A stretch of 64,000 nucleotides of DNA. Origin: Shinella zoogloeoides. GTDB lineage: Bacteria; Pseudomonadota; Alphaproteobacteria; Rhizobiales; Rhizobiaceae. The DNA is taken from positions 1,801,001 to 1,865,000 of the forward strand of contig NZ_CP131130.1 in NCBI RefSeq assembly GCF_033705735.1, written 5' to 3'. The first letter of the stretch is position 1. Each line of letters opens with the position of its first letter. This document shows positions 1 to 64,000 of this stretch, in pieces. A program made the translations under genes and the position numbers. Below the pieces are notes generated by a model, which did not search any database, had not been told where the DNA came from, and saw only the letters and a program-made list of their open reading frames with translations.

Positions 1-318
1 GGCGCTTTCGACCTGCACCTGGAACGGCGCCGGATCGATGCGGTAGAGCACGTCGCCTTCCTTGACCAGCGAGCCCTGCTCGAAGACGCGTTCGATGACG
101 ATGCCCGTCGCGCGCGGACGAACTTCGGCCGTGCGCGTCGCCGCGATGCGGCCCGGCAGGTCGTTGGTGATCGGCACGTCTTCCGCCTTGACGGTGATGG
201 TGGCCACCTGCGGCGGCGGGAAGCCCCCCGCTCCCTGCGGCGCCTGTTCGTCCTTACAGCCGGCGAGAATCATGAGGGCGCCAAAGGTCGCAATCGAAAT
301 CGGTCTCGTAAAACGCAT
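1..318 (-). CDS. RND efflux pump periplasmic adaptor (membrane fusion protein), N-terminal part
   Basis: This is the N-terminal 106 codons of an AcrA/MexE-type adaptor that would link an inner-membrane RND pump to an outer-membrane channel; the rest lies beyond the left edge. The start at 318 is preceded by GGAAGA at normal spacing. An in-frame ATG at 330 has no comparable ribosome site. A hydrophobic signal ends in a lipobox (LILAGC), so the mature protein should be a lipoprotein. The motif TNDLPGRIAATRTAEVRPR followed by an EGDVLYRIDP segment is the characteristic beta-barrel/biotinyl-lipoyl start of this family. The substrate cannot be told. Upstream inverted repeats suggest repression by a TetR-type regulator, but no regulator gene is visible in the window. 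Confidence 0.9.
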   Translation of the reverse strand, partial: MRFTRPISIATFGALMILAGCKDEQAPQGAGGFPPPQVATITVKAEDVPITNDLPGRIAATRTAEVRPRATGIVIERVFEQGSLVKEGDVLYRIDPAPFQVQVESA

Positions 319-373
319 GGGTTCTTCCATAGGCGATGTCGGCAAAAGGCCGGCAAGGAGCTGAAAACGTGAA

Positions 374-401
374 GATGCGGTGACCGCAGGATCACCGCAT
401 C
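374..401. promoter_or_regulatory. Perfect 10-bp inverted repeat in the leader of the RND adaptor gene
   Basis: GATGCGGTGA (374-383) and TCACCGCATC (392-401) are exact reverse complements separated by 8 bases. It lies between the putative operator/promoter and the adaptor start, so it may fold in the 5' leader of the mRNA or be a second protein-binding site. No U tract follows it, so a simple terminator is unlikely. Confidence 0.45.
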
Positions 402-404
402 GCA

Positions 405-426
405 ACATACAAACAAGGCTGTATGT
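405..426. promoter_or_regulatory. Putative TetR-family operator upstream of the RND efflux gene
   Basis: ACATACA (405-411) and TGTATGT (420-426) form a perfect inverted repeat with an 8-base spacer. The half-site resembles the known AcrR operator half-site (TACATACA). On the minus strand a TTGTCA -35-like box lies just upstream, and with 17-base spacing the -10 position falls inside the palindrome, which fits repression by occlusion. The -10 match itself is weak. That a regulator binds here is inferred. Confidence 0.45.
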
Positions 427-478
427 TAGTTTCTGTCTTTTGACAACTGAGGATAGCCGCGAGAAAGGCAGCAATCCA

Positions 479-504
479 CCCTCATCACAAAATTGTGATG
501 AGGG
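479..504 (-). terminator. Terminator-like hairpin after the sugar ABC transporter operon
   Basis: CCCTCATCACAA (479-490) pairs perfectly with TTGTGATGAGGG (493-504) around a two-base loop, directly after the stop codon of the ABC ATPase gene. There is no U-run on the minus-strand side, so it may act as an mRNA 3'-end stabiliser rather than an intrinsic terminator. Confidence 0.5.
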
Positions 505-507
505 TCC

Positions 508-1509
508 TCAACGTATCGCTCGGCCATCCGCGTCGAAACGATGCGTCTGACCCGCCGCGGGCGTCGCGAAGACGACGTCGTCGACCGCATAGTGATGCTC
601 GCCGAACAGCCGTGCCGTAAGCGCACCCACCTTTTCCGATTCGAGATAGACGATCGTATCGGCGCCGAGGTGCTCGACATGCACGACCTTGCCCTGCCAT
701 TCGCCGCTCTCGCGCGACAGCGTGATGTGCTCCGGGCGCACCCCGACAGTTTTCGCGCCCGCGACACCGAGGCGCGCCGCATCGATGAAGTTCATGCCCG
801 GCGAACCGATGAAGCCGGCGACGAAGAGGTTGGCCGGACGGTTGTAGAGTTCCATCGGCGAACCGACCTGCTGGATCACGCCCGCATCCAGAACGACGAT
901 CTTGTCCGCCAGCGTCATCGCCTCAACCTGGTCATGCGTGACGTAGATCATCGTCGCCTTCAGCTCGCGGTGCAGCCTTGCGATCTCCAGACGCGTGTTG
1001 ACGCGCAGCGCCGCGTCGAGATTCGACAGCGGCTCGTCGAAGAGGAAGAGCTTCGGTTCGCGCACGATGGCGCGGCCGATGGCGACGCGCTGGCGCTGGC
1101 CGCCGGAAAGCTCCGCCGGGCGCCGGGCGAGATATTTCTCCAGCGACAGCATGGCCGAGGCCTTGTCGACGCGCTTGTCGATTTCGGGCTTCGGCGTGCC
1201 GGCCTGCTTGAGGCCAAGACCCATATTGTCCTTGACCGACAGGTGCGGATAGAGCGCGTAGGACTGGAACACCATGGCGATGCCGCGCTTGGCCGGCGGC
1301 ACCGTCGCCACTTCCGTCCCGTCGATGGTGATCGAGCCGGACGTCGCGTCCTCGAGGCCGGCGATGATGCGCAGCAGCGTGGACTTGCCGCAGCCCGAGG
1401 GGCCGACGAAGATGACGAATTCGCCGTCCTTCACGTCAAGGTCGATGCCCTTGATCACATCGACATTGCCGAAGGACTTGCGTACGGATTTGAGTTGAAG
1501 AGAGCCCAC
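508..1509 (-). CDS. Carbohydrate ABC transporter ATP-binding protein (UgpC/MalK family)
   Basis: This is the cytoplasmic ATPase that powers sugar import together with the two permeases and the binding protein encoded upstream. The Walker A motif GPSGCGKST is at residues 36-44, the signature LSGGQ at about 134-138, Walker B FLFDEP at about 155-160 and the switch histidine in YVTHDQ near 192. A C-terminal TOBE-like region with GVRPEHI follows, as in MalK/UgpC. At 333 residues it is slightly shorter than typical UgpC (about 350-370) but shows no missing motif. It is the last gene of the minus-strand operon murQ-SBP-permease-permease-Gfo/Idh-ATPase. Context suggests an amino-sugar substrate; sequence alone does not prove it. 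Confidence 0.93.
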
Positions 1510-1521
1510 CCGATATCCCCT

Positions 1522-2574
1522 TTAGAGCTTGACCGTCTGACCGGTTCTGACACTTTCGTCGGCGGCGAGGCAGATCCTGAGCGACTGCACCGCATCGTCC
1601 ATGTGCCGTGAAAGATCGATGTCCTCACGGATCGCCTTCAGCACGAAGGCCTGTTCGCGGTCGCACAGTTCCTGATGGCCGGGCTCGCCCGCCATCTTCA
1701 GGTCCTCGTCCGGCGACAGGAACTTCCCGTCCGGCCCGGTCGCCGCGTTGTGAAGGCGGATGACCGCCGTCTTGGTGTGCGTGTCGATGTCGTCGGACTT
1801 GGCGTTCGGGTCCATGACGATGGAGACCGAGCCGTTCGGCGACATGACGTCCTTCACGAAGAAGGCCGTTTCCGAGATCATCGGGCCCCAGCCCGCCTCG
1901 TACCAGCCGAGCGAACCGTCGTCGAACAGCACCTGGAGATGGCCGTAATTGTACATGTCCGGCGCAATCTCGTTCGACAGGCGCAGGCCCATGCCGCGCA
2001 CTTCGACGGGCTTGGCGTCGGTGATCTGGCACATCACGTCGACATAGTGCACGCCGCAGTCGACGATGGGCGGCGTGGTCTGCATCAGCGCCTTGTGGGT
2101 CGCCCAGGTCGGCCCGCTCGACTGCTGGTTCAGGTTCATGCGGAAGACGTAAGGCCCGCCAAGCTTGCGCGCCTCGTCGATGAGCCGCATCCACGAGGGA
2201 TGATGGCGCAGGATGTAGCCGACGATCAGCTTGCGGCCGTTGGCGCGGGCACAGGCGACGACGCGCTCGGCATCGGCGACCGTGGTGGCCAGCGGCTTTT
2301 CCACGAAGACATGGGCGCCCGCTTCCATCGCCGCGATGGCGAATTCGGCATGGCTGTCCGAATAGGTGTTGATCGAGCAGAGCTCCGGCTTCAACTCCTT
2401 CAGCGCCTCCGGGAAGGACGGCAGGATCTCATAGCCTTCGAGGCCTTCCGGAACGGCGACCTTCGAACGGTTGACGAGACCGACGATCGTAAAGCCCGGA
2501 TTTTCGTGATAGGCGAGCGCATGGCTCCTGCCCATGTTGCCGAGACCGGCGGAAAGGACACGGATGGGGGTCAT
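1522..2574 (-). CDS. Gfo/Idh/MocA family oxidoreductase
   Basis: This is an NAD(P)-dependent sugar oxidoreductase of about 350 residues. The N-terminal Rossmann motif is SAGLGNMGRSHALAYH, and the family EKPLATTVADAERVV segment follows near residue 100. The C-terminal domain carries DCGVHYVDVMCQIT, with the His expected in the active site. The start at 2574 was chosen because the family N-terminus begins there; the frame stays open upstream only over the end of the preceding permease gene. It sits between the permease and ATPase genes of a sugar importer. Such linked members oxidise the imported sugar or, in the GH109-like branch, cleave glycosides with NAD. Which applies here cannot be told. 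Confidence 0.9.
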   Translation of the reverse strand: MTPIRVLSAGLGNMGRSHALAYHENPGFTIVGLVNRSKVAVPEGLEGYEILPSFPEALKELKPELCSINTYSDSHAEFAIAAMEAGAHVFVEKPLATTVADAERVVACARANGRKLIVGYILRHHPSWMRLIDEARKLGGPYVFRMNLNQQSSGPTWATHKALMQTTPPIVDCGVHYVDVMCQITDAKPVEVRGMGLRLSNEIAPDMYNYGHLQVLFDDGSLGWYEAGWGPMISETAFFVKDVMSPNGSVSIVMDPNAKSDDIDTHTKTAVIRLHNAATGPDGKFLSPDEDLKMAGEPGHQELCDREQAFVLKAIREDIDLSRHMDDAVQSLRICLAADESVRTGQTVKL

Positions 2575-2582
2575 GGCAGAGT

Positions 2583-3425
2583 TCACTTTACAGCTCCCGA
2601 AGTGATGCCGCGGATCAGTTGCCGCGAGAAGACGAGGTAGAGGACGAGGACGGGGAAGATCGCCAGCGACAGCGCCGCGAGCACCGCGTTCCAGTTGGTG
2701 ACGAACTGGCCGATGAAGATCTGCGAGCCCAGCGTGACCGTCTTGGTCGCCTCGCTCGGCGCCAGGATCAGCGGGAACCACAGGTCGTTCCAGATCGGGA
2801 TCATCGTGAAGACGGCGACCGTGGCCATGGCCGGCCGCACCAGCGGCAGCACGAGGCGGAAGAAGATCGCATATTCCGAAAGCCCGTCGATGCGGCCGGC
2901 ATTCTTGAGGTCGTCGGAGACGGTCCGCATGAATTCCGACAGGATGAACACGGCGAGCGGGATGCCCTGCGCCGTATAGACCAGGATCAGCGCCGTCAGC
3001 GTGTTGACGAGACCCGTCGCCACCATGCCCTGCAGGATCGCGACCGTGCCGAGGCGGATCGGGATCATGATGCCGATGGCGAGATAGAGGCCCATCATCG
3101 TGTTGCCGCGGAAGCGGTATTCCGAAAGAGCGAAGGCGGCCATGGCGCCGAACAGCAGCACCAGGGCGATGGCGATCACCGTGACGATGAAGCTGTTCTG
3201 GAAGTAGGTGGCGAAATCCCCCTGCCCCAGCACCGTGTAATAGCCGACGAGGTCGAAGGTCTTGGTGGTCGGCAGCTGCATCGGATTGCGGAAGATCGCG
3301 TTGCGATCCTTCATCGAATTGATGAGCGTCAGGAACACCGGGAAGACCGAGACCACCGCATAGGCGATCAGGGCGAGGTGAACGAAGGACGAGCGGGCGA
3401 GCGAGGTGCGTGCCTTGTTGGACAT
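2583..3425 (-). CDS. Carbohydrate ABC transporter permease (MalG/UgpE family)
   Basis: This is the second inner-membrane permease of the importer, about 280 residues with six predicted membrane segments. The first segment begins near residue 12 (FVHLALIAYAVVSVFPVFL). The cytoplasmic EAA loop that docks on the ATPase is recognisable as NAGRIDGLSEYAIFFRLVLP. The start at 3425 has GGAGGG just upstream. A longer open frame upstream overlaps the preceding permease gene and is rejected. The stop lies eight bases before the Gfo/Idh start, which supports co-transcription. Confidence 0.92.
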   Translation of the reverse strand: MSNKARTSLARSSFVHLALIAYAVVSVFPVFLTLINSMKDRNAIFRNPMQLPTTKTFDLVGYYTVLGQGDFATYFQNSFIVTVIAIALVLLFGAMAAFALSEYRFRGNTMMGLYLAIGIMIPIRLGTVAILQGMVATGLVNTLTALILVYTAQGIPLAVFILSEFMRTVSDDLKNAGRIDGLSEYAIFFRLVLPLVRPAMATVAVFTMIPIWNDLWFPLILAPSEATKTVTLGSQIFIGQFVTNWNAVLAALSLAIFPVLVLYLVFSRQLIRGITSGAVK

Positions 3426-3439
3426 GTCGGGCCCTCCGG

Positions 3440-4390
3440 TCAGAACTGGTAGCGACGCATGCGCCGCTGGATCACGAAGAGATACAGCGAGACACCGGCG
3501 AGGATGATGAGGAACATGACCGTCGCGATCGTCGCGCCCATCGAACGGTCGCCGAGTTGGAGCTGGAAACCGAAGAAGGTGCGGTAGAGCAGCGTGCCGA
3601 GGATGTCGGTGGACTTGTCCGGCCCGGCCAGCGCGCCCTGCACGGTGTAGACGAGGTCGAAGGCATTGAAGTTGCCGACGAAGGTGAGGATCGAGATGAT
3701 GCCGATGGCCGGCATGATCAGCGGCAGCTTGATCTTCCAGAACTGGCTCCAGCCCGTCACGCCGTCGCATTCGGCCGCTTCGACCACTTCTTCCGGGATG
3801 TTCAGCAGCGCCGCATAGATCAGCATCATCGGAATGCCGACATATTGCCAGACGGAGATCAGCGACACGGCGATCAGCGCCGAGCCGGGCTTGCCGAGCC
3901 AGGGCGAGAACAGCGACTTCAGGCCGACGAGATCCATGAGATAGGGCGAAACGCCCCAGATCGGCGAAAGGATCAGCTTCCAGATGAAGCCGACGATCAC
4001 GAAGGAGAGCAGCGTCGGCAGGAAGATCGCCGTGCGGTAGAAGGCGGCGAAGCGCAGCTTGGGCAGCGACAGCATGGCCGCGAGCGCCACGCCGATCGGA
4101 TTCTGCACCAGCATGTGGATGACGAAGAAGACGAAGTTGTTCCTGAGCGCGTTCCAGAAGTCCGCCGCCCAGCGCTCGTCGCCGAACAGGACCTTGAAGT
4201 TGCCAAGGCCGACGAAGGTCGATTGACCGTCCACGACGTTGAACAGGGACAGGCGCAGCGTCTCGATCAGCGGCAGGATCATGACCGCCGAATAGACGAT
4301 GAAGGCAGGCAGCAGGAAAACGCCGATATGCCAGCGCATGGGACGCTTGATCGGCTCTGCTGCATCACGGGAAGAAGGTATGTCGCTCAT
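3440..4390 (-). CDS. Carbohydrate ABC transporter permease (MalF/UgpA family)
   Basis: This is the first permease of the sugar importer, about 316 residues. After a short polar N-terminus (residues 1-20) come the first membrane segment and a periplasmic loop, then the core of the binding-protein-dependent transport fold. The EAA loop reads EAAECDGVTGWSQFWKIKLP, close to the MalF consensus. The start at 4390 has a GGAGGGG ribosome site about 12 bases upstream, a little far; upstream in-frame starts are not better. It is separated from the binding-protein gene by 290 bases that contain hairpins, and is followed closely by the second permease. Confidence 0.92.
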   Translation of the reverse strand: MSDIPSSRDAAEPIKRPMRWHIGVFLLPAFIVYSAVMILPLIETLRLSLFNVVDGQSTFVGLGNFKVLFGDERWAADFWNALRNNFVFFVIHMLVQNPIGVALAAMLSLPKLRFAAFYRTAIFLPTLLSFVIVGFIWKLILSPIWGVSPYLMDLVGLKSLFSPWLGKPGSALIAVSLISVWQYVGIPMMLIYAALLNIPEEVVEAAECDGVTGWSQFWKIKLPLIMPAIGIISILTFVGNFNAFDLVYTVQGALAGPDKSTDILGTLLYRTFFGFQLQLGDRSMGATIATVMFLIILAGVSLYLFVIQRRMRRYQF

Positions 4391-4598
4391 GGCCCAGCTT
4401 GCCCCTCCGGTTGTTGTTCGTTCGGTTTTTGCATGCGCGAACGCCGTGCGCGGCAGCCCGGCCGCACATGACAAGTTCAGCATACACGATAGTGACGGGG
4501 TCGCTGCCCCAATCTGCCCTTCGGCGGCCTCTGTCCACCGGGACGAAGAGGCGATGCGGCAGGCGCGTCTGCAATAGTCAGCCGCGCCGCCCGGGTCC

Positions 4599-4648
4599 CT
4601 CCCCCCGCGCATGAGCGGGGAGAGGACCGGAGCGGGAAAGCCCGCTCC
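4599..4648 (-). repeat. Two hairpins between the binding-protein gene and the first permease gene
   Basis: One hairpin pairs positions 4599-4608 with 4615-4624 (one mismatch). The other pairs GGAGCGGG (4629-4636) with CCCGCTCC (4641-4648). Neither has a U tract on the minus strand. In importer operons of this design, hairpins between binding-protein and permease genes usually protect the upstream mRNA and give excess binding protein. That role is inferred here. The remainder of 4391-4598 shows no gene. Confidence 0.5.
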
Positions 4649-4680
4649 TCAAGCAAAGTCCGGCAGCCGAAGCGCGAGGC

Positions 4681-5940
4681 TTACTTCGCCGGCTTGTACC
4701 AGCTGTCGAGGCCCTTCTGGAGCTTTTCGGCGGCCACTTCCGGCGTGTCGGTGCCGTTGATGACGTTGGCCGATTCCGTCCAGGTCTCGTTTTCGAGGTT
4801 CGGCGTGCCGCGCGACAGGATCTGGTAGGTCGAACGGATCGTCGGCTTGCACTTTTCGCGCCAGGAGACGAATTCCTGCGCCAGCGGGTCGGCCATCTTC
4901 ACGGCCGTCGAGTTCAGGCTGAAGAAGCCCGGCAGCGAGTTGGCGTAGATGTCGGCGAATTCCGGCGAGGAGACGAAGGTCAGGAACTTCTTGGCGGCGT
5001 CCGCATTCGGGCTCTTGGCATTGAGGCCGATGCCGATGTCGTTGTGGTCCGAGATGTAGCAGGTGTCGCCGGCATTCTTCACCGGCGGCGGGAAGGCGCC
5101 CATCTTGAACTGCGCCTGCGTGTTGAACAGGCCGATTTCCCAGGAGCCGGCCGGATAGATGGCGGCGCGGCCGAGCGTGAAGAGGTTCTGGCTGTCCGGA
5201 TAGGTCTGCGCCTCGAAGCCGTCGCCGAGATAGTCCTTCCACTTGGCGAGGACGCGATAGGGCTCGACCCAGCCTTCGTCGGTCAGCTTCTGCTCGCCCT
5301 TGATCAGCGCCTTGCGGCCTTCTTCACCCTTCCAGTAGGTCGGGCCGATGTTCTGGTAGCCCATGGTGGCAGCTTCCCAGAGGTCCTTCGTGCCCATGGC
5401 CATCGGGATGTAGTTGCCGTCCGCCTTGATCTTGTCGAGCATGGCGAAGAATTCGGCTTCCGTGGCCGGCGGCGTGATACCGAGCTGCTCGAAGGCGTCC
5501 TTGTTGTAGATGAAGCCGTGGATGACCGAGGCCATCGGCACGCAGAAGGTCTTGGAGCCGTCGTCCGTCGTCCAGGCCGACTTGGCGACGTCGGAGAAGT
5601 TCTCCATGCCCGGCAGGTCGTTGAGGGCGGTCAGATGACCCTTGTTGAAGAGTTCGAGCGAGGCGTCGAACGGACGGCAGGTGATGAGGTCGCCCGCCGA
5701 GCCGGCGTCCAGCTTGGCGTTGAGCGCGGCATTGTACTCGGTCGGCGCGGTCGGCGCGAAGACGACCTTGATGCCCGGGTTCTTCGCTTCGAAGGCCGGG
5801 ATGATCTTTTCCTGCCAGATGGCGAGGTCGTCGTTGCGCCAGCTTTCGACCGTCAGCGTGACGTCCGCCGCCTGAGCGATCCCGGCCGTGCCGAGGATGC
5901 TCGTGGCAAGAAGCAGACCTTTGATAGCGTTGCGTGTCAT
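4681..5940 (-). CDS. Extracellular sugar-binding protein of the ABC importer (family 1)
   Basis: This periplasmic solute-binding protein of 419 residues delivers sugar to the two permeases. A cleavable signal peptide spans residues 1-24 (cleavage after AGIAQA). The mature part begins DVTLTVESWRNDDLAIW, typical of the MalE/UgpB-like cluster, and ends in the helical C-terminal domain rich in aromatic residues. The ribosome site AAGGGGAG precedes the ATG at 5940. It lies 45 bases after murQ in the same operon, so a GlcNAc, MurNAc or chitooligosaccharide/muropeptide-derived ligand is plausible but not provable from sequence. Confidence 0.92.
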   Translation of the reverse strand: MTRNAIKGLLLATSILGTAGIAQAADVTLTVESWRNDDLAIWQEKIIPAFEAKNPGIKVVFAPTAPTEYNAALNAKLDAGSAGDLITCRPFDASLELFNKGHLTALNDLPGMENFSDVAKSAWTTDDGSKTFCVPMASVIHGFIYNKDAFEQLGITPPATEAEFFAMLDKIKADGNYIPMAMGTKDLWEAATMGYQNIGPTYWKGEEGRKALIKGEQKLTDEGWVEPYRVLAKWKDYLGDGFEAQTYPDSQNLFTLGRAAIYPAGSWEIGLFNTQAQFKMGAFPPPVKNAGDTCYISDHNDIGIGLNAKSPNADAAKKFLTFVSSPEFADIYANSLPGFFSLNSTAVKMADPLAQEFVSWREKCKPTIRSTYQILSRGTPNLENETWTESANVINGTDTPEVAAEKLQKGLDSWYKPAK

Positions 5941-5984
5941 TGCATTCTCCCCTTTTATGCGCCGTAGCGCGTTTTGAGACCAGT

Positions 5985-6878
5985 TTATCCGATGGAATTG
6001 AGGGCGCGGCGAAGGCTCTGCCCCGAACGCTCCAGCGCTGCCTGTGCGGCGCCGGGATCCTCCGCCCCCGCGGCCAGAAGCACGGCCGCCTTGACCGAGC
6101 CCCCGGAGCGCGCAAGAAGGCGCTCCGCCTCGTCGAGCCCGACACCCGAAATGTCGGAAACGATGCGGCAGGCGCGCCCTTTCAATTTGATGTTGTCGGC
6201 CTTGAGATTGACCATGTGCCCGTCATGGACATGGCCGAGATGGATGCCGACGAGCGTCGAGAATAGGTTGAAGGCGATCTTCTGCGCCGTGCCGGCGCCC
6301 ATGCGCGTCGAGCCGGAAATCACCTCCGGCGGCGTCTGCAGAAGAATGGAGACATCGGCGCCCTTAAAGAGCGGCGCGCCCGGATTGTTGGCCATCGCGA
6401 CGACGCGGGCGCCCTGCTCCCTCGCATGGGCGGCCATCGCCAGCGCATAGGGCGTGCTGCCGCTCGCGGAAACGCAGATCACGCAGTCCTTCGCATCGAC
6501 GCCGGCGGAAACGGCATCGTTCACGGCAAGGTCGCGGTCGTCTTCATAGCCGCCGGCAAGGTCGACGAGGCTCGCGGCACCGCCGGCGAGCAGGATGACG
6601 ATGCGGTCATGCGCGATGCCGTAGGTGCCGGGAAGCTCGAGCGCATCCGCCATGGCCATGAGGCCGGAACTGCCGGCGCCGGCATAGACGAGGCGGCCGC
6701 CGGAAAGAAGCGCATCGGCGGCAAGGCGGGCGGCGGCGGCGATATCGGCAAGCGCGGCATCGACCACGGCGGCCGCGGCCTTCTGCCCATCCGCAAGCAC
6801 TTTCAGCGCGTCCACGGGCTGACGTTCGTCCAGCCCGTTCGCCTGATCATGCCTGCCCTCGGTCCTGCCTGCGGCCAT
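5985..6878 (-). CDS. murQ: N-acetylmuramic acid 6-phosphate etherase (MurQ)
   Basis: MurQ splits MurNAc-6-phosphate into GlcNAc-6-phosphate and D-lactate during cell-wall recycling. The SIS domain carries GAGSSG at about 67-72. The family glutamates are seen in ALELPGTYG (about residue 81) and AGGYEDDRD (about 112), and the C-terminal STRMGAGTAQK segment binds the sugar phosphate. The product is 297 residues, the normal length. The start at 6878 has a strong GAGGAG site; an open extension of 17 codons upstream runs through the putative promoter and is rejected. It is the first gene of the minus arm. Its product, GlcNAc-6-P, is the substrate of NagA on the plus arm, which joins both arms into one pathway. 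Confidence 0.9.
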   Translation of the reverse strand: MAAGRTEGRHDQANGLDERQPVDALKVLADGQKAAAAVVDAALADIAAAARLAADALLSGGRLVYAGAGSSGLMAMADALELPGTYGIAHDRIVILLAGGAASLVDLAGGYEDDRDLAVNDAVSAGVDAKDCVICVSASGSTPYALAMAAHAREQGARVVAMANNPGAPLFKGADVSILLQTPPEVISGSTRMGAGTAQKIAFNLFSTLVGIHLGHVHDGHMVNLKADNIKLKGRACRIVSDISGVGLDEAERLLARSGGSVKAAVLLAAGAEDPGAAQAALERSGQSLRRALNSIG

Positions 6879-6899
6879 GTCGTTTCTCCTCTGGCCGAA

Positions 6900-6928
6900 A
6901 TTAATGCCAAAAAAATACCAATTGTCCA
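6900..6928 (-). promoter_or_regulatory. Promoter of the murQ operon with an embedded operator
   Basis: On the minus strand, TGGACA (6923-6928) is followed by 17 bases and ATTAAT (6900-6905), a fair -35/-10 pair. The spacer is almost entirely the sequence ATTGGTATTTTTTTGGCAT (minus strand, 6904-6922). A near-copy sits on the plus strand at 7036-7054 before the kinase gene. A repressor bound there would block RNA polymerase. The linked GntR regulator is the likely binder, by inference. Confidence 0.55.
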
Positions 6929-6943
6929 TAGGAAATTAATTTA

Positions 6944-6965
6944 TGAGACCACTTTTTTGGCCTCA
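6944..6965. promoter_or_regulatory. Imperfect palindrome between the two divergent operons
   Basis: TGAGACCA (6944-6951) and TGGCCTCA (6958-6965) are inverted with one mismatch around a CTTTTT spacer. It lies between the two mirrored operator copies. It could be a third, weaker site or an unrelated regulator site. Confidence 0.3.
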
Positions 6966-6981
6966 AATATTTTAATCGATA

Positions 6982-7012
6982 AAAATCAGTTAGTTACGTA
7001 AAAGCTGATTTT
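6982..7012. promoter_or_regulatory. Inverted repeat AAAATCAG / CTGATTTT in the divergent promoter region
   Basis: AAAATCAG (6982-6989) and CTGATTTT (7005-7012) are exact reverse complements with a 15-base spacer, roughly midway between the two promoters. It may be a site for an activator or a nucleoid protein. No family assignment is possible. Confidence 0.3.
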
Positions 7013-7056
7013 CGATACCACCATACCCCTTGGTTAATGGTATTTTTTTGGTATCG
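7013..7056 (+). promoter_or_regulatory. Operator region of the kinase/GntR/nag operon
   Basis: The sequence AATGGTATTTTTTTGGTAT at 7036-7054 matches 17 of 19 bases of the mirror copy before murQ. It sits in nested inverted repeats: CGATACCA (7013-7020) with TGGTATCG (7049-7056), and ATACC (7023-7027) with GGTAT (7039-7043). A -35-like TTGGTT is at 7030-7035; the matching -10 is poor. The layout fits autoregulation by the GntR protein encoded second in this operon. Confidence 0.55.
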
Positions 7057-7074
7057 TTGTGCTCGGAGGTGCCC

Positions 7075-7962
7075 ATGACTGACTATATTCTCGGTATCGA
7101 CGGTGGGGGAACGAGCTGCCGCGCGGCGGTGGCGCGGCCGGACGGCATCATCCTCGGTCGCGGCAAGAGCGGCGCGGCCAATATCCTGACCGATCCCAAC
7201 AACGCGATCATCTCTATCACGGAAGCGGCGAAAGCCGCCTATCGCGACGCCGGGCTCGACGAAGCCGGCGTCAACGGCGCCTCGGCCTTTCTCGGCCTTG
7301 CCGGCACCAATGTCGGCGACCTTACCCGCTACGTGCACGACCGCCTGCCCTTCCGCCACACCGACATCGACAGCGACGGCCTGATCGCCCTTCAGGGCGC
7401 GATCGGCGACGGCGACGGCGCGGTGGCGATCCTCGGCACCGGTTCCATCTATATGGCGCGCCGGAACAACACCGTCCGCTATATCGGCGGCTGGGGCTTC
7501 ACCGTCGGCGATCTCGGCGGCGGCGCGCGGCTCGGCCATGCGCTTCTCCAGGAGGCGCTGCTCGCCCATGACGGCGTGCATCCGCGCTCGGGCGTTACCG
7601 ACGCCATCCTGGAGGAATTCAGGGGCGATCCGCGCGGCATCGTCGAATTCGCGCGCCTTTCCAAGCCCGGCGACTTCGGCCGCTTCGCCCCCGTCCTCTT
7701 CGATCATGCCCGCCGGGGCGACGCCCAGGCGATCGCCATCGTCAAGGCGGGCGCGGCGACGGTGAACGAATCCCTCGACGCCATCATGGCGCTTGCCGGC
7801 GAACAGCGCCTCTGCCTGCTCGGCGGCCTTGCGCCGATCTATCCGGAATGGCTGTGCGAACGGCACCGCTCGATCCTCGTCGAGGCCGAGGCCGATGCGC
7901 TGACCGGCGCCGTGGCGCTCGCCGCCAAGGGCTACCGGCAAAGAGCGGGAGCGGCCGCATGA
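7075..7962 (+). CDS. N-acetylglucosamine kinase-type ATPase (BadF/BadG/BcrA/BcrD family)
   Basis: This 295-residue ASKHA-fold kinase probably phosphorylates imported GlcNAc (and possibly MurNAc) with ATP. The N-terminal phosphate-binding motif is GIDGGGTSCRAAV, with DGGGT at residues 9-13. A second phosphate motif, AILGTGSIY, lies near residue 120, and GGWGFTVGDLGGGARLG follows, the segment that marks the GlcNAc-kinase branch. The ribosome site GGAGGT sits 7 bases before the ATG. It is the first gene of the plus arm and overlaps the GntR gene by four bases. A kinase is needed because the adjacent importer is ABC-type and delivers unphosphorylated sugar. Confidence 0.85.
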   Translation: MTDYILGIDGGGTSCRAAVARPDGIILGRGKSGAANILTDPNNAIISITEAAKAAYRDAGLDEAGVNGASAFLGLAGTNVGDLTRYVHDRLPFRHTDIDSDGLIALQGAIGDGDGAVAILGTGSIYMARRNNTVRYIGGWGFTVGDLGGGARLGHALLQEALLAHDGVHPRSGVTDAILEEFRGDPRGIVEFARLSKPGDFGRFAPVLFDHARRGDAQAIAIVKAGAATVNESLDAIMALAGEQRLCLLGGLAPIYPEWLCERHRSILVEAEADALTGAVALAAKGYRQRAGAAA

Positions 7963-8723
7963 GCACGCCCCTTTCCGCCATCCTGACGCCGGAAAGCCTG
8001 CAATCGGGCGTGCCCGGTCCGCTCTACCTGAAGCTCCGCCAGACGCTGGAGGACGCCATCACCTCCGGCAAGCTGAATTACGGCGACGCCCTGCCGGCGG
8101 AACGCGACCTTGCCGACCATGCCAATGTCAGCCGCGTCACCGTGCGCAAGGCCGTCGACGATCTTGTCAAGGACGGCCTTCTGGTCCGCCGCCACGGCTC
8201 CGGCACCTTCGTCGCAAAGCCGGTCTCCAAGGTGCAGCAGTCGCTCTCGCGCCTCACCTCCTTCACCGAGGACATGGCACGGCGCGGCCTGACGACGCGC
8301 GCCGAGTGGATCGACCGCGGCCTCTTCCATCCCTCGCCCGACGAGATGATGATGCTCGGCCTGCCCGCCGACGCGCTCGTCGCCCGCCTCGGGCGCCTGC
8401 GCGTTGCCGACGACATGCCGCTCGCCATCGAGCGCGCCTGCATCTCCGCCGAGTTCCTGCCCGATCCCATGCAGGTGCAGGGCTCGCTCTATGCCGCGCT
8501 GGAAAAGCGCGGCTGCCGCCCGGTACGCGCCGTGCAGCGCATCTCCGCCTACAACATGAAGGACCCGGACGCCTCGATGCTCGGCGTGCCGCCGGGTGCG
8601 GCAGGCCTTTCCATCGAGCGCATCTCCTATCTGCGCACCGGCCGGGTCGTCGAGTTCACCCGCTCCATCTACCGCGGCGACGCCTACGACTTCGTCGCCG
8701 AACTGACGCTGTCCGACACGTGA
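7959..8723 (+). CDS. GntR-family (HutC/NagR-type) transcriptional regulator
   Basis: This 254-residue regulator has an N-terminal winged helix (residues about 19-85; PLYLKLRQTLEDAITSGKL, then LPAERDLADHANVSRVTVRKAVDDL) and a C-terminal UTRA ligand domain (about 95-240). The family senses phosphorylated sugars such as GlcNAc-6-P or GlcN-6-P. Its ATG overlaps the kinase stop codon (ATGA). The two mirrored GGTAT-rich operators at 6904-6922 and 7036-7054 are the obvious candidate targets, which would give joint control of both arms and autoregulation. The binding is inferred from position only. Confidence 0.9.
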   Translation: MSTPLSAILTPESLQSGVPGPLYLKLRQTLEDAITSGKLNYGDALPAERDLADHANVSRVTVRKAVDDLVKDGLLVRRHGSGTFVAKPVSKVQQSLSRLTSFTEDMARRGLTTRAEWIDRGLFHPSPDEMMMLGLPADALVARLGRLRVADDMPLAIERACISAEFLPDPMQVQGSLYAALEKRGCRPVRAVQRISAYNMKDPDASMLGVPPGAAGLSIERISYLRTGRVVEFTRSIYRGDAYDFVAELTLSDT

Positions 8724-8747
8724 GCGTCCAATCGCAAAGGGAATTCC

Positions 8748-9770
8748 ATGCAGACCAACATGCGAAAAGAGATCAATGAAATCCCCGAAGCGGCGGCCCG
8801 CCTGCTTGCCGGCTCCGCCGACGCCATCGCCGCTGCCGGCAAGGCGCTGCGCGAGCGCGACCCGCAGTTCTTCGTCACGGTCGCCCGCGGCTCTTCCGAC
8901 CATGCGGCCCTCTTCCTGAAATATGCGATCGAACTCACCGCCGGCCGGCCGGTCGCTTCCCTCGGCCCATCGCTCGCCTCGATCTACGGCGCGAAGCTGA
9001 AGCTCGGCGGCGGCGCCGCCATTGCCATCTCCCAGTCGGGCAAGAGCCCGGACATCGTCGCCATGGCCGATGGCGCCACGAAGGGCGGCGCGATCTCCAT
9101 CGCGCTCACCAACACGCTGCCCTCGCCGCTCGCCGATGCCTGCACCCATTCGCTCGATCTTTCGGCCGGCCCGGAAATCAGCGTCGCGGCGACGAAGTCC
9201 TATGTGAATTCCATCGTCGCCGGCCTTGCCGTGCTCGCCGAATGGACGGGCGACGCCGATCTCGACCGCGCCGTGAAGAACCTGCCGGAACAGTTCGCCA
9301 AGGCCGTCGCGCTCGACTGGTCCGAGCTTGCCGGCGACCTCAAGGACGCGCAGTCGCTCTATGTCCTCGGCCGCGGCCCGGGCCTTGCCATCGCGAGCGA
9401 GGCCGCGCTGAAGTTCAAGGAAACCTCGGGCATGCATGCCGAGGCCTATTCCTCGGCGGAAGTGCTGCACGGCCCCGTTGCCCTCGTCGGCCCCTCCTTC
9501 CCGGTGATCGCCCTTGCCGCCCGCGATGCGGCCGAAGCCTCCGTCACCGGCATGGCCGACAGCCTCGCCGAGCGCGGCGCCTATGTCGGCATCACCGCGG
9601 CCGGCGCCAAAAGCGCGCGAAAACTGCCCTTCGTCGCCACGGGACATCCGATCACCGACGCGCTGGCGCTGATCGTTCCCTTCTACGGCTTCGTCGAAGC
9701 CTGGTCGCGCGGGCGCGGCCTCGATCCCGACAAGCCGGTCAACCTCAAGAAAGTGACGGAAACCCGATGA
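8748..9770 (+). CDS. SIS-domain glucosamine-6-phosphate deaminase (NagB-II)
   Basis: This is a 340-residue protein with two SIS domains (about 35-165 and 200-330), related to the isomerase half of GlmS but without the glutaminase domain. NagB-II enzymes convert GlcN-6-P to fructose-6-P and ammonia. Visible sugar-phosphate motifs are ARGSSDHAALFLKY, ISQSGKSPDIV and VLGRGPGLAIASEAALKFKE. The ribosome site AAGGGAATTCC precedes the ATG at 8748. Position between the regulator and nagA and a four-base overlap with nagA support the assignment over AgaS, its closest alternative. Confidence 0.88.
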   Translation: MQTNMRKEINEIPEAAARLLAGSADAIAAAGKALRERDPQFFVTVARGSSDHAALFLKYAIELTAGRPVASLGPSLASIYGAKLKLGGGAAIAISQSGKSPDIVAMADGATKGGAISIALTNTLPSPLADACTHSLDLSAGPEISVAATKSYVNSIVAGLAVLAEWTGDADLDRAVKNLPEQFAKAVALDWSELAGDLKDAQSLYVLGRGPGLAIASEAALKFKETSGMHAEAYSSAEVLHGPVALVGPSFPVIALAARDAAEASVTGMADSLAERGAYVGITAAGAKSARKLPFVATGHPITDALALIVPFYGFVEAWSRGRGLDPDKPVNLKKVTETR

Positions 9771-10927
9771 CAGCCCTCACCGCCATTACCGGAGCCCGGA
9801 TCTTCGACGGCAATCTGTGGCATGACGACAGCGCGCTTATCGTCGAGGGCGGCAAGGTCGCCGCCATCGCCGCGCTGCGCGACGTGCCGGCCGACGCCCG
9901 GATCGTGCCGATGGACGGGCTTTCGCTCGTTCCCGGCTTCATCGATCTCCAGGTCAATGGCGGCGGCGGCGTGCTGCTCAACGAGCAGCACAATGTCGAG
10001 GGCATCCGCACCATGTGCGCCGCCCATGCCCGGTTCGGCACCACCGGCCTTCTGCCGACGCTGATCACCGACAACCGCGAGGTGACCGCGAAGACCATCG
10101 CGGCCGGCCTTGCGGCGCACGAAGCGGGCGTGCCCGGCTTCCTCGGCCTGCATCTCGAAGGCCCGCATCTTTCCATCGCCCGCAAGGGCGCACACGACCC
10201 GGCCCTCATCCGGCCGATGGAACAGGCAGACCTCGAGCGCACCATCGCCGCCCGCAAGGGCCTCGATACCCTGCTGATGACGCTCGCGCCGGAAAACGCG
10301 ACCAACGAGCAGATCGCCGCGCTCCATGCGGCCGGCGTCACCGTCAGCCTCGGCCATTCCGACAGCAGCTATGCCACGGCGGCGGCGGCCGTCGAGGCGG
10401 GCGCGCACATGATGACGCATCTCTTCAACGCCATGAGCCAGCTCGGCAACCGCGAGCCCGGCATGGTCGGCGCGGCGCTCGATCTTGGCCATGTCAATGC
10501 CGGCCTGATCGCCGACGGCTACCATGTCCACCCCGTCGCCATCCGCGCGGCGCTCCGGGCAAAGCGCGGCCCCGGCCGCATCTTCCTCGTCACCGACGCC
10601 ATGTCGCCCATCGGCACGGACATGACGAGCTTCTTCCTCAATGGCCGCGAGATCTTCCGCGAGGGCGGGCGCCTGACGCTGGCCGACGGCACGCTCGCCG
10701 GCGCGGACATCGATATGGCCTCCTGCGTGCGCTACATGCGCGACGCCGTGGGCATCGATATGGAAGAGGCCCTGCGCATGGCCTCGCTCTATCCCGCCGA
10801 GGCCATCGGCATGACCGGCCGCAAGGGCCGCCTCACCCATGGCCACGACGCCGATTTCGCGGTCATCGACGACGGCGTGAATGTCCTGTCGACCTGGATC
10901 GGCGGCACTCCGGTCTTCAATGCCTGA
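9767..10927 (+). CDS. nagA: N-acetylglucosamine-6-phosphate deacetylase (NagA)
   Basis: NagA removes acetate from GlcNAc-6-P to give GlcN-6-P. It has 386 residues, normal for the family. The amidohydrolase motifs are all present: PGFIDLQVNGGGG near residue 57, HLEGPHLS with the metal-binding Glu, SLGHSDSSY and HLFNAMS with the two His ligands, and VTDAMSP with the catalytic Asp. The ATG at 9767 overlaps the stop of the deaminase gene; a longer in-frame extension lies inside the deaminase gene and is not real. Together with MurQ, the kinase and NagB-II it completes the route from MurNAc/GlcNAc to fructose-6-P. Confidence 0.95.
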   Translation: MTALTAITGARIFDGNLWHDDSALIVEGGKVAAIAALRDVPADARIVPMDGLSLVPGFIDLQVNGGGGVLLNEQHNVEGIRTMCAAHARFGTTGLLPTLITDNREVTAKTIAAGLAAHEAGVPGFLGLHLEGPHLSIARKGAHDPALIRPMEQADLERTIAARKGLDTLLMTLAPENATNEQIAALHAAGVTVSLGHSDSSYATAAAAVEAGAHMMTHLFNAMSQLGNREPGMVGAALDLGHVNAGLIADGYHVHPVAIRAALRAKRGPGRIFLVTDAMSPIGTDMTSFFLNGREIFREGGRLTLADGTLAGADIDMASCVRYMRDAVGIDMEEALRMASLYPAEAIGMTGRKGRLTHGHDADFAVIDDGVNVLSTWIGGTPVFNA

Positions 10928-11017
10928 TGCGTGACGGCCCCGCCGCTCTCCTTGCGGACAGCGGCGGAATCGGCTCTACCCGAGCCCAGCAGGATAGAAT
11001 TTGTCCGGGAGCGGTAC

Positions 11018-12073
11018 ATGCAATTGATCTTCGACGGCCACAACGATGTTCTCCTTCGGCTCTGGGAGCATGCGCGGGAGGGGATCGATCCCGTCGCCGA
11101 ATTCGCCCACGGAACCGACAAGGGCCATATCGACGCCCCGCGCGCCCTGAAGGGCGGCCTTGCCGGCGGCTTCTGCGCCATGTTCATCCCGCCGAACGAG
11201 GACTATCCGGCGCGTAAAGTCGATGCGAACGGCCATTACAGCATTCCGATGGTTGGTCCGCTGGAGCAGCCCGCCGCGCTCGCCACCGCGCTCGAAATGG
11301 CCGCCATCGCCTTCCGGCTGGAACGCGCCGGCGCGCTTTCGATCTGCCGCTCCACCGCCGATATCCGCGCCGCCATGGAGGCCCGCCGCTTCGCCGCCGT
11401 GCTGCATATCGAGGGCTGCGAGCCGATCGCAGAGGACCTCTCGACGCTGGAGACGCTCTACGCCGCGGGCCTGCGCTCGCTCGGCCCGGTCTGGAGCCGG
11501 CACAACCGCTTCGGCCACGGCGTGCCCTTCGCCTTCCCCTCCTCGCCCGATACCGGCCCCGGCCTCACCCCGGCCGGCGTCGCGCTGGTGAAGGAATGCG
11601 ACCGGCTCGGCATCATGATCGACCTTGCCCACATCACCGAAAAGGGCTTCTGGGACGTGGCGCGCGAAAGCAGCCAGCCGCTCGTCGCCACCCATTCCAA
11701 CGCCCATGCGCTGACGCCGATCTCGCGCAACCTCACCGACCGCCAGCTCGATGCGATCCGCGAGCGCAAGGGCATTGCCGGCCTCAACTACGCGACCACG
11801 ATGCTGCGCGCCGACGGCATGGAGAATGCCGACACGCCGCTCTCCGACATGGTTCGCCATATCGACCATATGGTGGAGCGCATGGGCATCGACTGCGTGG
11901 CGATCGGCTCGGACTTCGACGGCGCGACGATCCCCGCCGCCATCGGCGATGCGGCCGGCAACCAGGCGCTGGTCGAGGCGCTGCGCGCCGCCGGCTACGG
12001 CGAGGACGACCTTGCGAAACTCTGCCGCGAGAACTGGCTGCGGCTTTTGAAAACCGTCTGGCGCGAAGCCTGA
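11018..12073 (+). CDS. Membrane dipeptidase family protein (peptidase M19)
   Basis: This is a 351-residue zinc-type dipeptidase of the renal dipeptidase fold. Metal ligands are visible in FDGHNDVL (His8, Asp10), HIEGCEPI (bridging Glu, about 131), DLAHITEKGFWD and ATHSNAHAL, and the C-terminal AIGSDFDGA holds the catalytic-site Asp. No signal peptide is seen, so it should be cytoplasmic. The start at 11018 has a GGGAG site. M19 enzymes hydrolyse dipeptides, often with a D-residue at the C-terminal side, which would suit peptides from peptidoglycan. In this operon that is an attractive but unproved role. Confidence 0.88.
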   Translation: MQLIFDGHNDVLLRLWEHAREGIDPVAEFAHGTDKGHIDAPRALKGGLAGGFCAMFIPPNEDYPARKVDANGHYSIPMVGPLEQPAALATALEMAAIAFRLERAGALSICRSTADIRAAMEARRFAAVLHIEGCEPIAEDLSTLETLYAAGLRSLGPVWSRHNRFGHGVPFAFPSSPDTGPGLTPAGVALVKECDRLGIMIDLAHITEKGFWDVARESSQPLVATHSNAHALTPISRNLTDRQLDAIRERKGIAGLNYATTMLRADGMENADTPLSDMVRHIDHMVERMGIDCVAIGSDFDGATIPAAIGDAAGNQALVEALRAAGYGEDDLAKLCRENWLRLLKTVWREA

Positions 12074-12094
12074 CGAACAATACGGACAGATTAC

Positions 12095-12841
12095 ATGACC
12101 AAGCCCCTCATCGAACTCTGCGTCGAAGGCATCGACGGTTTCCTCGCGGCCCAGGAGGCCGGCGCCGACCGGGTGGAGCTCTGCGCGAGCCTGATGGAGG
12201 GCGGCCTGACGCCGAGCCTCGCGACGATCCGCGCCGCCGTGAAGGCCGCGCGCATTCCCGTCCACGTCATCATCCGCCCGCGCGGCGGCGACTTCCTCTA
12301 TTCGGATACCGAATTCGAGACCATGGTCGAGGACATCAGGGCGCTGAAAAGCGAGGGCGTCTCCGGCGTCGTGATCGGCTGCCTCACGCCGGACGGCCGG
12401 ATCGATGAGGAACGCACCCGCGCGCTGGTCGAGGCGGCACGGCCCATGTCGGTCACCTGCCACCGCGCCTTCGACATGACGGCGGATGCCGGCGAGGCGC
12501 TGGAGGCCCTGATCCGCTGCGGCATCGACCGCGTGCTGACCTCCGGCCAGCGCGACACCGCCGTCGAAGGCATTGCCATCCTGAGAAGCGCGGTCGAGCA
12601 GGCCGCCGGCCGCATCGTCATCATGGGCTGCGGCGCGCTCGACGCCGGCAACATCCGCAAGGTCCGCGACGAGGCCGGCCTTGCCGAGATGCATTTCGCG
12701 GCGCTGACGACCGTACCGAGCGGCATGGTCTTCCGCAATCCGCATGTCGGCATGGGCGGCACCGAGAAGGACCGCGAATACGAACTGACATTGACGGACA
12801 AGGACGCCGTCCGGGCGACCATCGCCGCCGCAAAATCCTGA
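12095..12841 (+). CDS. cutC: CutC family protein
   Basis: This is a TIM-barrel protein of 248 residues, normal CutC length. The family features LIELCVEGIDGFLAAQEAG, ADRVELCASLMEGGLTPS, HVIIRPRGGDFLY and CHRAFDM are all present, as is the C-terminal HFAALTTV region. CutC was named for copper homeostasis, but its biochemical role is unsettled. Here it is the last gene of an amino-sugar operon, 21 bases after the dipeptidase and far from any copper gene except a Sco1-like gene 2 kb away. This context hints at an enzymatic role linked to sugars or muropeptides rather than copper; that is inference. Confidence 0.9.
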   Translation: MTKPLIELCVEGIDGFLAAQEAGADRVELCASLMEGGLTPSLATIRAAVKAARIPVHVIIRPRGGDFLYSDTEFETMVEDIRALKSEGVSGVVIGCLTPDGRIDEERTRALVEAARPMSVTCHRAFDMTADAGEALEALIRCGIDRVLTSGQRDTAVEGIAILRSAVEQAAGRIVIMGCGALDAGNIRKVRDEAGLAEMHFAALTTVPSGMVFRNPHVGMGGTEKDREYELTLTDKDAVRATIAAAKS

Positions 12842-12903
12842 CGTGCCATCTTGCGGGCAGCGGTCGGTTATCCCTACCTTTCACGGGAACAAGGAGACCT
12901 GCC

Positions 12904-13407
12904 ATGTACATGCCTTCTGCCCCTGCCTGCCTGCGCACCGCGCTTGCCGCCGGCCTGCTGGCCGTCGCCGCTCTTCCTGCCGCCGCCGATACGGTGGGCA
13001 AGGTCGGCGTCGACTGGATCGGCAACGATATCTATGTCGATGCGGTGAGCGATCCCAAGGTCTCCGGCGTGACGTGCCATGTCACCTATTTCGACCGCTC
13101 GGTCATCGACCGCCTGCAGAAGGGCAACTGGTTCGAGGACCCGTCGAATAATGCCATCTCCTGCCAGCAGACAGGCCCGATCACCATCGACGATATCGAT
13201 CTTTCCCGCGGCGGCGAGGAGGTCTTCAAGGCCGGCCTGTCGCTGATCTGGAAATCGCTGATCGTCACGCGCGTCTACGACAGAAAGAACGACACGCTGA
13301 TCTATCTCGCCCATTCGCGCGAGGTGGTGAACGGCTCGGCGAAGATGTCGATCTCGACCGTCCCGCTCTATGGCGAGACCGTGACCTGGACCAGGGGCAA
13401 ACCATGA
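12904..13407 (+). CDS. CreA family periplasmic protein
   Basis: This is an exported protein of 167 residues with a signal peptide ending near residue 29 (LPAAA). The mature part matches the CreA family: GKVGVDWIGNDIYVDAVSDP, then VSGVTCHVTYFDRS, AISCQQTGPI and a KSLIVTRVYDRKNDTLIYL segment. Two cysteines are conserved and may form a disulfide. The function of CreA is unknown. AAGGAG stands 8 bases before the ATG at 12904; an ATG two codons on is possible. It follows cutC by 62 bases but looks like an independent gene. Confidence 0.85.
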   Translation: MYMPSAPACLRTALAAGLLAVAALPAAADTVGKVGVDWIGNDIYVDAVSDPKVSGVTCHVTYFDRSVIDRLQKGNWFEDPSNNAISCQQTGPITIDDIDLSRGGEEVFKAGLSLIWKSLIVTRVYDRKNDTLIYLAHSREVVNGSAKMSISTVPLYGETVTWTRGKP

Positions 13408-13438
13408 AAAACGCCCCGGCCGTCATTGGCTCGGGGCG
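13408..13438 (-). terminator. Intrinsic terminator of the small secreted-protein gene
   Basis: On the minus strand a CGCCCCG / CGGGGCG stem is followed directly by TTTTT. It lies 24 bases past the stop of the minus-strand gene at 13462-13815 and abuts the stop codon of the convergent CreA-family gene. Confidence 0.7.
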
Positions 13439-13461
13439 CGGTTCGCGGAACGGCAAGGCAT

Positions 13462-13815
13462 CTACCTCACATAGACGATCTTGCTGCCGTCGGCCGCCGT
13501 TTTGATTTCGACGACATTGTTGAGCTGGACGTTCTTGGAAGCAAGAAGCGCCGTCAGGTCCGGGTTGGACTGGAGTTCAGCCTGCACCCGCTCGACCGAG
13601 GCCGGATCGTTCATCCGGTGAGAGAGGCGGTCGAATTCGCCGCGCTGGCTCTGGTCCATTTCCAGCGTCGACATCTGCACGACACTCACGTTGTCGGTGC
13701 CGATCGAGCCGGTGGTCATCCTGTCCGCATCCATGCCCTGCTGGGCATAGGCGACGCCTGCAACGGGCGACACGGCGAGAAGCGAGGCAAGGGCGATCGT
13801 AACTGTCCTGTTCAT
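13462..13815 (-). CDS. Small secreted protein of unknown function
   Basis: This is an exported protein of 117 residues with a clear signal peptide (NRTVTIALASLLAVSPVAG, cleavage after VAYA). The mature part is acidic and polar with no cysteine. It contains a GSIGTDNVSVVQMSTLEM stretch and ends in NNVVEIKTAADGSKIVYVR. The start at 13815 is preferred because GGAGA lies 7 bases upstream; the ATG at 13821 is too close to it. I do not recognise a named family. Similar small periplasmic proteins are common in Rhizobiaceae. It has its own terminator and no operon partner. Confidence 0.7.
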   Translation of the reverse strand: MNRTVTIALASLLAVSPVAGVAYAQQGMDADRMTTGSIGTDNVSVVQMSTLEMDQSQRGEFDRLSHRMNDPASVERVQAELQSNPDLTALLASKNVQLNNVVEIKTAADGSKIVYVR

Positions 13816-13910
13816 TGTCATTCTCCACTGTTTTCATTTGCGGAAGCATGGAGAAAACGGGAGGAGTCTCGTTTGGTTCCTCATGGATTTTCACGAGAAC
13901 GTGCGCAGCC

Positions 13911-13944
13911 GAAAGCGCCCGGCGGAGACGACGGGCGCTTTCGC
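13911..13944 (-). terminator. Strong hairpin after cheW
   Basis: CGAAAGCGCCCG (13911-13922) and CGGGCGCTTTCG (13933-13944) are a perfect 12-bp inverted repeat, 22 bases after the cheW stop. The 3' side of the stem ends in UUUCG but no longer U-run follows. It is a probable terminator. Confidence 0.6.
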
Positions 13945-13966
13945 TGAAATTCCGGTGCCTTCGGCC

Positions 13967-14431
13967 TCAGGCGGCCTGGGCGAGTTCGTCGGCGATGACG
14001 GTGTCGAGGTTGAGGAAGCAGACCATCGACTTTTCCAGCGCCACGATGCCGCGGCAGAAGGCGCGCTGGGCTTCCGGGATGATCTCCGGCGCCGGCTGCA
14101 GGGCCTCGCTCTTGATGGTCATCATGTCGGAGACCTGCTCGACGAGGAGGCCGACCAGCTTGCCGGCGATATCCGTGACGATGATCGCAGAGCGCTCGGA
14201 CGGCTCGGTCATCTTCATGCCGAGACGGCAGGCCATGTCGATGACCGGGATCACCGCGCCGCGCAGGTTGATGAGGCCGAGCACATAGGGCGGCGTGTGC
14301 GGCATCGGCGTCACCGGCGCCCAGCCGCGGATTTCGCGGATGGCCATGATGTCGATGCAGAATTCCTGCTCGCCGAGATGGAAGGAAACGATTTCGAGAT
14401 AGGCGCCGGACTGCTTGATGGCGTTGGACAT
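13967..14431 (-). CDS. cheW: Chemotaxis coupling protein CheW
   Basis: CheW links chemoreceptors to the CheA kinase at the cytoplasmic face of the membrane. The 154-residue product is one CheW domain: EFCIDIMAIREIRGW, then the conserved VLGLINLRGAVIPVIDM, and VGLLVEQVSDM. The ATG at 14431 has AGAGG 8 bases upstream; a TTG two codons earlier is less likely. It stands alone, with no receptor or cheA nearby. That is common for extra cheW copies in rhizobia, whose main che operon is elsewhere. Confidence 0.93.
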   Translation of the reverse strand: MSNAIKQSGAYLEIVSFHLGEQEFCIDIMAIREIRGWAPVTPMPHTPPYVLGLINLRGAVIPVIDMACRLGMKMTEPSERSAIIVTDIAGKLVGLLVEQVSDMMTIKSEALQPAPEIIPEAQRAFCRGIVALEKSMVCFLNLDTVIADELAQAA

Positions 14432-14686
14432 GGACAAGACCTCTTCCCGACGAGGGAGCGAACTGTGAGAGATGCGCGGCGCGCCGTTCGGCGTGCGGCG
14501 GACGTCATGTCCCGGAGCCCGAGGGCCTGATGCGCGTCATGGCAAGGTGACAAAGAGAGATTAAACAATGCCTAAGGAAACCTTGCAGAATGAGGTATTC
14601 CGGCCGGTTTCGGCACATCGAAACGCCTGACGTAGCGGCAGGCCGGGGCGGTTTCGAACATGGCCGTTCCGTGCTATGGTCCGGCC

Positions 14687-14845
14687 ATGGACAAGACAGC
14701 CCGCCGATATACCGTCGTTCCCGCCGCGCTGGTCGCGCTCGGGCTCGCCGTCATGGTCGCGACGGCGGCCTTTGCCGGCTGGCTGGAGCACGGCACGGCG
14801 ATCTTCCTCAGCCTTGCCGAATCCGGCATGTCTTGGTGCTTCTGA
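14687..14845 (+). CDS. Small membrane protein, 52 residues
   Basis: A short reading frame starts with MDKTARRYTVVPAAL and consists mainly of one hydrophobic helix (residues 11-30), followed by GWLEHGTAIFLSLAESGMSW and a terminal Cys-Phe. A basic N-terminus before the helix predicts N-in topology. The amphipathic tail with a closing cysteine is reminiscent of small conserved rhizobial membrane proteins, but I cannot name the family. No strong ribosome site is seen, so translation is not certain. Confidence 0.5.
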   Translation: MDKTARRYTVVPAALVALGLAVMVATAAFAGWLEHGTAIFLSLAESGMSWCF

Positions 14846-15072
14846 TCACAATCGCGCGAGCCCTTCCGCTTTGCCGGCATTGCGGCAATTGGCGCGTTTG
14901 CGCGCCCTGCGCCGAAGGACTATGACACCGGGCGAGCGGCGTTGCCGACATGAGCATTTCCAGCCGAAGCGGGATCGCTTCGGCGCCGGACAATGCGGCG
15001 AAACAAAGAGTTGGGGCGCTTTCGCGATTCGAAGAAAAGCGGAAATGCTCCGGAGCCCACCGAAGGACTGCC

Positions 15073-15672
15073 ATGAAGACCCTGCGCCTCGTACTCTGGA
15101 TCGCCGTCGCGCTCGTCGCCGGCCTGCTCGGCTGGTTCACGCTGGAAATGACCCGCTCCAAGGACCAGGTGGCGAGCGGCCCCTTCGGCGTGCCCTTCGA
15201 ACTCGTCGCCCAGGACGGCAAGCCGATCACAGAGAAGGCCTTCACCGGCAAGCCGACGGCCCTCTTCTTCGGCTTCACCCATTGCCCGGAAGTCTGCCCG
15301 ACGACGCTCTTCGAGCTCAACGGCTGGCTCGACAAGGTCGACCCGGACGGCAGCAAGCTGCAGGCCTATTTCGTCACCGTCGACCCGGAGCGCGATACGC
15401 CCGAGCTGATGGGCCAGTATGTCGGCAACGTCTCCAAGCGCATCACCGGCATTTCCGGCCCGCCGGCCAAGGTGCTGGACATGGTCAAGGGCTTCCGCGT
15501 CTATTACCGCAAGGTGCCGCTCGACGAGGAGAAGCCGGACGGCGACTACACGATGGACCACACGGCCTCCGTATTCCTGCTCGACGCGACCGGCCGCTTC
15601 ACCGGCACGATCTCCTATGGCGAAAACCCGGACGTCGCCGAAAAGAAGCTCGCCAACCTGATCAAGGGATAA
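15073..15672 (+). CDS. Sco1/SenC family copper chaperone/thioredoxin-like protein
   Basis: This membrane-anchored periplasmic protein of 199 residues has an N-terminal helix (residues 4-24). Its thioredoxin fold carries the copper-binding CPEVC motif (in GFTHCPEVCPTTLFEL) and the distal His in YTMDHTASVF, the full set of Sco1 ligands. Family members insert copper into the CuA site of cytochrome oxidase. AAGGA stands before the ATG at 15073; open frame upstream of this has no Sco similarity. The cytochrome oxidase genes are not in this window. Confidence 0.92.
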   Translation: MKTLRLVLWIAVALVAGLLGWFTLEMTRSKDQVASGPFGVPFELVAQDGKPITEKAFTGKPTALFFGFTHCPEVCPTTLFELNGWLDKVDPDGSKLQAYFVTVDPERDTPELMGQYVGNVSKRITGISGPPAKVLDMVKGFRVYYRKVPLDEEKPDGDYTMDHTASVFLLDATGRFTGTISYGENPDVAEKKLANLIKG

Positions 15673-15750
15673 GCGCGCTTACCGGCGATCCACCTTTGCC
15701 CTCGGCTTTCGGACATGCTAGGCGGACCTGAAACAACAGGAACCCGGCCC

Positions 15751-16632
15751 GTGAGCGAAATCCGCCTCTACATCAGCACCACCGAGCAAAAGGCGGAAGC
15801 GGCGCTTTCGCTGATGAGCGACGCCTTCGAGGAAGAGGGCTACGCCATCGCCACGATGGAGATCGACGAGAAGAACGACGTCTGGGAAGCCTCCGTCTAC
15901 ATGTTCCGGCCGGAAGAGGCGGAGATCCACGAACGCTTCGCCGCCCTGCTCGCCGCCGATTTCCCGGGCGTCGAGATCCAGCGCGAGGTTCTTCCCGATA
16001 TCGACTGGATCGCCAAGTCGCTCGAGGGCCTGAAGCCCGTGCGCGCCGGGCGCTTCGTCGTGCACGGCTCGCATGACCGCGGCACGGCACGCGCCGGCGA
16101 GATATCCATCGAGATCGATGCCGGGCAGGCCTTCGGCACCGGCCATCACGGCACGACGGCGGGCTGCCTGGAAGTCATCTTCGACGTGATGCGCAAGCGC
16201 AGGGTAAAGCGCGCGCTCGACCTTGGAACGGGCAGCGGCGTGCTGGCGATCGCCGCGCGCAAGCTCGCCCCCATCCGGGTGCTGGCGACCGACATCGACC
16301 CCATCGCCACCCGCGTCGCGCGCGAGAACGTGCGCCTCAACGGCATAGCCTCGGGCATCGCGCTGGAAACCGCGCCAGGCTTCCACTCCACCGCCTTCGG
16401 CCGCCACGGTCCGTTCGATCTGATCATCGCTAATATCCTCGCCCGCCCGCTGATGCGCATGGCCCCGCAACTGGCGGCGCAGCTCGCCCCGAACGGCGAC
16501 GTCATCCTGTCGGGTATCCTCGCCTCGCAACGCTGGAAGGTGCTCGCCGCCTATAACGGCGCGGGCCTGCGCCATGTGAAGACCATCTGGCGCGAAGGCT
16601 GGGTGACGATCCACCTCGACAATCGCCGCTAG
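15751..16632 (+). CDS. prmA: Ribosomal protein L11 methyltransferase
   Basis: PrmA trimethylates ribosomal protein L11 using S-adenosylmethionine. The GTG at 15751 is chosen because the rhizobial family begins SEIRLYISTTEQKAEAAL; an ATG at 15715 would add twelve unrelated residues. The protein has 293 residues. The substrate-binding N-terminal domain is followed by AFGTGHHGTTAGCLE, SAM motif I LDLGTGSGVLAIAA and the methyltransferase motif DLIIANILARPL. It is a single gene, and a modest hairpin at 16658-16676 follows it. Confidence 0.93.
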   Translation: MSEIRLYISTTEQKAEAALSLMSDAFEEEGYAIATMEIDEKNDVWEASVYMFRPEEAEIHERFAALLAADFPGVEIQREVLPDIDWIAKSLEGLKPVRAGRFVVHGSHDRGTARAGEISIEIDAGQAFGTGHHGTTAGCLEVIFDVMRKRRVKRALDLGTGSGVLAIAARKLAPIRVLATDIDPIATRVARENVRLNGIASGIALETAPGFHSTAFGRHGPFDLIIANILARPLMRMAPQLAAQLAPNGDVILSGILASQRWKVLAAYNGAGLRHVKTIWREGWVTIHLDNRR

Positions 16633-16706
16633 GCTTCTCTCTCCCCATCTCCATCGCCCTCGGGCTCGCCCCGAGGCCATGGCGCGATGTCGACTGGAAA
16701 TCCGGG

Positions 16707-16863
16707 CAAAATAAAAGGCGGTGCCAGAGGCACCGCCTATGGACCGGCGAACCGGCCTGCCCGCGAGCTTGAGGAGGAGGAGTGCTCGAGCGGACCTATG
16801 TGTTCCGAGCGCCTTCCCGGAGGAGGGAGGAGGAGTGACCGGCAAGACGCCTGATCGGAACAC
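16707..16863 (-). ncRNA. Candidate trans-acting small RNA with loop-exposed anti-Shine-Dalgarno motifs (alpha-r14-like)
   Basis: In the 490-base gap between prmA and pepP, the minus strand folds into four consecutive hairpins. Hairpin 1 pairs 16855-16863 with 16800-16808 (9 bp perfect) and 16841-16850 with 16809-16818; its loop (16819-16840) is almost only CUCC repeats. Hairpin 2 (16761-16768 with 16784-16793, one bulge) shows another CUCCUCCUCCUC loop. Hairpin 3 (16742-16757) has a UUCG tetraloop. Last is a 10-bp terminator stem (16716-16738) followed by UUUUAUUUU. C-rich anti-ribosome-site loops are the hallmark of the rhizobial alpha-r14/NfeR1 family. The homology is inferred, and no promoter was confidently found. 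The rest of the gap holds no gene. Confidence 0.7.
16716..16738 (-). terminator. Intrinsic terminator of the candidate small RNA
   Basis: AGGCGGTGCC (16716-16725) and GGCACCGCCT (16729-16738) form a perfect 10-bp stem with a 3-base loop. On the minus strand it runs into UUUUAUUUU. No U tract exists on the plus strand, so it serves a minus-strand transcript, although no protein gene on that strand lies upstream. This is the key evidence for an RNA gene here. Confidence 0.85.
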
Positions 16864-17122
16864 CTAGCTATGTGCGACACGAAGGACTGGAGGAACTTTC
16901 ACTTCGTTTCGCTTGAAGCGCGTTTAAGTTCGCTTCGTTGACGCCGCTTATAATCGATAGAAAAAATAGAGATAGTCCCTTTTGCGTCATGGGTGCCATG
17001 CGCGGAGCGCATAAGTCCAATCTGAGACCTCTCGATCCGTCCGTATGCCCCACCCGCGTTTCCCTCCCTGCCGGGATCGGTTAGATTGCCGGGACGATTC
17101 ATCGCCTCACCGGAAGCCACCC

Positions 17123-18958
17123 ATGTTCCAGAGTTTCGACGTCACCTCCACGCCCCAGTTCGGCCGCGAGCGCGCGGATGCGCTGCGCGCCTCCTTCAAC
17201 ACGCTCGGCATCGACGGCTTCCTCGTGCCGCGCGCCGATGAATATCAGGGCGAATATGTGCCGGCCTCCGCCGAGCGCCTGTCCTGGCTGACGGGCTTTA
17301 CCGGCTCGGCGGGCGTCGCGCTCGTCATGCGCGGCGAGGCCGTGGTCTTCGTCGACGGGCGCTATGTCACGCAGTTCGCCGAGCAGGTGGATGGCGCGGT
17401 CTTCACCGGCGGCGACCTCGTCGGCGAACCGCCGCATCTCTGGCTGCAAAATCATGCGCCGAAGGGCTTCCGCCTCGGTATCGATCCCTGGCTGCACACC
17501 GGCGCGGAAGTGCGCCGGCTGGAAAAGGCGCTTGCCGGCCTCGGCGGCGCGCTCGTCCTCCTGCCGCACAACCCGCTCGATCGCATCTGGACCGGTCGCC
17601 CGAGCGAACCGCTCGGCCGCGTCGCCATCCAGACCATCGACCATGCCGGGGAGCTCGCCAGGGACAAGCTCGTGAAGATGGCCGAGGCGACGGCGAAAGC
17701 CGGCGCCGATGCCCTCGCCGTCACCGATCCCTCCTCCATCGCGTGGATCTTCAACATCCGCGGCAGCGACGTGCCGCACACGCCCCACCCGCTCGCCCGT
17801 GCCATCATCCCGGCGAACGGCCGCCCGCAACTCTTCCTCGACAAGCGCAAGACCGGCATCGAGCAGGAAGCCTATCTCACGCAGCTCGCCGACCTCGTGC
17901 CCCCCTCACAGTTCGACGAACGGATCGCGGCGCTGGCGGCCGAAGGCAAGCGCATCCTCGTCGACCCGGACCACGCACCCTTCGCGCTGGCGGAGATCGT
18001 CCGCAGCAAGGGCGGCACGCTCGTCGAGGCCGCCGACCCGGCCCGCCTGCCCCGCGCCTGCAAGAACGACGTCGAGCTTCAGGGCTCCGCCCGCGCCCAT
18101 CTCCAGGACGGCGCGGCCATGGTGGAATTCCTCGCCTGGCTGGACGGCACGCCCCCGGGAACCGAGACCGAGATCGCCGTCACGAAGAAGCTGGAAGAGG
18201 TGCGCCGCCGTGTCGGCGAGCGCCAGCAGAACCCGCTGAAGGACATTTCCTTCGACACCATCTCCGGCGCCGGCGCCCATGCCGCCATCATGCATTACCG
18301 CGTGACGACGGCGAGCGATGCGACGCTCGAACCGGGCACGCTCTTCCTCATCGATTCCGGCGCGCAATATATCAACGGCACGACGGACATCACCCGCACG
18401 GTCGCCATCGGCGCGGTGCCGGAGGAGCAGAAGCGCTTCTTCACGCTGGTCCTCAAGGGCATGATCGCCATCAGCACCGCCCGCTTCCCCAAGGGCACGC
18501 GCGGCTGCGACCTCGATCCCCTCGCCCGCATCGCCCTGTGGAAGGCCGGCGCCGACTTCGCGCACGGCACCGGCCACGGCGTCGGCTCGTATCTCTCGGT
18601 GCATGAAGGCCCGCAGCGCATTTCGCGGCTTTCGACGCAGGAGTTGCTGCCCGGCATGATCCTCTCGAACGAACCGGGCTACTATCGCCCCGGCAGCTTC
18701 GGCATCCGCATCGAGAACCTCGTCCACACCCTGCCGGCCGCGCCCGTCGAGGGCGGCGATATCGACATGCTCGGCTTCGGGACGCTGACCTTCTGCCCCA
18801 TCGACCGCCGCCTCGTCGTGCCGGCGCTGATGACGGAGGAGGAGTTCGCCTGGCTTAATGCCTATCACGCCGAAACGCGCGAAAAGATCGCGCCGCTCCT
18901 TTCGGACGACGCGACGAAGGCATGGCTGGAAAAGGCGACGGCTCCGATCAGCCGATGA
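17123..18958 (+). CDS. pepP: Xaa-Pro aminopeptidase (M24 family, large form)
   Basis: This is a cytoplasmic metallopeptidase of 611 residues that removes N-terminal residues before proline. Like eukaryotic aminopeptidase P it has two creatinase-like N-terminal domains (about 1-310) before the catalytic pita-bread domain. The metal ligands are seen in LFLIDSGAQYINGTTDITRT (two Asp), FAHGTGHGVGSYL (His), LSNEPGYYRPG (Glu) and IRIENLV (Glu). GGAAG precedes the ATG at 17123. Its stop overlaps the 3' end of the convergent azlD by 11 bases. Confidence 0.94.
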   Translation: MFQSFDVTSTPQFGRERADALRASFNTLGIDGFLVPRADEYQGEYVPASAERLSWLTGFTGSAGVALVMRGEAVVFVDGRYVTQFAEQVDGAVFTGGDLVGEPPHLWLQNHAPKGFRLGIDPWLHTGAEVRRLEKALAGLGGALVLLPHNPLDRIWTGRPSEPLGRVAIQTIDHAGELARDKLVKMAEATAKAGADALAVTDPSSIAWIFNIRGSDVPHTPHPLARAIIPANGRPQLFLDKRKTGIEQEAYLTQLADLVPPSQFDERIAALAAEGKRILVDPDHAPFALAEIVRSKGGTLVEAADPARLPRACKNDVELQGSARAHLQDGAAMVEFLAWLDGTPPGTETEIAVTKKLEEVRRRVGERQQNPLKDISFDTISGAGAHAAIMHYRVTTASDATLEPGTLFLIDSGAQYINGTTDITRTVAIGAVPEEQKRFFTLVLKGMIAISTARFPKGTRGCDLDPLARIALWKAGADFAHGTGHGVGSYLSVHEGPQRISRLSTQELLPGMILSNEPGYYRPGSFGIRIENLVHTLPAAPVEGGDIDMLGFGTLTFCPIDRRLVVPALMTEEEFAWLNAYHAETREKIAPLLSDDATKAWLEKATAPISR

Positions 18959-19265
18959 CGTGGCGCAGGATCATCACGACGATCCAGCCCACGCCCAGCA
19001 TCGGCAGCAGAGAGATGCGCAGGCCGACGAGGAAGGCGACCGCCATGGTGAGGGTGACGTCGAGGCCGCCGGTCACGGCGGCCGGCGCCACCAGCGTCGT
19101 CAGGACCGCGGCCGGAACGGCATTCAGCGCCGCTTCGGCCCGCGGCGGAATGCGCTTCATGCGCGTGATGAAGACATAGCCGCCGATGCGCGTGAGATAG
19201 GTGGCGATCGCGCCGGCCGCGATGATCAGCAGCGTCTGGGTGTGGAACATCGTGTCCATGCTCAT
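18948..19265 (-). CDS. azlD: AzlD-family branched-chain amino acid exporter subunit
   Basis: This is the small subunit of an AzlCD-type amino acid exporter, 105 residues with four hydrophobic segments. The family motif AAGAIATYLTRIGGYVF near the start and RAEAALNAVPAAVLTTLVAP are clear. The ATG at 19265 overlaps the azlC stop by four bases (ATGA), so the two are translationally coupled. The 3' end runs 11 bases into the end of pepP on the other strand. Confidence 0.9.
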   Translation of the reverse strand: MSMDTMFHTQTLLIIAAGAIATYLTRIGGYVFITRMKRIPPRAEAALNAVPAAVLTTLVAPAAVTGGLDVTLTMAVAFLVGLRISLLPMLGVGWIVVMILRHVIG

Positions 19266-19996
19266 GCCTCCCCTTCGATGGCATCGCCGATGGGTGCCGC
19301 GCTCTCTTCCCCGTCGATGGGCATGACGGCGGCCACCGCGATGCCGGCCAGGGCGCCGAGGCTGACATGCCAGGGCGAGCCGACGAAATGCAGCGCCAGG
19401 ATCGAGCCGACGGACGAGGCGAGCACCACCGGCAGCCAGTTCGCCCGGCTGCGGAAGCCGAGCACCAGCCCCATGAAGTAGATCGGCAGCAGCACGTCGA
19501 TACCGATGGCCTTGGGATCGCCGATGAGGTTGCCGAGGAAGCCGCCGAGCAGCGTCAGGAAAAACCAGGGAATATAGACGCTGAGGCCGAGTACAAGGAA
19601 CCAGACATAGCCGACGCGAATGCCGGCATCGGCCCGCCGCTCCGTCTCGGCGAATTGCGGATCGACCAGCAGGAAGAGCCCGGTCGCCTTCTGCCAGAAG
19701 GTGAAATGCCGGATATGCGCGGCAATCGCCGCCGAATAGAGCACGTGGCGGAAATTTACCGCGAAAATCGACAGCACCACCAGCCACGGCGCGACATGGT
19801 GGTTGAACAGCTCGACGCCGACGAGCTGGCTCGCGCCGGCATAGAGGGTGGCGCTCATCAGTGCGGCTTCGGCTATGCTGAGGCCGTTATCGACGGCGAC
19901 GGCGCCGAACAGAACGCCGAACGGTGCGGCGGCGAGCGCGATGGCCAGCCCGCGCCGGGCGGCGTCGCGGATTTCTTCTTTCGTGGCGGGTGTCAT
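19262..19996 (-). CDS. azlC: AzlC-family branched-chain amino acid exporter subunit
   Basis: This is the large subunit of the exporter, 244 residues and several membrane helices. Family motifs include AAAPFGVLFGAVAVDNGLS, LMSATLYAGASQLVGVELF and the following NFRHVLYSAAIA. Members export branched-chain or related amino acids, in some species azaleucine or 4-azaleucine-like toxic analogues. The start at 19996 is preceded by a GAGAGCAG stretch. It forms a two-gene operon with azlD. Confidence 0.92.
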   Translation of the reverse strand: MTPATKEEIRDAARRGLAIALAAAPFGVLFGAVAVDNGLSIAEAALMSATLYAGASQLVGVELFNHHVAPWLVVLSIFAVNFRHVLYSAAIAAHIRHFTFWQKATGLFLLVDPQFAETERRADAGIRVGYVWFLVLGLSVYIPWFFLTLLGGFLGNLIGDPKAIGIDVLLPIYFMGLVLGFRSRANWLPVVLASSVGSILALHFVGSPWHVSLGALAGIAVAAVMPIDGEESAAPIGDAIEGEA

Positions 19997-20123
19997 GGGT
20001 TCTGCTCTCTTGCGTTGGCTGAAGCCATAGAGCAGGCACGGTCCACCGGCAAACCAATATGGCTGATGGACCGTTCAGCAGGATTGATCGATCGGCGCCC
20101 TGTGACGACCGGCGCTGATGGAT

Positions 20124-20153
20124 GAAGATCAGGAGGCGGGCCTCCTGATCTTC
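20124..20153 (-). terminator. Terminator-like hairpin after panB
   Basis: GAAGATCAGGAGGC (20124-20137) pairs perfectly with GCCTCCTGATCTTC (20140-20153), a 14-bp stem, starting five bases after the panB stop. The minus-strand tail reads AUCCAUC rather than a U-run. It probably ends the panCB transcript. Confidence 0.65.
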
Positions 20154-20157
20154 AGGC

Positions 20158-20982
20158 TCAGCTCTTCTTGAGCTGGAACGTATGCTCCGGTCCCGGGAAG
20201 CTGCGGGCCTTCACCTCCTCGGCATAGGTGGCGAAGGCTTCGCTCATCACCGGCGCGAGATTGGCGAAATGCTTGACGAAGCGCGGCTTGAAGTCGGTGA
20301 AGATGCCGAGCACGTCGTCGACGACGAGAACCTGGCCGTCGCAGGCCGGCGATGCGCCGATGCCGATGGTCGGCGCCTTGATCTCGGCGGTCACCTCGCG
20401 CGCCACCGGCTCGACCGTGCCCTCCACCACGATAGCGAAGGCGCCGGCATCGTCGATGGCCGCGGCGTCCTTGCGGATCTTGTCGACTTCCTTGTCGTTG
20501 CGGCCAAGCGTGCGGTAGCCGCCGGTCGTGTTGATGAGCTGCGGCATCAGCCCGACATGGCCGAGCACCGGAATGCCGCGCTGCGTTAGGAAATGCACCG
20601 TCTCGGCCATTTCCGCGCCGCCCTCGAGCTTGATGGCCGAACAGCCGGTTTCCTTGAGCACGCGGGCGGCGGTTGCGAAGGCCTGTTCCTTGGACTGCTG
20701 GTAGGAGCCGAACGGCAGGTCGACAACGACGCAGGCATTGGACGAGCCGCGCATGACGGCCTGGCCATGGGCGATCATCATCTCGATGGTTACGCCGACG
20801 GTCGAATCGAGGCCGTAGAGCACCATGCCGAGGCTGTCGCCGACCAGCATGAAATCGACATGCGGATCCATCAGCTTGGCAACCGGCGTCGTATAGGCGG
20901 TGAGACTGACGATCGGGCGCTGGCCCTTCAAAGCCTTGATGTCGGCGGGAGCCAGACGGCGTTTGGCGGTGTGTACGCTCAT
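20158..20982 (-). CDS. panB: 3-methyl-2-oxobutanoate hydroxymethyltransferase
   Basis: PanB transfers a hydroxymethyl group to ketoisovalerate, the first committed step of pantothenate synthesis. The 274-residue product shows [18 protein letters not shown], the metal-site motif [13 protein letters not shown], then [21 protein letters not shown] and the catalytic Glu in [12 protein letters not shown]. It lies six bases after panC on the same strand, forming the usual panCB pair. A strong hairpin follows the stop. Confidence 0.96.
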
Positions 20983-20988
20983 ATCACG

Positions 20989-21852
20989 CTACCTTTTCGC
21001 GTTTTTCGGGCCGATGACCCGGTTATCGAGGAGTTTCGTGCCCCCAAAGCGCACGAAAAGCAACAAAAGAACCGGCCTGTCGCCGACGCTGCCGATCTCG
21101 GCCAGCGTGTCGGGATCGCGGATGGCGACCACTTCGGGCCTTGCCAGCGGCTCCGCGGCGATGAAGGCCGTAACCGCCGCTTCCAGCCGCTTCGCATCCG
21201 TCTCGCCCGCCGCGACCAACCGCTCGGCCTCTTCCAGCGCGCGCGGCACGATGGCGGCGGCGGCACGCTCTTCCGCGGACAGATAGACATTGCGCGAGGA
21301 GCAGGCGAGCCCGTCCGCCTCGCGCACCGTCGGCACGCCGACCACCTCGAGGGGCTGCGCGAGATCGGCGACCATGCGGCGGATGATGGCGAGCTGCTGG
21401 TAGTCCTTCTCGCCGAAATAGGCGCGGTCGGGACCGGCGATGTTGAAGAGCTTGGTCACGACCGTCGCGACGCCGGCGAAATGGCCGGGACGGACGGAGC
21501 CTTCCAGCTCCGCGCCGAGCGTCGGCACGTCGACCACGGTTTCCATCGGCCGCGGATACATGTCGGCGACGCCGGGGGCGAAGAGATAGTGGACGCCCGC
21601 CGCCTCCAGCATCGCCTGGTCGCGGGCAAGGTCGCGCGGATAGCGCGCAAGGTCCTCGTTCGCGCCGAACTGCAGCGGATTGACGAAAATGGTGGCGACG
21701 ACGATGTCGTTGTCGGCGAGCGCCCGGCGGGCAAGCTCCATATGGCCGACATGAAGATAGCCCATGGTGGGAACGAGACCGATCGTCCGGCCGTCCAGGC
21801 GGTGCGGCGCCAGCGCCGCGCGCAGGTCCGCGATGGTGGTGAAGGTCTGCAT
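20989..21852 (-). CDS. panC: Pantothenate synthetase
   Basis: PanC joins pantoate and beta-alanine with ATP. The product has 287 residues. The nucleotidylyltransferase motifs [16 protein letters not shown] (HIGH-like), [18 protein letters not shown] and [16 protein letters not shown] are intact, as is the KMSKS-like [13 protein letters not shown] region. The start at 21852 follows a GGAACCGGCG stretch; longer upstream frame lacks similarity. The 281 bases between this gene and the divergent helicase gene contain no other gene and should hold both promoters. Confidence 0.96.
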
Positions 21853-22133
21853 CGCCGGTTCCTCCTTGCTCTCGCCCTCTCCCGCGGGCGGCCCCTTCCG
21901 CATGCCTTCTCGGGAGCATTTCGGGGAGCGCCGTTTTCTATCTTGTGCAGCGCAAAAAGACAATCGGGAAAGACTTTTGCCCGCCATCGCTTAACCCGCT
22001 GGGCAGCTTTGCGTTTTGCGCACTGTACATTTGCGGCAAGGAACAGTAGAGAGCGCCCACACACGCCCGTTACGCGCGGGCTTGAGAGTGCGGTGCAAGA
22101 TCGCCGCTGAACCCGAATTCCGAAAGACCCCCT

Positions 22134-24206
22134 ATGACGAGTTTCGAAGGCCTCGCTCCGGCGATGGCAAAGGCGTTGGAAAAACGCGGCTATACCACAT
22201 TGACGCCGGTGCAGATCGCCGTCTCCAACCCGAAGATCGGCGATGCCGACGCGCTGGTCTCCGCGCAGACCGGCTCCGGCAAGACCGTCGCCTTCGGTCT
22301 CGCCCTTGCCCCGACGCTGCTTGACGGCGAAGAGCGCTTCGGCCGCGCCGCAAGCCCGCTCGCCCTCGTCATTGCCCCGACGCGCGAACTTGCCATGCAG
22401 GTCAAGCGCGAGCTGGAATGGCTCTACGAGATGACCGGCGCCGTCATCGCCTCCTGCGTCGGCGGCATGGACGTGCGCACGGAACGGCGCGCGCTGGAGC
22501 GCGGCGCGCATATCATCGTCGGCACGCCGGGACGCCTGCGCGACCACATCACCCGGGGCAATCTCGACCTTTCCGACATCCGCGCCGTCGTGCTCGACGA
22601 GGCCGACGAGATGCTCGACCTCGGCTTCCGCGAAGACCTCGAATTCATCCTGGAAGCCGCGCCGGAAGACCGCCGCACGCTGATGTTCTCGGCCACCGTG
22701 CCGAAGGAGATCGCCGCGCTCGCGAAAAACTACCAGCGCAATGCGATGCGTATCTCGACGGCCGCCGAGAAGGAGCAGCATGTCGATATCGACTATCGCG
22801 CCCTGCTGACCGCGCCTGCCGACCGCGAGAACGCCATCATCAACACGCTGCGCTTCTACGATGCGCAGAACGCCATCGTCTTCTGCTCGACGCGCGCGGC
22901 GGTGAACCACCTGACGGCCCGCTTCAACAATCGCGGCTTCTCGGTCGTCGCCCTTTCCGGCGAACTCAGCCAGAACGAGCGCACCCACGCCCTTCAGGCC
23001 ATGCGCGACGGCCGCGCCCGCGTCTGCATCGCCACCGACGTCGCCGCCCGCGGCATCGACCTGCCGAACCTCGAACTGGTCGTCCATGCCGACCTGCCGA
23101 CCAATCCCGATACCCTGCTGCACCGTTCCGGCCGCACCGGCCGCGCCGGTCGAAAAGGGGTGAGCGCCCTGATCGTGCCGCTCAACGCCCGCCGCAAGGC
23201 CGAGCGCCTGCTTCAGATGGCGAACCTCAAGGCCAACTGGGCGACCCCGCCCTCGGCCGAGGAGATCCTGCGCCGCGACGACGAGCGCCTGCTCGCCGAT
23301 CCGCTGCTTTCCGACAAGGTCACCGAAGACGAAGAAGCAACGGTCGCGGCGCTGGTCGAGAAATTCGACTCCCGCCAGCTTGCCGCCGCCGTCACGCGCT
23401 TCTTCAAGGCCGGTCGCTCCGCGCCGGAAGACCTGATCGAGGTCTCGCTCGAGCAGCGCAAGCCGCGCGAGCGCAGCAACGATGCCATCCCGGCCGAGAC
23501 CAAGCGCCCCCGCGACAGCTTTGCCGCCAGCGTCTGGATCTCCATTTCGGTCGGCCGCAAGCAGCGGGCCGAACCGCGCTGGCTGATCCCCATGCTCTGC
23601 CGCAACGGCAACATCACCAAGAACGAGATCGGCGCGATCAAGATGCAGCCGGAGGAGACCTATGTAGAGCTCTCCGCCGACGCCTCCGACGGCTTCCTCG
23701 GCGCACTCGGCCCGAACAGCATGCTGGAGCGCGGCATCAGCGTGAAGGTGCTGGACGGCATGCCCGACCTGACGCCGCAGTTCTATGAGCGCACGCCCGG
23801 CGAGAAGACCCAGCGCTACGACCGCCCGGAGCGCCGCGCCGACTGGAAGCCGAAGGGCGAATTCGAGAAGAAGGGCGGCTACGACAAGAAGCCGCGCTTC
23901 GACAAGAAACGCGATTTCGACAAGCCGGAAGGCGCGAGCGCCAAGCCGCATTGGAAGGACCGCGGCGACAAGCCCGACTTCAACAAGGGCGATGTCGACA
24001 AGAAGCCCCGCTTCGAGAAGAAGCGCGACTTCGACAAGCCGGAGGGCGCAAGCGCCAAGCCGCACTGGAAGGATCGCGAGGACGGCGGCAAGAAGCCTGC
24101 CAAGCCCTTTGCCGGCGCAAAGCCCTTCAAGGGCAAGCGCGACGAGACGTTCGCCAAGCCCGGCGACGCCCGCAAGCCGAAGGGCAAGAAGCCGGATCGG
24201 CATTGA
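22134..24206 (+). CDS. DEAD-box ATP-dependent RNA helicase (DeaD/CsdA-like)
   Basis: This is a 690-residue RNA helicase. Core motifs occur in order: Q motif (TTLTPVQIAV), AQTGSGKTVAF, PTRELAMQ, GTPGRL, DEAD, SAT, then VFCSTRAAVNHL, TDVAARGIDLPN and HRSGRTGRAGR. A DbpA/CsdA-type RNA-binding domain follows around 470-560 (VWISISVGRKQRAEPRWL). The last 120 residues are a charged Lys/Asp/Arg tail with an internal near-perfect repeat. Such proteins act in ribosome assembly and cold adaptation. The gene is monocistronic, and the divergent neighbour is panC. Confidence 0.93.
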   Translation: MTSFEGLAPAMAKALEKRGYTTLTPVQIAVSNPKIGDADALVSAQTGSGKTVAFGLALAPTLLDGEERFGRAASPLALVIAPTRELAMQVKRELEWLYEMTGAVIASCVGGMDVRTERRALERGAHIIVGTPGRLRDHITRGNLDLSDIRAVVLDEADEMLDLGFREDLEFILEAAPEDRRTLMFSATVPKEIAALAKNYQRNAMRISTAAEKEQHVDIDYRALLTAPADRENAIINTLRFYDAQNAIVFCSTRAAVNHLTARFNNRGFSVVALSGELSQNERTHALQAMRDGRARVCIATDVAARGIDLPNLELVVHADLPTNPDTLLHRSGRTGRAGRKGVSALIVPLNARRKAERLLQMANLKANWATPPSAEEILRRDDERLLADPLLSDKVTEDEEATVAALVEKFDSRQLAAAVTRFFKAGRSAPEDLIEVSLEQRKPRERSNDAIPAETKRPRDSFAASVWISISVGRKQRAEPRWLIPMLCRNGNITKNEIGAIKMQPEETYVELSADASDGFLGALGPNSMLERGISVKVLDGMPDLTPQFYERTPGEKTQRYDRPERRADWKPKGEFEKKGGYDKKPRFDKKRDFDKPEGASAKPHWKDRGDKPDFNKGDVDKKPRFEKKRDFDKPEGASAKPHWKDREDGGKKPAKPFAGAKPFKGKRDETFAKPGDARKPKGKKPDRH
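23886..24083 (+). repeat. Two-copy tandem repeat within the helicase C-terminal tail
   Basis: A segment of about 84 bases beginning at 23886 recurs at 24000 (period 114 bases, 38 codons). It encodes KKPRF(D/E)KKRDFDKPEG, continuing ASAKPHWKDR in both copies. The near identity at the protein level points to a recent in-frame duplication of a basic RNA-binding tail unit. Confidence 0.85.
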
Positions 24207-24274
24207 AATGCGCGCGGTGCGGAACTTGCAGGTCCGCACCGCGTTTCCCCCGCGCTTTGCGAGGGGATTCATGA

Positions 24275-25102
24275 ATGGCCGTTGCCGAGGATGAGACAAG
24301 CGGGTTCAGCCGGTTCGTAACCGGTCTGGGGCGCGGGGTCGCGGGCGCGCTGTTCCTCGCGCTTCCGATGCTGATGACCATGGAGATGTGGCATCTCGGC
24401 TATTACATGGCGCGCGAGCGTCTTTTCCTGCTCTTGCTTCTCAACATTCCGCTCCTTGTCCTTCTCGCCCACCGCATCGGCTTCGAGAATATCTCGACCT
24501 GGCGCGAGGCGGTGCGCGACGCCATCATCGCCTATGGCATCGGCATCGTGACGAGCCTCGTCGTGCTGGCGGCGCTCGGCCTCCTGCGCGGCGGGATGCC
24601 TGCGGCCGAAATCGTGGGAAAGACGGCGCTGCAATCGGTGCCTGCCAGCATCGGGGCCATGCTCGGCCGCAGCCAGCTCGGCCATGAGGAGACGGACGAC
24701 GGGAAGAAAGGCACCTATCCCGGTGAGCTCCTGCTGATGGCGACGGGCGCCCTCTTCCTCTCGCTCAACATCGCGCCGACCGACGAGATCGTGGTGCTCG
24801 CCTACAAGATGACGGCATGGCACGCGCTTGTCGTCGCCCTGTTGTCGATCGCCCTCATGCACGGCTTCGTCTACGCGGTCTCCTTCATCGGCGGCCACGA
24901 GCTTTCGCCCGAGACGCCCTGGTGGCACGCCTTCGTACGCTTCACCCTGCCCGGCTACGTGGTCGCGCTCGGCATCTGCATCTTCACGCTGTGGATATTC
25001 GAGCGGCTCGGCGACAGTTCGGCCGTCGAGATCATGCTTTCCGTCATCGTGCTCGGTTTTCCCGCCTCGCTCGGCGCCGCCGCCGCGCGGCTGATCCTGT
25101 GA
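24275..25102 (+). CDS. TIGR02587-like integral membrane protein
   Basis: This is a polytopic membrane protein of 275 residues with about seven hydrophobic segments (first at 20-40, others near 50-70, 90-110, 150-170, 185-205, 220-240 and 250-270). It resembles the TIGR02587/DUF2391 family, whose function is unknown. Conserved-looking loops are ALFLALPMLMTMEMWHLGYY and NIAPTDEIVVLAYKM. GAGGGG lies 8 bases before the ATG at 24275. It is followed after 7 bases by a TIGR02588-like gene, the known partner family, so the two probably form one complex or pathway. Confidence 0.75.
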   Translation: MAVAEDETSGFSRFVTGLGRGVAGALFLALPMLMTMEMWHLGYYMARERLFLLLLLNIPLLVLLAHRIGFENISTWREAVRDAIIAYGIGIVTSLVVLAALGLLRGGMPAAEIVGKTALQSVPASIGAMLGRSQLGHEETDDGKKGTYPGELLLMATGALFLSLNIAPTDEIVVLAYKMTAWHALVVALLSIALMHGFVYAVSFIGGHELSPETPWWHAFVRFTLPGYVVALGICIFTLWIFERLGDSSAVEIMLSVIVLGFPASLGAAAARLIL

Positions 25103-25109
25103 GGCTGCC

Positions 25110-25520
25110 ATGACACGATCCGGCACAGGCCGCCACCGCGAACGCCACGACCCGCACTGGATCGAATGGCTGACGGGGCTCGTCTCCGCCGTCCTGATCG
25201 CCGGGATGCTCTCATGGATCGGCTGGGAAGCCGTCACCCGCAAGGCCACCCCGCCCGACCTTTCCATCACTGTGCTGGCAACGGAAGCCACCTCCGCCGG
25301 CCACCGCGTCGCCTTCGACATCTACAACTCCGCCACCACCACGGCCGCCTCCGTCACCGTGATCGGCCGGCTGACGGAGGGCGACAGGATCGTCGAGGAG
25401 AACCAGGTCACCTTCGACTATGTCGCCGCCGAATCGAAGTCGACCGGCGCCATCCTCTTCCGCAACGATCCGGCCGGCCGGGACCTGGACATCCGGGCCG
25501 CCGGCTATACCGATCCTTAG
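25110..25520 (+). CDS. TIGR02588-like membrane-anchored protein
   Basis: This is a 136-residue protein with a basic, His/Arg-rich N-terminus (TRSGTGRHRERHDPHW), one membrane helix (about 19-42) and a periplasmic beta-rich domain. The domain starts PPDLSITVLATEA and contains FDIYNSATTTAASVTVIG. It matches the description of TIGR02588, which is typically encoded next to TIGR02587 as here. The function is unknown. The domain resembles a small Ig-like fold, but that is only an impression. Confidence 0.72.
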   Translation: MTRSGTGRHRERHDPHWIEWLTGLVSAVLIAGMLSWIGWEAVTRKATPPDLSITVLATEATSAGHRVAFDIYNSATTTAASVTVIGRLTEGDRIVEENQVTFDYVAAESKSTGAILFRNDPAGRDLDIRAAGYTDP

Positions 25521-25650
25521 GAAAGGCCGATAAGTTGCGGAAAGGATTCTGAAAAGCGGAACCAAATCCATCCACGCGGATTGTCCAGCAACGATAACAC
25601 CCGTGTCCGGCGGTGAGGGAGGGCATGGCTGATCCAGCAAGGTCGGAACC

Positions 25651-30618
<4,968 letters not shown>

Positions 30619-30639
30619 TGCCGCATCGTTTCTCTTCGC

Positions 30640-31506
30640 TCAGGCGCCGATCAGCTTCTTGCCGGCGCGCGCGATCCAGGAACCGGAATTTTCACGCGGC
30701 TCGAGACCCTTGGTCTGCAGAAGCTTGTAGCTGTCGGAATACCACTGGCTGTCCGGGTAGTTGTGGCCGAGAACGGCGGCCGCCGTCTGCGCTTCGCTGT
30801 CGATGCCCATCGCGTAGTAGGTCTCGACGAGACGCGCCAGCGCCTCCTCGATCTGGTTGGTCATCGGATATTTCTCGACGACGACGCGGAAACGGGTCGC
30901 CGCAGCGATATATTCCTTGCGCTCGAGATAGTAGCGGCCGATCTGCATTTCCTTGCCGGCGAGCTGGTCGCGGGCAAAGCGAATCTTCGCCTGCGCATCC
31001 TCGACATATTCCGAGTTGGGATAGTTGTCGACGACGGCCTGCATGGCCTCCATCGTCTGCTGCGAGGCGCGCTGGTCCTGCGTCACGCTCGGGATCTGCT
31101 TCCAGTAGGCAAGGCCGATGATGTACTGCGCATAGGCAGCATCTTCCGACCCCGGATAGAGCGACAGGTAACGCTTGCCGGCGGTGATCGCCTCTTCGTT
31201 GCGGCCCTGGCGATAATTCGTGAAGGCCAGCATGACGAGCGACTTGCGCGCCTGGTCAGAGAACGGGCTCTGGCGGTCGACCGCCTCGAACTTGCGGCCC
31301 GCCTCACCCACCTTGCCGGCATTGAGGTTGGCAAGGCCCTGGTTGTAGAGCGTGTCCGGGGATTCGGCTTCGCCGGTCAGTTTCGTGATGTCGATGTCCG
31401 GGTCCGACTGGCAAGCAGAAAGACCAATCGAAGACGCCGTAGCGAAAAGCGTAAGATAGACAATGCGCGCCGTCTTCTTCACACCAACAGACCCTGCAAC
31501 AACCAT
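30640..31506 (-). CDS. bamD: Outer membrane assembly lipoprotein BamD
   Basis: BamD is a lipoprotein of the BAM complex that folds outer-membrane proteins. The 288-residue product has a signal sequence ending in a lipobox, [11 protein letters not shown], with the acylated Cys near residue 32. TPR-like repeats follow: [33 protein letters not shown] and [18 protein letters not shown]. The ATG at 31506 is used; an upstream open stretch has no signal-like start. It lies between lpxC and recN, all on the minus strand. Confidence 0.93.
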
Positions 31507-31660
31507 GTGACAATCCCAGTTAACGGCACTTGAAGCGGACAGGCCGCACACGCGCCCCGCGTTGTATCTCCAAATACAGGAAGATCGCAACGCCATGCCG
31601 ACGCATTAACGCATTTTTATGGCAATCGTACCGGGAGGATGACGCCGGGCCGACCCTGGT

Positions 31661-32620
31661 TCAAAGAGACCAGGGGGCGAATTCCGGAGCGTTGACGGCG
31701 ATCAGCTCGCGCTGGCCGGCGCGCGAACGCGGCGCGGAGGCCTCGACCACCTCATAGGCGGTGCGGTCGCTGAGCAGCGCCTTGAGCGCATAGGCATTCA
31801 TCTTGTGGCCGCCGCGATAGGAGCGGTAGCAGCCGATGAACTGCGCACCGGCAAGGGCGAGGTCGCCGACGGCGTCGAGCGTCTTGTGGCGGACGAACTC
31901 GTCCTTGGCGTAGCGCAGGCCCTCGACATTGATCACGGTGTTGTCGTCGGAGATGACGACGGAGTTTTCCAGCGACGAGCCGAGCGCATGGCCGGAAGCC
32001 CAGAGCCGCTCGACATCGCGCATGAAGCCGAAGGTGCGGGCGCGCGACAGCTCGTTGCGGAAGGTGGTGGAGGTCAGGTCGCCCTTCCAGGACTGGCGGC
32101 CGATCAGCGGGCAGTCGAAATCGATCTCGACCTCGAATCGCGTGCCGCCGTCATAGGGCAGGAACTCGGCCCAGGAGGCGCCGGCTTCGATTCGCACCGG
32201 CTTGACGATGCGGATATAGCGGCGCTTCACGGAGAGCGCGACGAGGCCGACCTGGTCGATGGCGTCGATGAAGGGGGCGGAGCTGCCGTCCATGATCGGC
32301 ATTTCAGCGCCGTGCACTTCGATCAGCACATTGTCGAGGCCGAGCGCGTAGAGCGCAGCCATGACGTGCTCGACCGTGGCGATCGACGCTGCGGGAGAAA
32401 AGCCGAGGACGGTGCAGAGGTCGGTATTGCCGACCTGCGAGGAGACCGCGCGGTATTCGCTGACCGTGCCGTCGTCGTGCAGGCGCTGGAAGACGACGCC
32501 GCTGTCGGCCTCGGACGGATTGAAGGTGATCGATACGGCCGCGCCGGAATGGACGCCCGTCCCGGAAATCGTCACCGGGCTGGAAATCGTCGTTTGGAAA
32601 CCGAGCATACCGATCGTCAT
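31661..32620 (-). CDS. lpxC: UDP-3-O-acyl-N-acetylglucosamine deacetylase
   Basis: LpxC carries out the committed step of lipid A synthesis. The product of about 319 residues has the zinc ligands in ATVEHVMAALYALG and YRGGHKMNAYALKALL plus the conserved Asp in the following helix region, the family GTGVHSG start and MDGSSAPFIDAI. The ATG at 32620 suits the AAGG ribosome site better than one two codons earlier (32626). It follows ftsZ at a distance of 331 bases, which hold the ftsZ terminator and a likely lpxC promoter. Confidence 0.95.
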   Translation of the reverse strand: MTIGMLGFQTTISSPVTISGTGVHSGAAVSITFNPSEADSGVVFQRLHDDGTVSEYRAVSSQVGNTDLCTVLGFSPAASIATVEHVMAALYALGLDNVLIEVHGAEMPIMDGSSAPFIDAIDQVGLVALSVKRRYIRIVKPVRIEAGASWAEFLPYDGGTRFEVEIDFDCPLIGRQSWKGDLTSTTFRNELSRARTFGFMRDVERLWASGHALGSSLENSVVISDDNTVINVEGLRYAKDEFVRHKTLDAVGDLALAGAQFIGCYRSYRGGHKMNAYALKALLSDRTAYEVVEASAPRSRAGQRELIAVNAPEFAPWSL

Positions 32621-32800
32621 CTGCATTCGCCTTATCTTACTATCGGCTCATTCTTCGCCGACATTGTCTGTTCAGGGCTCAGGAAGCCATTCGCCGGACG
32701 CGCCACGTCCGCCGACTTTCATGCCGGACCGTCTGGAGTGTGATGTGCACTCCGGCAAGGCCTTCCGCGCGAATCCTGACTATCCCCTTTGCCCAGCCTG

Positions 32801-32829
32801 AATGTAGTAGGCCCCTCACCTTCAGACAA
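32801..32829 (-). promoter_or_regulatory. Candidate sigma-70-type promoter of lpxC
   Basis: On the minus strand TTGTCT (32824-32829), a 17-base spacer and TACATT (32801-32806) match the housekeeping pattern reasonably. It lies between the ftsZ terminator and lpxC, about 180 bases upstream of the start. No other gene is seen in 32621-32951. Confidence 0.45.
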
Positions 32830-32898
32830 ATCACTGTTTCTTTCGTTTTGTTACGCATGTTTCAGCTAACAAGTTATTGAAAGGAAACGGAAATAAAA

Positions 32899-32923
32899 AT
32901 GCCCGGATCGGCGATCCGGGCAT
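32899..32923 (-). terminator. Intrinsic terminator of ftsZ
   Basis: ATGCCCGGATC (32899-32909) and GATCCGGGCAT (32913-32923) make a perfect 11-bp stem with a 3-base loop. On the minus strand it is followed by UUUUAUUU. It sits 29 bases after the ftsZ stop and so separates the division genes from lpxC-bamD. Confidence 0.9.
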
Positions 32924-32951
32924 CTTGTTTCAGGGGGCTACCCGAAGGGCG

Positions 32952-34709
32952 TCAGTTGGACTGCCGGCGGAGGAACGCCGGGATTTCCAGCTGGTCGTCT
33001 TCCTGCAGCGCGCGCGGCTGCGGATTGGCGCGGCCGTGGTCGTCGAGCTGGCCGCGACGCGGTGCGTAGAGGCTGGCTTCGGCCGAGAGCGGGCGGCGCT
33101 GCTGCTGGGCGGCAGGAGCGGCCTGCTCCTGTGCATGCGCTTCCTCATGACGGCCGAGCGACGAGGTCAGGCGCTTGAGGAGGCCCATCGGGCCGCGCTC
33201 TTCCTGGTGTCCCATGGCCGGCTGCTGGGCGGTGCGGTGGTCGATTTCTGCCTGCACGACCGGCGGGAAGTCCTCGATCTTCGGCATGCGCATGGCCTGC
33301 GGCTCCTGACGGATGATCGGAGCGGCGGGCTCGACGCGCTGCTGCATGACCGGGGCCTGCTGCACGGGCTGCTGGACCGGGATCGAACGCTGGACGACCG
33401 GCATTTCGGCGGGCGCTGCGAAGATGCGGTTCTGCAGGCGCGGCTCTTCGTGGTGCGCGGCGACCTGCTGGACCGGTGCCGGGCGGCTTGCCGAGATGGC
33501 GAGTTCCCGCTCGAGGTTTTCCTCGGAAGCGCGGATCGCTTCGGCAATCGGGTCGATGACCGGCTGCTGGGCGACCGGCTGCTGCATGACCGGCTGGTGC
33601 TGCATCACGGGCTGCTGCGCGACAGGCTGCGGAGCGGCGGCGACGGGCTGGACCTGCGGCTGGACCGGAACGGCGGCCGACGGACGGACTACTGGCTTGC
33701 TATGGCCGCGAAAGTCAGCAGAACGACCGGCCACCTCCGAGGCCGAGCGATCGATGCCGGTGGCGACGACGGAGACGCGGATGAGGCCTTCGAGCTCTTC
33801 GTCGAAGGTGGCGCCGAGGATGATGTTCGCATCCGGATCGACTTCCTCGCGAATACGGGTCGCAGCTTCGTCGACTTCGAAGAGGGTGAGGTCGCGGCCG
33901 CCGGTGATGGAGATCAGCAGGCCCTGCGCGCCCTTCATCGAGGTTTCGTCGAGCAGCGGGTTGGCGATGGCGGCCTCGGCGGCGGCCATTGCGCGGCCTT
34001 CGCCCGAAGCTTCGCCCGTGCCCATCATGGCGCGGCCCATCTCGCGCATCACCGAGCGGACGTCGGCGAAGTCGAGGTTGATGAGGCCTTCCTTGACCAT
34101 CAGATCGGTGATGCAGGCGACGCCCGAATAGAGCACCTGATCAGCCATCGCGAAGGCGTCGGCGAAGGTGGTCTTGTCGTTGGCGATGCGGAAGAGGTTC
34201 TGGTTCGGGATGACGATCAGCGTGTCGACCGACTTCTGGAGTTCCAGTATACCTTCTTCGGCGAGGCGCATGCGGCGGCCGCCTTCGAAGTGGAACGGCT
34301 TGGTGACGACACCGACGGTCAGGATGCCCTTGTTACGGGCGGCCTGCGCGACGATCGGGGCAGCACCCGTGCCGGTGCCGCCGCCCATGCCGGCGGTGAC
34401 GAAGCACATGTGGGTGCCGTTGAGGTGATCGATGATCTCGTCGATGCACTCTTCGGCGGCCGCGCGGCCGACTTCCGGCTGCGAGCCGGCGCCGAGGCCT
34501 TCGGTGACCTGGACACCCATCTGGATGATCCGCGAAGCCTTGGTCATGGACAGCGCCTGGGCGTCGGTGTTGGCGACGACGAAGTCGACGCCTTCGAGGC
34601 CCGCGGTGATCATGTTGTTGACGGCATTGCCGCCGCCGCCGCCGACACCGAAGACGGTGATGCGGGGCTTCAGCTCAGTGATGTCCGGCTTCTGCAGCTT
34701 GATAGTCAT
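32952..34709 (-). CDS. ftsZ: Cell division protein FtsZ (long rhizobial type)
   Basis: FtsZ is the tubulin-like GTPase that forms the division ring. The GTPase domain (about 10-320) has [13 protein letters not shown] and the tubulin signature [11 protein letters not shown] linker of about 240 residues is extremely rich in Pro, Gln and Val with repeated QQPV units, and the protein ends in the FtsA/ZipA-binding tail [13 protein letters not shown]. Its length of 585 residues is well above the usual 380-400 but typical of FtsZ1 in Rhizobiaceae. It follows ftsA after 96 bases and ends at a strong terminator. Confidence 0.97.
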
Positions 34710-34805
34710 TGCATTGTTCCTTTCGTTTCCGGCCGCTTCGCCCAGCCGGTCTATTCACGATACTCGTTGTCGGTCTTTCCCGGCGGCACGCCGTCGGGAA
34801 ACCCG

Positions 34806-36137
34806 TCAGAAACTTTCCTTCAGCCACTGGCCCATGCGGGCGATGCGGCCGTTGCCACCCGTGAGCTGCGAGAGCATGCCGCCCTGCACAGCGTGTTCTT
34901 CCAGTTCCGCAACCTGCGGATAGATCATGAGGCCTACCGCGGTCGAAAAGGCCGGGCCCTTCGCCGCCGTCGGCAGGCCGGACACGCCGAGCGGCCGGCC
35001 GATGCGGACGTTGCGGGCGAGGATGCGGCGGGCCGCTTCCGGCAGGCCGGTCAGCTGGCTTGCGCCGCCCGTCAGCACGATCCGCTTGCCCACGATCGGC
35101 GAGAAGCCGGAACGCTGGATGCGGTCACGGATAAGTTCAAGCGTCTCCTCGATCCGAGCCCGCACGATGCGCGAGATGAGCGTGCGCGGCACGTGGGTCG
35201 GCTGGTCGCGGTCGTCCTCGCCGATCGGCGGGACGGTGATGATGTCGCGCTCGTCGCCGGCGTTCGGCAGCGCCGAGCCATGGACGACCTTGAGGCGTTC
35301 GGCATCCTCGATGCGGGTCGAGAGGCCACGCGCGAGGTCCGTGGTGACGTGGTGACCGCCGAGCGAGACCGCGTCGGAATGCACCAGTTTGCCTTCGGCG
35401 AAGACGGAGATCGTCGTCGTGCCGCCGCCCATGTCGATGCAGGCGCAGCCGAGCTCGACCTCATCGTCGACGAGAGCCGAAAGGCCGCTGGCATAGGGCG
35501 TCGCCACCATGCCCTCGACGGAGAGGTGCGCGCGGTTGATGCACAGTTCGAGATTCTTCAGCGCGGTGCGCTCTGCCGTCAGCACATGCATGTCGACGCC
35601 GAGCACGTCGCCGAACATGGAGAGCGGATCGCGGATGCCGCGCTCGCCGTCCAGCGAGAAGCCGGTCGGCAGCGAATGGAGGATGGCGCGGTCCTGGCGC
35701 AGCGACTGCTGGCCGGCGACGGCGAGCACCTTGCGCAGGTCGTTGGCGTCGACTTCCTGGCCGCCGAGGTCGATGGTGGCGGTGTAGACGTCGCTCTGCA
35801 GGCGGCCGGCGGAAACGTTGACAATCAGGCTCTCGATGGTGAGGCCGGCCATGCGCTCGGCCGCATCGACGGCAAGGCGTACGACGCTCTCGACGGCGTC
35901 GAGATCGGTGATCACGCCGTTCTTCACGCCGCGGGATTTCTGGTGGCCGATGCCGATGACTTCGACATTGTGCGTGCGGCCCGGCAGGATCTCGCTCTCG
36001 GCGCGCGGCGTCAGCCGGCCGATCATGCAGACGATCTTGGTGGAACCGATGTCGAGGACCGAAACGACGTGAGCACGCTTGGAGGAAAGCGGCTTCAAGC
36101 GCGGCAGGCCGAAATGGGACGAACCGAAAATGCTCAT
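34806..36137 (-). CDS. ftsA: Cell division protein FtsA
   Basis: FtsA is the actin-like protein that tethers FtsZ filaments to the membrane. The product has 443 residues. It shows VSVLDIGSTKIVCMIGRL (phosphate 1), the 1C-domain region around residues 95-175, CACIDMGGGTTTISVFAEG (phosphate 2) and IVLTGGASQLTGLPE (adenosine motif). The end (MGQWLKESF) is the amphipathic membrane-targeting helix. Its ATG overlaps the ftsQ stop by four bases. Confidence 0.97.
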   Translation of the reverse strand: MSIFGSSHFGLPRLKPLSSKRAHVVSVLDIGSTKIVCMIGRLTPRAESEILPGRTHNVEVIGIGHQKSRGVKNGVITDLDAVESVVRLAVDAAERMAGLTIESLIVNVSAGRLQSDVYTATIDLGGQEVDANDLRKVLAVAGQQSLRQDRAILHSLPTGFSLDGERGIRDPLSMFGDVLGVDMHVLTAERTALKNLELCINRAHLSVEGMVATPYASGLSALVDDEVELGCACIDMGGGTTTISVFAEGKLVHSDAVSLGGHHVTTDLARGLSTRIEDAERLKVVHGSALPNAGDERDIITVPPIGEDDRDQPTHVPRTLISRIVRARIEETLELIRDRIQRSGFSPIVGKRIVLTGGASQLTGLPEAARRILARNVRIGRPLGVSGLPTAAKGPAFSTAVGLMIYPQVAELEEHAVQGGMLSQLTGGNGRIARMGQWLKESF

Positions 36138-37054
36138 GTGCGCTTCGCTGCCTTCTTCAGGTCCTTTGCCCTCTGCTCGACCGCCACATTGCGGCGTTCG
36201 AGCGCCCCTTCCGTGAGCCGCACCGTGGTGCGGTCCTCGAGCCGCAGGTCGACCGCGGCGATGTCCCGTTCCAGCAGCCCCTCCTCGCCTTCCAGCGTCG
36301 CCAGCATGTCCATGGCGCGCGGCACGTTGTGCTCCGGCAGCTTCACGACGATGCCGTTGTCGAGGCGCAGGTCCCAGCGGCGGCCGGCGACCCGGATATA
36401 GGCCTTCACCCGCGCCTTGATCTCCGGCCAGTTGTCGAACTCGTCAGCAAAGCCGGCGGCGGCCGTCTCGGCGTCACGGCCGACGAAGAGCGGCAGCGAG
36501 GAGAACTTGTTGTCACGCAGCGGCGCGATCACCGAACCGTTCTTCTCGATCAGCGACAGGTCGTTGCCGTGCTGCCAGATCGCGAAGGCCTCGCGCTCCT
36601 TGAGCGCGATCTCGATCGTGCCCGGATAGACCTTGCGGACGGAAACGTCCTGCACCCAGGGCAGATCGGCGAGCTTGGCGCGCGCATCCTTGACGTCGAG
36701 CGCGACCAGTGAGGTCGTGCCGTCGAGGCCGAGGCGCTCGAGAATGTCGATCTCGGAGGTCTCGCGGTTGCCGGAGACCTTCACGTCCTCGATGGCAAAG
36801 CCCATCGCGGTGGTCGAGGCCTGGGCGAAATCCTGCGAATGGCCGCCCAGCGACATGCCGTAAAGGCCGGTCGAGCCGAGGAACAGCACCGTCGCGACGC
36901 TGCCGGTATGGCGCGGAATGGCGATGCGGCCGGCAGCAAGGCTGACGAGAAAACGCACGACCCGGCGCAGCGGTCGCGGCAGCACGCGGCCGGCTTCCGG
37001 CTCGGAAAGCCCGGCGGGACGCACCCTGCTCTTCCTGAGGCTCAACGCAAGCAC
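36134..37054 (-). CDS. ftsQ: Cell division protein FtsQ
   Basis: FtsQ is a bitopic membrane protein of the divisome, about 306 residues. A basic cytoplasmic N-terminus precedes one membrane helix (about 48-70), the POTRA domain ([19 protein letters not shown] ... [13 protein letters not shown]) and the beta domain. The GTG at 37054 is chosen because GGAGG lies 7 bases upstream. It overlaps the end of ddlB by 13 bases and ftsA by four. Confidence 0.92.
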
Positions 37055-37968
37055 GACGCGTCCTCCACCATCCACTTCAAGAATTCACCAAAGGAATGGC
37101 CGGCATGGTCGGCCATTTCGGGCACCAGGGAGGTAGGGGTCATGCCGGGCTGGGTGTTGATCTCCAGCCAGATAAGCTCGCCATTCTCGGAAAAACGGTC
37201 GTCGTAGCGGAAGTCGGAACGGCTGACGCCACGGCACCCGATCGCTTGATGCGCCTTGAGTGCGAGTGTTTGTACTTTTTGGTAAATATTCGGTGAAATT
37301 TGCGCCGGGATGACGTGTTTCGAACCGCCTTTTACATATTTGGAATCGTAGTCGTAGAAGGAATGGCCTTGCGGAATAACTTCCGTGACGCCGAGCGCGA
37401 CATCGCCCATGACGCCGCAGGTCAATTCGCGGCCATAGACGTAGCGCTCGACCATGACGCTGTCGCCATAGCGCCATTCCGAGGAGGTGATGATCTGCGG
37501 CGGATGCGACTGGTCTTCCTTGACCATGACCACGCCGAAGGACGACCCCTCGCGCACGGGCTTGACCACATAAGGCGGCTTCATCGGATGGCTGGAGGTG
37601 AAGTCGAAGCGATTCATCAGGCGTTGCTCGGCAACAGGAATGCCGGCCGCCTTGGCGATGATCTTCGCCTGCGCCTTGTCCATGGCGAGCGCGGAAGCGA
37701 GCACGCCGGAATGGGTATAGGGGATTTCCAGATATTCGAGGATGCCCTGGATGGTGCCGTCCTCGCCGAAGGGACCGTGCAGCGCGTTGAAGGCGACGTC
37801 CGGCTTGAGATCGGCAAGCACGCTGGCGACGTCATGACCGACATCCACGCGCGTGACCCTGTAGCCGACAGCCTCGAGCGTATCGGCGCAAGCATTCCCC
37901 GACGAAAGGCTCACCGGCCGTTCCGACGAAAAACCACCCATCAGCACCGCGACATGCTTCACGCTCAT
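37042..37968 (-). CDS. ddlB: D-alanine--D-alanine ligase
   Basis: Ddl makes D-Ala-D-Ala for the peptidoglycan stem. The ATP-grasp product has 308 residues: the N-terminal [32 protein letters not shown], the central [13 protein letters not shown] and ELTCGVM, and the C-terminal metal site [15 protein letters not shown] are all intact. GAGGG precedes the ATG at 37968. It is the first gene of the ftsQAZ block here, because a three-gene insert separates it from murB. Confidence 0.96.
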
Positions 37969-38396
37969 AGAACCCTCGACTGTATTCCGCACACTGCCCC
38001 TCGACCCTTGCGCGGACCTGATTTGCCTTGCGGTCCGACTCGACGGGCGAGTTGGGACCACTAGAGCGCCATTAAGGTTAATGAAGCGTTTACTTTCGTT
38101 AACCTGACGCATCGCGGGACAAATTTTCCTCGCGCCGAATCAGGCAACGCTTCGATTCTCTCTCTGGAATCAGAGAGTTGCGCGCGGCGCAAGAAAAACC
38201 GGCGAATCGGGCATCATCACGTCCATGCGCGCACCGGCGATGCGTTTCGTAAATGCTCGGGTCTCAGGGAAGAACGAAAAGTACGATTTTTCGCCCATTC
38301 GGGTAGTTTTATTGTTTCGTCGACCGGATGGTTGGCGTAAAAGCCCGCTGCTGCCTCCCAAGACGGCAAACAAGAAACATCAAAAAGGCACCCCCG
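37969..38396. other. Gene-free 428-base divergent region between ddlB and the MFS gene
   Basis: No reading frame here looks real. An AT-rich patch around 38070-38105 contains several TTAA/GTTAAC words and may hold the ddlB promoter. A 7-bp hairpin CTCTCTG / CAGAGAG lies at 38160-38177. A second AT-rich patch near 38270-38325 is the probable MFS promoter area. No -35/-10 pair was convincing. Confidence 0.5.
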
Positions 38397-39701
38397 ATGA
38401 GTAAGACACTCTCTTCCGGGTCGCCGACCGCAGCGCATTCCAACCGCGCCGGGCTCAATTCCCCGGCGCGCGTTCTTTTTGCAAGCCTGGTCGGAACGAC
38501 CATCGAATTCTTCGATTTCTACGTTTACGCCACCGCCGCCGTGCTGGTCTTCCCGACGCTGTTCTTCCCGAACAGCGATCCGACGACGGCGCTGCTCGCC
38601 TCCTTCGCGACCTTCTCCATCGCGTTCTTCGCCCGCCCGCTCGGCGCCATCGTCTTCGGGCATTACGGCGACCGCATCGGCCGCAAGACGACGCTCGTCG
38701 CCGCGCTCCTGACCATGGGCGTCTCGACCGTGATCATCGGTCTCCTGCCGTCCTATGACTCGATCGGCGTGCTCGCGCCCCTGCTGCTGGCGCTGTGCCG
38801 ATTCGGCCAGGGCTTCGGCCTCGGCGGCGAATGGGGCGGCGCGGTGCTGCTCGCGACGGAAAACGCCCCTCCGGGCAAGCGCAGCTGGTACGGCATGTTC
38901 CCGCAGCTCGGCGCGCCGGTCGGCCTCTTCCTCTCCTCAGGCATCTTCTGGCTGCTGCTGCACGTCATGTCGCAGGACGCGCTGCTCGCCTGGGGCTGGC
39001 GCATTCCCTTCGTGGCGTCCATCGTGCTCATCGCCGTCGGCCTCTGGGTCCGCCTGTCGATCACCGAGACGCCCGCCTTCCAGAAGGCCATCGAGAAGCA
39101 GGAACGCGTGGAAGTGCCGGTCGTCGAGCTCTTCCGCAACCACAAGCGCAGCCTCGTGCTCGGCACCTTCGTGGCGCTCGCCACCTTCGTGCTGTTCTAT
39201 ATCGGCTCGGCCTATCTGCTGTCCTATAACGTCAAGGTGCTGAAGCTGCCCTTCGTCGAGGCGCTCGAGATCCAGCTCGTCGGCTCGGTGCTGTTCGGCC
39301 TGTTCATTCCCTTCGCCGGCAAGCTCGCCGAAAGGTTCGGCCGCCGCGAGGTGCTGATCGCCACGACCGTGCTGATCGGCGTCTTCTCGTTCTTCCTGCC
39401 GGGCCTGATGACCGGCGGCGAAACCGGCACCTTCGTCTTCGTGATCTTCGCGATGGCGCTGATGGGCATGACCTACGGCCTGATCGGCACGGCGCTTGCC
39501 GCGCCCTTCCCCACGAAGGTGCGCTATACGGGCTCGTCGATCACCTTCAACTTCGCCGGCATCTTCGGCGCCTCGCTTGCGCCCTATATCGCGACCTGGC
39601 TGCAGGCGAATTACGGCATGGCCTATGTCGGCTACTATCTCGGCCTCTCGGCCGTCATCACGCTGGCCTGCATCCTGCTTTCGGGCAAGGAAGAGGTCTG
39701 A
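38397..39701 (+). CDS. MFS transporter, metabolite:H+ symporter (MHS) type
   Basis: This inner-membrane transporter of 434 residues has about 12 helices. The N-terminal FASLVGTTIEFFDFYVYATAA and the helix 2-3 loop GHYGDRIGRKTTL are hallmarks of the MHS branch (ShiA/ProP/KgtP-like), which co-transports small organic acids or osmolytes with protons. A second loop GKLAERFGRREVL repeats the motif in the C-terminal half. AAGG precedes the ATG at 38397. The gene lies on the strand opposite to the dcw cluster, and a strong bidirectional terminator follows. Its substrate is unknown. Confidence 0.92.
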   Translation: MSKTLSSGSPTAAHSNRAGLNSPARVLFASLVGTTIEFFDFYVYATAAVLVFPTLFFPNSDPTTALLASFATFSIAFFARPLGAIVFGHYGDRIGRKTTLVAALLTMGVSTVIIGLLPSYDSIGVLAPLLLALCRFGQGFGLGGEWGGAVLLATENAPPGKRSWYGMFPQLGAPVGLFLSSGIFWLLLHVMSQDALLAWGWRIPFVASIVLIAVGLWVRLSITETPAFQKAIEKQERVEVPVVELFRNHKRSLVLGTFVALATFVLFYIGSAYLLSYNVKVLKLPFVEALEIQLVGSVLFGLFIPFAGKLAERFGRREVLIATTVLIGVFSFFLPGLMTGGETGTFVFVIFAMALMGMTYGLIGTALAAPFPTKVRYTGSSITFNFAGIFGASLAPYIATWLQANYGMAYVGYYLGLSAVITLACILLSGKEEV

Positions 39702-39730
39702 GCCTTCACGGAGAGGGCCCCGAATCGAAA

Positions 39731-39756
39731 AACCCGCCGCGTCGCCGCGGCGGGTT
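39731..39756. terminator. Bidirectional intrinsic terminator between the MFS and first aquaporin genes
   Basis: AACCCGCCGCG (39731-39741) and CGCGGCGGGTT (39746-39756) form an 11-bp stem with a 4-base loop. T-runs follow on both strands (TTCTTTT on plus, TTTTTCG on minus), so it can end both convergent transcripts. Confidence 0.9.
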
Positions 39757-39771
39757 TTCTTTTGCCGGCGA

Positions 39772-40458
39772 TCAGTCGTCCTCGCCGACGATCTTCCAGA
39801 CGATGCCGCCGATGACGGCCCCGAGGATCGGCGCCACCCAGAACAGCCAGAGCTGCGAGAGCGCCGCCGTATCGGCGAAGAGCGCCACGCCCGTCGAGCG
39901 CGCCGGGTTCACCGACGTATTGGTGATCGGGATCGACACGAGGTGGATGAGCGTCAGGCCGAGGCCGATGGCGATCGGCGCGAAGCCCGCCGGCGCGCGG
40001 CCGTGGGTCGAGCCGAGAATGATGATGACGAAGAACGCCGTCAGCACCGCCTCGGCAACCAGCGCCGCCGTCAGCGAATAGCCGCCCGGCGAAAGCTCGC
40101 CATAGCCGTTCGAGGCAAAGCCGCCCGCCTGGAAACCGTCCTTGCCGGAGGCGATGAGGTAGAGCACGGCCGCCGCAACGACGGCGCCCACGACCTGCGC
40201 CACGATATAGGGAACGAGGCGGGAAGCCGGGAATTTGCCCGCGACCGTCAGGCCGACGGAGACAGCCGGATTGAAGTGGCCGCCGGAAATGCCGCCGACC
40301 GCATAGGCCATGGTCAGCACCGTGAGGCCGAACGCCAGCGCGACCCCGAGGAAGCCGATGCCGAGCGCCGGAAAGGCGGCGGCGAAGATGGCGCTGCCGC
40401 AGCCGCCGAAGACGAGCCAGAACGTGCCGAGGAACTCGGCGGAAAGTTTCTTGAACAT
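39772..40458 (-). CDS. aqpZ: Aquaporin Z-type water channel (copy 1)
   Basis: This is a 228-residue membrane channel with six helices and two pore half-helices. Both pore signatures are canonical: GGHFNPAVS near residue 63 and TSVNPARS near 183. The N-terminus [20 protein letters not shown] is typical of AqpZ, and the selectivity-filter Arg follows the second NPA. A GGGGG stretch precedes the ATG at 40458. A paralogue of equal length lies directly upstream. Confidence 0.95.
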
Positions 40459-40596
40459 GAATGCCCCCTGGTCCAGGCCCCGCTGGAGCGGAGCCGCGCC
40501 GCGCAACCGTCGCGCGACCGAGCATAGCATTCACTAAACCTTGCTGAACAGGGGATGAATAAAACCTGCTCGCCGCACGCTGAACGCGCCCGGCAA

Positions 40597-41283
40597 TCAG
40601 GCATCTTCGCAAACGACCCTCCAAAGCACCGCACCGATGATCGCGCCCAGCATGGGCGCCAGCCAGAACAGCCAGAGCTGCGGGAGCGCGGCCGTCTCGG
40701 CAAACAATGCCAGACCCGTGGAGCGGGCCGGGTTCAGCGACGTATTGGTGATCGGGATCGATACGAGGTTGATCGCGGTCAGGCTGAGGCCGATGGAAAT
40801 CGGTGCAAAGCCTGCGGGCGCGCGCTCGTGGATCGAGCCGAGGATGACGAAAAGGAAAAGCACCATCAGCACCGTTTCGGTGACGAAACCCGCCGTCAGC
40901 GAATAGCCGCCCGGAGAGAGGTCGCCATAGCCGTTCGCGCCGAAACCGCCCGCCACGAAGCCGGCCTTGCCGCTGGCGATGAGGTAGATCACCGCTGCCG
41001 CCGCGATCCCGCCGGCAACCTGCGCGATGGCATAAGGCAGCACATGGGCGGCCGGGAACTTGCCGGCAACGGCCAGACCCAGCGAAACGCCGGGGTTCAT
41101 ATGCCCGCCGGAAACATGGCCGATCGCATAGATCATGCTCATCACGGCAATGCCGGCGGAAAAGGCGATGCCGACGATCCCGATGCCGATCTGCGGAAAA
41201 TGCGCGGCCAGAATGCCGCTGCCGCTGCCGACGAAAACGAGCCAGAACGTGCCGATGAACTCGGCCGTGAGCTTCCTCAACAT
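40597..41283 (-). CDS. Aquaporin Z-type channel (copy 2) with a variant first NPA motif
   Basis: This 228-residue paralogue of the downstream aquaporin shares its length and most of its helices (for example the [17 protein letters not shown] start and the TSLNPARS second motif). The first pore motif reads GGHMNPGVS, so NPA is changed to NPG. Replacement of this Ala occurs in some divergent aquaporins and could alter pore width or proton exclusion. AGGGGG stands before the ATG at 41283. The pair looks like a tandem duplication carried into the dcw cluster. Confidence 0.92.
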
Positions 41284-41433
41284 GAATAATCCCCCTTCGA
41301 AGCCAATGCAGCAGGGCTTCGGCGCACTCTCGGTGCGCACGATCTCAGACAGTTTTGGATGAGCTTGCCGAAGGGGGAGAGGGAGTAGCGTGGCGTCGAT
41401 GCCGCACGCGAACTCCCCAGCAAGCTTGATGTA

Positions 41434-42408
41434 TCAGGCCGTTGCGCGGCCCAGGAATTCCTTCACCTCGTAGCCCGGGATGAAATTGCCGAGGCGCTTG
41501 ATCTCCCAGTGCAACATGATGCCAGAATGCTCCAGCACGCGGCTGCGCACGGTCTCACCGAGATATTCCAACTCGTAGCCGGTCGCCTGCCCCGTATTGA
41601 TCATGAAGTTGCAATGCATCGGCGACATCTGCGCGCCGCCGATCATCATGCCACGGCAACCCGCCTCGTCGATCAGCTTCCAGGCGGAATGGCCTTCCGG
41701 ATTCTTGAAGGTCGAGCCGCCGGTCTTCTCGCGGATCGGCTGCACGGTCTCGCGATGCTGGCGCACGGCGTCCATCTTCGCGCGAATCTCGTCCTTGTCA
41801 CCCGCCTGCCCCTCGAAGACGGCATGGGTGAAGATGAGGCCGGCGGGCGCGGCGGAATGGCGATAGGTATAGCCCATGTCCGCATTGCTCAGCACATGCG
41901 TGTTGCCCTTGCGGTCCACGGCATGAACCTCGGCGACGAGGTCCTTCGTCTCCCCGCCATTGGCGCCGGCATTCATGCGCAGCGCGCCGCCGATGGAACC
42001 GGGAATGCCGTAGTAGAACTCGAAGCCGGCAATGCCGTGATCGAGCGCCATGGCGGCGATGTTCTTGTCCGGGCAGATGCCGCCTGCCTTGATGCGATTC
42101 TCGCCGACGAGCTCGACATCGCCGAAGCCCTTGGCCGAAAGACGGATCACGACGCCCGGAATGCCGCCGTCGCGCACCAGCAGGTTCGAACCGACGCCCG
42201 TCACCGTCAGCGGCACCTCTTCCGGCAGCAGCTTGAGGAAGGTCGTAAGGTCCTCGACGTCATGCGGGTGGAACATCAGCTCGGCAAAGCCGCCGGCGCG
42301 GAACCACGTCACGCGATCCATCGGCGCATCCGGCGTCAGGCGGCCGCGAACGTCCTTGATACCCTCGCCCAGCGACGCCAGAAGTTTTGCCCCGTCAACC
42401 GTCTTCAT
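41434..42408 (-). CDS. murB: UDP-N-acetylenolpyruvoylglucosamine reductase
   Basis: MurB reduces UDP-GlcNAc-enolpyruvate to UDP-MurNAc with FAD and NADPH. The 324-residue product is of the type II family. The FAD-binding motifs [12 protein letters not shown] and [13 protein letters not shown], the [17 protein letters not shown] segment and the catalytic [16 protein letters not shown] (Ser) are present. Its ATG overlaps the murC stop by four bases. Confidence 0.96.
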
Positions 42409-43820
42409 GCCACCTCACCCGAAATGCCTGCCAGTTCCTTCGGCAGCGCCTGCGCCCAATACGTGATGCTGCCAGCCCCCAAGAGAACCACAAAGTCGCC
42501 CGGCTTTGCAATGCCGGCCACGAGAGGCGCCAGCGCCTCCGGCGCGGTCAGGAACCGCGCGTCGCGATGGCCGGCGGACTTGATGCGCGAAACCAGCTCC
42601 TCCGCGCTCACGCCGTCGATGGGGTCCTCGCCCGCCGCGTAGATCGGCGCGATCATGATCGTGTCGGCATCGTTGAAGCAGCCGGCGAATTCCTCGAAGA
42701 GGCTTGCCACGCGGCTGTAGCGATGCGGCTGGTGCACGGCGATGATGCGGCCCGAGCAGGCTTCGCGCGCGGCGCGCAGCACGGCCTTGATCTCGACCGG
42801 ATGGTGGCCGTAGTCGTCATAGACGTTCACGCCGTTCCAGCTTCCGGTGAAGGTGAAGCGGCGCTTGACGCCGCCGAAGCTCGCCAGCCCCTTGGCGATC
42901 GCCTCCGGCGTAATGCCGAGACGCTGGGCGACGGCGATGGCGGCGGTCGCGTTGGAAACGTTGTGGCGGCCGGGCATCGGCAGGCGCAGATCCTTCATGG
43001 AAATCACTTGGCCGGTGCGGCGGCGGCGGATCTCCACGTCGAAGATGGAGGTCGCGCCGTCCATGCGGATATTGGAAAAGCGCACGTCCGCCTGCGGGTT
43101 CTCGCCATAGGTGATGACCTTGCGGTCCTCGATGCGGCTGACCATCGACTGCACTTCGGGATGATCGAGGCACATGACGCCGAAGCCGTAGAACGGCACG
43201 TTCTCGACGAACTGGCGGAAGGCCGCGCGCACGGCGTCGAAATTGCCGTAATGGTCGAGATGTTCGGGGTCGATATTGGTGACGACGGCGACGTCCGCCG
43301 GCAGCTTGAGGAAGGTGCCGTCCGATTCGTCGGCCTCCACCACCATCCACTCGCCCTCGCCCATGCGGGCATTGGTGCCGTAGGCGTTAATGATGCCGCC
43401 ATTGATGACGGTCGGGTCGAGCCCGCCTGCTTCGAGAAGCGTCGCGACCATCGAGGTCGTCGTCGTCTTGCCGTGCGTGCCGCCGATGGCGATGGCGTTG
43501 CGGAAGCGCATCAGCTCGGCGAGCATTTCCGCGCGGCGCACGACCGGCAGCAGCTTTTCGCGCGCCGCGACGAGTTCCGGATTGCTCTTCCTGATGGCGG
43601 TCGACACGACGACGACTTCCGCGTCGCCGAGGTTTTCCGCCCTGTGGCCGACGAAGACCTCGATGCCCTTGTCGCGCAGGCGCTGCACATTGGCGCTGTC
43701 CGACTGGTCGGAGCCCTGCACGCGATGGCCGAGATTGTGCAGCACCTCGGCGATGCCGCTCATGCCGATGCCGCCAATGCCGATGAAATGAACGAGCCCT
43801 ATGCTCTGCGGCATCTTCAT
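42405..43820 (-). CDS. murC: UDP-N-acetylmuramate--L-alanine ligase
   Basis: MurC adds L-Ala to UDP-MurNAc. The 471-residue Mur ligase shows the UDP-binding [17 protein letters not shown], the ATP site [16 protein letters not shown], the metal/carbamate region [11 protein letters not shown], and the C-terminal domain with [15 protein letters not shown] and HQPHRYSR, the usual MurC signatures. It overlaps murG and murB by four bases each, so the three are translationally coupled. Confidence 0.97.
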
Positions 43821-44938
43821 GGCCGTTCTCCCTTGAATTGTGCGATCGTCTTGCCGCCCGCAATAGCCTCAACCATCAGGGCGAGCAAGCGCGCGGCGTC
43901 CGGTTTGCCCGCCTTTCTGGCATTCGCGGCCATCGCCGCCATGCGCGAAGGGTCGTGCATCGCCTTGGAGACGATGCCGGCAAGGCGCTCCGTCGAAAGC
44001 TCGGACTGGGCGATCACCTTCGCCCCGCCGCCGGCGGCAAGCGCCGCGGCATTGGCCGCCTGGTCATGGTCGAGCGCGTAAGGGTAAGGCACGAGGATGG
44101 AGGGCCGGCCGATGACCGAGACTTCCGAGACCGTCGAGGCGCCCGAACGGCTGATGACGAGATGGGCGTGGCCGATGCGCGCGGCCATGTCGGTGAAGAA
44201 GGGCGAGACGTCGGCTGGAATGCCGAGATCGGCATAGGAGCGCACCACCTCGTCGCGGTCTTCCGGCCGCGCCTGCTGGGTGATCCTCAGCCGCGCCCGA
44301 TCCTGCGGCTCCAGCGCGGCGATCGCCGAGGGAATGGCCTTGGAGAAGAACTGCGCGCCCTGGCTGCCGCCGAAGACGACGAGGCGGAATTCACCGTCCG
44401 CCGAGGCCTCATAGGGAATGGCCGATGCGTCCAGCACGGCCGGGCGCACGGGATTGCCCGTCGTCACCGTCTTTTCCGAATATTGGCCGCCCGTCTCGGG
44501 CAGGAAGCCGCCGGCGATAGCCTTCACGCGAGCGGCAAGCACCTTGTTGGCACGGCCCATCACGGCGTTCTGCTCGTGGATCATCGAGGGGATGCCCATG
44601 CCGGTCGCGGCAAGCAGCGGCGGCAGGGTCGGATAGCCGCCGAAGCCGACGACGACCTTCGGCCGCAGCCGCGCCATCAGCCTGCGCGCGGCGCGAATGC
44701 CTTTCCAGAGGGTCAGAAGCGAGCGGACGACGCTGACCGGGTTCTTCGAGCCGATGGTGGCGGAGGGAACGACATGGATCTCGTCCGCCGGGAACTTGCC
44801 GGCAAATCGCTCGGCCCTGCTGTCGGTGACGAGATGGACCGACCAGCCGCCGGCCTTCAGCTCATGCGCCAGCGCCTCTGCCGGAAAGAGATGGCCGCCG
44901 GTGCCGCCGGCGGCGAGAAGAACGATGCCCTTGTCCAT
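43817..44938 (-). CDS. murG: Lipid II-forming GlcNAc transferase MurG
   Basis: MurG transfers GlcNAc onto lipid I at the inner face of the membrane. The GT-B product has 373 residues. The N-terminal G-loop [43 protein letters not shown] and the donor-site segments [16 protein letters not shown] and [11 protein letters not shown] are all present. It lies nine bases after ftsW. Confidence 0.97.
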
Positions 44939-44947
44939 TCAAAACCC

Positions 44948-46102
44948 TTATTCAGCGGGCGCCACGATGCCGCCGCGGAAGAGGCTGCGCTCGGAGGCGC
45001 GCTTTTCCGGCCGGTGACGGGTCAGCGCCAGGATGAAGCCGGCCGTCACGCAGATCGCGATCATCGACGAGCCGCCATAGGAGATCAGCGGCAGCGTCAT
45101 GCCCTTGGCCGGCAGCAGCTCCAGATTCACGCCGATATTGATCATCGACTGGATGCCGATCTGCAGCACGAGGCCGGCAACGGCAAAGCGCGTGAAATCG
45201 TTGCGCTCCTTGAAGGCATGATTGAGGCCGCGCATCACCACGAAGGCGAAGACCAGCACGATGGCCATGCAGAAGACGATGCCGAATTCCTCGGCCGCGA
45301 CCGAGAAGATGAAGTCGGTGTGGCTGTCCGGGATGATGCGCTTGACGATGCCCTCGCCCGGTCCCTGGCCGAACCAGTCGCCGCGAATGATGGCTTCCCG
45401 CGCCGTGTCCATCTGGAACGTGTCGCCCTCGCCGGTCATGAACTTGTCGATACGCGCCGCCACGTGCGGCAGCAGCGTATAGGCCGTCAGGAGGCCGCCG
45501 ACGCCCGCCCCGCCGAGGATGATGATCCACAGCCACGGCATGCCCGCCATGAAGAACATGCCGCCCCAGACGGAGGCGGTCAGGATCGTCTGGCCGAGGT
45601 CGGGCTGGGCGACGAGCAGCGCCGCGACGATGCCGAAGAGGATGATGGCGAAGAGGTTGCCGGGGATTTCCGGCTGGCGCGCATGCTCGGCGAAGAGCCA
45701 GGCGCAGATCACCACGAAGGCCGGCTTCATGAATTCCGAAGGCTGGATGGAAAGGCTGCCGATGGAGATCCAGCGCCGCGAGCCCTTGACCTCGACGCCG
45801 AAGAACAGCGCCAGCACCATGGCCGCGAGCGAGACGATGAGAAGGATCATCGCCGCCCGCCGCACCTGCCGGGGCGACATGAACGAAATGCCGAGCATGA
45901 TGCCGATGGCCGGGATGAGGAAGAAGGCGTGGCGCCGGACGAAGTGGAAGCTGTCGAGGCCGATGCGCTCGGCGACGGCGGGGCTCGCCGCGAAGGACAG
46001 CATGAAGCCGAGGCCCATCAGGAGGATGAAGGCCGCGAGGAAGAACCGGTCTATCGTCCAGAACCAGTCCGCCAATGCACCACGTTCGGCACGACTAACC
46101 AT
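44948..46102 (-). CDS. ftsW: Septal peptidoglycan glycosyltransferase FtsW
   Basis: FtsW is the SEDS-family polymerase of the septum, with about ten membrane helices in 384 residues. SEDS motifs are visible: GSRRWISIGSLSIQPSEFMK, VAQPDLGQTILTASVWGGMF and the C-terminal LPLISYGGSSMIAICV. It pairs with the transpeptidase FtsI encoded upstream in the same cluster. It is spaced 14 bases after murD. Confidence 0.97.
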   Translation of the reverse strand: MVSRAERGALADWFWTIDRFFLAAFILLMGLGFMLSFAASPAVAERIGLDSFHFVRRHAFFLIPAIGIMLGISFMSPRQVRRAAMILLIVSLAAMVLALFFGVEVKGSRRWISIGSLSIQPSEFMKPAFVVICAWLFAEHARQPEIPGNLFAIILFGIVAALLVAQPDLGQTILTASVWGGMFFMAGMPWLWIIILGGAGVGGLLTAYTLLPHVAARIDKFMTGEGDTFQMDTAREAIIRGDWFGQGPGEGIVKRIIPDSHTDFIFSVAAEEFGIVFCMAIVLVFAFVVMRGLNHAFKERNDFTRFAVAGLVLQIGIQSMINIGVNLELLPAKGMTLPLISYGGSSMIAICVTAGFILALTRHRPEKRASERSLFRGGIVAPAE

Positions 46103-46116
46103 GTCTCTTTCCTCGT

Positions 46117-47514
46117 TTAAATTTCCACCAGCATGGACACGCCCGGCAGCGCCGCCACGTGTTTCACGAAGGCGTCGCCCCTGACTTCAAAATTCTTGTA
46201 CTGGTCGAAGCTTGCGCAAGCCGGGGATAGAAGAACGGCGACCGGGCCGCCGCCGTCCCTTTCGGCATCCGCCGCCGCATCGGCCACCGCCCGTTCCAGC
46301 GTGCCGGCGATCTCGAAGGGCACCGCCTCGCCGAGCGTCGCGGCGAAAGCCGGCGCCGCCTCGCCGATGAGATAGGCCTTGGCGATCCTCGGGAAGAAGC
46401 CGCCGAGGGTGGAAATGCCCCCCTCCTTCGGCACGCCGCCGGCGATCCAGTATATGCGCTCGAAGCTCGACAGCGCGGGCGCCGCCGCATCGGCATTCGT
46501 CGCCTTGGAATCGTTGACGAAGAGCGCGTCGCCCTTGCGGCCGACCGGCTGCATGCGATGCTTGAGGCCGGGGAACGAGGCAAGGCCCGCGCGGATTTCC
46601 GTTTCCCCGAGCCCGACGGCAAGGCAGGCCGCGACGGCAGCCGCCGCGTTCTGCGCATTGTGGCTGCCGCGCAGCGTCTGGATGGCGGAAAGATCGGCGA
46701 TCTCGCGGGAGGTTCCGCCCTGCGCCAGGAGGAGCCGCGAACCGTCGGCATGGATGCCGTCGGCGACGACGTTGCGCCGGGAGATGCGCACGACCTTCGT
46801 GCCGGCCCGCTCGATGCGGTCGGCGATCATCGCGCAGAACGTATCGTCGACGCCGACGATGGCCGTGCGGCTGCCGGCGACGAGCCGTTCCTTGACATCG
46901 GCATAGTGCTGCATCGTGCCGTGACGGTCGAGATGGTCGGGCGTGAGGTTCAGCAGGATGCCGGCGGAGGGGTTCAGCGTCGGCGCGAGGTCGATCTGGT
47001 AGGACGAGCACTCGACCACGTAGAAGCGGCCCGCCTTCGGCGGATCGAGCGTCAGCACGGCCGTGCCGATATTGCCGCCGAGCTGCGTGTCACGGCCGCT
47101 CGCCCGAAGGATATGGGCGATCAGCGCCGTGGTGGTCGACTTGCCGTTGGTGCCGGTGATGGCGATGAAGGGGCAATCGGGCGCCTGCGCCCGGCGCTCG
47201 CGCACGAAGAGCTCGACGTCACCGATAATCTCGACGCCCGCGGCGCGCGCAAGGTCCGCGCTCCAGTGGGGCTTGGGATGGGTCAGCGGCACGCCGGGCG
47301 ACAGCACCAGCGCGTCGATGCCCTTCCAGTCGAGCGTGCGCAGGTCCGCGGTCCGGATGCCGGCGGTGGACGCGTTCTCGACGCTCGCGGGATTGTCGTC
47401 CCAGGCGGTCACGTTCGCGCCGCCCGCGGCTAGCGCCATTGCCGTCGCAAGGCCCGAGCCGCCGAGCCCGAAGAGCGCGACCGACTTTCCCTTGAAGGTG
47501 GTGACGGGGATCAT
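46117..47514 (-). CDS. murD: UDP-N-acetylmuramoyl-L-alanine--D-glutamate ligase
   Basis: MurD adds D-Glu to the muropeptide precursor. The 465-residue product has the N-terminal [18 protein letters not shown], the ATP loop [18 protein letters not shown], the [14 protein letters not shown] metal region and the C-terminal domain with [13 protein letters not shown] and [19 protein letters not shown]. The start at 47514 is six bases after the mraY stop. Confidence 0.97.
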
Positions 47515-47520
47515 GGCGCC

Positions 47521-48621
47521 TTACCGCAGCTTCAGCGTCGAAAGGCCGACCAGCGCCAGCACGACGGAGATGATCCAGAAGCGGATCACCACCTGGCTTT
47601 CCGTCCAGCCCTTCTTCTCGAAATGGTGGTGGATCGGCGCCATGAGGAAGACGCGCTTGCCCGTGAGCTTGAACGAGGCGACCTGGATGATGACCGACAG
47701 CGTCTCCATGACGAAGAGGCCGCCGATGATGGCCATGACGATCTCGTGCTTGGTGGCGACGGCGACGGTGCCGATGAGGCCCCCGAGTGCCAGGGAGCCG
47801 GTATCGCCCATGAAAATGGCGGCCGGCGGCGCGTTGAACCACAGGAAGCCGAGGCCGGCGCCGATGACGGCGCCGAGCACCACGGCAAGCTCGCCCGTGC
47901 CGGGCACGAAATGGATCTGCAGATAGTTCGCGAAGACCGCGTTACCGGCGAGATAGGCGATGAGGCCGAAGGCCGCGGCCGAGATCATCACCGGCACGGT
48001 GGCAAGGCCGTCGAGGCCGTCCGTCAGGTTCACCGCATTGCCGGCCGCCACGATGACGAAGCCGCCGAACAGCACGAAGAAGATGCCGAGATTGACCAGC
48101 ATGTCCTTGAAGAACGGGAAGGTGATCGAGGAGCCGAAGGTCGAGCCCGCCGCGCCCGCCGACAGCGTGGCATGCATCATGAAATAGGTGGCGATGCCGG
48201 CGATGACGAATTCGAGGCCGAGGCGCGCCTTGCCGGAAAAGCCTTTTTCCGTCTGCTTGGTGACCTTGAGGTAGTCGTCGTAGAAGCCGATGGCGCCGAA
48301 GCCGAGCGTGACGAGCAGCGTCGCCACCACATAGACGTTGGAAAGGTCGGCCCAGAGCAGCGCGCTGCCGACGATGCCGGCAAGGATCATCAGGCCGCCC
48401 ATTGTGGGCGTTCCGGCCTTCTTGAAATGCGTCTGCGGCCCGTCGGCGCGGATCGGCTGGCCCTTGCCCTGGCGGATGCGCAGCGACGAGATGATCATCG
48501 GGCCGAACAGGAAGACGATGGTGGCCGAGGTGAACAGCGCAGCGCCGGTCCGGAAGGTAATGTAGCGGAACAGGTTGAACACCTGGATGGTGTTCGCCAG
48601 CTCGACGAGCCAAAGCAGCAT
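47521..48621 (-). CDS. mraY: Phospho-N-acetylmuramoyl-pentapeptide transferase
   Basis: MraY transfers phospho-MurNAc-pentapeptide to undecaprenyl phosphate, making lipid I. It has ten membrane helices in 366 residues. Signatures are [13 protein letters not shown], the catalytic [31 protein letters not shown] and [11 protein letters not shown]. The start at 48621 has GGGTGA upstream; a longer upstream frame is rejected. It is separated from murF by 119 bases without further genes. Confidence 0.97.
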
Positions 48622-48740
48622 TGTCACCCTTTCCCCAAAAGGTTCTGTGAAGCATCCCGGCGTGACCGGCCGGCGATGAAAGCAGATCGCATAAAAGACG
48701 AGGTCCGGCGGGCGTCTGCCCGGCCGAACCTCCCACAATT

Positions 48741-50168
48741 CTAACGCTCCCTCTCCGGGAACGCCTCGTATTTGTCAAGCAGGGCCGCCACGATGCGGCT
48801 GAAGCCCGTGCCCTTCGATGATTTGACGACCAGCACGTCGCCCGGCTGCACGCCTTGCAGCGCATGGGCGGCCAGCTCGTCGGCGGTTTCACGGTAGTCG
48901 ATCTCGATGCCCTCGGGCAGCGCGTCGCGCAGCGCCGCCATGTCCGGGCCGGCGAGCCAGACGGTGCCGATGGCGGCCTCGAGCAGCGGTTCGGCAAGGC
49001 CGGCATGCACGGCGGGCGAATGCTCGCCCATCTCCAGCATGTCGCCGAGCACGGCGATGCGCCGGCCCCGGCCATGTGGCTCCGCATCGCGCAGCAGCGC
49101 GATCGCCGCGCGCATCGAGGCGGGATTGGCATTGTAGCTATCGTCGATCAGCGTGAACCAGCCGCCGTCCTTGGCCAGCCTGTAGCGCCGGCCCCGGCCC
49201 TTTTCCGCCTGCATGGCGGCAAGACCGGCCATCGCCTTCTCGATATCCCCGCCGGCAAGATGCACCGCGCCGAGCACGGCGACAGCGTTTTCGGCGATGT
49301 GGCGGCCCGGTGCGCCCATCGGCACTTCGAGCGTCTGCCGGCCGACCGCCGCGCGCAGCAGGCTGCCATCCGGCCCGCTGGTGAAATCGAGCAGGCGGAA
49401 CTCCGCCTGCGGATCGGCGCCGAAGCTGTGAATGTGCGAGACGCCGGCCTTGCGCGCCGCCGCTTCGAGGAAGGCATATTGCGCATTGTCACGGTTGAGG
49501 ATGGCGTGGCCGCCCGGCACGACGCCGTCGAAAATCTCCGCCTTGGCGGCGGCGATCTCCTCGAGGTCCCGGAAATTGCCGAGATGGGCCGGCGCGATGG
49601 TCGTGATCATCGCGATATGCGGGCGCACCATGGAAACCAGCGGACGGATCTCGCCCGCATGGTTCATGCCGATCTCGAAGATGCCGTAGTCGGTGGTCTC
49701 GGGCATGCGCGCCAGCGTCAGCGGCACGCCCCAATGGTTGTTGAACGAGGCGACGGACGCGTGCACGTTGCCCGAGGGCGAAAGCGCCTGGCGCAGCATC
49801 TCCTTGCTCGTCGTCTTGCCGACCGAGCCGGTGACGGCGATGATCCGCGCCGCCGTGCGGTCGCGCGCCGCGCAGCCGAGGTCGACGAGCGCCTGCAACA
49901 CATCCGGCACCACGATCATCGGCGTGACGAGACGGCCGAGCGCCGGCAGCTTGCCCTCGCTGACGACGAGCAGCGCCGCGCCGTTGGCGACGGCGAAGCT
50001 TGCGAAGTCATGGCCGTCGACGCGGTCACCCTTGATGGCGAAGAAGGCTTCGCCCGGCGCGATGGCGCGGCTGTCGATGGAAATGCCGGTCACGCCCTGC
50101 GGCATGTTGCCGATGGGACGGCCATGCACGGCTGCGAGCAGGTCAGCGGTGGTCCAGAGCCATGTCAC
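48741..50168 (-). CDS. murF: UDP-MurNAc-tripeptide--D-alanyl-D-alanine ligase
   Basis: MurF adds D-Ala-D-Ala, the product of DdlB, to the tripeptide precursor. The 475-residue product has the ATP site [32 protein letters not shown], the metal region IAPAHLGNF and [15 protein letters not shown]. Its ATG overlaps the murE stop by four bases. Confidence 0.97.
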
Positions 50169-51616
50169 CTGTCGAGTTCCTCCAGTGCCTTGCCGAGTTC
50201 GGCATGGTCGGAGAAGGGCAGCGTCACGGAGCCGACGGTCTGCCCCTCCTCATGCCCCTTGCCGGCGACGATCAGCGTATCGCCCGATTGCAGCATGCCG
50301 ACGGCGCTGCGGATCGCCTTGGCGCGGTCGCCGATCTCGGTCGCGCCCTTGGCAGCGGCCATGATCTCGGAGCGGATGACCTCGGGCACTTCCGAGCGCG
50401 GATTGTCGTCGGTGACGATGACCACGTCGGCAAGCCGCGTCGCGATCTCGCCCATGATGGGCCGCTTGCCCTTGTCGCGGTCGCCGCCGCAGCCGAAGAC
50501 CACGATGATGCGGCCCGTCGTGAAGGGACGCACGGAAGTCAGCACGTTCTCCAGCGCATCCGGCTTGTGCGCATAGTCGACATAGGCGAGCGCGCCGTTC
50601 CTGGCATGGCCGACAAGTTCGAGACGGCCGGACGCGCCGATCAGCTTTTCGAGTGCCGCCATGGCGACGGAAGCGGAAACGCCGGTCGACATGGCAAGGC
50701 CCGCCGCGACCAGCGCATTGGCCACCTGGAAATCGCCCGCCAGCGGAATGTGCACTTCATGGATATCGCCGCCGGCATGGATCTCGGCGGTCTGCTTGTG
50801 GCGGAAATGCTCGACGCGCTTCAAGGTAAGGTAATCGCCCTTGCGGCCGACCGTGCGCACATCGAGGCCGGCCTTGCGCGCGGCCTCGATCGCCGCGCCC
50901 GACCATTCGTCGTCGGCATAGATGACGGCGGGCGCGCCCTTCGGCAGCAGCGTATCGAAAAGCCGCATCTTGGAGGCCATGTAGTGCTCGACCGTCGGAT
51001 GGTAATCCATGTGGTCGCGGCCGAGATTGGTGAAGGCGCCGGCGGAAAGCCGCACGCCGTCGAGGCGCGACTGGTCGAGGCCGTGGCTGGAGGCTTCCAT
51101 GGCGGCATGGGTAACGCCGGCATCGGCAAGCTCGGCGAGCAGCGCATGCAGCGAGACCGGATCGGGCGTCGTCAGCGAGCCGTAGTCGTTGCGGCCGGGC
51201 GCGATGACGCCGGTCGTGCCGATCATCGCGGCCGGATGGCCGGCCTGCTCCCAGATCTGCCGCGTGAAGGAGGCGACGGAGGTCTTGCCGGCGGTGCCGG
51301 TGACGGCGACCATGGTCTCCGGCTGGCGGGCGTAGAAACGAGCGGCGGCCAGAGCCAGGAAGCGGCGCGGCTCGGCAACGGCGATGACCGGTACGGACGT
51401 CTCGATCTTCACACCCTCGGCGACGACGACGGCGGCTGCGCCCCGGGCCACGGCATCGGCGATGAAGGCGCTGCCGTCAGCCTTGGTGCCGGACAGGGCA
51501 ACGAAGAGGTCGCCGGGCTTGACCTTGCGGCTGTCGCTGGCGATGCCGGTCGCGTCTATCGCGGCTGCGGCGCCCAGGTCGTTGGTTTCGGGTCCGGCAA
51601 GGTCACTGATCTTCAT
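50165..51616 (-). CDS. murE: UDP-MurNAc-L-Ala-D-Glu--meso-diaminopimelate ligase
   Basis: MurE adds the third residue of the stem peptide. The product of about 483 residues has [19 protein letters not shown], the ATP site [18 protein letters not shown] and [10 protein letters not shown]. The TDDNPRSE motif marks meso-diaminopimelate specificity, as expected in a Gram-negative. The start at 51616 is chosen by family length; 23 extra codons upstream have no similarity. It follows ftsI by 65 bases. Confidence 0.96.
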
Positions 51617-51681
51617 TGTCCGCTCTGCTGCTTTTCGTTGGTAGCCGCTTCGCTCACGAATCGGCGTCCCGTCTTCTCCAT

Positions 51682-53424
51682 TCAATAAGACACAAGCAAG
51701 GCAGACCCGTCCTCACCAAATTTCGGCTTTACACCGAGAAGCGCGGCGGACCGGCGGATGATCTCGCCCACCATCGGCGCGGCGTTGAGGCCGGCGGTGC
51801 GTCCGCCGCCTTCGCCCGTCTGCGGCGCGTCGATGAAGGTGAGGACCACATATTGCGGATCGTCGATCGGGAAGCCCGAAAGGAAGGCGTTGAAGTTCTG
51901 CGTGTTGGAATAGCGCCCGCCGACGACCTTGTTGGCCGTGCCCGTCTTGCCGCCGACATTGAAGCCGGGAACGAGCGAGCGGCGGCCGGAACCGTCGTTC
52001 GCGTTGAGCTTGAAGAGGTAGCGCATGCTCTCGACCGTCGAGGGCTTGATGACCACCTTGGCGATCTCGTCGGCCTCCTCCCGCGTGCGCGGCAGGAAGG
52101 TCGGGTTGAGGAGCTTGCCGCCGTTGATGAGCGCGGCGCCGGCGACCGCCGTCTGCAGCGGCGTCGTGGAAACGCCGTGACCGAAGGAAATGGTGATCGA
52201 GTTGATCTTCTTCCACACATGCGGCTGGCTCGGGGTCTTCACCTCCGGCAACTCGGTATCCATGCGGGTCAAGAGCCCCATGCGGGTGAGGAATTCCTTG
52301 TGCCCTTCGATACCGATGACATCGGCCATCTTGGCCGTGCCGATATTGGAGGAATACTGGAAGATCTCCGGAACGGAGAGCACGCGATGCTTGCCGTGGA
52401 AGTCCTTGATGGTGAAGCCGCCGATGCGGATCGGCGCGCGGGCGTCGAAGCTGTCGGTGATCTTCACCTTGCCGGAATCGAGCGCCATGGCGGTGGTGAA
52501 GCTCTTGAAGGTCGAACCCATCTCGAACGTGCCGTTCGACATGCGGTTCATCCAGCCTTCCTTCGCGCCCTCCGCCGGATTGTTCGGGTCGTAGTCCGGA
52601 TAGGAGGCCATGGCGAGCACTTCGCCGGTATGCACGTCGAGCACGACGGCGCCGGCGGCCAGCGCCTTGTAGCGCTCCATGCCGTCCTTGACGACTTCGC
52701 GCACGATCGCCTGCACGCGCAGGTCGATGGAAAGCCGCACCGGCTCCAGCTTGGCGTCGCTCGTCATGCCGATGGCGGCAAGGTCGGCAAGGCCCTGGTT
52801 GTCGATATAGCGCTCCATGCCGGCAATGCCGCGGTTGTCGATATTGACGTGGCCGACGATGTGCGAGGCGGTGGCGCCGCCCGGATAGAAGCGGCGCTTT
52901 TCCGGCCGGAAGCCGATGCCGGGAATGCCGAGCGCGAGGATGCGGCTCTGCTGCTTGGGGGTGAGCTGGCGCTTCAGCCACTGGAAGCGGGACTTGGAGG
53001 TGAGCTTGCGGTAGATGCCGCGGCGGTCGAGGTCCGGCAGCACGGTGGCGAGCATTTCCACCGCCTCGTCCGCATCGACGATCTTGTGCGGCTCGGCATA
53101 GAGCGAGACGGTGCGGATGTCGGTGGCGAGGATCTCGCCGTTGCGGTCGACGATGTCGGGGCGCGAGGCCATCAGGTGGTCGGCCGGGCCGATGCTGGAG
53201 ACGGTCTCGGTGGAGGCCATGCCGTACTGGACGAGCCGGCCGCCGATCACCGCATAGGCCATGCCGAAGCAGCAGATCATCACCGCGACGCGGCTGCGGG
53301 CCTGCGAGCCCGAGCGCTTGCGCGTGCCCTCGAAGGCCTGGCCACCGGTCCTGGCGTTGTTGTTGCCGCCGGCGTTGAAATGCGCCTTGCTCTTGACGTC
53401 CATGATGCGGGAGAGAAACGACAT
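51682..53424 (-). CDS. ftsI: Septal peptidoglycan transpeptidase FtsI (PBP3)
   Basis: FtsI is the division-specific class B penicillin-binding protein, 580 residues. A cytoplasmic tail of about 45 residues precedes one membrane helix, then the pedestal domain and the transpeptidase domain. The active-site triad is intact: STFKS (Ser nucleophile), YSSN (SxN) and KTGT. The ATG shares one base with the ftsL stop codon. Confidence 0.96.
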
Positions 53425-53804
53425 CAGCGTGCCACCGATCCGGTTTGGATTGCGTCCGTGCCCGAGGCAGGTTTCTTGGCCTTGGCGACCTTGTCTTCCG
53501 GCAGCGCCGGCAGTTCGGCGGTCGGCATCGGCAGCTCGCTCGGCCGGGCGAGCTGGGTCGATTCCGTCGGCACGAGCTTCAGGTCGCTTTCGAAGATCTT
53601 GACGAGGCGGTTGAGGCGGTTGGGCTGCGTCAGCAGCGCCCAGTCGGCCTTGAGGAGGTCGATCGTGTCCTCCTCCAGCTTGATCTCGGCATCGAGCTTG
53701 CGCACCTCCTCGAGCTTGTTCTCGGCCTGGTGCTTGATCGAGTAGGTGACGGTGGCTGCAGCGGTCATGACGGCGATCATCACGACATCAAGGGTACGGA
53801 ACAT
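53424..53804 (-). CDS. ftsL: Cell division protein FtsL-like
   Basis: This small bitopic protein of 126 residues has one membrane helix at the N-terminus (about 5-24), a periplasmic coiled coil (about 25-60: NKLEEVRKLDAEIKLEEDTI) and a low-complexity Pro/Lys tail. The segment DWALLTQPNRLNRLVKIF matches the FtsL C-terminal motif. Position between rsmH and ftsI supports the call. FtsL links FtsQ to FtsWI. The ATG at 53804 is preferred over a GTG one codon earlier. Confidence 0.88.
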   Translation of the reverse strand: MFRTLDVVMIAVMTAAATVTYSIKHQAENKLEEVRKLDAEIKLEEDTIDLLKADWALLTQPNRLNRLVKIFESDLKLVPTESTQLARPSELPMPTAELPALPEDKVAKAKKPASGTDAIQTGSVAR

Positions 53805-53807
53805 CAC

Positions 53808-54833
53808 TCAGCTTCCCATCTTCTCGAGGCCGGCAAGGTTGGGCAGGTTGAAAATGGACAGGTCATCCGTCCCGGCGGGGGCGCTGGTGCGCTCGCCCGC
53901 TCTCAGCTTCGCGGACCGGGCGCGCGGGTTGACCGCACTCTCCTCGTCGCTGGCGGCCACCATAGGGCGCCCGACTGGTGCGAAGGTTGCCGCCCTGTCG
54001 TGAACCTCCGGCAGATGGCGCGAGCCCGCCGCCTTGCCGGAGCGATCCTGGAAGAATTTCTTGACGATGCGGTCTTCCAGCGAATGGAAGCTGACGACCA
54101 CCAAGCGGCCGCCCGGCTTGAGGGCGCGTTCGGCGGCGATCAGCGCACGGGCAAGCTCGCCCAGTTCGTCGTTGACGAAGACGCGCAGCGCCTGGAAGAC
54201 GCGCGTCGCCGGATGGATCTTGTCCTTGGCCTTGCGCGGCGTCGTCAGCTCGATGAGGTTGGCGAGCTGGCGCGTCGTGGTGAAGGGCTCTTTCTCGCGC
54301 GCCTTCTCGATGGCGCGGGCGATGCGGCCGGCCTGCTTCTCCTCGCCGAGGAAGCCGAAGATGCGGATGAGGTCGGAGACCTTGGCGCGATTCACCACAT
54401 CGGCCGCCGAAACGCCGGAGGCGGACATGCGCATGTCGAGCGGCCCGTTCTTCTGGAAGGAGAAGCCGCGGTCGGCCTCGTCGATCTGCATGGAGGAAAC
54501 GCCGATATCGAGTACGACGCCATCGAGCCCGCCCGCGGGCGCGTGGCGCGCGAGATCGGAAAAGCGCGAATGGACGAGCGTGAGCCGGCCGCCGGAGGCC
54601 TCTACGAGCCCCTGCCCGCCGGCAATGGCCGTCGGGTCGCGGTCGAGGCCGATGACGCTCGCGCCCTCGGCAAGGATCGCGGACGTATAGCCGCCTGCGC
54701 CGAAGGTGCCGTCGAGGATGACTTGACCGGGCTTGGGCTGGAGCGCCTCGATGACCTCGGAGAGAAGAACCGGAATGTGACGGACCGATCCGCCATCGGC
54801 ATCAGAAGAACCTCCGCCAAGATCCGCCGCCAT
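53808..54833 (-). CDS. rsmH: 16S rRNA m4C1402 methyltransferase
   Basis: RsmH (MraW) methylates C1402 of 16S rRNA. The 341-residue product begins with [15 protein letters not shown], followed by the SAM loop [29 protein letters not shown] and [14 protein letters not shown]. The ATG at 54833 fits the family start; the open frame further upstream only overlaps mraZ. It lies 14 bases after mraZ. Confidence 0.97.
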
Positions 54834-54847
54834 TCCGATTCTCCGTC

Positions 54848-55288
54848 TTACCCCGAGCCCGGACCTCGCGTCCTGAACTCTTCCCGGGCGGCCGCCTGCG
54901 TGGCTTGAAATGTCTGCGGCGCCCAAAGCTGAAAATGATCCGCCCGACCGACAAAGGTCACCTCCGCGGTGATGCCCGTATAGTCCCGAATGAAATCCGT
55001 GACCGGCAGGCGCCCCTCCGAATCGAGCTTCATGAAGACGCCGCCCCCGTGAATGAGGAGCGACATCCGGTTGGCCCTCGGCGAAAAAGCATCCTCGCTG
55101 GCGATCTGGCGCTCGAAACGATCGAGCAGATCCAGCCCGCCGACGCTGATCGCCGGAAACATGAAATCCTGGAAGCAGTAAAGTTCCCGGATGTCGCGCT
55201 GCGACAGGACGGAACGAAATGCCGAAGGAACGGAAACCCTCCCCTTGGCATCGATCCTGTTTGTCGCATTCGACAGGAACCGGTTCAT
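54848..55288 (-). CDS. mraZ: Transcriptional regulator MraZ
   Basis: MraZ is the AbrB-like DNA-binding regulator of the dcw operon. The 146-residue product has two SpoVT/AbrB-like halves: [18 protein letters not shown] and, in the second half, [19 protein letters not shown]. MraZ forms large rings that bind direct TGGGN repeats. Four such repeats with 10-bp spacing stand about 180 bases upstream at 55468-55502. It is the first gene of the cluster. Confidence 0.95.
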
Positions 55289-55467
55289 GACGCGATACAG
55301 CCGCTTCCCAAGCCGGAGCACTGTGCATCCACCCCGGCATCACCAACACAACACAACGCGCACGAACCAGCCCTGATGCAACGCATGCGCGCCGCACCGT
55401 CCCCAGCCGGTTTGCCTCAAAGCTTTGCGATGATCGGACGCTCATGCGTCCTCGTGCAGTATGGTTC

Positions 55468-55502
55468 TGGGATAACATGGGACCACATGGGCGTCAATGG
55501 GA
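55468..55502. promoter_or_regulatory. MraZ operator: four TGGG direct repeats with 10-bp period
   Basis: TGGGA (55468), TGGGA (55478), TGGGC (55488) and TGGGA (55498) recur exactly every 10 bases on the plus strand, opposite to mraZ transcription. This matches the described MraZ site (TGGGN units separated by five bases), with four copies rather than three. A TTGACG -35-like box on the minus strand at 55529-55534 places the array just downstream of the promoter; the -10 is weak. Confidence 0.75.
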
Positions 55503-55706
55503 AGAGACCTCTTACCCGCTGTTCAGACCGTCAAATGTTTATAAGGCGTTAAGTTTAACAAAAGGTTAGGAACGACCCGCCAACGCCTTGAATCTGCACG
55601 CGCAAAAACGCCGCGGGCGCGCATTCCGGCACGCCGCACGCATGGCGCGAACGCCCGTGATTCCAGCGCGTTGGCGGCATCGAAAAATTCATGCCTGAAA
55701 GGAAGA

Positions 55707-56107
55707 TTTTGCCAGTTGGCCTGTAAGCCGGGTTCTGTATGGCTCCGGCTTTCGCCGGAACGTGGCAGCCATTCATCTGGGACCGGACTTGCGCCCGGCC
55801 TCTTGCAACCCACCCGGATGACCGGCCCGGAAACAGGCTGAACCGCTTGCGCGGTTCGCGTCATCCCTATTCGGTTTTGCTCCCGGTGGGGTTTACCTTG
55901 CCGTCCATGTCGCCATGGCCGCGGTGGGCTCTTACCCCACCCTTTCACCCTTACCTTCCGAGGAAGGCGGTTTGCTTTCTGTGGCACTTTCCCTGGGGTC
56001 GCCCCCGCCGGACGTTATCCGGCACCGTGTTTCCGTGGAGCCCGGACTTTCCTCACCCTGCGGCCTTTCGACCCTTGCAAGGCGCGGCTGCCCGGCCAAC
56101 TGGCAGG
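55707..56107 (-). ncRNA. rnpB: RNase P RNA
   Basis: This is the catalytic RNA of RNase P, about 400 nt, bacterial type A. The ends pair as P1: TGCCAGTTGGCC (56105-56094) with GGCCAACTGGCA (55721-55710). The 5' part holds GGGCAGCCGCGCC and the universally conserved GAGGAAAGUCCGGGCUCC, the centre has ACAGAAAGCAAACCGCC, and the 3' end reads ACCCGGCUUACAGG. It lies between an FAD oxidoreductase gene and mraZ on the same strand. A short U-containing stretch follows; no clean terminator stem is evident. Confidence 0.96.
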
Positions 56108-56144
56108 GGCTGACTAGCCCATGACGGGCCGAAACACCATAGGC

Positions 56145-57326
56145 TCAGCGAAAATGAACCGCGAAATCGGTGGCATAGTCCGGCTCGTCGAGCCGGCCGC
56201 GAATCAGAAGGTCCGCGCCGATGCGGCCGATCTCGTCCGAACTCTTGGCCGCCGCCCCGTTGCCGCCGGTCAGAAGCGCGATCCGCTCGCCGCCGACGAA
56301 GCCGGCATAGGGATAGCCGTGCACGGTGAATGTCGTCACGCATGGCGCGGAGACGAGACGCACCGGATCGAGATCGGGAATGGAGCGGGCCAGCAGACGC
56401 TTGAGATGGGCGATGGCTGCCGGATTGCCCTCCCCGCGGAACCAGTCGGCGATCGCCGGCTCCTCGGCGATCTCGATATCCGTCGGGTCGCCGCCGATCT
56501 TGAGATAGGCGTGCCCGTCCGGATAGACGATGGGCGGCAGCAGGTAGAAATGCTCGGACGGATCGGCGCTTTCGTCGATCCATGACGGCATGGCCGCAAA
56601 GGCCTCCGCCTGCAGCAGTGAAAGCTGGGCCAGCACCACGGTCCGCGCCTTGACGGTAAGCTTCGGCACCCTGGGCAGCAGCCCCGGCGCCCGCGAAAAG
56701 CCGCCGGTCGCGACCAGCACGCGCCCGCCGGTGACGGCTTCGCCCGATCGCAGCGCCACCGATGCATGGCCGCCCGCGTCCTTCACGGAGACCACATCGT
56801 CAGAAATGGAGACGCCGCCCGCCTTTTCCATGCAGATGACCTGCGCGGTGACGAGCTTGCGCGGGTCGATATAGCCAGCGCCCTTCGCCTCGAAGACGCC
56901 CGCCGAACGTTCCGGCAGCGAGAACCATGGAAAATGCGCGCGCAGTCCCGCCCGGTCCAAGAGGGGCGCATCGAGGCCGTAGCGCGTAGCGACCGCCGCG
57001 ACGGACGAGACGAAGTCCCCATCCGCATGGCCGCTGATCAGGCAGCCCGTCTCGCCGTAGAAGGCGATGCCGCTCTCTTCCTCGATTTCGCGGTAGCGGG
57101 CGATGGAGCGGTTGGCGAGCAGCGCCCAGTCGCGATCCTGGTCGATCGTGCGGGTGATGCGGCCGCTGTCATAATGGCTGGCGAAGACACCGTCATGCGC
57201 CTTCCAGTCCGCCGGTTCGCCCCGGCCGACGAGCGCCACCGAAGCGCCCGTTCGGGAAAGGTGCCGCGCCGCCGCCGCCCCCATCATGCCCCTGCCCACG
57301 ACGACGAAATCGAAATGCCGAACCAT
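56145..57326 (-). CDS. FAD-dependent oxidoreductase (DAO / monomeric sarcosine oxidase-like)
   Basis: This flavoprotein of 393 residues is of the D-amino-acid oxidase superfamily. The N-terminal dinucleotide-binding motif is VVGRGMMGAAAARHL, VLVATGGFS is the second Rossmann motif, and GYPYAGFVGGERIALLTGGNG is the C-terminal FAD-binding segment. It most resembles the sarcosine oxidase/N-methyltryptophan oxidase group, which oxidises N-methyl amino acids. The usual cysteine for covalent FAD near the C-terminus is not obvious. The ATG at 57326 has GAGG six bases upstream. It stands alone. Confidence 0.85.
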   Translation of the reverse strand: MVRHFDFVVVGRGMMGAAAARHLSRTGASVALVGRGEPADWKAHDGVFASHYDSGRITRTIDQDRDWALLANRSIARYREIEEESGIAFYGETGCLISGHADGDFVSSVAAVATRYGLDAPLLDRAGLRAHFPWFSLPERSAGVFEAKGAGYIDPRKLVTAQVICMEKAGGVSISDDVVSVKDAGGHASVALRSGEAVTGGRVLVATGGFSRAPGLLPRVPKLTVKARTVVLAQLSLLQAEAFAAMPSWIDESADPSEHFYLLPPIVYPDGHAYLKIGGDPTDIEIAEEPAIADWFRGEGNPAAIAHLKRLLARSIPDLDPVRLVSAPCVTTFTVHGYPYAGFVGGERIALLTGGNGAAAKSSDEIGRIGADLLIRGRLDEPDYATDFAVHFR

Positions 57327-57394
57327 GCTCACCCTCGTTCTTCAGCGATGGCATAGCATGGCGGCGCACCGAATCCAGCCCGGCGGGCCGGGCC

Positions 57395-58045
57395 TCAATC
57401 GATATAGCTCAGCACCTTGCCGCAATAGCGCTTGGAAACCGGGTTCATGCGCTTGGCACCATGGCCGGCATTGTATTTCAGGATGGTGCCGCAGGTCGTG
57501 CCGCCGCCGAGGTCATGCGCCATGGCGAGGTACTTCATGCCGAACTTGATGTTGGTCTCGGGATCGAACAGGCCCTTGGCGCTGCCGCGATAGCCCATCA
57601 TGCGCGCCGTCGCCGGCTTGATCTGCATCAGGCCGATTTCGCCGGCGCTGCCGCGGGCCCGCGGATTGAAATTGCTCTCGACACGGACGACGGCATGGGC
57701 GAGATCGACCGGCACGCCATAGGTCTTCGCATAGGTCTGGATGAGGCTGGAATAGCTGGCCGCCTGGACGCCGGTCTTCAGCGGGTTCTCCGCCTTCGGA
57801 TAGCCGGTGGTGCTCTTGAAGGTCTTCAACTGGCCGACGACGACGCCGTTCCTGTCGGCCGCCGCCTTGCGCTTGCTACGCTTGGCCGACACCTTCCGGG
57901 TCTTCTGATTGCTCCCGGCCTTTTCCGCCTTGGACGATTTCACCAGCGCTCCGCGATGATCGCCGGAAGCGGCATGCGCCATGCCGGCGGAAAAAACGGA
58001 CACGCAAAGGCAGGCCGCGCTGATGGCAGCAAGTAGTCTTCTCAT
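57395..58045 (-). CDS. Secreted lytic transglycosylase (SLT domain)
   Basis: This periplasmic murein hydrolase of 216 residues has a signal peptide (cleavage after GMAHA, about 25), a Lys/Arg-rich linker (30-70) and a C-terminal SLT domain. The catalytic Glu is in VVRVESNFNPRARG, followed by GEIGLMQIKPATARMMGY, FDPETNIKFGMKYLA and LKYNAGHG. Such enzymes cleave the glycan chain to 1,6-anhydro-MurNAc ends. It shares its catalytic domain with the lipoprotein encoded at 62061-63011. Confidence 0.9.
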   Translation of the reverse strand: MRRLLAAISAACLCVSVFSAGMAHAASGDHRGALVKSSKAEKAGSNQKTRKVSAKRSKRKAAADRNGVVVGQLKTFKSTTGYPKAENPLKTGVQAASYSSLIQTYAKTYGVPVDLAHAVVRVESNFNPRARGSAGEIGLMQIKPATARMMGYRGSAKGLFDPETNIKFGMKYLAMAHDLGGGTTCGTILKYNAGHGAKRMNPVSKRYCGKVLSYID

Positions 58046-58245
58046 CTAGTTTCAGTCTCCAAAAGGCGCAAAGGCAGAGCCCTGGCCCGCGGCAATCCAA
58101 GCCGCGCACCCTGCGCAAACGTCTCGATCCTCATTGATCGCGGTCAGGCCCTGACCGCATGCTGCGCTGCAATGAACGCAGCCGGAAAGAACATGCCCAA
58201 TCGGGTCAGGATGTGGCGAAGCGGTAAACTTCTGTTACAGACCGT

Positions 58246-58274
58246 AATATTCGAATATAAGAATGGGCTGTCAA
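58246..58274 (-). promoter_or_regulatory. Candidate promoter of the lytic transglycosylase gene
   Basis: On the minus strand a perfect TTGACA (58269-58274), a 17-base spacer and AATATT (58246-58251) form a good housekeeping promoter. The -10 overlaps a 12-bp palindrome ATATTCGAATAT (58247-58258). The start codon is about 200 bases downstream, so a long leader is implied. Confidence 0.5.
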
Positions 58275-59035
58275 ACACCCAGCAGCGGCAGCGTTGAAAG
58301 CAGCCGATGCAGCGTATCGATGGTCGAGAAATCGGCGATGCCGTCGACCTGCGCGGGCCGGAAATGACGCTGGAAAGCGGCGACGGCACCCTCCGTCTTT
58401 TCCGAATAAATCCCATCGATTTCAATGCCGTAGCCGTAGAGCGACAGCATGGTCTGCAGCGCCTCGACGGGCTGGCCCGCATCCCCGCGCTGGAAGAAGC
58501 GACCGCCAGCGACCGGCGTGGGCTCGACCCAATGCCCGACTCCTCCGGCATGAAGGCGCCCCCAGGGGAATTTTTCACCCGGATCGACCTTGCGGACGGG
58601 GGCCACATCGCTGTGCGCCAGCACCCGTTCGGGGGCGATACCCCACCTTTCGCCACAATCGAGACAAAGTTCGACGACCGCCCGTATCTGCGCGTCCGGG
58701 AAATCCGGCAGCCCGCCGGGGTGCCCGGCATTGACGATCTCGATGCCGATGGAGGCCGAGTTGATGTCGGTCTCGCCCTTCCAGAAGCTCTTGCCCGCAT
58801 GCCAGGCACGATCCGCCTCCCGGACGAGCTGCTCGACGCGGCCGTCCTCGTGAACGAGGTAATGACAGGAAACCTCGCTTTCCGGCGCGCGAAGCCATTT
58901 CAGCGCGCCTTCAGCCGTTTCCATGCCGGTATAATGCAGGAGGATGATGTCGGGGGAGCGCCCGCCCGCCCGTTCGCCGAAATTCGGCGACGGCGCGGCG
59001 GAGGCGCCGGAATAGTCACATGTGAATGCGCTCAT
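58271..59035 (-). CDS. N-acetylmuramoyl-L-alanine amidase (Amidase_2 plus peptidoglycan-binding domain)
   Basis: This 254-residue amidase cuts the bond between MurNAc and the stem peptide. The N-terminal Amidase_2 domain (about 25-165) has the zinc ligands in IILLHYTGM, VLAHSDVAP (His) and VDPGEKFPW (Asp). A C-terminal three-helix peptidoglycan-binding domain (about 180-250; LQTMLSLYGYGIEIDGIY) follows. No signal peptide is seen, which fits a cytosolic AmpD-like recycling enzyme or a non-classical AmiD. The ATG overlaps the stop of the djlA-like gene by four bases. Confidence 0.9.
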   Translation of the reverse strand: MSAFTCDYSGASAAPSPNFGERAGGRSPDIILLHYTGMETAEGALKWLRAPESEVSCHYLVHEDGRVEQLVREADRAWHAGKSFWKGETDINSASIGIEIVNAGHPGGLPDFPDAQIRAVVELCLDCGERWGIAPERVLAHSDVAPVRKVDPGEKFPWGRLHAGGVGHWVEPTPVAGGRFFQRGDAGQPVEALQTMLSLYGYGIEIDGIYSEKTEGAVAAFQRHFRPAQVDGIADFSTIDTLHRLLSTLPLLGV

Positions 59036-59772
59036 GCAGCGCAGCGTTCCTTCTCGATCGCCTCATAGGCAGCGTTGAGCGCGGCCATGCGGTCGTTCGC
59101 GATCTGATGGAACTCGGCCGGCACGCCACGCGCCACCAGCCTATCAGGATGGTTCTCGGAGGCAAGCACCCGGTAACGCTTGCGGATCTCGGAAAAATCG
59201 TCGCTGGGCTTGACGCCGAGCACCTTGTAGGGATCGCGCCCGCTGATATGGACGTGGCGCGCCGTGATCTGCTCGAAGCGCTCCTCGGCCATGCCGAAGA
59301 TTTCCGCCACGCGGACGAGGAAGGCCATCTCGTTCTCGTGGATCAGCCCGTCCGCCTTGGCGATATGGAACAGGCCGTCGACGATATCCTCCAGGATCGG
59401 GCAGTTCTTCTCGCAGGAGACGCACAGCGCCTTCATCTTCTCCGCATAGGCCTCGTAGCCGGAAACGTCCTGCCGCGCGAGGTTGTACAGCCGGGCGACA
59501 TTGGCCGCCTGGTTGTCCGGATACTTGAAGATGTCCTTGAAGGCGTCCACCTCGGCGGTCGTGACGACGCCGTCGGCCTTCGCCATTTTGGCCGAAAGCG
59601 CGATCATCGCGACGGAAAAGGCGACCTGCCTGCGCGTCTCCGGATCGCCCTCGAAGAGCGTCCGCACGGCTTCCACCACGCCGGACAGAACATTGCTGGC
59701 GGCATCGGAGACGATGCCGACGAGACGGTCCCATACGGCACTGACGAAGCAACTGGGGGAGTTCTGGAACAT
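59032..59772 (-). CDS. DjlA-like co-chaperone (TerB plus J domain)
   Basis: This 246-residue protein has a TerB-like helical domain (about 45-165; AKADGVVTTAEVDAFK, then IAKADGLIHENEMAFLVRVAEIFGM) and a C-terminal DnaJ domain (about 180-245; DPYKVLGVKPSDDFSEIRKRYR with the HPD motif in SENHPDRL). It should stimulate DnaK. Unlike E. coli DjlA it lacks an evident N-terminal membrane helix, although the first residues are moderately hydrophobic. Translational overlap with the amidase gene suggests joint expression. Confidence 0.87.
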   Translation of the reverse strand: MFQNSPSCFVSAVWDRLVGIVSDAASNVLSGVVEAVRTLFEGDPETRRQVAFSVAMIALSAKMAKADGVVTTAEVDAFKDIFKYPDNQAANVARLYNLARQDVSGYEAYAEKMKALCVSCEKNCPILEDIVDGLFHIAKADGLIHENEMAFLVRVAEIFGMAEERFEQITARHVHISGRDPYKVLGVKPSDDFSEIRKRYRVLASENHPDRLVARGVPAEFHQIANDRMAALNAAYEAIEKERCAA

Positions 59773-60011
59773 AAGGTGATCTTGAGCAGACAATTGCAGG
59801 GAAAGCAAGGCAGGAAATACCCGGATGACAAAATTTTGATGCCCCTCAATAAGTGGATGCATCCGATTTTCCGGCACCGTGATTTTCGCCTGTGGAGCAC
59901 AAAAGACAATCCGTCACAGAACGCGGATAAGTTCGCCGCGCCGTTTCCCTTCCGGGGATTCTGCGCTAGACAACCCGCACCATCGAGACGAGCTGAAGCC
60001 GAGGAGGAAAC

Positions 60012-61226
60012 ATGGCCAAGCAGAAAGTCGCAATGCTGACCGCAGGCGGACTGGCGCCCTGTCTGTCGTCCGCCGTCGGAGGCCTCATTGAGCGCTACAG
60101 CGACGTCGCACCGGAGATCGAGCTCGTCGCCTACCGCTCGGGCTACCAGGGCCTGCTGCTTGCCGACCGCATCGAGATCACCCGCGAGATGCGCGAGAAG
60201 GCGCCCCTCCTCCACCGCTATGGCGGCTCGCCCATCGGCAACAGCCGCGTGAAGCTGACGAATGCCGCCGACTGCGTAAAGCGCGGCCTCGTCAAGGAAG
60301 GCGAGAACCCGCTGCGCGTCGCCGCCGAGCGCCTCGCCAAGGACGGCATCACCATCCTCCACACCATCGGCGGCGACGACACCAACACGACGGCGGCCGA
60401 CCTTGCCGCCTATCTCGGCGCCAACGGCTACAACCTCACCGTCGTCGGCCTGCCGAAGACGGTCGACAACGACGTCGTGCCGATCCGCCAGTCGCTCGGC
60501 GCCTGGACGGCCGCCGAAGTCGGCGCCGGCTTCTTCGACCATGTCAGCAACGAGCAGAGCGCCGCGCCCCGCACCCTCGTGGTGCACGAGGTGATGGGCC
60601 GCCATTGCGGCTGGCTCACCGCCGCCACCGCCCGCGCCTATATCCAGAAGACCAGCGGCAACGAATATGTCGAAGGCTTCATGATGAACACGCAGCTGAA
60701 GAACATCGACGGCCTCTACCTGCCGGAGATGGACTTCAACCTCCAGGCCGAAGCCGAGCGCCTCAGGGCCGTCATGGACCGCACCGGCTTCGTCACGCTC
60801 TTCGTCTCGGAAGGCGCCTGCCTCGACGCCATCGTCGCCGAGCGGGAAACGGCCGGCGAGACCGTCAAGCGCGACGCCTTCGGCCATGTGAAGATCGACA
60901 CGATCAATGTCGGCAACTGGTTCTCCAAGCAGTTCGCCGCCCTGCTCGGCGCCGAGCGCTCCATGGTGCAGAAGTCGGGCTATTACGCCCGCTCCGCCCC
61001 CGCCAACCGCGACGACCTGCGCCTCATCCAGAGCATGACCGACCTTGCCGTCGAAAGCGCGCTCAACAAGGTCTCGGGCGTCACCGGCCACGACGAGGGC
61101 CAGGGCGGCAAGCTGCGCACCATCGAGTTCCCGCGCATCAAGGGCGGCAAGCACTTCGACACCTCGGCGAAATGGTTCGGCGAGGTGATGGCCGTCATCG
61201 GCCAGAAGTGGAAGCCGGCAGCCTGA
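60012..61226 (+). CDS. Pyrophosphate-type 6-phosphofructokinase
   Basis: This 404-residue phosphofructokinase converts fructose-6-P and a phosphoryl donor to fructose-1,6-bisphosphate. The motif TIGGDDTNTT has Asp at the position that is Gly in ATP enzymes, and PKTVDND carries the Lys found in PPi-dependent enzymes; both point to pyrophosphate as donor, a reversible reaction. VMGRHCGWL is the sugar-phosphate motif. GAGGAAAC precedes the ATG at 60012. Fructose-6-P is also the end product of the amino-sugar route at 6-12 kb. Confidence 0.92.
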   Translation: MAKQKVAMLTAGGLAPCLSSAVGGLIERYSDVAPEIELVAYRSGYQGLLLADRIEITREMREKAPLLHRYGGSPIGNSRVKLTNAADCVKRGLVKEGENPLRVAAERLAKDGITILHTIGGDDTNTTAADLAAYLGANGYNLTVVGLPKTVDNDVVPIRQSLGAWTAAEVGAGFFDHVSNEQSAAPRTLVVHEVMGRHCGWLTAATARAYIQKTSGNEYVEGFMMNTQLKNIDGLYLPEMDFNLQAEAERLRAVMDRTGFVTLFVSEGACLDAIVAERETAGETVKRDAFGHVKIDTINVGNWFSKQFAALLGAERSMVQKSGYYARSAPANRDDLRLIQSMTDLAVESALNKVSGVTGHDEGQGGKLRTIEFPRIKGGKHFDTSAKWFGEVMAVIGQKWKPAA

Positions 61227-61266
61227 GCGCAGCGGGCTTGACGCCAGAAATTTGCAATGGCTTGCT

Positions 61267-61297
61267 CCCCGGATCGACCATCGATCCGGGGAGTTTT
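61267..61297 (+). terminator. Hairpin with U-tail that also covers the lysE ribosome site
   Basis: CCCCGGATCGA (61267-61277) and TCGATCCGGGG (61281-61291) form a perfect 11-bp stem with a 3-base loop, followed by AGTTTTC. It is 40 bases after the phosphofructokinase stop, so it looks like that gene's terminator. The 3' arm GGGG plus AG is also the only ribosome site for the ATG at 61299. Confidence 0.75.
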
Positions 61298-61298
61298 C

Positions 61299-61928
61299 AT
61301 GTCCTTCGACCATTGGCTTGCCTTCGCCGCCGCCTCCGCCGTCATGCTCGCCATTCCCGGGCCGACGATCCTCCTCGTGATCTCCTACGCACTCGGCCAC
61401 GGAAGGCGGACGGCGGGCGCGACCGTCGCGGGCGTGGCGCTCGGCGATTTCACCGCCATGACCGCCTCCATGCTCGGCCTCGGCGCGCTGCTCGCAGCCT
61501 CCGCGGCCATCTTCACCGTTCTCAAATGGGTGGGTGCGGCCTATCTCGTCTGGCTCGGCATCAAGCTCTGGCGCGCGCCCGTGACGATCGGCGCGGAGGG
61601 CGAAGCCCCGGCGGAGGAAAAACCCTTCCGCATCTTCGCCCACGCCTATGTCGTCACGGCGCTGAACCCGAAGAGCATCGTCTTCTTCGTCGCCTTCCTG
61701 CCGCAGTTCCTCGACCTCTCGCGGCCCGTCCTGCCGCAGATGGCGATCTTCGAGGTAACCTTCCTGGTACTCGCGACGCTGAACGCTTTTTCCTATGCGC
61801 TGCTCGCCTCCGCGGCCCGCAAGACGATCCGCAAACCCTCGGTCCAGAAGATCGTCAACCGCACCGGCGGAACACTGCTGATAAGCGCCGGACTGCTGAC
61901 GGCAAGCCTCAAGCGCGCGGCCGCCTGA
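61299..61928 (+). CDS. LysE/RhtB-family exporter
   Basis: This is an inner-membrane amino acid exporter of 209 residues with about six helices. The family start FAAASAVMLAIPGPTILLVISYALGHG is cited in part as AIPGPTILLVISYALGHG; GAAYLVWLGIKLW and NPKSIVFFVAFLPQFLD are further RhtB-group motifs. The substrate is probably a neutral amino acid or homoserine lactone-like compound and cannot be told. Its ribosome site is inside the 3' arm of the preceding hairpin. Confidence 0.9.
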   Translation: MSFDHWLAFAAASAVMLAIPGPTILLVISYALGHGRRTAGATVAGVALGDFTAMTASMLGLGALLAASAAIFTVLKWVGAAYLVWLGIKLWRAPVTIGAEGEAPAEEKPFRIFAHAYVVTALNPKSIVFFVAFLPQFLDLSRPVLPQMAIFEVTFLVLATLNAFSYALLASAARKTIRKPSVQKIVNRTGGTLLISAGLLTASLKRAAA

Positions 61929-62060
61929 GGCAAGGCGAGCGCTGCGGGTTGCCGCTTGGCGCCTGATCGGTTATGAGCGGGGCACGGCCACGGCCGGTTG
62001 ATTTGCAAAAGCATGGGCGTTCCGGCGCCCGCGCACCCCGGCAAACCGAGAGCGACGACC

Positions 62061-64000
<1,940 letters not shown>

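Follow-up and report, generated by a model that had tools for sequence, protein, structure and literature searches.

Which product, if any, is encoded on the minus strand of the gap between two plus-strand genes of Shinella zoogloeoides, to which family it belongs and from what it arose are the questions raised by the locus described here. The locus lies in a 64,000-nucleotide stretch of contig NZ_CP131130.1, analysed as a whole and referred to as the window, between two open reading frames (ORFs) which we take to be prmA and pepP. The prmA product is 99.7% identical to its counterpart in S. zoogloeoides PQ7. Read on the minus strand, the gap contains, in this order, a LysR-type box, a -10 hexamer, a leader, an RNA of four hairpins and a terminator with its U run (Table 1). 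A preliminary description of the sequence had placed an intrinsic terminator at 16716-16738 of this strand and had reported no protein gene upstream of it. The terminator was confirmed: the hairpin AGGCGGUGCC-UCU-GGCACCGCCU at 16738-16716 is followed by UUUUAUUUU. As to the second statement, long minus-strand ORFs are listed (e.g., 15718-16863), but this one is antisense to prmA and is regarded as mechanical.

Table 1. Features of the prmA-pepP gap and of its flanks (window coordinates).
Feature	Position	Strand	Description	Basis
prmA	15715..16632	+	flanking, convergent with the RNA	ORF listing
Intrinsic terminator hairpin and U run	16707..16738	-		sequence, fold, covariation, conservation
Hairpin 3	16742..16757	-	small, without anti-Shine-Dalgarno motif	fold and covariation
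Hairpin 2	16759..16796	-	stem CCGCUYGAGC/GCUCGCGG, loop ACUCCUCCUCCUCA	fold and covariation
Hairpin 1	16800..16863	-	two stacked helices, loop UCACUCCUCCUCCCUCCUCC	fold and covariation
ORF-end-like stretch (putative)	16855..16869	-	AGC TAG GTG TTC CGA vs AGC TAC GTA TTC TGA; now mostly 5' arm of hairpin 1	
Predicted 5' leader	16870..16941	-	predicted start near 16941, placed 7 nt past the -10	
ORF-start-like stretch (putative)	16889..16902	-	GTGAAAGTTCCTCC vs ATGAAAATGTCCTCC in Rhizobium alarense	alignment
-10	16948..16953	-	TTATAA; CTATAA, TTATAA, GTATAA or CTATAT in relatives	conserved
LysR-type (LsrB/VtlR-like) box	16989..17012	-	ATGC-N7-GCATGGCACCCAT	alignment of relatives
pepP	17123..18958	+	flanking, divergent; start codon chosen within ORF 17045-18958	ORF listing

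The 157-nt stretch formed by the hairpins and the terminator folds at -77 kcal/mol, compared with a mean of -52.9 for 200 dinucleotide shuffles (z -6.1), none of which was as low. CUCCUCC tracts occupy the loops of hairpin 1 (16838-16819) and hairpin 2 (16783-16770), and the predicted fold shows these loops open: the mean unpaired probability is 1.00 for the CUCCUCC at 16835-16829 and 0.999 for the one at 16782-16776, while that at 16825-16819 extends into the stem (0.72). The terminator had been said to be preceded by three stems, two of them with CUCCUCC loops; the two open loops stand, and the stems are now counted as four hairpins, among them the terminator itself and a small, motif-free hairpin (16757-16742). 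At least two open CUCC tracts were present in 61 of 66 loci, each folded singly. The motif CCTCCTCC alone is common (631 occurrences in the 5.79-Mb genome). CTCCTCC occurs 19 times in the window, compared with 11.4 expected, a count of 19 or more being reached in 3 of 100 shuffles; five of the 19 are located at the RNA locus. It is the structure together with its conservation that goes beyond chance, not the CUCCUCC motif by itself.

Regarding conservation, the 157-nt stretch was matched in all 20 Shinella genomes (the window's own included) among the 101 genomes searched. With gaps counted as differences, the mean identity to the window over the 19 other Shinella genomes was 0.95 for the RNA, 1.00 for the terminator and 0.92 for the -10 and leader, whereas outside the unit it dropped to 0.29 immediately downstream of the terminator and to 0.40 upstream of the box, most rows reaching about 60 bases above the box. 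Since identity is high inside and low outside, the RNA is a bounded unit. Compensatory changes in the stems among relatives, proposed as a check in the preliminary description, were observed. Among the 20 distinct sequences of a close alignment, standard pairs make up 98.9% of the base-pair cells, and 12 of the 46 base pairs change on both sides, neither value being reached by any of 500 shuffles; when the pairing partners were slid as a control, one to three pairs changed on both sides. A wider alignment of 54 rows, which is model-fitted and leans towards structure, has 38 of the 46 pairs changing on both sides. The close alignment comprises 22 of 23 aligned loci, L043, whose RNA duplicates that of L042, being excluded; the weak matches L062-L064, and L065 as the second piece of one contig, had been dropped beforehand. 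The wide alignment draws on 53 sources of 56 family loci, with the window replacing L068 and with L084, L121 and L123 left out, and one of its rows, an opposite-strand match in L073, is probably spurious. In view of the covarying base pairs, it was ruled out that the RNA is a coding sequence. Judged from its sequence, the prmA-pepP gap probably encodes, and is presumed to express, a small RNA in Shinella.

The same RNA was sought in the genomes of relatives with two covariance models, R1 and R2; seven to ten candidates were scored per genome, so the match counts are lower bounds. R1 matched 56 of 297 family genomes, representing 22 of 109 genera, at E <= 0.01. Either or both of prmA and pepP flank 55 of these 56 loci (both in 46), which corresponds to 21 of the 22 genera; the sole locus without such a neighbour is a true ar14 (87 bits). 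R2 added one genus (g15) and matched 127 of 394 family genomes at E <= 0.01, 92 of them below 1e-7 according to our own count; the weaker ones are not claimed. Its matches in eight genomes outside the family (14 matched of 297 from the order) all had E values of 0.0028 or worse and are attributed to chance. A DNA pattern of hairpin 2 was found on 63 contigs from Shinella, Sinorhizobium (including S. meliloti and S. medicae), Ensifer, Rhizobium, Pararhizobium and other Rhizobiales, and all 63 loci adjoin prmA or pepP (57 adjoin both). One family genome and S. meliloti 4H41 have identical RNAs. The window's own genome has one convincing copy: R1 at E <= 10 gives four matches there, the others being the same site read on the opposite strand (0.15), and two weak matches (1.3 and 4.3). 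Genus g124 (L116, L119 and L120) has the RNA beside prmA, no pepP in the 1.5-kb flank, and three aSD (anti-Shine-Dalgarno) loops; L116 and L120, both scanned, score just above the ar14 cut-off.

The box upstream of the RNA is shown in 21 of the 23 aligned sequences, and a looser form of its motif lies upstream in 51 of 66 loci. Its T-N11-A part, at 17011-16999, is a sequence match with predicted binding and lies at about -70 to -58 from the predicted start, which corresponds to the position of about -72 to -60 expected of ar14/NfeR1 and given for the LsrB box of NfeR1 (-72 to -60) in a portion of PMC10746234. The 48 bases from GCAT to the -10 equal the spacing before the ar14 copy L003 of the same genome; before copy L002 the spacing is 46-48, according to the hexamer chosen, and no such box was found in the 150 bases inspected at copy L001. 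The window box departs from the published VtlR consensus GCAT-N3-TG-N3-T (passage in PMC7486931) by having AC for TG. The box pattern has nine matches in the genome, at eight places, and only two of these places precede aSD RNAs. No -35 element was recognised at the window locus. At first sight the box resembles a sigma-54 element (-24/-12); this reading was rejected, the second half not being conserved. The box suggests control by LsrB/VtlR and a primary transcript of about 235 nt. The proposal that a longer form of the RNA is possible gains support from the conserved -10, which precedes hairpin 1 by about 85 bases. AbcR1/AbcR2 and VrsA, which are sRNAs activated by LsrB/VtlR, possibly have the activator in common with the window RNA; they are nevertheless other RNAs, and the window RNA gave no Rfam AbcR-family match.

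As to its family, the RNA had been proposed to be a member or a functional analogue of ar14/NfeR1. It scored 17.5 bits with the Rfam model for ar14 (RF02344), below the cut-off of 58.8 bits, and is therefore not filed as ar14, whereas the three ar14 copies of the genome that exceed the cut-off scored 124.8, 101.6 and 93.5 bits. The proposed membership was given up on this score and on the terminator loop, which lacks the aSD motif present in the three true ar14 copies. While ar14 is characterised by three hairpins, each with an aSD loop, two of the four hairpins carry the motif here, the terminator loop is UCU and there is an extra hairpin; the window RNA further differs from ar14/NfeR1 in being a single copy at a syntenic place and in having one almost invariant stem. 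Both have open CUCCUCC loops, a terminator, the box-to-(-10) distance of L003 and, probably, the mode of action. Regarding the 13 same-place loci scanned, eight matched ar14, with 60.0, 59.0, 55.0, 53.1, 52.8, 49.9, 39.3 and 32.7 bits (two over the cut-off), and five, including the S. meliloti type, had no ar14 match at E <= 1. In some same-place loci there are three aSD loops, the terminator bearing one. The graded scores at the same place argue for common descent, and shared ancestry of the window RNA with ar14/NfeR1 is likely. The open aSD loops, covarying stems, terminator, box spacing and same-place loci near or at the ar14 model bear out the other half of the proposal, a functional analogue. 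That the RNA is a typical ar14 copy which the Rfam model merely scores badly is most improbable; the graded scores of up to 60 bits at this place would agree with it, but the three copies over the cut-off score 93-125 bits, and the window RNA, with its extra hairpin and a terminator loop devoid of aSD, has its own syntenic place and one copy in the genome.

Cuckoo RNAs, described in part in PMC3927594 and PMC10746234, consist of two to four adjacent hairpins, each with a CCUCCUCCC loop, and have variable stems. Compared by this description, the window RNA resembles them in its adjacent hairpins with CCUCCUCCC-type loops; loop 1 is exact, loop 2 is one base off in Shinella (CCUCCUCCU), and the stem of hairpin 2 is not variable. 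An exact cuckoo motif of the CCUCCUCCC type occurs in 54 of 66 loci. At the gathering threshold of Rfam, the window yielded only RNase P RNA, at another place (class A, 55708-56103, minus strand, 310.5 bits), which is ordinary. A match of the window RNA to sot0042 (9 bits, E 9.5) was dismissed as chance.

The origin of the RNA is suggested by other genera, in which an ORF of about 50-60 amino acids lies between promoter and RNA. By tblastn it is present in 15 of 56 loci (8 genera) and absent from the other 41, as from the window; it was also seen in nine of ten further hand-picked loci and in one of the 63 hairpin-2-pattern loci (Rhizobium alarense), a set whose pattern closely resembles the ORF-less version. 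The ORF runs into the 5' end of the RNA in 12 of the 15 loci; its last codons there typically read AGC TAC GTA TTC TGA (S Y V F stop) and form the 5' arm of hairpin 1. The ORF of R. alarense terminates a little ahead of the RNA. Shinella has no ORF, and segments resembling both of its ends remain. The third CUCC that had been noted near 16890 is present (UUCCUCCAG, 16895-16887) and can be read as part of the ORF-start remnant. This likely origin from a small-protein gene, with the third CUCC as a remnant, is new relative to the preliminary description. In a profile comparison the ORF matched the DUF1127 proteins encoded in the window's genome (probability 93.5%, E 2.4e-7), and the name DUF1127/YjiS is attached to three of the 120 relatives listed. 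No match to Pfam DUF1127 was obtained for eight ORF products at E up to 10, nor any NCBIfam match for three; the label is therefore limited to 'DUF1127-like'.

The history of the ORF was examined on a tree of prmA and pepP, for which only loci with both flanks were used (46, then 55 including nine of the ten further loci, L223 being left out). On the 55-locus tree the ORF state needs at least five changes (4-6 in bootstraps), two of which are forced by starred branches. A single clade of ORF-less loci is rejected (p-AU 3.6e-5), the clade for this test having been chosen after the earlier 46-locus tree. R. alarense groups with Shinella and two ORF-less genera (support 96/96). The 55-locus tree gives no direction of change; repeated loss is favoured because of the ORF-end remnants and the published association of DUF1127 with CcsR (CIN1; part of PMC10253847), from which we infer that the changes are losses. 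These data suggest that the RNA began as the 3' end of the mRNA of a DUF1127-like small protein, and that the ORF was lost in Shinella, and would have been lost separately in other genera, while promoter, leader and RNA were retained. Under a contrasting explanation, the RNA is no more than the 3' end, terminator included, that is left of a decayed DUF1127-like mRNA; it would have been retained for the sake of stability or termination and be devoid of trans activity. The probable descent from a DUF1127-like locus would fit, but the ORF-less genera, with no recognisable ORF to protect, still have the promoter, the leader, the covarying stems and the CUCC loops, on a tree that needs at least five state changes (two if only starred branches count); this explanation is considered very unlikely. 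About an even chance is given to the fuller version of the loss scenario, by which a dual locus of DUF1127-like mRNA and 3' aSD sRNA was repeatedly reduced to the sRNA, the coding tail and stop being left only as a hairpin arm, selection keeps the RNA and not the protein, and hairpin 2 has a further sequence-specific function. At L225 (G397), the last codons of the ORF are followed at once by a near-copy, one copy serving the ORF and the other the hairpin arm.

Comparable units are known. The CIN1 locus consists of a short DUF1127 protein gene and a CcsR-like sRNA (passage in PMC10253847); in the other genera the RNA likewise directly follows or overlaps the DUF1127-like ORF, whereas the window locus differs by having none. 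CcsR1-4/ccaF1 of Rhodobacter sphaeroides also combine aSD-loop RNA with a DUF1127 transcription unit, but they comprise four RNAs under an RpoHI/RpoHII promoter (same source, in part), whereas the window locus has one RNA and a LysR-type box; the window RNA did not match CcsR1 (RF02791, cut-off 65.3 bits) at E up to 10. Within the window's genome, each of the three ar14 copies lies within about 0.6 kb of DUF1127 genes. Two ar14 copies are arranged in tandem with two DUF1127 genes at C1:1236143-1237403 (L193, L195, L001, L003), and one lies behind a third DUF1127 gene at C2:72252-72731 (L194, L002). L197 (C2:314618-314725) is a DUF1127 gene with, as judged by eye, an ATGC/GCAT-rich region before it and one CUCC-loop hairpin with a terminator after it, and is possibly another protein-plus-aSD-RNA unit. 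The window locus may belong to a series of DUF1127/aSD-RNA neighbourhoods, being the member that lacks the ORF.

The explanation preferred with good confidence is that of a trans-acting, cuckoo/ar14-like aSD sRNA which would block translation and which has outlived its parent DUF1127-like small-protein gene. With a LysR-type activator (LsrB/VtlR), transcription would begin near 16941 and stop at the terminator (16716). The primary RNA of about 235 nt would probably be trimmed to a form of about 157-163 nt that starts near hairpin 1, and its two unpaired CUCCUCC loops would pair with the Shine-Dalgarno sequences of many mRNAs, blocking their translation. By analogy with NfeR1, the presumably LsrB/VtlR-activated RNA would damp the translation of mRNAs with strong Shine-Dalgarno sequences under stress or nutrient change. 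For NfeR1, portions of PMC10746234 and PMC7143759 report that the aSD motifs are redundant seeds silencing target mRNAs, and that ntrB is repressed at the translation initiation region.

The stem of hairpin 2 calls for a further consideration. Its commonest pair is kept in about 90% of the lettered cells of the wider alignment, compared with about 65% in the outer and 43% in the inner helix of hairpin 1 (our own counts), and CCGCTYGAGC was found in 51 of 66 loci. The stem is kept in sequence and not in pairing alone, which loop presentation by itself does not explain; being near-invariant, unlike the variable stems of ar14 and cuckoo RNAs, it hints at a sequence-specific partner. The RNA might accordingly act mainly through hairpin 2, by binding another RNA or a protein (e.g., a DUF1127/CcaF1-type RNA-binding protein encoded elsewhere), with the CUCC loops secondary; CcaF1 of Rhodobacter binds RNA and aids the maturation of CcsR sRNAs (passage in PMC10253847). 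The loops are, however, conserved at least as well (identity 1.00 at 16835-16816 across the 19 other Shinella genomes), and in the NfeR1 studies cited above mRNAs are silenced through such aSD loops. Action mainly through such a partner is rated unlikely, and the aSD sRNA blocking translation is retained as the preferred explanation.

Shinella, Sinorhizobium, Ensifer and other Rhizobiaceae share this conserved sRNA locus, whose window copy falls below the threshold of Rfam 15. As several lineages seem to have lost the protein but kept the RNA, it constitutes a natural experiment on DUF1127-sRNA units, i.e., on which half works. Regarding atu1667, a VtlR-activated small gene of Agrobacterium, a passage of PMC7486931 states that it is unknown whether the protein or the RNA acts; the VtlR-regulated small proteins of Brucella are called DUF1127 proteins (PMC12595884). 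S. meliloti carries the ORF-less form, and tests are therefore possible in a laboratory symbiont. No account of an RNA in the prmA-pepP gap was found in the literature searched on Sinorhizobium and Shinella sRNAs and on CCUCCUCCC sRNAs, and nothing pertinent in that on the evolution of UTR-derived sRNAs, although supplementary sRNA tables for S. meliloti may list it; the terms prmA, pepP and aminopeptidase are absent from the main texts of PMC2573895 and PMC2873474, and from PMC3927594. General background is provided by parts of PMC12501420, PMC11975290 and PMC12218461.

Across the ORF remnant of the window, a frame running from GTG to TAG (GTG AAA GTT ... AGC TAG, 16902-16864) is open, as it is in several other Shinella; it probably arose by chance and could be a mini-ORF.
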